Below are positions 1 through 34,420 of a stretch of DNA of 34,420 bases, one piece after another. The position numbers and the translations under genes were made by a program. A model generated the notes under the pieces. That model ran no database searches, had not been told where the DNA came from, and saw nothing but the letters and a program-made list of their open reading frames with translations. How positions within the stretch are numbered: the first letter of the stretch is position 1; every line of letters begins with the position of its first letter. Origin of the DNA: a virus. Location of the stretch: positions 1 through 34,420 of IMG/VR virus record IMGVR_UViG_3300035670_000766. The stretch is one strand, 5' to 3'.

Positions 1-195
1 ATGGCGAACTCAGGTATCCCGTTAAGATAACCCTATGGCGAACTCAGGTATCCCGTTAAGATAACCCTATGGCGAACTCAGGTATCCCGTTAAGATAACC
101 CTATGGCGAACTCAGGTATCCCGTTAAGATAACCCTATGGCGAACTCAGGTATCCCGTTAAGATAACCCTATGGCGAACTCAGGTATCCCGTTAA
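1..195. repeat. 34-bp tandem repeat, 5 full copies plus a partial sixth
   Basis: Identical 34-bp units start at 1, 35, 69, 103 and 137, and a 25-bp partial copy starts at 171. I see no mismatch between copies. Each unit begins ATGGCGAACT and contains GGTATC and GATAACC arms that form an imperfect dyad. Each also reads as a nine-codon frame (MANSGIPLR) followed by TAA, but 34 is not a multiple of 3 and no ribosome binding site precedes the ATGs, so coding is unlikely. It lies at the very edge of the window, so it may be an origin or iteron array, part of a terminal repeat, or an assembly effect at a contig end. There are no spacers, so it is not a CRISPR array. Confidence 0.9.
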
Positions 196-497
196 TCGAT
201 TAGAATAGTCTGGAATGCCTTTTGCCTTAGCATGTAGTGTGCCATAGCGTATATTAGCATTCTCTTATTGACCGGAAAGCCTTGCCTGGAGCGGGTTTAC
301 AGCCTATCGCGTAAAAACGATTTTACGGGGCTTTCTTGAGGTGGCCTATACCTTACCATTGACTACCCTTCGATCCCGCTAAAACGGCTGTAAACGCAAC
401 TAAACGCTATGGCATGGATTTTGACTAGGTATAGAATTTGCTACGCGCGGGCGCGTTACGTAATGGCGAGGAAAGGTCGAAAAATAAATTAAAATAG
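196..497. other. gene-free stretch next to the tandem repeat
   Basis: No plausible reading frame with a ribosome binding site is visible on either strand. It holds a short hairpin (CGTAAAA/TTTTACG near 310-328) and several loose TTGAC-like words without a good -10 box. From about 480 the sequence becomes A/T rich just before the first clear promoter. Together with the repeat it could be a replication or packaging control region, but nothing in the sequence proves this. Confidence 0.5.
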
Positions 498-528
498 TTG
501 ACACAGCGTAAAATACACAGGTTAGAAT
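498..528 (+). promoter_or_regulatory. promoter, TTGACA -35, weak spacing
   Basis: TTGACA at 498-503 and TAGAAT at 523-528 are separated by 19 bp, longer than optimal. An A/T-rich stretch lies just upstream and could act as an UP element. It would drive the small gene at 561. Confidence 0.45.
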
Positions 529-560
529 CTGAGACCTCAACTAATCGTATGAGGTGAATC

Positions 561-719
561 ATGAGAACCATAAAGTTTATCTTCGAAGGTAGGCAGGGTA
601 TTATCGAAGTTTCGCAGGATTGTATTTTTGTTCGCTGGTCTACCTTGTCTTGTCACTTGTCGGCGCTTGTTGGACCTTTGCGCGCCCTTGTGGTTAAAAA
701 AGTGTTGACAAGCGGTTAA
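561..719 (+). CDS. hypothetical small protein (52 aa)
   Basis: A 52-residue frame beginning MRTIKFIFEG and ending VLTSG. It follows its own promoter (498-528) and a GAGGTG ribosome binding site six bases before the ATG. I do not recognise the family. The C-terminal half is hydrophobic but lacks a clean membrane segment. The 3' end contains the -35 box of the next promoter (705-710). The antisense frame over the same bases has no promoter or binding site and is rejected. Its position among tiny, separately promoted genes resembles an early phage region, which is inference. Confidence 0.5.
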   Translation: MRTIKFIFEGRQGIIEVSQDCIFVRWSTLSCHLSALVGPLRALVVKKVLTSG

Positions 720-734
720 GCCGTAAAATAGAAT
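705..734 (+). promoter_or_regulatory. sigma70-type promoter
   Basis: TTGACA (705-710), 18 bp spacer, TAGAAT (729-734). It lies at the end of the 561 gene and drives the gene at 769. Confidence 0.6.
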
Positions 735-768
735 TGAGACATCGACACTCAATCATAAAGGATTAATC

Positions 769-912
769 ATGATAATGGTACTTGAAATTTCCGATTTTCT
801 TACAGGTCGCCAGCATGCGTACCCTATTTATAGGGGCCATTACATGAACCGAGAGAAGGCTGAAAAAGCTCTCGGTTGGTTCTATATCCACAATAATTGT
901 GCTATTGTTTGA
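769..912 (+). CDS. hypothetical small protein (47 aa)
   Basis: A 47-residue frame beginning MIMVLEISDF, with an AAAGGA ribosome binding site and a promoter about 35 bp upstream. The middle (MNREKAEKALGWFYIH) looks like a short amphipathic helix. No family is recognised. The stop codon lies inside a 14-bp perfect palindrome, TTGATCTAGATCAA (909-922), which precedes the next promoter and could be a protein-binding site. Function unknown; probably an early accessory protein by position. Confidence 0.5.
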   Translation: MIMVLEISDFLTGRQHAYPIYRGHYMNREKAEKALGWFYIHNNCAIV

Positions 913-922
913 TCTAGATCAA
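909..922. promoter_or_regulatory. 14-bp perfect palindrome, candidate operator
   Basis: TTGATCTAGATCAA is fully self-complementary and ends 10 bp before the -35 box at 933. There is no U-tract, so it is not a terminator. An operator role is inferred from position only. Confidence 0.3.
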
Positions 923-932
923 CAAAAACACG

Positions 933-960
933 TTGGCAGGCGTAAAATACTCACTACAAT
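933..960 (+). promoter_or_regulatory. sigma70-type promoter
   Basis: TTGGCA (933-938), 16 bp spacer, TACAAT (955-960). It precedes the small gene at 995. Confidence 0.55.
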
Positions 961-994
961 GTGAAACATCAGCAAACGAACAGGAGAAAACGAA

Positions 995-1108
995 ATGGCA
1001 ATCTCAACGCGCACCAAATTAGCACAGGCGCTCCGGGCATACAATCAAGGCTTGCTAGATTCGAGCAGTTATTATCATGCTGTATGTGCGGCACTTTCGG
1101 GGGAATGA
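995..1108 (+). CDS. hypothetical small protein (37 aa)
   Basis: A 37-residue frame (MAISTRTKLAQALRAYNQGL...) with a strong AGGAGA ribosome binding site and the 933-960 promoter about 35 bp upstream. It is mostly predicted helix. Its stop (TGA, 1106-1108) almost touches the next start at 1110, so the two are probably translationally coupled. No family is recognised. Confidence 0.5.
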   Translation: MAISTRTKLAQALRAYNQGLLDSSSYYHAVCAALSGE

Positions 1109-1109
1109 A

Positions 1110-1262
1110 ATGCTGAATCAATTTGAAGTTATCAATACATCATGGGGTCGGGTATTGACACTACATAACCCAAGTAAATATTGTGCTTTCTGGGGAATGC
1201 GGGATATTGTTGCCTACCTCGACAATCCTATGATGCAAGCTCGACTCAATGAGGTGAAATAA
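1110..1262 (+). CDS. hypothetical small protein (50 aa)
   Basis: The frame is open from 1077, but the ATG at 1110 is preferred. It follows a GGGGGA binding site and lies one base after the previous stop, whereas the 1077 start is inside the previous gene and has no binding site. The protein (MLNQFEVINTSWGRVLTL...) is rich in aromatic residues and ends MMQARLNEVK. Unknown function. Confidence 0.5.
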   Translation: MLNQFEVINTSWGRVLTLHNPSKYCAFWGMRDIVAYLDNPMMQARLNEVK

Positions 1263-1263
1263 A

Positions 1264-1440
1264 ATGGACTTTAATAACCTACTTGCCAACCTGCTGGCAA
1301 CCATGCGCACCCAGTCAGCAGATCAAATTTGCGCCGATCTGTGGGCAATTTTCGAGGAAATGCAAGAGACGGAAACCGAGTCGGAAACGGCGCCGGATGA
1401 TATGCAACTTGAATTTAATTCTATTTTTGAGGACCGTTAA
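1264..1440 (+). CDS. hypothetical acidic small protein (58 aa)
   Basis: A 58-residue frame starting one base after the previous stop, with the coupling binding site GAGGTG at about 1251. It begins MDFNNLLANL and has a Glu/Asp-rich C-terminal half (EEMQETETESETAPDD). Strong acidity in a small early-type phage protein is common among host-interacting factors, but nothing here identifies a target. Confidence 0.5.
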   Translation: MDFNNLLANLLATMRTQSADQICADLWAIFEEMQETETESETAPDDMQLEFNSIFEDR

Positions 1441-1444
1441 TATT

Positions 1445-1912
1445 ATGAAAAATTACATCAAAAACAACGAAGTCGACTTCGCAACCATCCCCTATAAGGC
1501 TATTTATTTGTGCGAAACGATTCGAGACGATAACTGGAAATGCGACGCCTGGAATATTCTAATCGACAGCGAGCGATTTGATTTTTTCACTGGCTTGGGG
1601 CATCGCTCACCTATGCCTAAACCTGCCGACGGTGGACCTATGCCGCGCAAAGGTACGCTTATGTATGAGCAACTAGAGGCTCAACGGAAACCGCAAGCGC
1701 CTAAAATCGAAGACGTTTTGTATAGTCTTATTCTCGACTCAAGTGCCTTGGATACCAGTTTTGAATACTGGTGCGATGACTTTGGATATGATACCGATAG
1801 CATCAAGGCACTTAATATTTATCAGGTATGCTGCGAAAACGCCAAGAAAATAAAGCGGCTTTTTGATTCTGCGACAATTGCGGCAATGCGTGAATTCTTT
1901 CGGTATTATTAA
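1445..1912 (+). CDS. hypothetical protein (155 aa)
   Basis: The frame is open from 1283, but that first part overlaps the 1264 gene and reads as basic nonsense. The ATG at 1445, just after the previous stop, gives a sensible start (MKNYIKNNEVDF). The product is acidic, with aromatic and Cys residues spread through it and a C-terminal stretch (NAKKIKRLFDSATIAAMREFFRYY) likely to be helical. No known domain is recognised. It is the longest gene of the left-end cluster. Confidence 0.6.
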   Translation: MKNYIKNNEVDFATIPYKAIYLCETIRDDNWKCDAWNILIDSERFDFFTGLGHRSPMPKPADGGPMPRKGTLMYEQLEAQRKPQAPKIEDVLYSLILDSSALDTSFEYWCDDFGYDTDSIKALNIYQVCCENAKKIKRLFDSATIAAMREFFRYY

Positions 1913-1914
1913 AA

Positions 1915-2058
1915 ATGCAAGCATGGAACGTTTACCTTAATGGCCGGTTGATTGATACCGTTTTTGCAAATGGTTATGATGCTGAAGAAATGCGGAAAAG
2001 TTTAATCTATCACGATGGCTATGATCATCGGATTATTGTTAGAAAGGCGAGAAAATGA
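1915..2058 (+). CDS. small conserved phage protein (47 aa)
   Basis: A 47-residue frame beginning MQAWNVYLNG with the core NGYDAEEMRKSLIYHDGYD. Short proteins of the pattern WNVYLNGKxIDTVF...VRRSLINHDGY occur in many phage genomes with no assigned function; this resemblance is from memory. The start lies two bases after the previous stop. The stop overlaps the next start as ATGA at 2055-2058, which points to translational coupling with the following gene. Confidence 0.65.
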   Translation: MQAWNVYLNGRLIDTVFANGYDAEEMRKSLIYHDGYDHRIIVRKARK

Positions 2059-2465
2059 AAACCTTAGACGAAATGACAGCCGCTTATATTCATGCGGCAT
2101 TATGGTCGACTTCTGATGGAGACCTTGAAAGCCTTGAGGGTTTCGATCTAGCGCCGGGTGAGTACGAGAAAGCCCGAGCGGATTGTGAACGCTTCCTGAA
2201 GGTCGCTGGTAATCTCTTACTCTCACGCGAACCCCTAAGCCTTGAACGCTTGTGGACTAATGAGCAGGCAGGGCACGACCTATGGTTAACCCGTAACGGA
2301 CACGGCGCTGGATTCTGGGGTCGTTACATAGACTTTACGGATTACCAGGATAGAGAAGATGCTAAGGTGAACGGTGAGAAGTTGACGGCGCTTGTCGGGT
2401 ATCATACGGACTTCCAGCCGCTTGACCTTTATATAGATGATGAAGGACTTGTGAGGGGTTTCTGA
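2055..2465 (+). CDS. conserved phage hypothetical protein (136 aa)
   Basis: A 136-residue acidic protein starting MKTLDEMTAAYIHAALWST. Its middle contains AGHDLWLTRNGHGAGFWGR, a signature I recall from a widespread phage protein of unknown function whose N-terminus also reads AYxxCALWxS, followed by a C-terminal LDLYIDDEGLVRG. Binding site AGAAAGG is about 10 bases before the ATG, and the start overlaps the previous stop. It is the last gene before a terminator. No enzymatic motif is seen. Confidence 0.75.
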   Translation: MKTLDEMTAAYIHAALWSTSDGDLESLEGFDLAPGEYEKARADCERFLKVAGNLLLSREPLSLERLWTNEQAGHDLWLTRNGHGAGFWGRYIDFTDYQDREDAKVNGEKLTALVGYHTDFQPLDLYIDDEGLVRGF

Positions 2466-2515
2466 TGACTCTTATCGCTATTCTCTTGGTATTCTTGAGT
2501 CGTCGTATCCTTTGA
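2465..2515 (+). CDS. possible 16-aa hydrophobic peptide
   Basis: ATG overlaps the previous stop (TGATG) and opens a 16-codon frame, MTLIAILLVFLSRRIL, with one hydrophobic stretch followed by two arginines. It could be a tiny membrane peptide translated by coupling, or a chance frame. Length alone gives little support. Confidence 0.2.
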   Translation: MTLIAILLVFLSRRIL

Positions 2516-2538
2516 TCTAGTCGCAGTAAGTTACACGA

Positions 2539-2567
2539 AGCCCAGCGCATGCGCTGGGCTTTTCTTT
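2539..2567 (+). terminator. rho-independent terminator
   Basis: AGCCCAGCGCATGCGCTGGGCT (2539-2560) is a perfect inverted repeat, followed by TTTTCTTTT. It ends the left-end gene cluster. Confidence 0.85.
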
Positions 2568-2597
2568 TGGTGGCTGGCATGATCGTTGACTTAGCAA

Positions 2598-2696
2598 AAG
2601 GCTCCCGCAAGGCTCCCGCAAGGCTCCCGCAAGGCTCCCGCAAGGCTCCCGCAAGGCCACCCGAAGGCCACCCGAAGGCCACCCGAAGGCCACCCG
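2598..2696. repeat. nine 11-bp direct repeats of two related types
   Basis: Five perfect copies of AAGGCTCCCGC start at 2598, 2609, 2620, 2631 and 2642. Four perfect copies of AAGGCCACCCG follow directly at 2653, 2664, 2675 and 2686. The period of 11 bp is close to one helical turn, so all copies face the same side of the DNA. The array is G/C rich in a more A/T-rich genome and lies between a terminator (2539-2567) and a promoter (2810), outside any convincing gene. It may be an iteron-type protein-binding site or origin, or a slippage-prone repeat. Confidence 0.85.
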
Positions 2697-2809
2697 CCCC
2701 GATGCAAAACGTCCGGGCGCTTTTGGGGTTATCCTAAAGACGGATTTCAGACCTCAAAACCTCCTAGTTGCTCAAAGCAACATAAGTTACATTAGCCTGT
2801 TCAGAAAAC

Positions 2810-2838
2810 TTGACTTTCCTAAAACTTACAACTATAAT
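2810..2838 (+). promoter_or_regulatory. sigma70-type promoter, consensus -10
   Basis: TTGACT (2810-2815), 17 bp, TATAAT (2833-2838). It drives the gene set beginning at 2866. A small hairpin GTTGCTcaAAGCAAC lies about 40 bp upstream. Confidence 0.8.
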
Positions 2839-2865
2839 AGTTGCTTTCATACACAAAGGATCGTC

Positions 2866-3072
2866 ATGGACCCCTTCAACGCCACGTTTGAGTGCAAAAA
2901 ATACAACCGCAAGGTATCCCATTTCCTAAGAAATGAATACGTCAAACAGTATGTTGCGATTAACAACATTCCACTACCAAAACTTGAACGCCGTAAGGCA
3001 ACTATGCTTGACAACAGACTCAGAGAACTGTTAGAATGGTGGCTTAACAAAGGATACAAGAATGGTCTATAA
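2866..3072 (+). CDS. hypothetical protein (68 aa)
   Basis: A 68-residue basic protein (MDPFNATFECKKYNRK...) with an AAAGGA ribosome binding site, about 20 bp after the promoter's start site. The C-terminal part (MLDNRLRELLEWWLNKGYKNGL) is probably helical. No family is recognised. It overlaps the next gene by 11 bp. Confidence 0.65.
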   Translation: MDPFNATFECKKYNRKVSHFLRNEYVKQYVAINNIPLPKLERRKATMLDNRLRELLEWWLNKGYKNGL

Positions 3073-3226
3073 CCTCTACCCCCGCTTCAACCCACAATAC
3101 TTCCCTTGGCTATTCCCCGAAGACAACGAATGGCAACTGGAAGGAACCTTTAATACCCTGCAAGGATGCCTTGATTATCTAAGCACCGCTACTAAAGCAC
3201 TTGAATATAAACTGGAGGAAGTATGA
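3062..3226 (+). CDS. hypothetical protein (54 aa)
   Basis: A 54-residue frame beginning MVYNLYPRFNPQYFPWLFPEDN, rich in aromatic residues and proline. It starts inside the 3' end of the previous gene and ends in an ATGA overlap with the next, so all three are likely coupled. Function unknown. Confidence 0.55.
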   Translation: MVYNLYPRFNPQYFPWLFPEDNEWQLEGTFNTLQGCLDYLSTATKALEYKLEEV

Positions 3227-3438
3227 CAAATCTGAAACATGAAGGCTTTATTATGTCTGTTCTTGCTAAAATGCACGAGTCATGGATGTCTGAAGAAGAC
3301 AAAGAAACCTACGACACTTTAATGCTAAACCTAGTTGGGCGTGAAATGGATAAAGCGATTGAAGAAGGTTTAGAACTTGGCTACAGTCTGGAAAAACAAC
3401 TAGACAGTGTTGAGTTTGCTTTAAGGAACATTAAATAA
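3223..3438 (+). CDS. hypothetical acidic protein (71 aa)
   Basis: The start at 3223 follows a GGAGG site (3214-3218) inside the previous gene. The product is helical and acidic (MSEEDKETYDTLMLNLVGREMDKAIEEGLELGYSLEKQL; several turns of amphipathic helix). No family is recognised. Its stop TAA overlaps the next ATG by one base. Confidence 0.65.
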   Translation: MTNLKHEGFIMSVLAKMHESWMSEEDKETYDTLMLNLVGREMDKAIEEGLELGYSLEKQLDSVEFALRNIK

Positions 3439-3812
3439 TGTACGGAACCGCAGAAATTAACAACGAAGTCTACCAAAACGGTAAGATTATCCTTAAACTC
3501 AACCCGCACCTAATCAAGAAACAAGGACTCAACCAAGAACAAGTTAATCGCATTAAAGAACTCCATCTTGAGCGTATTAGTATTGAGAAGCAACTAGAAC
3601 AAGCGCACAGAGTAGAGGATATTAGATTTTTATATTCTGAATGGTGTTCTCTACAGTTTTTGCTTCAGGATGCTTGGGATTTCCCACGAGACGCTAATTG
3701 GCATCCTAGCCATCGTTTACCTCATTGTTCCTGTCCAAAACTTGATGGAGACGACCGTATTGGCGTTCCTTACAAGATCGTAACAAAAGGCTGTGTGATC
3801 CACGATGTCTAA
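3438..3812 (+). CDS. conserved phage hypothetical protein with Cys/His C-terminus (124 aa)
   Basis: The N-terminal half is helical, with a probable coiled-coil stretch around residues 35-60 (LNQEQVNRIKELHLER...). The C-terminal half holds DFPRDANWHPSHRLPHCSCPKLDGDDRIG and a final CVIHD, giving Cys and His residues that could bind a metal ion. Phage proteins ending in CxCPKxDNxD...CxxH occur widely without known function; I recall this pattern from memory. It is coupled to the genes on both sides. Confidence 0.7.
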   Translation: MYGTAEINNEVYQNGKIILKLNPHLIKKQGLNQEQVNRIKELHLERISIEKQLEQAHRVEDIRFLYSEWCSLQFLLQDAWDFPRDANWHPSHRLPHCSCPKLDGDDRIGVPYKIVTKGCVIHDV

Positions 3813-4026
3813 AATGACCTTAGGAAAGGCTAAACAGGCCAAAGGACTTTACTATCTTGAACCATATGAAGGTTTCAAACCTTGTCGTGGACTCACAGGT
3901 AGATACTATTACCATACAGCACTTGACTCAGAAGATGACGAACACATGATGGTTGAGGTTAAGATCGGGTGGTTTAAGAAGAAATGGGTCTACTTACACA
4001 ACTTGAAGGAAGTATATGACAACTGA
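3805..4026 (+). CDS. hypothetical protein (73 aa)
   Basis: A 73-residue frame starting MSKMTLGKAKQAKGLYYLEPYEG, overlapping the previous gene by 8 bp. An internal ATG at 3814 is an alternative start, since neither has a strong binding site. The centre has many Tyr, Glu and Asp residues, and the end (IGWFKKKWVYLHNLKEVYDN) looks like beta strand plus helix. Not recognised. Confidence 0.6.
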   Translation: MSKMTLGKAKQAKGLYYLEPYEGFKPCRGLTGRYYYHTALDSEDDEHMMVEVKIGWFKKKWVYLHNLKEVYDN

Positions 4027-4204
4027 CTTAATAGACCGCCTACGAAAACGTGCAGAAATCCGAAGGCAAATCCCGACACGCAAGAGTGTTATTAACGGTG
4101 AACCCGACAGGATTGCCGACCTACTTGAAGAAGCCGCAGACGAGATTGAACGCTTGACAAATCTTAAAACTTCTAATACAATCCCTACTTCCAACACTAA
4201 CTAA
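4016..4204 (+). CDS. hypothetical protein with Ead/Ea22-like segment (62 aa)
   Basis: A 62-residue protein with AAGGAAG before the ATG, overlapping the previous gene by 11 bp. The segment PDRIADLLEEAADEIERL resembles a motif seen in many phage accessory proteins of the Ead/Ea22 type, often annotated as repressor-interacting or unknown. The N-terminus is basic (LIDRLRKRAEIRRQ). The tail is rich in Thr, Asn and Ser. Only the short motif supports the family link. Confidence 0.6.
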   Translation: MTTDLIDRLRKRAEIRRQIPTRKSVINGEPDRIADLLEEAADEIERLTNLKTSNTIPTSNTN

Positions 4205-4214
4205 AGGACACCTT

Positions 4215-4541
4215 ATGTTCGCCTCCGAAGCCCTCCCGCAACACCTTAAAGAACGTTATAATATCCTGATCGAAGACCTGCGTGAGCTTCAGGAAGATTA
4301 TGAGAATTATAAGCGTGAAAGTATTCCAGTCTGGTATGTGATCCCGCGCTATATTCAAGAAATGAACCTGTCTATGGACTATGACGAGCAGCAAGACATG
4401 GCTTCGCGTGCCATGAACCTGTCAATGCGCCGTGCGGTAGTCGTCCGCACCGTAAACACACCTATGGGCGTCTTACGAGCGTTCTCAGAGGACATTTTGG
4501 ACGAAGTTTTGGATCAGATGTCTGAGCCTGACGAAGAGTAA
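4215..4541 (+). CDS. hypothetical protein (108 aa)
   Basis: A 108-residue acidic protein with an AAAGGA binding site. A helical segment (LIEDLRELQEDYENYKRE) precedes VWYVIPRYIQEM and a Met-rich middle. The end is acidic (EVLDQMSEPDEE). No family is recognised. It is the last gene before the hairpin at 4561 and the reductase gene. Confidence 0.7.
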   Translation: MFASEALPQHLKERYNILIEDLRELQEDYENYKRESIPVWYVIPRYIQEMNLSMDYDEQQDMASRAMNLSMRRAVVVRTVNTPMGVLRAFSEDILDEVLDQMSEPDEE

Positions 4542-4560
4542 TAGTTTAAAAGTAATCCGA

Positions 4561-4580
4561 AAGCCCTCTTCGGAGGGCTT
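4561..4580 (+). terminator. UUCG hairpin, probable weak terminator
   Basis: AAGCCCTC-TTCG-GAGGGCTT forms an 8-bp stem with a UUCG tetraloop. The following bases (AATAGTCTT) make only a poor U-tract, so termination may be partial and it may instead protect a 3' end. Confidence 0.55.
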
Positions 4581-4615
4581 AATAGTCTTGAAAACAACTG
4601 TAAGGAGACAGTAAG

Positions 4616-6742
4616 ATGCTTCAAACACCCTACGAAGAATATATCCATATTTCGCGTTATGCACGGTGGGATGACAAACTAAACCGCCGTGAGACTTGGC
4701 CTGAAACCGTTAAGCGTTACTGTGACTTCTTCTCTAAGAAGTTTAATGGTGCTTATGACGACACAATTTACAATGAAATCCAGCCAGCAATCCTTAATTG
4801 TGAAGTGATGCCGTCAATGCGTGCGCTGATGACTGCTGGACCCGCACTCGAACGCGAGAATATGGCGGGTTACAACTGTGCTTATGTCTCTATTAATCAC
4901 AAACGCGCCTTCTCTGAAACACTATACTCGCTCATGTGCGGAACGGGAATTGGCTTTACCTGTGAGCGCCAAGAGGTAGGAAAACTACCCACTATTCCTG
5001 AAAATCTAAAGCCCTCAGATGACGTAATCGTGGTAGAAGACAGCAAAATGGGGTGGGCTAAGGCGTACAACAAGCTAATTAATGCGCTTTATGACGGTGA
5101 CATCCCATCTTTTGACCTTTCTAAAGTTCGTCCAGCGGGTGCGCGTCTTAAAACTTTCGGCGGTCGTGCTAGTGGTCCCGAACCGCTTCGTAGTCTATTC
5201 GAGCATACTATCGAGGCATTCAAGAAGGCTAAAGGTCGCAAACTGAACTCTATCGAAGTTCACGGTATCATCTGCAAAATTGCAGATATTGTGGTAGTAG
5301 GAGGAGTTCGCCGTAGCGCTCTGTTGAGTCTTAGCAATCTGTCAGATCAACGTATGCGTGACGCTAAGAGTGGTCAGTGGTGGCACGAACATCCCGAATA
5401 TGCACTGGCTAATAACAGTATCGCCTATACAGAGAAGCCAGAGATGGAAACATTCATGGAGGAGTGGTTGGCATTGGTGAAGTCTAAGTCTGGTGAACGT
5501 GGTATCTTTAATCGTGTAGCGGCACAGAAACAAGCATCTAAGTGGGGGAAGAGGTCGGCTGAAATCGACTATGGTTGCAATCCGTAAACAGAACTAATGC
5601 GGATGTAAAATCTTCTCTGATTGACTTGGAAGCCCAGAGGTGGGCGACAGGGCGCAAGCGAAAGCAGCGTGAACGACTAAGTGAGAAGACCCGAAAGGGA
5701 TGCGATAGTCTGAACTCCGATATAACCTGATTGAAGTCGGAGAGGGAACCTGAAGCGGAACCCCGCCTAGTAATAGGTCAGTAAGCGAAAGCCGAAGTAA
5801 CAGAATGGTAGTGAGATTATTCTAAGACCATCTCAGATGTGCAATCTGAGTGAAGTGGTGGTGCGTGCTGACGACGATTATGTGTCCTTGAAGCGCAAGG
5901 TGCGTATTGCGACAATTATGGGGACTTTCCAAGCATCCTTGACTAACTTCGGGTTCGTTGGTGAAGCATGGAAGAAGAATACGGAAGAAGAAGCCCTTCT
6001 TGGTGTATCTTTGACGGGCATTATGGATAATCCGCTGACATCTGGTCAAGAATCTAAGGATATGTTGATCAAAACCCTTGAATCCTTGCGTGACTATACA
6101 GTAGAAGTTAATGCTGAATGGACTGATAAGCTAGGGATCAAGCGTTCCACAGCAATCACCACCTGCAAGCCGTCTGGAACCGTGTCTCAGTTGGTTAATT
6201 GTGCTTCGGGTATTCATGCGCGTTACTCCAAGTATTATCTACGCACAGTTCGCACAGATAAGAAAGACCCGTTGTATCAGTTCATGCAAGCTAAGGGTAT
6301 CTATTGTGAAGACGATGTGATGAAACCCGAGACTGGCGCTGTATTCTACTTCCCCATCAAAGCACCTGATAACTGCATTACTACGGCTGATCGCACAGCT
6401 ATTGAACAACTTGAAACTTGGCTGTTGTATCAGCGCCACTGGACACATCATAAACCATCTGTTACAATTAACGTAGAAGATGATGAATGGATGGAAGTAG
6501 GTTCGTGGGTATGGGAGCACTTTGACGAGGTTAGTGGTGTCAGCTTCCTGCCGGGTGGTTCGTCCCATTCATATCGCCAAGCACCCTACCAAAGTATCAC
6601 AGAACAGGAGTATAATGATTGGTGTCAGAAACATCCGATGCCTTCTATTGACTGGTCTGAGTTGTCTGAGTTCGAGAAAGAGGATACAACGACAGGTACA
6701 CAGACTTTAAGTTGTTCTGCGGGTGTCTGTGAGCTAGTTTAA
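4616..6742 (+). CDS. nrdJ: class II (adenosylcobalamin-dependent) ribonucleotide reductase, split by a group I intron
   Basis: Reduces ribonucleotides to deoxyribonucleotides for phage DNA synthesis. Exon 1 is 4616-5585 and exon 2 is 5808-6742; joined they give 634 residues. Cys88 (YNCAYVSI) and Cys335 (MCNLSEV) match the reducing pair. N322-P-C324-S-E326 matches the radical cysteine motif NxCxE, and Cys324 to Cys335 is 11 residues, as in the Lactobacillus class II enzyme. The C-terminal SCSAGVCELV carries the Cys pair (626, 631) that passes electrons to the active site. No NrdB-like radical subunit is visible nearby, which fits class II. The gene has an AAGGAG binding site. Unspliced RNA would stop at TAA 5585-5587 and yield an inactive 323-residue fragment, so splicing is required. 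Class is inferred from motif pattern and size; exon boundaries are well supported. Confidence 0.9.
5586..5807 (+). ncRNA. group I self-splicing intron, no ORF
   Basis: 222 nt between reductase exons. The 5' exon end ATCCGT (5580-5585) pairs with an internal guide GCGGAT (5599-5604), placing the required U-G pair at U5585. P7 is GACTA (5675-5679) with TAGTC (5706-5710). P8 is CCC-gaaa-GGG (5690-5699). P9 is CTCCGA (5715-5720) with TCGGAG (5737-5742). The last intron base is G5807 and exon 2 restarts as GT AGT GAG ATT ATT, restoring a CSEII reading. No endonuclease gene lies inside it. The subgroup was not determined. Confidence 0.9.
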
Positions 6743-6750
6743 CAAACCCA

Positions 6751-6773
6751 GTCAGGCCGCGCAGCGGCCTGAC
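6751..6773 (+). terminator. strong hairpin after the reductase gene
   Basis: GTCAGGCCGC-gca-GCGGCCTGAC is a perfect 10-bp G/C-rich stem just after the reductase stop. No U-tract follows, so it may stabilise the upstream mRNA end or pause transcription rather than terminate. The binding site of the next gene starts a few bases later. Confidence 0.55.
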
Positions 6774-6789
6774 ATCTAAAGGATAAATC

Positions 6790-7122
6790 ATGAACCTAAC
6801 AGACCTAATAAAAGCCGCAGAAGACTACGAACAGAATGTAATCTACTCAGACCTGAACATGGAAGTCCGCTTTGGCTGCGATTGTTGTGGAGGAGACTTT
6901 TATACCCACGAGAGTTGGACTAAAATGTGTGATGCTTATGACCTATCAGACCAAGCATGGTCGTTAGTATGTAAGGAACTTAAAATCCCTACAGACACCT
7001 ACGCAACACTTTTAATGTATCAACATTGTAGATACGCTATCGACGAAGATGACCCAGAACTTGAAGACATCTTGGACTATCTGCAAGCCCGTAGAGAACT
7101 GGAGAAACTATTGTGCCACTAG
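6790..7122 (+). CDS. hypothetical protein with CxCC motif (110 aa)
   Basis: A 110-residue acidic protein with an AAAGGA binding site. Residues 29-36 read GCDCCGGD, and more Cys and His residues follow (C47, C66, H79, C80, C109, H110), which could bind a metal. The rest is helical. No family is recognised. It sits just downstream of the reductase and overlaps the next gene by 10 bp. Confidence 0.7.
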   Translation: MNLTDLIKAAEDYEQNVIYSDLNMEVRFGCDCCGGDFYTHESWTKMCDAYDLSDQAWSLVCKELKIPTDTYATLLMYQHCRYAIDEDDPELEDILDYLQARRELEKLLCH

Positions 7123-7319
7123 AACCTATCCCGAACTACAAGCCATCATGTAATCATCCAGAACACAATCCACCTATGCACCTTTATATTCCCGGAGGTA
7201 TGCAATATCGTCATACCTGCCCCGCTTGCGGTAGAGAGATAATTATTCAAAGTCAGTATGTAAGGTGTCAAGAAGCACCATATTGGTTGAATCCAATATT
7301 TAAGTATGAGGTGACCTAA
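7113..7319 (+). CDS. conserved phage zinc-binding-like protein (68 aa), GTG start
   Basis: GTG at 7113 opens MPLEPIPNYKPSCNHPEHNPPM, overlapping the previous gene. Residues C13, H15, H18, H23, H34, C36 and C39 (CNHPEHNPP...HTCPACG) make a clear zinc-site pattern. Small phage proteins of the form C(K/N)HPEHxPP...Y.HTCPxCG are widespread and unassigned; the resemblance is from memory. Its stop overlaps the next ATG by one base. Confidence 0.75.
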   Translation: MPLEPIPNYKPSCNHPEHNPPMHLYIPGGMQYRHTCPACGREIIIQSQYVRCQEAPYWLNPIFKYEVT

Positions 7320-7564
7320 TGTTCATAAATTACCGCAACGACGCACAGTCTATGATATATGAGTACGACGACCTTAACGGCAAACGCCAAGGTTTACACT
7401 TCTCAGAGTGGTGGAACGGTGAAGGGATTGATGTAACCCTACCTGACGACGTGACTACCGTTAAGCTGCACATGGACGACATCACGGCTATCGTAACGGC
7501 TGCTATTGCGTTCGGTATGGTTAATCTTAAAGAGTGTAAGGAGTTGGCTAAGTCATGCAAGTAA
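7319..7564 (+). CDS. hypothetical protein (81 aa)
   Basis: An 81-residue frame overlapping its neighbours at both ends (1 bp and 10 bp). It reads as beta strands (MFINYRNDAQSMIYEYDDLN) followed by a probable helix (ITAIVTAAIAFGMVNLKECKELAKSCK). No family is recognised. Its position between the zinc-type protein and the ThyX-like gene suggests one operon. Confidence 0.65.
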   Translation: MFINYRNDAQSMIYEYDDLNGKRQGLHFSEWWNGEGIDVTLPDDVTTVKLHMDDITAIVTAAIAFGMVNLKECKELAKSCK

Positions 7565-8121
7565 AAGTCTTACGTGAGGCAGGATACGACGAAGCGTTAC
7601 GCGGTATGGCTTATTCCTTCAAGGATCGTGCAGCGCCTGTTGAAGAATGGTGGGAAGGTCAACGCGAACGAGCAGAAAAGCGAGCACCTAAACTAGCACC
7701 CATGGACGGTGGGCATAATAAGTTCCTTGAGTCTATTCAGGTGTGGATTGATGTAGAGGCTTGTAGAGCTTTCTGGTCTGAGTACGATACTTACAGAGTT
7801 GGTACAACTAAGCAGTCAGAAAGCACGATGCATACACTTTCTAAGAGACCACCAACACAAGAGGACTTTGAAGAAGGTACGCTACCAGAAGTTGTTCAGA
7901 CATTTAAGATGGTCTGGGAACTATACAACAAGGACATAACAATCCTTAAAGAGAATCTACCTGAGGGCTTCTTGCAGCGACGTATTGTCTGCACAAACTA
8001 TAAGGTGTTGAAGAACATCCTACAGCAACGTGAAGGACACCGTTACAAGCGTTGGCAGGTTTTTATTGATGAGATTGTAAAACAAGTTGAACATCCTGAA
8101 CTCTTGACAAAACCTTCATAA
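7555..8121 (+). CDS. ThyX-like protein, possible FAD-dependent thymidylate synthase relative (188 aa)
   Basis: A 188-residue protein. Residues 52-96 contain GGHNKFLESIQVWIDVEACRAF and DTYRVGTTKQSESTMHTL. Residues 139-170 contain RRIVCTNYKVLKNILQQREGHRYKRWQVF, which parallels the ThyX region where a TNxRxLxHFLxxR-type helix is followed by AQxEIR. The classic ThyX signature RHRxxSxxExSxR is not clearly present, so the fold may be shared while activity differs. Proteins like this are common in phages and usually labelled hypothetical. Proximity to the reductase fits a nucleotide role. The 3' end contains the 8104 promoter. Confidence 0.5.
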   Translation: MQVKVLREAGYDEALRGMAYSFKDRAAPVEEWWEGQRERAEKRAPKLAPMDGGHNKFLESIQVWIDVEACRAFWSEYDTYRVGTTKQSESTMHTLSKRPPTQEDFEEGTLPEVVQTFKMVWELYNKDITILKENLPEGFLQRRIVCTNYKVLKNILQQREGHRYKRWQVFIDEIVKQVEHPELLTKPS

Positions 8122-8132
8122 TCGTCTATAAT
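8104..8132 (+). promoter_or_regulatory. strong consensus promoter for the small membrane gene and tmRNA
   Basis: TTGACA (8104-8109), 17 bp, TATAAT (8127-8132): full consensus in both boxes. The start site is expected near 8139. No other good promoter lies before the tmRNA, so it probably drives both the 8156 gene and the tmRNA precursor to the terminator at 8708-8731. Confidence 0.85.
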
Positions 8133-8155
8133 GTCCTATAATCATGGAGAATACG

Positions 8156-8362
8156 ATGAACACAGTAGAATTTATCAGTAAGTTGGAAGCGTCTGGTATG
8201 CCTGTTGAACAGGCTAAAGTGGTTGCAGAACGGTTTGAAGACGACTCGTTAGTAACTACAAAAGTCCTTGAAGCCTCGCTAGACCGTCAGTTTATTAAGA
8301 TTGGTGGGTTGATTTGCGTAGCCTTGGCACCTGTATATTCTAAGGTGTTGGGATTGTTTTAA
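8156..8362 (+). CDS. DUF1640-like small membrane protein, copy 1 (68 aa)
   Basis: The frame is open from ATG 8144, but GGAGA at 8146-8150 is correctly spaced for ATG 8156, so MNTVEFISKLEASGMP is preferred. Residues 1-40 (FISKLEASGMPVEQAKVVAERF...) form a helix like those of the DUF1640/CCDC90 group, and residues 46-66 (FIKIGGLICVALAPVYSKVLG) are a membrane segment. A diverged second copy lies at 16509, with the same length and layout. Function unknown; a membrane-anchored helper or holin-like role is possible. It is apparently co-transcribed with the tmRNA immediately downstream. Confidence 0.7.
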   Translation: MNTVEFISKLEASGMPVEQAKVVAERFEDDSLVTTKVLEASLDRQFIKIGGLICVALAPVYSKVLGLF

Positions 8363-8430
8363 GAAATTGTCGTACAACCTGAAACATGAAGGCGTTCTGG
8401 ACGCGGGTTCGATTCCCGCCACCTACACCA
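8363..8430 (+). ncRNA. ssrA: permuted tmRNA, acceptor piece (CCA end)
   Basis: The T-arm is GCGGG (8403-8407), loop TTCGATT, CCCGC (8415-8419), followed by the acceptor strand CACCTAC (8420-8426), A8427 and an encoded CCA (8428-8430). CTGGACGCGGGTTCGA is the typical tmRNA 3' half. There is no anticodon arm. The acceptor strand pairs with GTGGGTG at 8550-8556 of the coding piece. The 5' end of this piece is not determined; 8363 is simply the end of the previous gene. I could not confirm helix P2. Confidence 0.85.
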
Positions 8431-8549
8431 TAAAGTAATTAGTAACCAACCACTGTTGTGTAAAAGGTGCTGCGGGTTCTTAGTGAGCCGTTAAAGATCG
8501 TAGCGCAGACTAATTGGATTATGTTCTAGCCTGCTGGTTACTTTATGAT
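8431..8549 (+). ncRNA. intervening segment of the permuted tmRNA precursor
   Basis: 119 nt between the CCA end and the 5' end of the coding piece. Its ends pair (TAAAGTAA 8431-8438 with TTACTTTA 8538-8545), with an alternative pairing AGTAACCA 8441-8448 with TGGTTACT 8535-8542. An internal hairpin has CTGCG (8470-8474) with CGCAG (8514-8518). In known two-piece tmRNAs such a loop is removed by tRNA-type processing. Confidence 0.75.
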
Positions 8550-8707
8550 GTGGGTGTGCTGGCTTCGACAGGGTGAGATAGTGCGGATGGCGACACGTCA
8601 GGCCAATGACGTTAATCTAGCAATCGTTAGAAATGCCAACGATCAGGAGTATCGCATAGCCGCTTAAGGCTTGATGGGGTCGAAGAACCTTATTACCCAA
8701 CTCTCAC
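8550..8707 (+). ncRNA. ssrA: permuted tmRNA, coding piece with tag ANDQEYRIAA
   Basis: Acceptor strand GTGGGTG (8550-8556) pairs with 8420-8426 and gives the G3-U70 wobble used by alanyl-tRNA synthetase. The conserved D-loop-like CTGGCTTCGACAGGG follows. A PK1-type stem is ACGTCA (8595-8600) with TGACGT (8607-8612). The tag frame runs 8635-8667: GCC AAC GAT CAG GAG TAT CGC ATA GCC GCT TAA, tag ANDQEYRIAA. The stop lies in the loop of a small hairpin (AGCC 8658-8661, GGCT 8668-8671), as in helix P5 of standard tmRNA. The exact resume codon is inferred, and the 3' end is set by the terminator. Confidence 0.85.
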
Positions 8708-8737
8708 TTACACCACCTTCGGGTGGTGTAATGTTTC
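8708..8737 (+). terminator. terminator of the tmRNA transcript
   Basis: TTACACCACC-TTCG-GGTGGTGTAA is a perfect 10-bp stem with a UUCG loop, followed by TGTTTCT. Confidence 0.75.
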
Positions 8738-8743
8738 TCAAAC

Positions 8744-8772
8744 TTGACATTAACCGGCTTTATGCCTATTAT
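8744..8772 (+). promoter_or_regulatory. sigma70-type promoter for a structured RNA
   Basis: TTGACA (8744-8749), 17 bp, TATTAT (8767-8772). Start site expected near 8779, directly before a hairpin series without a gene. Confidence 0.75.
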
Positions 8773-8778
8773 ATGGTA

Positions 8779-8935
8779 CATTAGCCGTATTAAAGCGGCT
8801 TTGTGTTTCTTACGGCTAAAAGACAGAAACGGGTTCGTCAAGGTTTTCTTGGTTTCTGTCTGGTCGCTTAGAGTTGGCTTACGGCGATAGTAGTGTCGGC
8901 AATAAAACTTGACGAACTCCACGCTTCCGCGTGAT
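8779..8935 (+). ncRNA. candidate small RNA or attenuator with alternative hairpins
   Basis: No gene with a binding site is found here on either strand. TAGCCGTA (8782-8789) pairs perfectly with TACGGCTA (8811-8818). The inner AGCCG (8783-8787) can instead pair with CGGCT (8796-8800), just before the T-rich TTTGTGTTTCTT, giving a terminator-like alternative. GACAGAAAC (8822-8830) pairs with GTTTCTGTC (8852-8860). CACGC-ttcc-GCGTG follows at 8920-8933. The 3' end is uncertain. Confidence 0.5.
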
Positions 8936-8941
8936 CGTTAC

Positions 8942-8990
8942 AAGTAATTCTGGCGAATTACTTGACAACCATAAAACTATCTGATAGCCT
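8942..8990 (+). promoter_or_regulatory. promoter with inverted repeat over the -35 box
   Basis: TTGACA (8962-8967), 17 bp, TAGCCT (8985-8990) preceded by TGA. The inverted repeat AAGTAATTC-tggc-GAATTACTT (8942-8963) ends in the -35 box, a position suited to an operator or to a hairpin closing the upstream RNA. Confidence 0.6.
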
Positions 8991-9022
8991 TAGATTTTCT
9001 ATAACAAATCAAGGAGTTATTT

Positions 9023-9211
9023 ATGGTTAAGGCTACAGCACTTCAACAGGCTCGCAAACTGACTGAAGAAATGGAATTGTGGCACGATGCCTGCAACGAC
9101 AAATTTGGTAGTAACCATGAATATACTCAAAAAGCTATGCGTTTTTTCCTATTGTCATATGGGATTGTTTGTGATCTTGAGGGCGAGTACGAGATGAATA
9201 TTGGGGAGTGA
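9023..9211 (+). CDS. hypothetical protein (62 aa)
   Basis: A 62-residue frame with a strong AAGGAG site and the 8962 promoter upstream. It is acidic and helical (MVKATALQQARKLTEEMELWHDACND...), with one hydrophobic stretch (MRFFLLSYGIVCDLEG). No family is recognised. It lies just ahead of the HTH regulator promoter. Confidence 0.65.
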   Translation: MVKATALQQARKLTEEMELWHDACNDKFGSNHEYTQKAMRFFLLSYGIVCDLEGEYEMNIGE

Positions 9212-9217
9212 TAAAAC

Positions 9218-9246
9218 TTGACAAACCCTAATAACTGTGATACACT
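9218..9246 (+). promoter_or_regulatory. promoter giving a probably leaderless HTH mRNA
   Basis: TTGACA (9218-9223), 17 bp ending in TGTGA (extended -10), TACACT (9241-9246). Seven bases after the -10 is A9253, the first base of the ATG of the next gene. Confidence 0.8.
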
Positions 9247-9252
9247 GCTTGC

Positions 9253-9435
9253 ATGAAACTATTTAATACAACGCAAGCAGCAGAATACCTCGGGGTGCAC
9301 CCTCAAAGTCTGCGTAATTGGGACAACAACGGGAAGTTCGTAGCCTTACGGACGCCAGGAGGACAACGTAGGTATTCTGAAGATCAATTAAAGGAGTTTG
9401 GTAAGTGGAATCAGGAACAGAAGAATTCAACCTAA
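9253..9435 (+). CDS. MerR-type helix-turn-helix DNA-binding protein (60 aa)
   Basis: Residues 6-50 (TTQAAEYLGVHPQSLRNWDNNGKFVALRTPGGQRRYSEDQL) match the winged HTH of MerR-type regulators and IS607-type recombinases; the RTPGGxRRY turn is characteristic. At 60 residues it is the DNA-binding domain alone, with no effector or catalytic part. There is no ribosome binding site, and the ATG coincides with the predicted transcript start, so translation is probably leaderless. It overlaps the next gene by 31 bp. Likely roles are a regulator or a small architectural protein near the terminase; neither is proven. Confidence 0.8.
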   Translation: MKLFNTTQAAEYLGVHPQSLRNWDNNGKFVALRTPGGQRRYSEDQLKEFGKWNQEQKNST

Positions 9436-10664
9436 CCGTATTGGATGTTGTTAAGTTTTGCAACAATCTCTATACAGACGGGACAGTGAAGAAATACGCA
9501 AAAGATGGGATGTTCCCTTACATCTACAAGAACGGCTATATGATGCTTACTTCGGCAAGCATTGAATTCATGAAACCATTACTAGCTGAAAGAAAGCGAA
9601 TCTTATTTGAACAACCATATAACGTATATTGTATAACGAACTCGGTTAACGGTAAGAGGTATGTAGGTATCACTCGTGACACCATAGAAGACCGTTTCTA
9701 CGAACATAAAAGAGCCGCTAATAATTGTAGGTCTTCTGAAACTCGTGCTATCGTTAAAGCATTCCGTAAGTATGGTGCGGAATCTTTTACTGTCGAGTTG
9801 ATTGACACAGCTATAGGTATGATCGAAGCCGGTGAAAAGGAATCATACTATATAGAACTTCTTCAAACGCATACGCGCTACAAGAAAGGTTATAACCTAA
9901 CTGACGGCGGTGAAGGGGTCACTAATTGCGTCACACCGGATTGGTTAAAGAAGTTTAGGTCTGATATGAATTCTGGTGAAAATAACACTTGGTATGGATT
10001 GCGCGGAAAATCTTGTCCTCACTACGGTAAAGTCCATACCGAAGAAACCAGAAAATATCTAAAAGAGAACAATCCGCAAAGCGTTCCTGTAACGCTAAAC
10101 GGTGTTAGCTACATGAGCAAGATGTTCGCGTCAGAAGAATTAGGTGTAGCAAAATCAGCAATAGACATCTTGAAGAAGTTTGAGGATGGCGAAGACCCGA
10201 AAGGTATTAAACCTGTCGTAGTTGATGGAATTCTATATTACTCTGTATCTCGTGCAGCAAAGGCTATAGGTATATCGGATTACAAAGTCTGCCGTAAGAC
10301 CCTAGATGGTTCTGCGTATTTCTTAGATCGTAGATTGACTTTCGATGAGATGTTAGACTATTGCCGTTCTTTATTAGGTAATAAGCAACAGAAGGTTATC
10401 TGCAAAGGTGTTGAATATCCTTCTATGAAGCGTTGTCAAGCCGAAACAGGATTAGATAGAGATACCATAAAGCGACTTGAACGCGAAGGCGAAATCACGC
10501 TAGTAAAAGATTTTGTGAGAATCCAGAAAACCATAGGTAATTCGCGCGCACTGGAAGTAGACGGAGTTATTTATGAATCTATGAATAAGGTTTGTGAAGC
10601 CTTGCACGTAACAAGAAAAACCGTGACTGCTATGATAAAAGAAGGTAAGGCGAAGGAACTATGA
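9405..10664 (+). CDS. GIY-YIG homing endonuclease with HTH N-terminus and NUMOD tail (419 aa)
   Basis: GTG start at 9405 after AAGGAG (9391-9396), overlapping the HTH gene. Residues 10-66 look like an excisionase-type HTH (TDGTVKKYAKDGMFPYIYKNGY). The GIY-YIG domain spans about 72-167, with VYCI (74-77), YVG (86-88), R97, catalytic E146 and GYNLTDGGEG. A NUMOD3 segment follows (191-225), then four NUMOD1/IENR1-like DNA-binding units near 226-262, 268-304, 329-364 and 380-419. It is a free-standing selfish gene inserted between the HTH gene and terL, with no intron around it. It overlaps the terL start by 4 bp. Confidence 0.9.
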   Translation: MESGTEEFNLTVLDVVKFCNNLYTDGTVKKYAKDGMFPYIYKNGYMMLTSASIEFMKPLLAERKRILFEQPYNVYCITNSVNGKRYVGITRDTIEDRFYEHKRAANNCRSSETRAIVKAFRKYGAESFTVELIDTAIGMIEAGEKESYYIELLQTHTRYKKGYNLTDGGEGVTNCVTPDWLKKFRSDMNSGENNTWYGLRGKSCPHYGKVHTEETRKYLKENNPQSVPVTLNGVSYMSKMFASEELGVAKSAIDILKKFEDGEDPKGIKPVVVDGILYYSVSRAAKAIGISDYKVCRKTLDGSAYFLDRRLTFDEMLDYCRSLLGNKQQKVICKGVEYPSMKRCQAETGLDRDTIKRLEREGEITLVKDFVRIQKTIGNSRALEVDGVIYESMNKVCEALHVTRKTVTAMIKEGKAKEL

Positions 10665-12082
10665 AACAGTTTGAACTAACACCGAAGCAGGCATTAGTGT
10701 TCCAATCTACTGCAAACGAAATTGGAGCGGGTGGTGCGGCCTCTGGAGGAAAGACCTTCGTAAACAAGATGCTTGCCGTTTCGGTAGCAGAACAAGTCCC
10801 CGGTGCTCAGATAGCCATTTTGCGGAACACAAGTAAAAACCTGAAGAAGAACTACTTTCAGGGTGTTCATTCTATGCCGGATATTTTATCTGACCATATA
10901 AAGCAAAAGAAGGTCTCGATAAACTACACAGATATGACAATAACATGGAATGAAACAGGGAGCACGATTCATTTTATGCACTGTGAGCACGTAGAGACCG
11001 CTATGGAAAACCTTACTGGTCTCGAATTTGTCCTTATAATTTTTGATGAGGCGACCCTCATACACTATGACGTAATGAACCACGCAAGAACTCGTCTTCG
11101 TGTAGGTTCTCTAAAAATAGAAGACCCTTTCTGGAAGGCACGCCTGCCGCGCCTATGCTGGACAAGCAATCCTTCTGGGGTATCTCATAACTATCTAAAG
11201 CAGCGTTATATTGACCCTGCACCACCCGGAACGGAATTCACGGATGAATATGGCAAGCGCATATTGTTCATTCCGTTCGGAGCGCGAGAAAACCCACATA
11301 TTGATTATGAGGCATACGAGAAAGAGTTAAGATCAACTGGAGACCCTATTAAATATGCACGGCTTGCACTAGGCGACTGGGACATAGGAGAATCCACCTA
11401 CTTCCAATACTCCTTCAAGCGCCAATACAACGTCATACCGAGAATCACTAAACTACCCGAAGACTGGCAATTATATCGAGGGATGGACCACGGAACAGCA
11501 AGTCCTTTCTGTGTCCTCTGGATGGCTGTAGTGAATGGTCAGAACGTCCTTACGCTAGACGGACGCGACCGTTACTTTCCTAATGGCTCCAAGATCATCT
11601 TCGCGGAATGGTATGGTCGTGATAGTAAAGATAGAGCAATCGGCAATCGCTATTCGCCTTCTGAAATTGCTAAGGGTATCTTGGATCGTGAAGAATCTAT
11701 GGGACTTCGTGGCAGGATTAAACCCGGACCTGCCGACAATTCAATGAAAGCTGTTCTATCTGAAAATTCAGTCTCTAGGGAGATGGAGAAACTAGGAGTT
11801 CGTTTCGCATCATCTGACAAGTCTAAAGGTTCTCGCGTTCGCGGTTGGGAAATCATGGCTAATATGTTCAAGGAAGGGCATCATGAGAAACCCGAAAAGC
11901 CTGCTTTATTTATCTGCGAGAACTGTATTGAACTAATAACTGACATCACAACTCTAATGACTTCACCAACTAATGACGCCGACATAAATTCCGAAATGCC
12001 TGACCATGCAGCCGATGCTTGTAGGTATCTTGTTGCTACTCCGGCTAAGACTTACGGTTTGATACCTACTATTGGCTTGTAA
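10661..12082 (+). CDS. terL: terminase large subunit (473 aa)
   Basis: Packages DNA into proheads: an N-terminal ATPase and a C-terminal RNase H-like nuclease that cuts concatemers. Walker A is GAGGAASGGKT (22-32), Walker B is FVLIIFDE (123-130) and the coupling motif is TSNP (168-171). Nuclease metal ligands are likely D276 (GMDHGTA), D359 and D448/D452 (PDHAADACRYL). The full-length protein of 473 residues is normal for the family. It starts inside the end of the endonuclease gene (ATGA overlap) and is followed by a promoter for the portal gene. Confidence 0.95.
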   Translation: MKQFELTPKQALVFQSTANEIGAGGAASGGKTFVNKMLAVSVAEQVPGAQIAILRNTSKNLKKNYFQGVHSMPDILSDHIKQKKVSINYTDMTITWNETGSTIHFMHCEHVETAMENLTGLEFVLIIFDEATLIHYDVMNHARTRLRVGSLKIEDPFWKARLPRLCWTSNPSGVSHNYLKQRYIDPAPPGTEFTDEYGKRILFIPFGARENPHIDYEAYEKELRSTGDPIKYARLALGDWDIGESTYFQYSFKRQYNVIPRITKLPEDWQLYRGMDHGTASPFCVLWMAVVNGQNVLTLDGRDRYFPNGSKIIFAEWYGRDSKDRAIGNRYSPSEIAKGILDREESMGLRGRIKPGPADNSMKAVLSENSVSREMEKLGVRFASSDKSKGSRVRGWEIMANMFKEGHHEKPEKPALFICENCIELITDITTLMTSPTNDADINSEMPDHAADACRYLVATPAKTYGLIPTIGL

Positions 12083-12086
12083 AGAC

Positions 12087-12115
12087 TTGACAATCAATCA
12101 AAACAATGATATAGC
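12087..12115 (+). promoter_or_regulatory. extended -10 promoter for the portal gene
   Basis: TTGACA (12087-12092), 17 bp ending TGA, TATAGC (12110-12115). The start site is expected near 12122. Confidence 0.8.
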
Positions 12116-12130
12116 GTTAATACTACGCTA
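12112..12130 (+). promoter_or_regulatory. hairpin overlapping promoter -10, start site and portal RBS
   Basis: TAGCGT (12112-12117), loop TAATACT, ACGCTA (12125-12130), directly before GGAG and a TTTT. The left arm lies in the -10 region, so RNA begun here lacks it while read-through RNA from terL has the full hairpin. Confidence 0.5.
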
Positions 12131-12140
12131 GGAGAATTTT

Positions 12141-13556
12141 ATGCCAGTATCGTCCACGCACCCGCTATACGCCCAAATGGAACCCACATGGACCCGCATG
12201 AGGGACTTTTATGACGGCGAGATGAAAGTCAAGTCGAAAGGCGAAAAGTATCTCCCCAAACTGTCAGGACAGACCACTAAGCGTTACGAAGCCTTCAAGG
12301 AACGTGCGATTACTTACGGCCCACAAGCCGTTTCACGCACTGTAGGGTCACTCACGGGTGCTGTATTCCGCCGTGCGCCGTCCTTTACGCTACCCGAACG
12401 TATCAAATACCTAGCTAACGATGCTACAGGGACAGGGCTATCGCTTTCTGAACTAGCTATGTGGTTGGTTAAAGAGATTATGATTACCGGACGCGCAGCT
12501 ATTGTCGCTGACCGTGATCCTGATGGTGGTCGCCCGTATTTAGTTTGTGTGACAGCCGAAGACCTGATTAACTGGTCTGAAGGCGATTTCGTTGTCATTG
12601 CGGAACACAAATTGGTTAGCGACCCCGACGACAAGTATGAACTTGTTGAAGATACATCCTATCGTGAACTTACACTAGATGATAGTGGTGACTATATTGT
12701 TAACGTATGGCGCGAAGACGATAAAGGCGAACCTTATATCGAATCGACCTTTAAGCCTCTCCGTAACGGTCGTGCGTTCCGTCAGATTCCATTGACTGTT
12801 GTAAGCCCTCTAGGGACTGATTATGCTATTGAGAAGCCGCCAATTCAGGATTTGGTTGATCTAGCTGTTAAGTCTGTTCAACTAGGTGCTATCTACGCTA
12901 ATGCACTTTTGGTAACTAGCTGCCCGACCCCGGTGGTCATCGGAGACATTGACACTTCTGACGGCAAGTTTGAAGTCCATCTAGGGTCAGATACAGCCCT
13001 AGTATTGCCTTCAGGGTCTGACGCAAAATTCCTAGAATACCAAGGCAACGGTATCGACTCAATCTCCAAAGCCATCCAAGAAGTAAAAGAGTTCATGGCT
13101 ATCTTGGGTGCCCGTCTGTTATCTACGGGGCCTGTAGCCAGTTATAGTACGGCTGCGGAAGTAAAATCACGCGAAAGCCTTGCTGGTGCCGTAATTGCAG
13201 CAATTGTAAGTTCCGTAGAATCCGCATTAACCAAACAGTTACGTTTTGTTGCGGAATGGGAAAATGCAGACCCTGAAGAAGTTGAAGTCGAACTTAACCG
13301 TGACCTGATCCAAGTAGCTCTTGATGCTAATACTATTAACTCCCTGATGGCTTCCCTGCAAGCAGGTGCAATCAGTCAAGAAACATTCTTCTATAACCTT
13401 CAGACTGGTGGGTTTGCTGAACCGGGTGTTAGTTATTCTGAGGAACTTTCACGGATTAAGTCGGGGGAGTTCGGGGTTCCTGAGAAGGTTGGGGTTGCTC
13501 AAGGTGCGAATGATGTCGGTATTGGAAATTCTGATGAGGAATCCGAAAACACTTGA
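12141..13556 (+). CDS. portal protein, DUF4055 type (471 aa)
   Basis: Forms the ring at the packaging vertex through which DNA passes. The sequence from MRDFYDGEMKVKSKGEKYLPKLSGQTTKRYEAF through ALVTSCPTPVVIGD to the helical segment SISKAIQEVKEFMAILGARLL and TAAEVKSRES fits DUF4055-type phage portals as I know them; there is no short catalytic motif to cite. The position between TerL and the scaffold/capsid genes supports the call. Strong TAGGAG binding site. The stop TGA (13554-13556) lies inside the -35 box of the next promoter. Length is normal. Confidence 0.88.
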   Translation: MPVSSTHPLYAQMEPTWTRMRDFYDGEMKVKSKGEKYLPKLSGQTTKRYEAFKERAITYGPQAVSRTVGSLTGAVFRRAPSFTLPERIKYLANDATGTGLSLSELAMWLVKEIMITGRAAIVADRDPDGGRPYLVCVTAEDLINWSEGDFVVIAEHKLVSDPDDKYELVEDTSYRELTLDDSGDYIVNVWREDDKGEPYIESTFKPLRNGRAFRQIPLTVVSPLGTDYAIEKPPIQDLVDLAVKSVQLGAIYANALLVTSCPTPVVIGDIDTSDGKFEVHLGSDTALVLPSGSDAKFLEYQGNGIDSISKAIQEVKEFMAILGARLLSTGPVASYSTAAEVKSRESLAGAVIAAIVSSVESALTKQLRFVAEWENADPEEVEVELNRDLIQVALDANTINSLMASLQAGAISQETFFYNLQTGGFAEPGVSYSEELSRIKSGEFGVPEKVGVAQGANDVGIGNSDEESENT

Positions 13557-13581
13557 CAAATTATAAAAGTTGTGATATACG
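13553..13581 (+). promoter_or_regulatory. extended -10 promoter for the scaffold gene
   Basis: TTGACA (13553-13558), 17 bp ending TGA, TATACG (13576-13581). The portal stop codon is the TGA of TTGACA. A leader hairpin AAAGTTG-gtat-CAACTTT (13598-13615) follows. Confidence 0.8.
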
Positions 13582-13640
13582 CAGTTTAGATACTAATAAA
13601 GTTGGTATCAACTTTCTAATCAATGCTTTAGGAGCAATTC

Positions 13641-14435
13641 ATGTCAATCCTTAAAATGCGTCAGGCGCAAATGTATCGTAACGAAGCAACAGATGGTAGT
13701 GAAGGCGGTTCTGGTGGAAGTGGTTCTACAAATATTCAGGAAATTCTGAATACGCCAGAAGCAAAAGCAGCGTTTCAAGCCATGCTTGATAAAGAAGTAC
13801 AAGGTCTGAAGAAAAAGAATTCAGAACTGATTGATAAAGAAAAGAAACTTAAAGAACAGATGTCGCAGTACGACGGTGTTGATGTAGAAAAGATTAAAGC
13901 ACTTCAGAAGCAGATTGAGTCCAACGAAGAAATGCGTCTGTTGGCTGAAGGTAAGACTGAAGAAGTTGTAGCACGTCGAGTTGAAGCAATGAAGCGCGAT
14001 TTTGACGCGAATCTTGCAGCACGAGACAGTAAGTTGTCTGAGTATGAAAAGATGTTGAAGGACAAGGAAGATCGTCTAGCATCTTTGGTAATTGATGGTC
14101 AGGTTCGTGAAGCTTATGTGAGTCTTGACTTTGACCCTGATGCACTTGATTATGCTTTGATTCAGGCTCGTAGCACGTTCATCATGAATGAGGAAGGTAA
14201 GGCCATCCCCCGTGACGAACATGGTAGTCTGATTTTTGGTAAGGATGGTAAGACACCTATCAGTGCTAGTGAGTGGCTTGAGGGTCTTGCTGAAAAGAAA
14301 AAGTTCCTCCGCAAGCAATCCACGGGCGCTGGAACACAACCGAACAACCGCAGTTCTAGTAAGATGGATGTCAGCAAGATGTCATCTAGCCAGAAAATTG
14401 CGGAAGGTCTGCGCCTTCGCGGTATGGCGGCGTAA
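13641..14435 (+). CDS. scaffold-like protein (264 aa)
   Basis: Likely assists prohead assembly and is absent from finished heads. After a Gly/Ser-rich linker (GSEGGSGGSGST, near residue 20) comes a long charged helix of about 100 residues (VQGLKKKNSELIDKEKKLKEQM through LSEYEKMLKDKEDRLASL) predicted to be coiled coil. A basic C-terminus (KKKFLRKQSTGAGTQPNNRSSSKMDVSK...) fits a coat-binding tail. It lies directly between portal and capsid genes, the usual scaffold place. There is no protease motif. The call rests on composition and position. Confidence 0.8.
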   Translation: MSILKMRQAQMYRNEATDGSEGGSGGSGSTNIQEILNTPEAKAAFQAMLDKEVQGLKKKNSELIDKEKKLKEQMSQYDGVDVEKIKALQKQIESNEEMRLLAEGKTEEVVARRVEAMKRDFDANLAARDSKLSEYEKMLKDKEDRLASLVIDGQVREAYVSLDFDPDALDYALIQARSTFIMNEEGKAIPRDEHGSLIFGKDGKTPISASEWLEGLAEKKKFLRKQSTGAGTQPNNRSSSKMDVSKMSSSQKIAEGLRLRGMAA

Positions 14436-14449
14436 CCTAGCAGTATAGG

Positions 14450-14490
14450 AAGTTGGGTAAGGCCCGACTGACTTTGGTAGTACCCAACTT
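14450..14490 (+). promoter_or_regulatory. 10-bp stem in the capsid gene leader
   Basis: AAGTTGGGTA (14450-14459) pairs perfectly with TACCCAACTT (14481-14490) across a 21-nt loop, followed by TCTAATTT and the capsid binding site AAGGAG. It could be a partial terminator after the scaffold gene or a stabilising 5' structure for capsid mRNA. No good promoter is seen in this gap. Confidence 0.5.
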
Positions 14491-14511
14491 TCTAATTTAA
14501 GGAGATTTACT

Positions 14512-15444
14512 ATGGCCTCACAAACCCTTGCCGAAGCCGGCAAACTGACTAACGACATGATCGTGCGTGGTGTTGTAGAAGACATCATCACTGTCAACCC
14601 CATTTATGCTCTTTTCCCGTTCCAAGGTTACACCGGTCAAGCTATCGTTGTTAACCGCGAGAACGCCCTTGGTGATGCCGGTCTGTTCGCTGTTGATGCT
14701 GCTATCACCGCTAAGGCTGCTGCGACTTTCACTCAATACACCTACACCGCTACCAAGCTGATCGGTGACGTTGAGATGGATGGCCTCGTGCAAGCACAGA
14801 ACGCTTCTGCTGGTGTTGATCAACTGGCTGTTGAAATTTCGAGCAAAGCTAAGTCAATCGGCCGTCTGTTCCAAGACGGTATGGTTAATGGCGACGGCAT
14901 CAGCCCGAACATGAACAGCTTCCACACCCTGACTGATGCTGGTCAGTACACCACCGCTTCTGCTGGTCAGGCAATCTCCTTCGCCCTTCTGGACGAACTG
15001 CTTGACCTCGTGAAGTCCAAGGATGGTCAGGTTGATGCTATCATGATGCCTGCTCGCACCATGCGTTCCTACAAGGTCCTCCTGCGTGCTCTTGGTGGGA
15101 CTCCGGGTGACTGGGTTGTGACACTTCCTGATGGCCGCACCACGATCTCCTACGAGTCGATCCCGATGTTCCGCAACGAGTATCTGAGCGTTGTTGAAAC
15201 TGCAAACGGGGCCGCGCTCAGCGGCGGTGCTCTGGCTTCTGTATATGCCTTTAACTTCGACGACGGCACTCAGCGTGTTGGTGTTGCTGGTATTCACCCT
15301 GCTTCGGTTCCTGCCGGTATCATGGTCGAGACCATCGGCAAACAAGAAGCAAAAGATAACGAAATCGTACGTTGCAAAATGTATTCTAATTTCGCGTCTT
15401 TCAACCGCAAAGGTGTTGCTCGCCTCACCTCAATCAACAACTAA
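14512..15444 (+). CDS. major capsid protein (310 aa)
   Basis: Builds the head shell, HK97-like fold by inference. The sequence begins MASQTLAEAGKLTNDMIVRGVVEDIITVNPIYALFPF, a start typical of phage coat proteins of this size, with long beta-rich stretches (TATKLIGDVEMDGLVQAQ) and an extended C-terminal part. It has a very strong AAGGAG site, C-ending codons more often than its neighbours (fitting high expression), a position after the scaffold, and a strong terminator just behind it. There is no obvious N-terminal delta domain, which fits a separate scaffold. Confidence 0.88.
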   Translation: MASQTLAEAGKLTNDMIVRGVVEDIITVNPIYALFPFQGYTGQAIVVNRENALGDAGLFAVDAAITAKAAATFTQYTYTATKLIGDVEMDGLVQAQNASAGVDQLAVEISSKAKSIGRLFQDGMVNGDGISPNMNSFHTLTDAGQYTTASAGQAISFALLDELLDLVKSKDGQVDAIMMPARTMRSYKVLLRALGGTPGDWVVTLPDGRTTISYESIPMFRNEYLSVVETANGAALSGGALASVYAFNFDDGTQRVGVAGIHPASVPAGIMVETIGKQEAKDNEIVRCKMYSNFASFNRKGVARLTSINN

Positions 15445-15462
15445 TCTCACGAGAATTAGTGG

Positions 15463-15485
15463 AACCGCCCTTCTGGGCGGTTTTT
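15463..15485 (+). terminator. rho-independent terminator after the capsid gene
   Basis: AACCGCCC-ttct-GGGCGGTT followed by TTTTTG: classic strong terminator. Confidence 0.93.
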
Positions 15486-15500
15486 GTTTGTTCAAAACAC

Positions 15501-15529
15501 TTGACACGCACCACAAGTTAGTGTATTAT
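15501..15529 (+). promoter_or_regulatory. promoter for the HNH endonuclease gene
   Basis: TTGACA (15501-15506), 17 bp ending GTG, TATTAT (15524-15529), 16 bp after the capsid terminator. Confidence 0.75.
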
Positions 15530-15553
15530 ATCGGTTTGACTGTGAGAACAATA

Positions 15554-16507
15554 ATGCTCGACAAAATACTCAGACAACATAAACCGTTTCTTGATTGTGT
15601 AGAGACTGACGAATATTTACGGATAGTCTCAGAAGATCACACAGGTAAAGGTGAGGTGCACCACATACTCCCAGAGACATTGTATCCAGAATATAGAAAC
15701 GAAACTTGGAACAAAGTAAACCTATCGTATAGAAACCATTACCGAGTTCACGAACTATTACCTTTTATGCTTGAAGGTAAGCAGAAAGGTTCTATGCTTT
15801 ACGCTTGGAATATGATGCGCGGTAGAACAGGCGAGGATTTTGTAGATGCTGATAGGTATGACGAACTCAGAAGATTGCATTCTGAACGTGCATCAGAACA
15901 GATGAAAGAAAACCAACCAATGCACAGACCCGAAGTTGTGGCAAAATTAGTAGGTAGAAAAAGACCAGAACACGGACTGCTTATGTCTGAGAATAATCCA
16001 GCAACTAGAGATGACGTTAAGATTAAGTTAAGTGCGAACAACAACATGAAAACGCCTGAAGGGAGACTTCGCTTTACCGGGGAGAACAATCCAAACTTTG
16101 GTAAACAAATGTCAGATGAACAAAAACAATGCTTGAGGTCGGCTAAATTAGGTACAGTAGTAGACTACGATGTAAAGAAAAAGATATCGAAGTCGATGAT
16201 AGGTAAAACCACAACTGGTGTTATTATAGATGGCGTAATATACAACTCAGTGACATCTGCCGCGAAAGAACTATCAGTTGATAGACATACTATTGCTAAA
16301 TGGGTAAAATCAGGGAAGGCTGCAAAACTATGTCAGCAAAAGACCTTAGTTGTTATAGGCTGCATAAAGTATGATTCCATGTCCGAAGCAGCGAGGTCTA
16401 TTGGCATTAGTAGAGCTGCTATCAGAAGTATGATTAAACACGGAAAAGCAATAAAACTTGACAACCACAAAAATTCTGATAAACTACCAGAAACCAAAGG
16501 AGTGTAA
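15554..16507 (+). CDS. HNH homing endonuclease with NUMOD DNA-binding tail (317 aa)
   Basis: The frame is open from 15191, but everything before 15554 lies inside the capsid gene, its terminator and the promoter, so ATG 15554 (MLDKILRQHK) is the start. The HNH core has H36-H37 (VHHILP), N56 (KVNLSYRNH) and H66 (RVHELL). Basic linker segments include a NUMOD3-like unit (ENNPNFGKQMSDEQ, from 177) and two NUMOD1-like units near 222-259 and 265-302, close relatives of those in the GIY-YIG enzyme. A free-standing selfish gene after the capsid gene. Its 3' end carries the promoter of the next gene. Confidence 0.9.
   Translation: MLDKILRQHKPFLDCVETDEYLRIVSEDHTGKGEVHHILPETLYPEYRNETWNKVNLSYRNHYRVHELLPFMLEGKQKGSMLYAWNMMRGRTGEDFVDADRYDELRRLHSERASEQMKENQPMHRPEVVAKLVGRKRPEHGLLMSENNPATRDDVKIKLSANNNMKTPEGRLRFTGENNPNFGKQMSDEQKQCLRSAKLGTVVDYDVKKKISKSMIGKTTTGVIIDGVIYNSVTSAAKELSVDRHTIAKWVKSGKAAKLCQQKTLVVIGCIKYDSMSEAARSIGISRAAIRSMIKHGKAIKLDNHKNSDKLPETKGV
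16458..16485 (+). promoter_or_regulatory. extended -10 promoter inside the HNH gene end
   Basis: TTGACA (16458-16463), 16 bp ending TGA, TAAACT (16480-16485). Drives the 16509 gene. Confidence 0.7.
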
Positions 16508-16508
16508 A

Positions 16509-16727
16509 ATGACAGCAATTGAATATGAACGAAGTCTGCGTCTAGCTGGATTCACACCAGATCAGTCAGAAGCTATAGCAACCGGCTACGTTGACAAGAA
16601 CGAACTTGTGACGAAAGAGTATCTGCGTGCTGAACTAAAGACACTAGAATTGTCTATGATTACTAAATTGTCGGCAATTCTAGTATTCGCTTTATCGCCA
16701 ATATATATCAAAGTATTTGGAGGATAA
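16509..16727 (+). CDS. DUF1640-like small membrane protein, copy 2 (72 aa)
   Basis: ATG 16509 follows AAAGGAG and lies one base after the HNH stop; the frame upstream (from 16458) is inside the HNH gene. The helix MTAIEYERSLRLAGFTPDQSEAIATGYV is followed by LVTKEYLRAELKTLEL and a membrane segment near residues 50-68 (MITKLSAILVFALSPIYIKVFGG). The plan LV-TK--L-A-L at the centre and the SPIYIKVFG / APVYSKVLG end match copy 1 at 8156. Role unknown; duplication suggests two membrane-linked variants. Confidence 0.72.
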   Translation: MTAIEYERSLRLAGFTPDQSEAIATGYVDKNELVTKEYLRAELKTLELSMITKLSAILVFALSPIYIKVFGG

Positions 16728-16729
16728 TC

Positions 16730-17005
16730 TTGAAAATTTTCAATTATCAATGTCTTAACAATTCATGTAATAACTTCTTTGAGAAGTTCGTAAGCACTTC
16801 CGATGAAGTTGTAGTATGTCCCAAATGCGATCACACCACCGAGAAACGCCTGACAATGCCTGCGTTTATTCTTAAAGGAGTTGGTTGTTACTCAAACGGA
16901 ACATACGCAAAAGCAAAGGACGGTCCGGTTCTCGATAAAGAACTTTTAGCCCTTGATGATGTATCGCTAAATCGAGAATTGGGGCTGCCTGATGACTGCG
17001 CATAA
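16730..17005 (+). CDS. FmdB-type zinc ribbon protein (91 aa), TTG start
   Basis: TTG at 16730 follows GGAGGAT. C8, C13, C30 and C33 (YQCLNNSC...CPKC) form a zinc ribbon, followed by PAFILKGVGCYSNGTY, the signature end of the small FmdB-like family. The family has no firm biochemical role and is found next to regulators and in phages. The acidic C-terminal 30 residues (DKELLALDDVSLNRELGLPDDCA) go beyond the core. The TTG start would lower its translation relative to the neighbours. Confidence 0.8.
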   Translation: MKIFNYQCLNNSCNNFFEKFVSTSDEVVVCPKCDHTTEKRLTMPAFILKGVGCYSNGTYAKAKDGPVLDKELLALDDVSLNRELGLPDDCA

Positions 17006-17108
17006 AATAAAGTTTTGCTACACATGCTGTGATGGGTGTAGATCGGAACACAAGAACAAGATTACTGCTTATATACATTATTTATGGCTTCGCTTGACAA
17101 ATCCCTAA
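16992..17108 (+). CDS. possible small Cys-rich protein (38 aa)
   Basis: ATG 16992 lies inside the end of the zinc ribbon gene and opens MTAHKIKFCYTCCDGCRSEH, ending in the next promoter's region. Four closely spaced Cys and two His residues (C9, C12, C13, C16, H4, H20) suggest metal binding. Binding site is weak (GGGG 10 bases upstream). It may be real through coupling; length keeps confidence low. Confidence 0.35.
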   Translation: MTAHKIKFCYTCCDGCRSEHKNKITAYIHYLWLRLTNP

Positions 17109-17122
17109 ACTTATGATAAACA
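17094..17122 (+). promoter_or_regulatory. extended -10 promoter
   Basis: TTGACA (17094-17099), 17 bp ending TGA, TAAACA (17117-17122). Drives the 17149 gene. Confidence 0.75.
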
Positions 17123-17148
17123 ACATTTTCTAACATAGGAGTAATACT

Positions 17149-17406
17149 ATGCGCGTAAAATTCAACACTCTCCCGCCGACCGACACTAAGACCGTGTGGG
17201 GCTATACTGTAGAAGTCACACCTGAAGGTGTCTTTGGTGACATTTCCGATGAACTCGCTGAAATTGAAGTTGCTGCCGGTCGTGTAACTAAAGTCGGGCA
17301 AGCTAAAAAGGTTGAAGTTGCTGTGGAAGACAAGCCACAAGCAGCCGCCGACGTAGTTGCCGAAGGTTCCGGTAAGCGCGTAGGTCGTCCTCCGAAGGCT
17401 GAATAA
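17149..17406 (+). CDS. hypothetical protein with AT-hook-like tail (85 aa)
   Basis: An 85-residue protein with ATAGGAG binding site. The N-terminal 45 residues form a small beta-rich unit (MRVKFNTLPPTDTKTVWGYTVEVTPEGVFGDI). After an Ala/Val/Glu linker it ends GKRVGRPPKAE, where GRPPK resembles an AT-hook core. Position among head genes suggests a head accessory or DNA-contacting role; no family is recognised with confidence. Confidence 0.7.
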   Translation: MRVKFNTLPPTDTKTVWGYTVEVTPEGVFGDISDELAEIEVAAGRVTKVGQAKKVEVAVEDKPQAAADVVAEGSGKRVGRPPKAE

Positions 17407-17408
17407 TC

Positions 17409-17999
17409 ATGTACCTTGAAAATTACCAAGCGCAAGGGGCTTATCAACCCTCCGGCCCCACCATAGCCCTAGACCTCCTAGCAACCGCCACCACAACCAG
17501 CGGAACGCTAACAGGCGGACTTTATCATATCGCTTCGAGCGTATACTCGCACTTCAGCATGGACACAGCCTACGAGATTCAATCAATCTCTAACATCGTC
17601 CTGACCGCTGGCGTAAGCTACACGCTAACTGTAGGTGCTGTAGTCCTGACTTCAGGCGCTCTAGGTGCATCGCCAGTTATCGGTGATCTAGTTACAGCCC
17701 TTCAAGGTGACGCTGACTACGCTGCCGCACCCTTCACAATTGCTGCAAACGGCTCTGCAGGCATTCTAGTTACTTGGAAAGCCTTTGGTAGCCAATCAGA
17801 TACCGCAGCCCTGACTGATGACGTTCCGACTGCCTACACGACTACTACAGTCACTGAAGGTGGTGCTGAAGCTACCGTGAATAACGGGATGCTTGCAGCG
17901 GGTGAGCGAGTGCTTGTGGTGCCTAATGGGGTTTTCTTGTCGTTCGTAAAAAGCACTGGAGTTTCGGACGGGGTGATTCGTATTACACAGTGCGAATAA
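17409..17999 (+). CDS. probable virion structural protein (196 aa)
   Basis: A 196-residue, Thr/Ala/Ser/Gly-rich, beta-strand-rich protein (SGTLTGGLYHIASSV..., TLTVGAVVLTSGALGASPVIGDLVTALQGD) of the kind seen in phage decoration or tail components. It lacks a strong binding site and follows the previous stop by two bases, so coupling is likely. No named family. Confidence 0.65.
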   Translation: MYLENYQAQGAYQPSGPTIALDLLATATTTSGTLTGGLYHIASSVYSHFSMDTAYEIQSISNIVLTAGVSYTLTVGAVVLTSGALGASPVIGDLVTALQGDADYAAAPFTIAANGSAGILVTWKAFGSQSDTAALTDDVPTAYTTTTVTEGGAEATVNNGMLAAGERVLVVPNGVFLSFVKSTGVSDGVIRITQCE

Positions 18000-18000
18000 C

Positions 18001-18029
18001 TTGACAATCCAGTAGTTTTATGATAAACC
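18001..18029 (+). promoter_or_regulatory. extended -10 promoter
   Basis: TTGACA (18001-18006), 17 bp ending TGA, TAAACC (18024-18029), one base after the previous stop. The start site is expected near 18036. Confidence 0.75.
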
Positions 18030-18055
18030 CTTCAGAATCCACTGGAGGGTTTTCC
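18025..18055 (+). terminator. terminator-like hairpin straddling the start site
   Basis: AAACCCTTCAG (18025-18035) pairs with CTGGAGGGTTT (18042-18052) with one G-U, followed by TCC after a run of T. The left arm ends just before the expected start site, and the right arm holds the GGAGG of the 18058 gene. Read-through RNA would terminate or hide the binding site; locally started RNA would not. Confidence 0.6.
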
Positions 18056-18057
18056 TT

Positions 18058-18450
18058 ATGTCTTATTCTCGCGTTCAACAGGCTATTAACCTAAATTCGA
18101 TTCGGGCTAAGACGCTTGAACTTGCCCTCTACAGCACCAATCCTACAGCCAGCGATAGCGGCACTGAAATTTCTGGTGGGGCTTACGCACGTCAGTCATT
18201 CACCTTCACGGCACCCGTATCCGTCGTTGATGGCACCTATATGTCGAATTCTAGCACCATTAGTTTTCCACAGGCGAGTGGCGATTGGTCAGCCCCGGTA
18301 ACCCACTTTGGGGTTCGTGATGCCGTTGGTGGTGACTTGTTGATCTACGGAACCCTTCAGGAACTCGGACTGGATACTTCCCGCACTATCCGTACTGGCG
18401 ACATCTTCCGGGTAGCTGCTAATACCCTTATCCACAAAGAGGAAGATTAA
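18058..18450 (+). CDS. phage tail-fibre-type small structural protein (130 aa)
   Basis: Residues 15-115 follow the pattern of a common phage virion protein: LALYSTNPTASDSGTEISGGAYARQSFTF..., then ISFPQASGDWSAPVTHFGVRDAVGGDLLIYGTL and a final beta stretch. Relatives are labelled tail fibre or minor structural protein. Translation depends on GGAGG inside the hairpin at 18025-18052. Location in the structural gene run agrees. Confidence 0.8.
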   Translation: MSYSRVQQAINLNSIRAKTLELALYSTNPTASDSGTEISGGAYARQSFTFTAPVSVVDGTYMSNSSTISFPQASGDWSAPVTHFGVRDAVGGDLLIYGTLQELGLDTSRTIRTGDIFRVAANTLIHKEED

Positions 18451-18451
18451 T

Positions 18452-19129
18452 GTGGTGTGGTCTTGGGAACCTACCACAATTACCCCGACCGGCTACGGGA
18501 TAGCTGGTGGTGACTTAGAGACTTCTGGAGGTTACTCTAGGTCGCGTAGTAGTTCGTATCTTAAACCAAGTGCTATTCTTCAACCAGACTTGATTTCTAC
18601 CGCTATTTCGGTTAGTGACATAAATGTAGATGGGTGGGGTACTAGAGCAGGTAAAAGTGTTTCGAGAAGTTCTTGTGGTTTAGATGTTGGTCGAGGACTC
18701 ACAGTAATCAATGAGACAGGTATTATATCGACCGATACAAACGTTTTAAGGTTCTACGGTGATAGTCTGAAGTCTGGATTAGTGCCAGCAAAAGTTTCAG
18801 ATGTTATAGTTACTACTGGTTGCGTAACACTTGACGGGTCTGGCGGGGATATACTACAAGGTGGTGAAGGTACTGATATTATTGGAGGTTCTTGCTATCC
18901 TGATACCAATCTAGACACTACAGTATATACGCAACGTGTCGATTTAGTTACGGATTATTTGATCTATAAAGGATGGGCATTGGCAGGGGCTTTAGAATCT
19001 GATGTAGTTTGGAGAATTCAGAAGATTATCATTGATGATGTTACGGGGGATGTAACCAAAATTTTTGCAGACGGAAATACAGAGTTTGATAATGCTTGGG
19101 ACGATAGATTACTTTATAACTATTCTTGA
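18452..19129 (+). CDS. probable tail or virion structural protein (225 aa), GTG start
   Basis: GTG 18452 (or 18455) after GAGGAAG. The N-terminal part is Ser/Gly rich; the C-terminal 60 residues (YKGWALAGALESDVVWRIQKIIIDDVTGDVTKIFADGNTEFDNAWDDRLLYNYS in sense) match a motif I know from many phage structural proteins: WxIxKI...GDVT...ADGNxxFDNxWDxRxxxxYS. The stop TGA lies in the -35 box of the next promoter. Exact virion role unknown. Confidence 0.7.
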   Translation: MVWSWEPTTITPTGYGIAGGDLETSGGYSRSRSSSYLKPSAILQPDLISTAISVSDINVDGWGTRAGKSVSRSSCGLDVGRGLTVINETGIISTDTNVLRFYGDSLKSGLVPAKVSDVIVTTGCVTLDGSGGDILQGGEGTDIIGGSCYPDTNLDTTVYTQRVDLVTDYLIYKGWALAGALESDVVWRIQKIIIDDVTGDVTKIFADGNTEFDNAWDDRLLYNYS

Positions 19130-19154
19130 CTTTAGTTGTTGTTTGTGGTAAGTA
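19126..19154 (+). promoter_or_regulatory. promoter before the GC-rich structural block
   Basis: TTGACT (19126-19131), 17 bp, TAAGTA (19149-19154). The previous gene's stop TGA is inside the -35 box. A leader stem CTCCT/AGGAG (19170-19183) precedes the real binding site. Confidence 0.6.
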
Positions 19155-19207
19155 ATTTGATACTAGACGCTCCTATTAAGGAGTAATCTAAACATAGGAG
19201 ATTTGTC

Positions 19208-20968
19208 ATGGCATACGAAGATATTGCAGCAGATGTAACAATCGACAACACCACGAAGATCATCGACTACGTTGGCACTGCTCACGGCGCGGCTGGCGCT
19301 GGTTACTACACCGGCATCTATCTGCACCGCTGGCTCGGCAGCTTGGCCGACGACGCGCAGGCATCGACAGGCTCTGGCGACTACATGGACATGACGAAGC
19401 TCACGCCTTCGTCGCGTAACGGTATCGACCAGATTATCCAGATGCTCAACGGCTACACGCTGACCGAGACGCTGATCGAACACCTGTACGACTGCTCGAT
19501 CATCATGAACGACGGCGATGACATCTATGACGGTTTCACGCTGATCGCGTCTGAAGGCTGCGACCTGCAGATCGTCCAGAACGGTGCCGTGATCGCCAAC
19601 GACTTCTGGAACACCATCCCTGACGGTGAGACAACCAAAGGTCTGAACCGCGACCTGACGAAAGGGATCGCCTCGCGCTTCCTGATCAAAGTACGTGATG
19701 CTGGCACCGACATCGACCTGCGCCGCGTTCTCGGCCAGACTCGCGTGTTCGGCTATACCTACTCCGAGTTCTTGGTCAACGGCTCCGCTCGCGGTAACAA
19801 CGTTATCGCCTTGAACTACGCGCTTGACAACAACAACCAAACCGCCATCGGCACTGTTGCTGGCTGGACTGGTATCACCATCGCTGCAGAGGGCTACACG
19901 GCCATCGACGTTGATGCCAACAGCACGGACGAGTACTACTACATCCAAGGTAACGTCAACAAGCCGACCAACTCGATCAACGACTTCTATCAGCGGTTCA
20001 AGTGGCTGCAACGCCAAGCATCGGCAGAAACCCTGTTCGGCCTCGACGGTGAGTTGTTCCGTGGCGTGACGCACCAGATCGCCTACACCTCGCTGACCGG
20101 TACGTTCGACGACAGCAACGGCGTGACGTTCTCCAACGGCTCCACCGCTCAAGTCCTTGCCGACAACGGTTCGACGATGTGGGTGCAGTTGCTGACCGGC
20201 GCTCCTCCTGTCGCCACTAACACCATCAGCCAGACCACGCCTGACTCGGCCAGTGCAACGATCAGCACCATCACTGAGCGCACCCTGTCCTTCCCGGCTT
20301 GCGGCCAATCGACCGGCTCCGCCATCCTTGGTGGCTATGGCTTCGGCTTCCAGACTGACGGCGACCTGACCAGCAACGACAAGATCGTGGCACTGGACAA
20401 CATCACCCGCTCACCACCCAACAACCAGACCTTCTACGTCAACGGCGTTGTGGATTCTGAGGACTATGTGTTGGTGGGCCTGAAGAAGACCGGCGTTGAC
20501 GACATCGAGTCAGGTCAGTTCAATGTCAGCACGGCACTGGTCGGCAGTGATGCCAGCGTGATCCTCAAGGCAGGTGTTGAGACCCCCGGCACCGGCACCA
20601 AGAGCGCAATGGACACCCCGATGACCGGTACGATCCGTGTGCTTGGCGATGATGGCGTGTTCCATCGCGTGACCTACACCGGCTACACATCCGGCTCCGG
20701 CATCATCACCTTCACGGGTTGCTCTGGTGCGCCTGTCGCCGCCGTGGATAACGACGCCTACATCAGCTACATCGACAAGCTGGCTGACAGCGGCGCTGCT
20801 CCCGGCGACTCGACCTCTGAGTCGTATCAGGCAACGTACCACTCGGATCGCTCCCTGTTCGGTCGTGTTCGTGACGGGCAATCGACGCCGATCAAGACCT
20901 TCGAGGGTTCCGGTACGTTCGGTGCTGCCGGTGGTTCGATCTCCGTGCTTCGCCAGACGGATATGTAA
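19208..20968 (+). CDS. conserved phage structural protein (586 aa)
   Basis: A 586-residue protein starting MAYEDIAADVTIDNTTKIIDYVGTAHG, with LHRWLGSLADDAQ, EGCDLQIVQNGAVIANDFWNTIPDGE and RFLIKVRDAGTDID. I recognise this layout from virion proteins of environmental phages that are usually left unassigned; a tail or appendage role is inferred from its neighbours. The mid part is Thr/Ser/Gly rich and beta-like. The first dozen codons are A/T-ending like the rest of the phage, then the gene switches to strongly C/G-ending codons. Binding site ATAGGAG. The long antisense frame over it is a codon-bias shadow. Confidence 0.8.
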   Translation: MAYEDIAADVTIDNTTKIIDYVGTAHGAAGAGYYTGIYLHRWLGSLADDAQASTGSGDYMDMTKLTPSSRNGIDQIIQMLNGYTLTETLIEHLYDCSIIMNDGDDIYDGFTLIASEGCDLQIVQNGAVIANDFWNTIPDGETTKGLNRDLTKGIASRFLIKVRDAGTDIDLRRVLGQTRVFGYTYSEFLVNGSARGNNVIALNYALDNNNQTAIGTVAGWTGITIAAEGYTAIDVDANSTDEYYYIQGNVNKPTNSINDFYQRFKWLQRQASAETLFGLDGELFRGVTHQIAYTSLTGTFDDSNGVTFSNGSTAQVLADNGSTMWVQLLTGAPPVATNTISQTTPDSASATISTITERTLSFPACGQSTGSAILGGYGFGFQTDGDLTSNDKIVALDNITRSPPNNQTFYVNGVVDSEDYVLVGLKKTGVDDIESGQFNVSTALVGSDASVILKAGVETPGTGTKSAMDTPMTGTIRVLGDDGVFHRVTYTGYTSGSGIITFTGCSGAPVAAVDNDAYISYIDKLADSGAAPGDSTSESYQATYHSDRSLFGRVRDGQSTPIKTFEGSGTFGAAGGSISVLRQTDM

Positions 20969-20971
20969 TCA

Positions 20972-22783
20972 ATGGCAGCAGCTTCCTACACCCACGACCT
21001 GACTGACTGGATTCTTGATTCAGACACGACGGCGTGGGGTGAGCTAACCAACGCTATTTCTGGCGGTGCGCCGGACGAGGCCGATACCGAGTCTGCGCTG
21101 CAAGGCACGAACACAGTCAGTCAGTCAGCAAACACGACTGGCTTGTGTTCGATGGCTCGCATTCTCGGCACGCCGGTCACGTTCTCGACAGGTCAGGTTG
21201 CGCTGGTGTGGCATGGGCATGGTGTGGCGACAGCTTTGCATACCTACGCCAACAACGGCCTGCGCGTGGCTTTCGCCGGGGCCACCCTCGGTGATTGGAA
21301 GTCCTACACAGTTGGCGGGTCAGACGTTCCGCCGATGCCATACGGTAAGTGGGTCAATAACGCTGTCGATCCAACACTGACCGCTGATGCCACCAACGGC
21401 ACACCGCCGACAGGCGGAACCAGCATCTACGGCATTGGTTCGATGATGCAGCAGACGCAGGTGATCGGCAAAGGCCAGCCCCATGTGTGCGACATCATTC
21501 GCTACGGGCGTGCTGAGTCTAGGATCAATGGCGGCGACATCACCAACGGGTACGCGACATTTGCCGGATTCGCAACGCTCAACGATGCACAGACGGCACG
21601 CTGGGGGCTGATTCAGGCCGTGGCCGGGGGCTATCAGTGGAAAGGTTTGATGACGCTCGGCTACACAAGCGCCGTTGATTTCCGCGACAGCAACGTCAAT
21701 ATCTTCATTCAGGACTGCCGCAAGGTATCCAGCACCTTCAACAAGATCGAGATTCGGCAGAGTGGGTCACGAGTTGATTGGACAAACGTGGCAGTCACCA
21801 ACGTATCTCCAACAACCAACGCATCGAAAGGTGCGCTGCAAGTCATCGACAATGCAGACGTGAATTTTGACGGCTGCACGTTCACTGACATGGATACGTT
21901 CATTTTCTTATCGAACAGTTCCAACGTCGGCTGCACCTATCGCCGCTGCGGTCAGATCACGCTCGGCGGATCGACGATGAACGGGTGCCTGATTACGAAC
22001 AGCACCGCCGCTATCGCGCTTGCTTGCGGTTCAGACCTCTCGACGCTCAGCAATACCGACTTCGTGTCGGATGGAACCGGTCACGCTATTGAAATCACTG
22101 GCGGCACGAGCCACACACTGACCGGCATCACCTTCACCGGCTACGCCAGCAGCAACGGCAGCACAGGCAATGAATCTGTCTATGTGAATATCTCGTCAGG
22201 TTCCGTGACGATCTACGCCGACTCGACGTTCAGCTACCGCACCGCCGGGGCTAGTGTGACCATCATCGCCGGTTCAGTGACGACGCTGGTGACGGTGACG
22301 ACTGAATCAGGCTCGGCCATTTCAGGCGCTGCTGTGGCGCTGTATGCGGCCAATGGCACGGGCAACCTGCCATACCAAGACACCGTGACGATTGCCAACA
22401 GTGGAACCACTGCGACGGTGACGCATACCGCGCACGGGATGCTGACCAACGACAAGGTTCTGATTGAAGGTGCCAGCCTCGCGGCTAACCGTGGCGTCTT
22501 TACCATCACGGTGACGGACGCGAACACCTACACCTACACGATGGCAAGCACGCCGGGAAGCAACCCGACCGGAACGATTACCTCGACATGGGCGGCGCTG
22601 TACAGTACGACGGATGCAAACGGCCAGATCAGCATGAGCCGCGTGTTCTCGGTGGATCAGCCTGTCTCTGGCTGGGCAAGGAAATCAACCTCTGCCCCGT
22701 ACTACAAGACCGGCCCGATCTCTGGAACGATTGACTCTGGTACAGGTGCAAGCCTGACCGCCCTTCTTTTGAGCGATGAATAA
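20972..22783 (+). CDS. probable beta-helical tail or appendage protein (603 aa)
   Basis: A 603-residue protein. Residues about 215-440 have short repeating beta turns with Asn, Gly and Thr ladders (VNFDGCTFTDMDTFIFLSNSSNVGCTYRRCGQITLGGSTMNGCLITNSTAAI), typical of right-handed beta-helix phage proteins. A later segment (about 465-560: YAANGTGNLPYQDTVTIANSGTTATVTHTAHGML...GVFTITVTD) looks like an Ig-like or carbohydrate-contact domain. Six or more cysteines are present in the helix part. Host-surface binding is likely but not proven. Same high GC3 block. Confidence 0.75.
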   Translation: MAAASYTHDLTDWILDSDTTAWGELTNAISGGAPDEADTESALQGTNTVSQSANTTGLCSMARILGTPVTFSTGQVALVWHGHGVATALHTYANNGLRVAFAGATLGDWKSYTVGGSDVPPMPYGKWVNNAVDPTLTADATNGTPPTGGTSIYGIGSMMQQTQVIGKGQPHVCDIIRYGRAESRINGGDITNGYATFAGFATLNDAQTARWGLIQAVAGGYQWKGLMTLGYTSAVDFRDSNVNIFIQDCRKVSSTFNKIEIRQSGSRVDWTNVAVTNVSPTTNASKGALQVIDNADVNFDGCTFTDMDTFIFLSNSSNVGCTYRRCGQITLGGSTMNGCLITNSTAAIALACGSDLSTLSNTDFVSDGTGHAIEITGGTSHTLTGITFTGYASSNGSTGNESVYVNISSGSVTIYADSTFSYRTAGASVTIIAGSVTTLVTVTTESGSAISGAAVALYAANGTGNLPYQDTVTIANSGTTATVTHTAHGMLTNDKVLIEGASLAANRGVFTITVTDANTYTYTMASTPGSNPTGTITSTWAALYSTTDANGQISMSRVFSVDQPVSGWARKSTSAPYYKTGPISGTIDSGTGASLTALLLSDE

Positions 22784-23004
22784 TGGCATACGACTCTGAA
22801 TACGACGGACGAATGATCGCTGCGACGAAGAACATCGAAAGCATCTTCGTGGCGCTGAATCACTTTGAAGCGAAACGGGCGGACGATGCGAAGCGTGTCG
22901 AGGACATGATGATGTGCATCACCCAACTGACACAGCAGATTTACGAACTCAACCGGAAGTGCGCGTTGATGCAGTCGCAACTTTATGAAGCGGGAGTTAG
23001 ATAA
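22783..23004 (+). CDS. small coiled-coil protein (73 aa)
   Basis: Start overlaps the previous stop (TAATG). The product is almost entirely helical, with heptad-like spacing (IESIFVALNHFEAKRADDAKRVEDMMMCITQLTQQIYELNRKCALMQSQL). It overlaps the next gene by one base. It could be a trimerisation or chaperone-like partner of the adjacent fibre genes; no family is recognised. Confidence 0.65.
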   Translation: MAYDSEYDGRMIAATKNIESIFVALNHFEAKRADDAKRVEDMMMCITQLTQQIYELNRKCALMQSQLYEAGVR

Positions 23005-23705
23005 TGGCAATCACCCTACGATCAACGAAAGGCTCGGCGCTGACGCACGCGGAGCTTGACCAGAACTTTACTGACTTGCGGGACGGTGTGTCGCTGCTGA
23101 CGCCAGCTTCCGGCGCAGGGATGAAGATAGGGCCGTATGCGTCACCGACTTACGGTTGGCACGATCTGCTAGGCAGTATCCATTACCATGAGGGTGCTGC
23201 GACTGCCCCGACTGTTGCTAACTACGCAGGTACGCTGGATGGACACCTGTACGCAGAGGGTGATACATGCCACATCTCGTACCATCTCCCGCATGACTAC
23301 GTTCCCGGCTCTGACATCTTCATCCACGCGCACTGGAGCCACAACGCTACCAACGTGACGGGCGGTTCCGTGACGTTCAAGTGGGAGCTTACCTACGCCA
23401 AGGGGCATCAGCAAGCCGCATTCTCTACACCCGTGGTCATCACCGAGCAGCAGAATGCAAGCACAACGCAGTACATGCACATGATCTGCGAGGCACCCGC
23501 GTCCACACCGGGTGGTTCCCCCTATCTGATTGATACCGATGCCATCGAAGTTGATGGTTTGCTGTTTGGAAAGCTCACGCTTTTTTCAAACGACATCACA
23601 GTGAGCGGCGGGGCTGTGCCTGACATATTCATCCACGAAGTCGACATTCACTACCAGTCGACCAACGTGGCAACAAAGAACAAAGCACCCAGCTTCTACG
23701 CCTGA
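23004..23705 (+). CDS. tail-fibre-type structural protein (233 aa)
   Basis: The N-terminus MAITLRSTKGSALTHAELDQNFTDLRDG matches a short module found at the start of many phage tail fibre or appendage proteins (ALTHAELDxNF). The rest is beta rich, with clustered His and aromatic residues (HISYHLPHDY, IFIHAHWSHNATN, IFIHEVDIHY) that may bind metal ions or glycans. Binding site GGGAG. Part of the GC-rich block. Confidence 0.75.
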   Translation: MAITLRSTKGSALTHAELDQNFTDLRDGVSLLTPASGAGMKIGPYASPTYGWHDLLGSIHYHEGAATAPTVANYAGTLDGHLYAEGDTCHISYHLPHDYVPGSDIFIHAHWSHNATNVTGGSVTFKWELTYAKGHQQAAFSTPVVITEQQNASTTQYMHMICEAPASTPGGSPYLIDTDAIEVDGLLFGKLTLFSNDITVSGGAVPDIFIHEVDIHYQSTNVATKNKAPSFYA

Positions 23706-23707
23706 TC

Positions 23708-24943
23708 ATGGCTGATACCCGCTACGTCGATCTGAGCTACTACGCCCCGGATGACTACGCCATCGCAGGCGTATACATCGACTGGGCGGACAGGGTCATC
23801 TATATCCCAAAGGATTTTTTGAACTGGCTTGGTGGGCAGAATTACGCGCTGGACACCAACGCATTCAGGATGGCGTTGAAAGACGCAGAGGATAGCGAAT
23901 GGGGGATGTGCTTCCCAGATACACATCGGCACAACACGACGGTGCTACTTGGTGGAATCGAGTACGCCCGCATTATCGAGATGATAAACGGCTACACCGT
24001 GACGTTTGAGGATGGCAACTACACCGTATCGCTGATCGGGTCGAACAACAACATTCTGGATGTGACCAACCTCAACAACGTGGCCGTCCGCTCAAATAAT
24101 TCTGCAGGCTTAATTCAGACTCAGGAAATTGAGCACTCGTCGTTCAACGGTGGTGTCACAGTGGATGTTGCCAATGGGTCAGCCGGGACACTGTATCCGA
24201 TTGGCACGACGCGCCGCCCGGTCAACAATATTGCAGACGCGCGGATCATTGCGTCACTACGCGGATTCTCTACGATCTATGTGGTTGGCGACCTGACGCT
24301 TTCTACAGGGGATGACGTTTCCGACATGCTTCTCGTTGGGAACAATGCATCGCGCACGTTCATTGATATTCAATCTGCGTCTGAGACAGCCTCGGTGGAG
24401 ATTCGTAATGCAACCATCACCGGGATTCTGGACGGTGGCACCATCCTGCGCGAGTGCTATGTGTTCGATCTGTCCTACGTCAACGGGTTCATATTTCAGT
24501 CAGAACTTGCCGGGACGATTACGCTCGGCGGCGGAATGCCCGCACATATCATGAACTGTTACGCTGAGGTCAATTACACAACGATTGATATGGGCGGCAG
24601 TGGTAATGCTCTGAACATGCAGCAGTGTTCTGGGGATTTCCGCCTCATCAATAAGACCGGATCAGACAACTGCGGGGTGCATATCACCAGTGGAACGATA
24701 ACGCTTGAACCATCAGTGACCAACGCGGATGGAGTACACGTCGCTGGCGTTGGAGGTCTGATCAATAACACGGGACTGACTCTCACCCGTAACAACATGG
24801 TATCGGTCAGCGCAATCTTCGAGCAGGCACAGATCACGCCAATCAAGGCTGAATCTGTTGTAGATACAGCAACTATAACAGAAGACATACTAACAGATTC
24901 GAGAACATTAACCGTATCTAAATTCATTGCTTTAGGCGACTAA
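23708..24943 (+). CDS. conserved phage structural protein (411 aa)
   Basis: Residues about 50-140 (FRMALKDAEDSEWGMCFPDTHRHNTTVLLGGIEYARIIEMINGYTVTFEDGNYTVSLIGSNNNI) match a recurring phage virion module with a conserved FPDTHRHN and INGYTVTFEDGxY. A following beta-helix-like region has many short strands. No strong ribosome binding site; starts two bases after the previous stop. Base use changes from C/G-ending to A/T-ending codons about 90 bp before the stop (near 24850), inside the gene. Confidence 0.78.
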   Translation: MADTRYVDLSYYAPDDYAIAGVYIDWADRVIYIPKDFLNWLGGQNYALDTNAFRMALKDAEDSEWGMCFPDTHRHNTTVLLGGIEYARIIEMINGYTVTFEDGNYTVSLIGSNNNILDVTNLNNVAVRSNNSAGLIQTQEIEHSSFNGGVTVDVANGSAGTLYPIGTTRRPVNNIADARIIASLRGFSTIYVVGDLTLSTGDDVSDMLLVGNNASRTFIDIQSASETASVEIRNATITGILDGGTILRECYVFDLSYVNGFIFQSELAGTITLGGGMPAHIMNCYAEVNYTTIDMGGSGNALNMQQCSGDFRLINKTGSDNCGVHITSGTITLEPSVTNADGVHVAGVGGLINNTGLTLTRNNMVSVSAIFEQAQITPIKAESVVDTATITEDILTDSRTLTVSKFIALGD

Positions 24944-24944
24944 C

Positions 24945-26504
24945 ATGGCACAACTAGAATATACTATAAAACTTCGCTCTAACACATCCACAGAGTGGAC
25001 TACTACTAACCCAACATTAGCTTTAGGTGAGGTAGGATTGGAGTCGAACACCATGAAAGCTAAGATAGGTGATGGAATCACATCTTGGAACGATCTTGGG
25101 TATAACATACTAACTGCTGCTTTGTTTGGACAACCTAATGGTGTACTACAACTTAACTCTAGTGGTGAAATTGATCCAGAGTTCATTAACCAAGTAGCTA
25201 CAGCGGCAACGACATCTTTCACACCTTCCGGTAATATCATCGCTTCTAATGTACAAGCAGCTATTCAGGAACTTGATAACGAGAAGGAACCGTCAATCGC
25301 TGCAAGCACCACTGACACGTTCTACAACGGCGATAAGACGTTTAAGCAGGTCACGACTGATAACACCTACTATGAAGTAGCTAAACAGATTGGTGACGTA
25401 TCGACTCACGACGATCTTCAAGATTCAATAGAACACATCTGGAGTGCTGGTGTCATGGAGGGTTGTGAGATCACAGACAACCTTGACGGGACTATTGACA
25501 TTGCTGCTGGCTTCGCCGTCCTTCGTAGTTCTGCTGACCAACACGCAGACCTTTACTTGGTTGCTGTTCCTGCACAGGCCGGACTTGCGCTATTAGATAA
25601 CTCAGCTAACTGGGTATACCTTGACTACAACGCGGGTGTCCCTCAGTTCTCTACAAGTGCTTCCAGTACAGCTTTCAACGGTATGGACAAGTGCATAACA
25701 TACTTGATCTATCGTTCAGGTACTTCGTTGAACACCATTAACGCCGTAGGACTTAACGTAGATAGTGGCAACAAGACCCGTAAGTTGTTCTTGGACTTCA
25801 ACCGCTTCATTCATGCTTCCGGTGGTTCAGTCTTAGGTTCTCCTTCAACCACAACGGTATCCTTGACTGCCGGCGAGTTCTACTTTGTAACCAAGGAACT
25901 ACCTCACGACGCCTTTGATACTTCAGTTGCGGGGACTGCTAACGCTAACGTATTCACCCTTTGGTATCGTGATGGCGTAGGTTCATGGACTTCAGTAGCC
26001 GACCAAAAGACCATCACTACCACAACTTATGACAGTAACGCCGGGACTCCTACAACGCTAGACAACAATAAGTATGGTGTGACTTGGTTCTACTTGGTTC
26101 ATGATAGTCCTAGCAAACTTCACGCTGTTATGGGTCAGGCGCAGTACGCTGACCTAGCGTCTGCTAACGCCGCTACACCACCATCAACTGTTCCTGGGCT
26201 TCTTAGTGAGACTGGATCAATTTTAGGGTCAGTAGTGTATCTGAAGTCTGCTGTAACATTCGCTAACATCCTGAGTGCTTTTACTCAAAGTTATAGTTCT
26301 TCAGCGGCTACAAGTCATAATGGGTTGTCAGGAATTCAGGGTGGTACGATCAACGAGTATTATCATCTGACAAGTTCTGAACAATCGAGACTTGTTGCCA
26401 CATTGGCTGCTACCCCATCTACTTCAGTGGCTACACCTTCAACACACAAAGTACCTATCGTACTTAATGGCACTACCTACTACCTACTATTATCTAACGT
26501 CTAA
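24945..26504 (+). CDS. tail fibre protein (519 aa)
   Basis: Residues 5-55 (YTIKLRSNTSTEWTTTNPTLALGEVGLESNTMKAKIGDGITSWNDLGY) are the well-known N-terminal fibre module found in tropism-determining phage fibres. The next part carries a linker and EKEPSIAASTTDTFYNGDKTFKQV. The C-terminal HNGLSGIQGGTINEYYHLTSSEQSRL is another common fibre motif. It probably forms a trimer that contacts the host. Codon use is A/T-ending, unlike the five genes before it. The stop is followed by a tiny gene and a hairpin terminator. Confidence 0.85.
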   Translation: MAQLEYTIKLRSNTSTEWTTTNPTLALGEVGLESNTMKAKIGDGITSWNDLGYNILTAALFGQPNGVLQLNSSGEIDPEFINQVATAATTSFTPSGNIIASNVQAAIQELDNEKEPSIAASTTDTFYNGDKTFKQVTTDNTYYEVAKQIGDVSTHDDLQDSIEHIWSAGVMEGCEITDNLDGTIDIAAGFAVLRSSADQHADLYLVAVPAQAGLALLDNSANWVYLDYNAGVPQFSTSASSTAFNGMDKCITYLIYRSGTSLNTINAVGLNVDSGNKTRKLFLDFNRFIHASGGSVLGSPSTTTVSLTAGEFYFVTKELPHDAFDTSVAGTANANVFTLWYRDGVGSWTSVADQKTITTTTYDSNAGTPTTLDNNKYGVTWFYLVHDSPSKLHAVMGQAQYADLASANAATPPSTVPGLLSETGSILGSVVYLKSAVTFANILSAFTQSYSSSAATSHNGLSGIQGGTINEYYHLTSSEQSRLVATLAATPSTSVATPSTHKVPIVLNGTTYYLLLSNV

Positions 26505-26516
26505 AGGAATATTAAA

Positions 26517-26558
26517 ATGGCCTGCAAGAAAAAGTCCAAGAAACCACCGCGCAAGTAA
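26517..26558 (+). CDS. possible 13-aa Lys-rich peptide
   Basis: MACKKKSKKPPRK, with an AAAGGA site and stop just before the 26560 promoter. Very short basic peptides occur at such places in other phages. It could be a real peptide or a chance frame; the good binding site is the main support. Confidence 0.35.
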   Translation: MACKKKSKKPPRK

Positions 26559-26559
26559 C

Positions 26560-26588
26560 TTGACTTAATCATCAACTTGTGATACAGG
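26560..26588 (+). promoter_or_regulatory. extended -10 promoter before the lysis genes
   Basis: TTGACT (26560-26565), 17 bp ending TGA, TACAGG (26583-26588). The start site is expected near 26595. Confidence 0.7.
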
Positions 26589-26616
26589 TAGCCTAACTGA
26601 CAATTAGGCTATTTTC
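26589..26616 (+). terminator. terminator hairpin straddling the start site
   Basis: TAGCCTAA (26589-26596), loop, TTAGGCTA (26604-26611), then TTTTC. The left arm fills the space between -10 and start site, so local transcripts lack most of it; upstream tail-fibre transcripts would end here. Confidence 0.65.
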
Positions 26617-27042
26617 ATGAACCCGACGTGCTTACGCTTGTATGAGATCGCAAGATACTCTGACCTGACTGCTACCCGCTTCATGCTGGCCGTAGCCGAG
26701 TTCTTATGGGCGATTACGTTGTTCATGCCCGGTAATACCTTTGATCGTCCTACATACACACTGTTAGCAAGTATCGCGCCTGAATTCGTTTGGGCGCTTG
26801 CGTTTGTTCTAATGGGTTCCTTGCAGACCTACATCTTAATCAAGGGTGACTATCACGACCGTCTAGCAGTATGGTTCGCAGCATCTAATATGACCTTCTG
26901 GACATTTGTGTGTATCACAATGGTATTAAGTATCAGTCCGTTCCCGGCAGCTATTAGTGGTGAAATTGCACTGGCTATTGGTGCCTCTTGGGTATTCATC
27001 AGGAGCGGCAAGAAAACGGGAAGGAGACAAATAGATGGTTGA
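26617..27042 (+). CDS. multi-pass membrane protein, lysis region (141 aa)
   Basis: Four hydrophobic segments near residues 20-38, 50-72, 83-104 and 110-127. The text ATRFMLAVAEFLWAITLFMPGNTFDRPTYTLLASIAPEFVWALAFVL and PPAAISGEIALAIGASWVFIR-like end match a common phage membrane protein found before lysis genes. It could act with the holin or as an accessory. The binding site is weak (AGG within the hairpin). It overlaps the next gene by 8 bp. Confidence 0.7.
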   Translation: MNPTCLRLYEIARYSDLTATRFMLAVAEFLWAITLFMPGNTFDRPTYTLLASIAPEFVWALAFVLMGSLQTYILIKGDYHDRLAVWFAASNMTFWTFVCITMVLSISPFPAAISGEIALAIGASWVFIRSGKKTGRRQIDG

Positions 27043-27445
27043 ACCACAAGACATCGGAGTTTATGCAGTCGGCGGGACGGGTGTCTTGGCTGCGGTTGCC
27101 TTCTTGGGTCGTAAGATTTGGCAGAACTTGACATCCGCAACGGCTGATAGCGCCAAGAATGCTGCTGATGCCGCGATCTTCACACAAATGCGTCAACAAC
27201 TCACAGACTTGGCAACAGAAATTAAAGAACTCAAGGCTGCTAGTAAGGCAGAACGTGAAGAACTCGAACACCGTATCGACGAACTCGAAGCCAAGATTCA
27301 GAAACTGAGCTTTCGCTTAGGGCATATTAGGCGGTTGTGCTTGGATGCCTATGCCGCCTTGACATCTGTCAAAGAATGCGGTAAAGCATGTAAGAACATT
27401 GATGATGCTATTTCTTACCTAAAGCAGATTTTGGACGAAGAATGA
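27035..27445 (+). CDS. membrane-anchored coiled-coil protein (136 aa)
   Basis: A hydrophobic N-terminal segment (GVYAVGGTGVLAAVAFLGRKIW) is followed by a long charged helix (MRQQLTDLATEIKELKAASKAEREELEHRIDELEAKIQKLSFRL) with heptad pattern. The layout is common among small phage lysis-cassette proteins. AAGGAG site. Ends in an ATGA overlap with the next gene. Function not established; holin-associated or spanin-like roles are possible. Confidence 0.65.
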   Translation: MVEPQDIGVYAVGGTGVLAAVAFLGRKIWQNLTSATADSAKNAADAAIFTQMRQQLTDLATEIKELKAASKAEREELEHRIDELEAKIQKLSFRLGHIRRLCLDAYAALTSVKECGKACKNIDDAISYLKQILDEE

Positions 27446-27618
27446 ACAACCTATGCTTAGGATGGTCTTGTGACCACCGCGAAACTTGTCAGAAGTATAT
27501 CCCTAACGCGGTACTTGAAGAAGGTTATACGCGCTACTTTCTACCATTAAGCACAGGAGAACACTGTGAATCCTTCTCAAAGATTCGAGACCTGCCTAAA
27601 GATTGTCCTAGCGTCTGA
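27442..27618 (+). CDS. conserved Cys-rich small phage protein (58 aa)
   Basis: ATGA overlap with the gene before it. MNNLCLGWSCDHRETCQKYIPN...GEHCESFSKI carries C5, C10, C16, C42 and C55, matching a widespread phage pattern CxxxxxCxRxxxY...CExF whose role is unknown. Its last third overlaps the start of the endolysin gene in another frame. Possibly metal binding. Confidence 0.6.
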   Translation: MNNLCLGWSCDHRETCQKYIPNAVLEEGYTRYFLPLSTGEHCESFSKIRDLPKDCPSV

Positions 27619-28111
27619 GGGGTCATATAGCGACCACAAGGCTGACCGTGGAGGCGCAACTAACTACGGGGTCACTCAAGTGGTTTATGATCGTAATAGA
27701 CTCTCAAGGGGTTTGAAACTACAACCCGTAAAGTCTATCGAGTGGTCTGAGGTCTATGACATCTACCACACCTATTGGGTAGCTGCTAACTGCGAAAAGT
27801 ACCCAGAACCCCTAGACCTTCTAGTAATGGACTTCGCCATTAACTCAGGTGCTAGTCGTGCCGTAAAGACCCTACAACAGTGTCTAGGTGTTATTGTTGA
27901 TGGTATGTTCGGTCGTAACTCAATTACCGCAATGGCTAACTACATTACCATGCACGGACTTGATAACTTGTGTGATCGTTACCTTGAGGAACGTGAAGAA
28001 TTCTTCAGGAACATCGTAGCACGTGATGGTAGCCAAATGGTCTTCCTTAAAGGTTGGCTTAATCGTCTTGCTAAACTTCGTAAGGAGATCGGACTTGTCG
28101 AAGAAGATTAA
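27566..28111 (+). CDS. endolysin, GH108 family muramidase-like (181 aa), GTG start
   Basis: Cleaves the peptidoglycan glycan chain at lysis. Residues 18-37 (EGSYSDHKADRGGATNYGVT) hold the catalytic Glu18 and the GATNYGVT signature of GH108 enzymes. The mid region (YWVAANCEKYPEPLDLLVMDFAINSGASRAVKTLQQCLGV) fits the family, and residues 90-180 resemble its peptidoglycan-binding type 3 end. GTG start after AGGAGA. There is no signal peptide, so export needs the holin. Length is typical. Confidence 0.9.
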   Translation: MNPSQRFETCLKIVLASEGSYSDHKADRGGATNYGVTQVVYDRNRLSRGLKLQPVKSIEWSEVYDIYHTYWVAANCEKYPEPLDLLVMDFAINSGASRAVKTLQQCLGVIVDGMFGRNSITAMANYITMHGLDNLCDRYLEEREEFFRNIVARDGSQMVFLKGWLNRLAKLRKEIGLVEED

Positions 28112-28499
28112 AGATAAACGCCCTAAGTGGCCTAAGAAAGACTGCTTTCATGTAGGCATCGAACCTTATGGTGGTTCGTTGTTTGTATTCAAAGACCCAA
28201 AAGCCTTGGATACTGCTTATGCCAGTTTAGGTTGCGAAAGGTCATCTGATCTAGTTGCTGGCTCTTGCGCCTACATGGAGAACGATAAGACGGGCGAAGC
28301 AATCTTCTTGATGCTTATTGCTGATGGTAAAATCGGCACCTATGTACACGAAGCGGACCATCTTAAAGCGTTCATCCTGAAGCGCGTTGGCTTCAATTTT
28401 GAAGATGGTAACACTGAACCAATGTGCTACTTCGCTAACTGGTTGTGGGATAAGGTTAGTGTTGGGTACAAGAAGAAGTTTAAGAAAGCCCTTAAATGA
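28095..28499 (+). CDS. HExxH-motif protein, putative metalloprotease-like (134 aa), TTG start
   Basis: The frame is open from 28023, but the upstream part overlaps the endolysin and lacks a binding site; AAGGAG (28082-28087) is correctly spaced for TTG 28095. Residues 85-89 (HEADH) form an HExxH motif with E108 (NTEPMCYFANWLW) as possible third ligand. Phage proteins with HEAxH...NEExxAYL near lysis genes are known to me as unassigned. Basic N- and C-termini. Whether it is an active protease is unknown. Confidence 0.6.
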   Translation: MSKKIKDKRPKWPKKDCFHVGIEPYGGSLFVFKDPKALDTAYASLGCERSSDLVAGSCAYMENDKTGEAIFLMLIADGKIGTYVHEADHLKAFILKRVGFNFEDGNTEPMCYFANWLWDKVSVGYKKKFKKALK

Positions 28500-28726
28500 T
28501 TGACCGAATCCTACACTACGTCGACAACCACGAGATCATCAGGCGGTTCGTTGTCTTGACGACTGTAGGACTTACAGTGCATAGTTATTGGTGGGCTACG
28601 CAATTCGCTATGATGTCCGACAAACCCGGCTTAGAAATCGCTGGAATCCTCACAGCAGTTACAGCCCCGATTTCGTGGTTACAGAAAGAAATCCTTTTAG
28701 CTTATCTTAATGGGAAAACAAAATGA
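28496..28726 (+). CDS. holin-like membrane protein (76 aa)
   Basis: Starts in an ATGA overlap and ends in another with the spanin gene. One segment near residues 18-37 (FVVLTTVGLTVHSYWWATQF) and a second near 46-64 (LEIAGILTAVTAPISWLQKEI) suggest two membrane passes; a charged N-terminus precedes them and a Lys end follows. Size, topology and position between endolysin and spanins fit a class II-type holin. The call is by position and topology. Confidence 0.7.
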   Translation: MIDRILHYVDNHEIIRRFVVLTTVGLTVHSYWWATQFAMMSDKPGLEIAGILTAVTAPISWLQKEILLAYLNGKTK

Positions 28727-29142
28727 TACCTAGTCCTTGGATTATTGTGGCTACAATAATTGCGCTCGTTGTATCTTTTACTACAGGCTACAATAGCGGC
28801 TTTGATAACGGTAAGAACGAGACTGAAGCCTATTACAGTCTTGAAAAAGACAAGGCACACGCTGAGTTCCAAGAAAAACTTGACAAGTACAAGAAACAAG
28901 TATTAGAATACGAGATTAAAGTTCAAGCAATAGCCAAAAAGAACTCTGCTTATACTTCTAAACTTGAGAAAGAACTAGGAGAATTACGAAATGCGACTAC
29001 TATTACCCCTACTTGTGTCCCTGATGATCTTCGGTTGCGCGTCAACGCCGTCGTCGGCACCATTAACTCATACGGCCTTACCTTCAAAGCCAGTCCATTC
29101 GTCATGCCTGACAAACTGCCCTCCGCTACCGACACTAAGTAA
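28723..29142 (+). CDS. inner-membrane spanin (Rz-like, 139 aa)
   Basis: Residues 6-22 (WIIVATIIALVVSFTTG) anchor it in the inner membrane, followed by a periplasmic helix (EKDKAHAEFQEKLDKYKKQVLEYEIKVQAIAKKNSAYTSKLEKELGEL) typical of Rz proteins. Together with the lipoprotein encoded inside it, it would fuse the inner and outer membranes in the last step of lysis. This shows a host with an outer membrane. Overlaps the holin-like gene by 4 bp. Confidence 0.85.
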   Translation: MIPSPWIIVATIIALVVSFTTGYNSGFDNGKNETEAYYSLEKDKAHAEFQEKLDKYKKQVLEYEIKVQAIAKKNSAYTSKLEKELGELRNATTITPTCVPDDLRLRVNAVVGTINSYGLTFKASPFVMPDKLPSATDTK

Positions 29143-29227
29143 CAACATAAACGAGTGGATTGAAGGTCTACTTCGCGCTACTGGCGAATGCTACAAGTTG
29201 CATTCTGATTGTGTAAGTTCTCAGTAA
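28991..29227 (+). CDS. outer-membrane spanin lipoprotein (Rz1-like, 78 aa), embedded
   Basis: Lies in another frame inside the 28723 gene and runs past its end. MRLLLPLLVSLMIFGC is a lipoprotein signal with acylated Cys16; a Pro/Ser-rich stretch (STPSSAPLTHTALPSKP) follows, as in Rz1. AGGAG-like site upstream (28978-). The embedded arrangement is classic. Four more Cys residues after the signal (C39, C43, C67, C74) may form disulphides. Confidence 0.88.
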   Translation: MRLLLPLLVSLMIFGCASTPSSAPLTHTALPSKPVHSSCLTNCPPLPTLSNNINEWIEGLLRATGECYKLHSDCVSSQ

Positions 29228-29228
29228 C

Positions 29229-29257
29229 TTGACAAGTCCCTAAAAGACGGCTACAAT
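29229..29257 (+). promoter_or_regulatory. promoter whose -10 is the loop of a terminator hairpin
   Basis: TTGACA (29229-29234), 17 bp, TACAAT (29252-29257). Drives the 29281 and VRR-NUC genes. Confidence 0.75.
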
Positions 29258-29272
29258 GCCGTCTTTCTATTG
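29243..29272 (+). terminator. terminator for the spanin genes, overlapping the next promoter
   Basis: AAAGACGGC (29243-29251), loop TACAAT, GCCGTCTTT (29258-29266), then CTATT. The six-base loop is exactly the -10 box. Transcripts starting near 29264 lack the left arm. Confidence 0.75.
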
Positions 29273-29280
29273 GAGGTCTT

Positions 29281-29427
29281 ATGCAGACGTTTTGGAATAT
29301 CCTAAAGACAGTCTTGTTGTTTCCTTTCGTGGCTACGATTGTTGTGTTGATTTGCGGACTTATTGTTTTGTCATTACCTGTAACTATGCTAAATGGATTT
29401 GAAAAGCAGTCGAGGAAGTCTAAATGA
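29281..29427 (+). CDS. small single-pass membrane protein (48 aa)
   Basis: MQTFWNILKTVLLFPFVATIVVLICGLIVLSLPV, one long hydrophobic stretch followed by a basic tail (EKQSRKSK). GGAGG site eight bases before ATG; stop overlaps the next start as ATGA. No family is recognised. Too short for routine gene callers but well supported by promoter, binding site and coupling. Confidence 0.7.
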   Translation: MQTFWNILKTVLLFPFVATIVVLICGLIVLSLPVTMLNGFEKQSRKSK

Positions 29428-29732
29428 CGCCAGAAGGTAAAGTTAAAGCCTTAGTTAAGGCTTGGGCTAAGAAACATGATCAACGCCTATTCTCGATCAT
29501 TCCAAGTCCTATGGGTAACACTACAGGGTTTCCTGATCTGTTCGGAATCCTTAAAGGGGGCATGACTTTACTGATTGAAGTGAAGGCCGAGGGCAAACGT
29601 AACAACCTATCCGCCCACCAAAAAGAGTTTCAGGCTTATGCACTGTCTATGGGTGCCTTTCACTTTGTAGTGTCTTGTCAAGACGATCTTGACGATATGG
29701 ATACAACCCTTGCATCTGCTGGATACTTCTGA
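29424..29732 (+). CDS. VRR-NUC domain nuclease (102 aa)
   Basis: A compact PD-(D/E)xK nuclease: E4, D38 (GFPDLFG), E52 and K54 (LLIEVKAEG), then LSAHQKEFQAYALSMGAFHFVV. This is the VRR-NUC family, whose viral members resolve or nick branched DNA. A phage role in recombination intermediates or packaging is likely, though not shown. Full family length. Its TGA stop directly abuts the -10 box of the next promoter. Confidence 0.9.
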   Translation: MTPEGKVKALVKAWAKKHDQRLFSIIPSPMGNTTGFPDLFGILKGGMTLLIEVKAEGKRNNLSAHQKEFQAYALSMGAFHFVVSCQDDLDDMDTTLASAGYF

Positions 29733-29738
29733 TATAAT
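29710..29738 (+). promoter_or_regulatory. extended -10 promoter, consensus TATAAT
   Basis: TTGCAT (29710-29715), 17 bp ending TGA, TATAAT (29733-29738). The TGA is the stop codon of the nuclease gene. Confidence 0.7.
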
Positions 29739-29777
29739 GTTCCGAATTCAATACAACCACGGAAAGTAGACGATTAA

Positions 29778-30272
29778 ATGGAACATCTCCCAGCAAACCT
29801 AGACTGGCCCGTAGGATTATCGGTTGATGTAGCACTTAACGAGGCTTCGAGTCTTGTTGGCGATCCATTGATGACTGATGAAGAACTATGCAAGCATCAT
29901 CATATTGAAGTTGAAGCGTTAGAAGTCCTTAAACGTAACCCTTTATTCCGTGCGGAAGTCCGTCAGCATCTTGCGACTATTAAGCAAGAGAATATGACTG
30001 TGCGTAAAAAGGCTGCGCTGTCGCTTGAGCACTACCTTGGTACGTGGCTCCCGAACATGATGGTCGATGCTTCAATCAACCCCGATGTGAAGTTGAAAGC
30101 TGTCCAGCTACTCGCTAAACTAAGTGGGGTCGAGACATCTGAAAAACCCGGTGAGAAGTCTCAAGGGTCTGATGGCGGTAAAGCCAATATAGGGATTCAA
30201 CTCGTCTTCCCGCAAGGCTTCGCTCCACCTAACGTAATCCCTACAGTAACTACTTTGGAGCGTGTTGAATGA
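29778..30272 (+). CDS. probable terminase small subunit (164 aa)
   Basis: A 164-residue protein. Residues 35-75 (DEELCKHHHIEVEALEVLKRNPLFRAEVRQHL) look like an HTH DNA-recognition unit, followed by helices (KAALSLEHYLGTWLPNMMVDASINPDVKLKAVQLLAKLSGVET), a plan seen in small terminase subunits of diverse phages. The tail is Gly/Ser/Lys rich. It is 19 kb from terL here, unusual but possible on a circular map where the two ends may lie closer. The binding site is weak. Confidence 0.5.
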   Translation: MEHLPANLDWPVGLSVDVALNEASSLVGDPLMTDEELCKHHHIEVEALEVLKRNPLFRAEVRQHLATIKQENMTVRKKAALSLEHYLGTWLPNMMVDASINPDVKLKAVQLLAKLSGVETSEKPGEKSQGSDGGKANIGIQLVFPQGFAPPNVIPTVTTLERVE

Positions 30273-30535
30273 AGTTCTCAGAACGCCTATATCAAGTCTT
30301 AGTAGCCTTAGATCAACTAGCCAATACTATTAGAGGTTTATTCGCTGGCAATTCCTACGCCGACGAGACCCTGAGCGCATTCTATTGGCGAACCCGAGAG
30401 ACTAACAAATACGCTTACCGTGTGATAGACTTCTTGTTCTTCTGGGAAGAAGATCACTGTATGAATAGTTTTATTAGCGAATGTCTGCGAATGCAAGCAC
30501 CTCCTGAAACTCGTCAATGTCATAAGGAATCTTAA
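30269..30535 (+). CDS. conserved phage hypothetical protein (88 aa)
   Basis: Starts in an ATGA overlap. QLANTIRGLFAGNSYADETLSAFYWRTRETNKYAYRVIDFLFFWEEDHC follows a pattern I know from phage proteins placed near endolysins (DExLSxxxWR...R.IDxLFFWxxxHC), function unknown. Overlaps the next gene by one base. Confidence 0.7.
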   Translation: MKFSERLYQVLVALDQLANTIRGLFAGNSYADETLSAFYWRTRETNKYAYRVIDFLFFWEEDHCMNSFISECLRMQAPPETRQCHKES

Positions 30536-31770
30536 TGGACTCACTATATCAAGAAGCAGTTGAACTTCGTAAAGGCGGTATGAGGAAAGATTGGATCGCC
30601 CAAAAATTGTCCTTGCCGAGATCGCTTGTGAGAACTTGGTTCACTGGTGAAAGTGATCCTAAGTATTCTGATGGTGTGATTAAAGATGCTACCAAGGTAG
30701 TTGAACAAGCTACAACCGTTACGCAAGAGCAAATCCTGAAGGACAAGGTTCGTAGCCTTGAAGCATCTATCAAAACAGCACAGAAAGAAACACTAACAGA
30801 ACATTACGTTCGTGAAAAGATTATAGGTCTTTCATCACAACAACCACAACCGCCTAATTGGTTAGTTAAGAAAACAAGTAGTGCTGGATGGCAAGCCGTC
30901 CCTACTATCTTTATCTCAGACACACATTGGGGAGAAGTAGTAGAACCTTCTCAAGTAGGTGGTGTTAATTCGTACAATCTTCAGATTGCTCACGAACGTA
31001 TGAAAGCGTTGGTAGAAACAACAATTAACTTGTTGGATATTGTGAATGGTGATTATCCCGGTATTGTTGTTGCGCTTGGCGGTGATATGCTCTCTGGAAG
31101 CATCCATGATGAACTCACAGAGACGAACGAACAACCTATTATGCCGACGTTCGTAGACTTGTATGAGAAACTTATTTGGACTATTAAAAAGTTTGCCGAC
31201 GAATACAGGAACGTTTTTGTGCCTTGTGTAACAGGAAACCATTCAAGGACATCGCATAAACCTCGTGCTAAGATGCGTAACTTTACAAACTACGATTGGT
31301 TGCTCTACACGATGTTGGATAAGTATTTTGAAAATGATGATAGGGTTGTATTTCAGATTCCAGACGGCCCTGACGCGCTATTCAAAATCTACAACACACG
31401 ATACCTACTTACACATGGCGATCAGTTCCGTTCTACCGACAACGCTATGATTGGTAGCCTTGGTGCTATTGTTCGTGGGGACTATAAGAAGCGTTCGCGT
31501 AACAATCAGATTGACATGGGCTATGATTGTATGTTGATGGGTCATTGGCACCAACTAATCCAGATGCAGCGTATAATTGTCAACGGAAGCCTTAAAGGTT
31601 ATTGCGAGTACGCCAGTTCAAACAACTTTGGCTACGAACAACCAAGACAAGCATTGTGGCTAACACATCCTGAACATGGCATCATTGCTTCATTGCCTGT
31701 TAATGTTGATCGCCATCACGACGAAACTAAATATGTGGAGTCTGAATGGATTTCTTGGAAAAACCCTTGA
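30535..31770 (+). CDS. metallophosphoesterase with N-terminal HTH (411 aa)
   Basis: Residues 5-37 form an HTH (ELRKGGMRKDWIAQKLSLPRSLVRTWF). The phosphoesterase metal motifs are D129xH131 (ISDTHWGE), G183-D184 (LGGDMLSG), G234-N-H236 (VTGNHSRT), H294 (LTHGDQF) and H337/H339 (MGHWHQ), the complete calcineurin-like set, so it should be active on phosphoester bonds. The substrate is unknown; a DNA-acting role is suggested by the HTH. The stop TGA lies in the -35 box of the next promoter. Confidence 0.9.
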   Translation: MDSLYQEAVELRKGGMRKDWIAQKLSLPRSLVRTWFTGESDPKYSDGVIKDATKVVEQATTVTQEQILKDKVRSLEASIKTAQKETLTEHYVREKIIGLSSQQPQPPNWLVKKTSSAGWQAVPTIFISDTHWGEVVEPSQVGGVNSYNLQIAHERMKALVETTINLLDIVNGDYPGIVVALGGDMLSGSIHDELTETNEQPIMPTFVDLYEKLIWTIKKFADEYRNVFVPCVTGNHSRTSHKPRAKMRNFTNYDWLLYTMLDKYFENDDRVVFQIPDGPDALFKIYNTRYLLTHGDQFRSTDNAMIGSLGAIVRGDYKKRSRNNQIDMGYDCMLMGHWHQLIQMQRIIVNGSLKGYCEYASSNNFGYEQPRQALWLTHPEHGIIASLPVNVDRHHDETKYVESEWISWKNP

Positions 31771-31795
31771 CAACTTTATAAACTTCTGATACTAT
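31767..31795 (+). promoter_or_regulatory. extended -10 promoter for a structured RNA
   Basis: TTGACA (31767-31772), 17 bp ending TGA, TACTAT (31790-31795). Start site near 31802, at the first base of a hairpin. The previous stop is inside the -35 box. Confidence 0.8.
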
Positions 31796-31800
31796 GCCTT

Positions 31801-31912
31801 CTAAATCTCCTGCAAGAGATATTAGAGTAAGGCTAGTTAGGTTCCGAGCGGGTTACTCATCCGTCTTGCAGCTTCCCGTAAGGGATGTCGGAACCTAACT
31901 AGCCTTTTAGTT
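31801..31912 (+). ncRNA. structured RNA with terminator stem and loop-linker pseudoknot
   Basis: Hairpin 1: CTAAATCTC (31801-31809) with GAGAT/TTAG (31816-31825, one bulged A), loop CTGCAA (31810-31815). Stem 2: a perfect 19-bp pairing of 31829-31847 with 31888-31906, followed by a T-run (TTTTAGTTT). Inside its 40-nt loop are CGGGT/ATCCG (31849-31863) and TCCC/GGGA (31874-31885). The linker between them holds TTGCAG (31866-31871), the exact complement of the hairpin 1 loop. Promoter, RNA and terminator form a complete unit of about 110 nt; it also lies just ahead of the HNH gene. Confidence 0.75.
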
Positions 31913-31924
31913 TAGAGGTGTATT

Positions 31925-33031
31925 ATGATTACCTACGAAATGATTAAGGATGTATTTGATTTGGATAACCCTCTGACACTAGAGTATTTTGAGTTGTGTA
32001 GCACGCCATACGAAGGCAACGAATACAGCGAAAAACACCACATTTTACCAAAAAGCATGTTTCCTGATTTTGTGAAGTGTAAGTGGAACCTAGTTCGTTT
32101 GACAGCAAAACAACACTATATGGCACACTACTACTTGAAAGATATAGTATTGTCTGATGAAAATAAGTCGAAAATGTTGCAGGCATGGGTTGTAGTTTGC
32201 AAATTTACAAGATTTCAAGACTCTATTGAAAATCACGCATATCAATACGCTAAGGCTAAAGAAGAACAAGCCTTACGTTTGTCCGGCAAGGGCAACCCCA
32301 TGTATGGTAAGAAGAGACCTCAGTATGTAATAGATGCCCTTACTGAAGGTGCTAGAAACCGTGTATGGACAGAAGAAGATAAGATGAAGATGTCTTCGAG
32401 GGTGTCTGGTAAAGGAAACCCGATGTATGGTAAGACTCATACACCAGAAGTAAGAGAAATATTGAGGAAAGCGCAAACAGGTAGACCGGTCACTGATGAG
32501 TATAGAGAAAGGATGAGTTCTGTAACAAAGGGTGAGAACAACGGGATGTATGGTAAGACTCACAAAGAAGAAACGATTAAGAAAATGATGGATGTTAAAG
32601 CCTCTTATGAACATAAAGGTAGTATGTATAGCTTGAACACTTTAGCGAAGATGTACGGTATATCTGATGTAGGACTAAAACATAGGTTAAAATCTGGTAT
32701 GAACCTTGACGATGCGCTTTTGCTACCTGTTGTTAGGGGTGGTATCTTGGAAGATAGACTGCACGACTTAGGGTTTGTATTTAATTCCGGTAAGTGGTAT
32801 AACGCTAAAGACGGTGAAGGTATTTTAGATGAATATGTCAAAATCAAGAGATACCACGTAGTAGGCGCAGCAACAGGTAAGACTAAATTAGATGACGAGA
32901 AAGTTACAACTATAAAGAAGATGCTAGCTAATGGGTGTAGATATAAAGATATAATGAATATGTTTGGAGTAAGCAAAGGTTGCGTAAACCATATAGCTAA
33001 TGGTAGAACATGGACGCACGTTATTGTGTAA
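31925..33031 (+). CDS. HNH homing endonuclease with three NUMOD3 units and C-terminal HTH (368 aa)
   Basis: The HNH core has H38-H39 (KHHILPKS), N55 (WNLVRLTAKQH) and H68 (MAHYYL). NUMOD3-type repeats sit at about 121-140, 162-182 and 203-221 (GKGNPMYGK... and GENNGMYGK...). A NUMOD1-like segment follows (SLNTLAKMYGISDVGLKHRL), and the end (VTTIKKMLANGCRYKDIMNMFGVSKGCVNHIANGRTW) is an HTH. A free-standing selfish gene after the structured RNA; GAGGTG site. It differs clearly from the 15554 enzyme beyond the HNH core, so the two are separate arrivals. Confidence 0.9.
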   Translation: MITYEMIKDVFDLDNPLTLEYFELCSTPYEGNEYSEKHHILPKSMFPDFVKCKWNLVRLTAKQHYMAHYYLKDIVLSDENKSKMLQAWVVVCKFTRFQDSIENHAYQYAKAKEEQALRLSGKGNPMYGKKRPQYVIDALTEGARNRVWTEEDKMKMSSRVSGKGNPMYGKTHTPEVREILRKAQTGRPVTDEYRERMSSVTKGENNGMYGKTHKEETIKKMMDVKASYEHKGSMYSLNTLAKMYGISDVGLKHRLKSGMNLDDALLLPVVRGGILEDRLHDLGFVFNSGKWYNAKDGEGILDEYVKIKRYHVVGAATGKTKLDDEKVTTIKKMLANGCRYKDIMNMFGVSKGCVNHIANGRTWTHVIV

Positions 33032-33040
33032 AGGTCTGAC

Positions 33041-33069
33041 TTGACTTATCCCCAACTTTATGTTACTAA
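33041..33069 (+). promoter_or_regulatory. sigma70-type promoter
   Basis: TTGACT (33041-33046), 17 bp ending TGT, TACTAA (33064-33069). Drives the 33100 gene. Confidence 0.65.
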
Positions 33070-33099
33070 CAAACATTAACTCTTACGAGGGCTGAAGTT

Positions 33100-33468
33100 A
33101 TGGCTAAAAAGAAAAGTTGGTTTGACACTGAAGAACCTGCGGAAGTCGTTGATTCTGTTGAGAGTTCGCTAGAAGCGAATAGCGAATACGACATTGTTCA
33201 AGAACCAGAATTGTTAGCAGAAGTAGAACAATCGTTTCAAGAACCAGAACAGCCTTGCGACTGCGACCTATCCGACGCAGAGATTGCAGCCATCAAACGT
33301 CTTTTAGGTTCTCCTACAGAACCTGAGTCTGGCTACGATTACGAGAAGTTTGCACGTCTTAAACTGGCTGTGATCGTCCCTGAAGGCGTTATGCGTGGTT
33401 CGGGGTGGAAAGAGTTTGTTAATGGTGTCAAGAAATACTTGGAGCCTCGCTGCCCGTCTTGTAAGTAA
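33100..33468 (+). CDS. hypothetical acidic protein (122 aa)
   Basis: A basic start (MAKKKSWFD) is followed by a long Glu/Asp/Ser-rich stretch (EEPAEVVDSVESSLEANSEYDIVQEPELLAEVEQSFQEPEQ), then CDCDLSDAEIAAIKRLL and a C-terminal Cys pair (PRCPSCK). The acidic part is probably disordered; the Cys residues C53, C55, C118 and C121 could bind zinc. No family is recognised. GAGGG site; followed by a double hairpin terminator. Confidence 0.7.
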   Translation: MAKKKSWFDTEEPAEVVDSVESSLEANSEYDIVQEPELLAEVEQSFQEPEQPCDCDLSDAEIAAIKRLLGSPTEPESGYDYEKFARLKLAVIVPEGVMRGSGWKEFVNGVKKYLEPRCPSCK

Positions 33469-33485
33469 CTATGATTTCCTCCGTA

Positions 33486-33538
33486 GCACCTTCGGGTGCC
33501 TTTGCCGCAGTTGAGCGTTTACGCTCCTGCGGTTTTTC
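33486..33538 (+). terminator. double hairpin with rho-independent terminator
   Basis: GCACC-ttcg-GGTGC (33486-33499), then CCGCAG (33505-33510) with CTGCGG (33527-33532) enclosing GAGCG/CGCTC, followed by TTTTTCTT. Confidence 0.9.
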
Positions 33539-33563
33539 TTATTCTAAACTGTAAGGAGTCTTT

Positions 33564-34283
33564 ATGGCACAACAGCGTAAGCAAACACCATCTAAGAAGT
33601 CTGAAGTTAAGGAATTCTCAAACACTAAAGCGAACCCTTTTATAGCCAAGACACACAAACAGAAGGAACTCTTTAGTGCGCTTAACGGTGGTGTTGTAAC
33701 CTTTGCAACTGGTCCAGCCGGTACTGGAAAGAGTTATGTAACTATTGCTTATGCCTGCCAAGAATTGATGAAGGGTCGGTTCGATAAAATTCTAATCACG
33801 CGACCTATGATTCCTGCTGCTTATGAAGATATTGGGGCATTACCCGGTGACATTGACCTCAAGTTTGTCGTACCTTATATTGGTCCAATTCGCCATATCT
33901 TGGATCGCTGCTTAGGTAAAGGTCATGTAGATATGTACATCAAGGAGGGTAAGATTACTTGTTCTCCATTAGCATATATGCGTGGATCAACCCACGATAA
34001 CACCTTCATGTTGCTCGATGAAGCTCAGAACTGCATACCTGAGCAAGTAAAAATGTTCCTTACACGAATCGGTGAAGATAGTAAGATTGCTATTGTAGGT
34101 GATTCTAAGCAGTCCGATATTCGTGGTGTCACTAACGGCCTTGACGATGCTGTAGAACGCCTAGCGTGGAACCCCGACGTGCGTGTAGTCAATTTTGAGC
34201 GTAAGGATATTGTTCGTAACTCAATCATCTCCGACATCCTTCAGTCCTACGAAGACACTATTGACAGGAAAGGACTTACGTAA
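33564..34283 (+). CDS. phoH: PhoH-like ATPase (239 aa)
   Basis: The Walker A motif is GPAGTGKS (50-57) and Walker B is FMLLDEAQN (148-156); ITRPMIPA, LPGD and the conserved VGDSKQSDI segment (about 178-186) are characteristic of PhoH. It is a predicted RNA or nucleotide-related ATPase; its phage role is unsettled though it is a very common phage gene. AAGGAG site. The TAA stop directly abuts the next -10 box. Basic N-terminus (QRKQTPSKKSEVK). Confidence 0.93.
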   Translation: MAQQRKQTPSKKSEVKEFSNTKANPFIAKTHKQKELFSALNGGVVTFATGPAGTGKSYVTIAYACQELMKGRFDKILITRPMIPAAYEDIGALPGDIDLKFVVPYIGPIRHILDRCLGKGHVDMYIKEGKITCSPLAYMRGSTHDNTFMLLDEAQNCIPEQVKMFLTRIGEDSKIAIVGDSKQSDIRGVTNGLDDAVERLAWNPDVRVVNFERKDIVRNSIISDILQSYEDTIDRKGLT

Positions 34284-34289
34284 TATAAT
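34261..34289 (+). promoter_or_regulatory. full-consensus sigma70-type promoter
   Basis: TTGACA (34261-34266), 17 bp, TATAAT (34284-34289). It lies in the end of the PhoH gene. Confidence 0.85.
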
Positions 34290-34318
34290 GGCTTCTTCCT
34301 AACCACTCGGAGATCGCT

Positions 34319-34420
34319 ATGGGAAAGTTCTACCAACCTTGGGAAAGCCTTAAAGAAGTCGGGGATTCGTTTATTGTTAATAACTCTAAGGGTATCCTGC
34401 ATATCCGTCAACTCGTTTGG
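34319..34420 (+). CDS. start of a gene cut by the window end
   Basis: ATG 34319 after CGGAG, with the consensus promoter 30 bp upstream. The first 34 residues (MGKFYQPWESLKEVGDSFIV...) are open to the window edge. Too little is visible for identification. Confidence 0.7.
   Translation, partial: MGKFYQPWESLKEVGDSFIVNNSKGILHIRQLVW

Follow-up and report, generated by a model that had tools for sequence, protein, structure and literature searches.

The tmRNA genes of phages of the mycobacteriophage Bxz1 type are standard one-piece genes. They have in common with the gene described here that a complete tmRNA is carried by a phage (PMC4131195). Two-piece tmRNAs have also been reported in phages; the Methylophilales phage Melnitz carries one, and when 18,146 phage genomes were surveyed, ARAGORN called 53 such genes, of which 50 came from marine or aquatic samples (PMC9004378). 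A tmRNA database of 2025 includes 79 phage tmRNAs, counting all forms (PMC11915505). In bacteria, the two-piece tmRNA is functional in Caulobacter, according to work cited in PMC3985003.

The phage gene described here encodes a tmRNA of the betaproteobacterial type in circularly permuted (two-piece) form. The gene occupies positions 8366-8731 of IMG/VR record IMGVR_UViG_3300035670_000766, a viral sequence of 34,420 nt that was analyzed as a whole (the window) and to which all coordinates refer unless another record is named; the gene, its promoter and the small ORF upstream of it are on the plus strand. As in the Melnitz-type phages, a complete permuted ssrA is found in a tailed phage with no evident SmpB partner, but the Melnitz gene has alphaproteobacterial kin and a glutamine riboswitch has been reported upstream of it (PMC9004378), whereas this gene is of the beta type and an Rfam search of the window revealed no riboswitch. 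A previous reading of this DNA, made from the sequence only, implied that such a gene is rare. This is not supported, given the 53 genes already reported, to which 26 further IMG/VR viral contigs and the Xanthomonas phage XacN1, all sharing the permuted gene order, can be added here. This kind of gene is known from dozens of phages, and the window adds one divergent beta-type example.

Anatomy of the permuted gene and pairing between its pieces

ARAGORN predicted a permuted tmRNA at 8338-8758 with the tag ANDQEYRIAA, and the Rfam search gave a match to beta_tmRNA (RF01850) that covers the model end to end (8325-8731, model 1-331, 151.5 bits, E 7.6e-47; gathering threshold, 84 bits). This was the best-scoring model of its clan and outscored the alpha and cyano models; the tmRNA_permuted model was also matched (8368-8667, 122.9 bits, E 8.8e-24; cut-off, 47 bits). 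The sequence-only reading had placed the CCA-bearing half first and the tag half after it, an order that it associated with several bacterial groups, and had suggested a covariance search; this search returned a significant two-piece match that, together with the ARAGORN call, bears out the order and assigns it to the beta form. In a base-by-base check, each element named in that reading was found at its coordinates. The full-length covariance match rules out a chance resemblance and also a partial ssrA copy of the kind that integrating elements leave behind, in which one of the gene ends would be missing. At its start the beta_tmRNA match overlaps the upstream ORF by ~40 bases, which correspond to the unpaired 5' flank of the model, hence the 5' end of the RNA is probably near 8366-8368.

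The acceptor half is encoded 5' of the coding half, and an intervening sequence separates them. The acceptor piece (8366..8430, delimited by ARAGORN, Rfam and stem comparison, with an approximate 5' end) contains the 5' strand of helix H2 (TGTCG, 8368-8372), the T-arm (8403-8419, with the T-stem GCGGG 8403-8407 / CCCGC 8415-8419 and the loop TTCGATT), the acceptor 3' strand CACCTAC (8420-8426), A73 (8427) and an encoded CCA (8428-8430). The coding piece (8550..8731, delimited by ARAGORN, Rfam and folding, with an approximate 3' end) begins with the acceptor 5' strand GTGGGTG (8550-8556) and includes the CTGGCTTCGACAGGG motif from 8559, the 3' strand of H2 (8589-8595), the hairpin ACGTCA/TGACGT (8595-8612), the tag reading frame (8635..8667), a stem at 8674-8693, and a terminal hairpin of 10 bp with a TTCG loop and a weak T-rich tail (8708..8731) that is the equivalent of the 3' hairpin of beta tmRNA. 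All the features of the tRNA-like domain are therefore present, i.e. the 7-bp acceptor stem, the T-arm, G3-U70 and A73-CCA. The hairpin at 8595-8612 is the first stem of PK1; the second PK1 stem was looked for in the window and none was found convincingly. The stem at 8674-8693 was assigned to a PK2-like element by homology to the viral contig L065, its pairing being judged by eye; this first stem is ATGGGGT/ACCTTAT here, with two G-U pairs, and ATGAGGT/ACCTTAT in L065. The second PK2 stem is clear in L065, and none was found in the window.

The acceptor strands pair over 7 bp including G3-U70, as had been noticed from the sequence. This stem is paired in 34 of the 34 permuted genes compared (22 viral, window and XacN1 included, and about 13 bacterial, with some overlap removed), a result that is partly built in because the survey demanded at least 6 of the 7 pairs and half of the loci were collected by a fixed 3' pattern. 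The compensating double changes were not built into the survey and come mostly from loci found via the coding side; they occur at pairs 2, 4, 5 and 6, i.e. four of the seven, and G3-U70 is unchanged across the set. The window carries a compensated pair of its own, U2-A71. In the Rfam alignment helix H2 also joins the two pieces (UGUCG/CGACA here versus UGUUG/CAACA and GGUUG/CAACU in relatives), and the difference from UGUUG/CAACA is a further compensated change. When the two pieces were cofolded, the hybridization energy was no better than that of shuffled pieces (z = -0.7); as this energy is uninformative, the evidence that the pieces pair comes from the covariance models and the covariation.

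The intervening sequence (8431..8549, 119 nt) is closed by a terminal stem of 14 bp. The pairing of its ends was also noticed in the earlier reading; out of 300 shuffled sequences, 4 folded as stably (fold z = -2.6). Other phage permuted genes have comparable terminal stems with a different sequence, and in ten of them the intervening sequence ends in TGAT before the coding piece, the same four bases that precede it in the window; in bacterial permuted genes it ends in AGGT, GGGT or GGTT. In another permuted viral tmRNA (L066, 544-735; also L071, L074 and L076) the intervening sequence has 192 nt and contains small ORFs that are preceded by ribosome-binding sites; one of these ORFs has 46 codons, encodes a hydrophobic end and stops 1 nt before the coding piece. 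The real tag is ANDDYYEYALAA; ARAGORN picks another frame.

Relatives among bacterial and phage genes

The gene in the window shares with the bacterial beta_tmRNA genes (RF01850) the gene order, the helices, the register of the tag, the 10 encoded tag residues and the final TTCG hairpin. Several features differ: CCA is encoded, as in most phage permuted genes, whereas the 13 bacterial genes compared have CCT or CCC; the intervening sequence is 119 nt long and ends in TGAT, in contrast to 24-42 nt in the bacterial genes; and it has its own promoter layout, with a small ORF between the promoter and the RNA.

In the tree, the window is placed beside Rhodocyclaceae-type bacterial genes (support 91/83) on a long branch, followed by the L062/L063/L065/L072 group (five viral contigs) and XacN1. 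The viral genes L062, L063, L065, L072, L077 and XacN1 (L002) likewise show a beta-type match and an intervening stem, and most share the encoded CCA and the TGAT before the coding piece; nonetheless, their coding pieces are 65-70% identical or less, and they have other tags and other neighbours. The nearest bacterial copy compared is 73% identical to the window tmRNA, and the exact acceptor piece is absent from 84,980 genomes in a pattern-level search; a recent capture from the host is therefore not supported. The coding piece was searched in 399 genomes of the order Burkholderiales by scoring two candidates per genome, a non-exhaustive procedure. No near relatives were found in phage records except for a short match to XacN1, and two search patterns retrieved no near-identical tmRNAs from viral contigs.

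XacN1 is a jumbo phage of Xanthomonas citri with an unannotated permuted beta-type tmRNA (L002 2973-3393, about 37201-37621 in AP018399.1). The gene has the tag ANANTFDYALAA and a second copy near 356026, and adjoins a GOLLD RNA. Xanthomonas itself has a one-piece tmRNA. It is conceivable, though we consider it unlikely, that phages keep a long-lived permuted tmRNA lineage of their own, from which the betaproteobacterial form could derive, and whose hosts may include one-piece bacteria, as for XacN1. Such a lineage would be marked by free-running tags, by a CCA in the gene itself and by an intervening sequence that forms a stem and ends in TGAT.

Genomic setting and expression signals

Phage genes are found on both sides of the tmRNA, i.e. 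those for a class II ribonucleotide reductase (nrdJ), terminase, portal, capsid, endolysin and PhoH, and the order nrdJ - terminase - portal - capsid is common to two IMG/VR contigs (L003 and L004, 40-64% protein identity). These observations agree with the earlier view that the gene is phage-carried and rule out bacterial contamination of the record. In L003 and L004 the gap between nrdJ and terminase is ~640 bases versus 3.9 kb in the window, and the tmRNA is absent from this place. Given the shared order and the short gap, the tmRNA is part of an accessory insert between nrdJ and terminase, along with the genes for an HTH protein and a GIY-YIG homing endonuclease. In contig L024 a permuted tmRNA is located 1.8 kb upstream of nrdJ; in Nipunavirus-type isolates, with an nrdJ that is 68% identical, no tmRNA is annotated near this gene. 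L003, a relative of this phage, carries 22 tRNA genes without a tmRNA (456-3567), and the window a tmRNA without tRNA genes.

Three homing-endonuclease-like genes are present in the 34 kb (9405-10664, 15191-16507 and 31925-33031); one is of the GIY-YIG type, and the other two combine NUMOD motifs with HNH-like sequence. In addition, nrdJ is interrupted in the window after GCNP by about 220-250 nt (5585-5807) and resumes in frame at SEIILRPSQMCNLSEVV; in L003 it is uninterrupted. By motif the interruption looks like a group I intron; an Rfam search with it gave no match.

Upstream of the tmRNA there is a sigma-70 promoter sequence, TTGACA-17-TATAAT (8104..8132), that matches the consensus at 12 of 12 positions, and the transcript likely starts near 8139. 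In the whole window two perfect promoters were observed and 0.01 expected from shuffles; the second is at 34261-34289, near the window end. A promoter with 11 of 12 positions is located at 8744-8772, directly past the tmRNA terminator. The hairpin at 8708-8731 resembles an intrinsic terminator, so with the promoter at 8104-8132 the tmRNA looks like an expressed unit. The small ORF that lies outside the tmRNA itself (8156..8362) encodes 68 aa from the ATG at 8156, which is preceded by a GGAG ribosome-binding site, or 72 aa from the ATG at 8144, with a hydrophobic stretch at the C-terminus. It is probably co-transcribed with the tmRNA, and a Pfam search assigned it to no family. A second small protein (16458-16727) is similar by eye, with a coiled N-terminus and a hydrophobic C-terminus, and also had no match in Pfam.

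Tag peptide and proposed role in infection

The codons at 8635-8667 (GCC AAC GAT CAG GAG TAT CGC ATA GCC GCT TAA; ARAGORN) encode ANDQEYRIAA followed by a stop, so that an alanine resume codon and a degradation-type C-terminus are both present. With the alanine of the charged RNA the tag reads A-ANDQEYRIAA, in the register of E. coli AANDENYALAA, and it retains the length and the ANDxxY...AA pattern of functional tags; the tag of the neighbouring bacterial clade, ANDERFAIAA, likewise terminates in IAA. The adaptor SspB contacts the N-terminal part of the tag, N3 and Y7 included. The last three residues are recognized by ClpX (PMC3968760). Since the termini read by proteases and adaptors are kept (AAND..Y..IAA), the degradation signal should still work.

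In our judgment this complete beta-type two-piece tmRNA is very probably a working accessory gene of a tailed phage that provides extra ribosome-rescue capacity in infection. A transcript from the promoter at 8104-8132 would span the small ORF as well as the permuted gene and stop at the terminator (8731). Host RNase P would cut the 5' end of the coding piece (8550), 3'-processing enzymes would make the CCA end (8430), and both activities would thereby remove the 119-nt intervening hairpin, leaving two pieces held together by helix H2 and the acceptor stem of 7 bp. The CCA end would be charged by host alanyl-tRNA synthetase via G3-U70, and host SmpB and EF-Tu would deliver the charged RNA to ribosomes stalled on broken mRNA, where translation would resume at GCC 8635 and add (A)ANDQEYRIAA, a tag for ClpXP-type proteases. 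No SmpB gene was found in the window, this record being a fragment, so that host SmpB, AlaRS, EF-Tu and proteases would have to serve. The phage would benefit from more ribosome rescue while host RNA synthesis drops and broken messages accumulate. The functional suggestions of the sequence-only reading, namely control of rescue or proteolysis and complementation of the host, are reasonable as proposals of this kind. A phage-borne ribosome-rescue RNA suggests that stalled ribosomes limit infection, and because the gene is small, with a clear promoter, a clear terminator and a distinctive tag, it lends itself to testing cleanly whether a phage tmRNA functions and who benefits from it.

The benefit could instead come from retagging, by which host or phage products would follow another degradation route or rate, or from the recycling of amino acids from host proteins, as proposed for Melnitz (PMC9004378). 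Tag positions 4-7 do deviate from the bacterial ANDERFA(L/I)AA, but phage tags commonly drift in their middle part and, by the known tag rules (PMC3968760), the ends read by proteases and adaptors are the ones conserved here; we regard this possibility, which requires the same functional RNA as ribosome rescue and differs only in the benefit, as improbable. We give slightly less weight still to a decoy role, in which the RNA would bind to SmpB, to AlaRS or to stalled ribosomes and thereby dampen host trans-translation. There is precedent in mycobacteriophage DS6A, whose tRNA-domain-only RNA has lost the tag part and is thought to be a decoy, and a DS6A-like RNA of this kind inhibits tmRNA in E. 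coli (PMC4131195; PMC11915505). In contrast, the window keeps the full coding piece, in which the resume codon opens a tag of the usual length that is closed by an in-frame stop. The rest of the listed phage permuted genes have kept their tags as well, most of them ending in AA; with a complete tag part a decoy role is unlikely. Least credible of all is a captured host gene in decay, carried as a passenger without present use: the gene does lie in an accessory stretch, adjoins a homing endonuclease and is missing at the same place in L003 and L004, but a decaying copy at ~73% identity would have lost pairs, tag, CCA and promoter, whereas here the acceptor stem, the T-stem and the outer H2 are unbroken, the tag is intact, CCA is encoded and the promoter is perfect.
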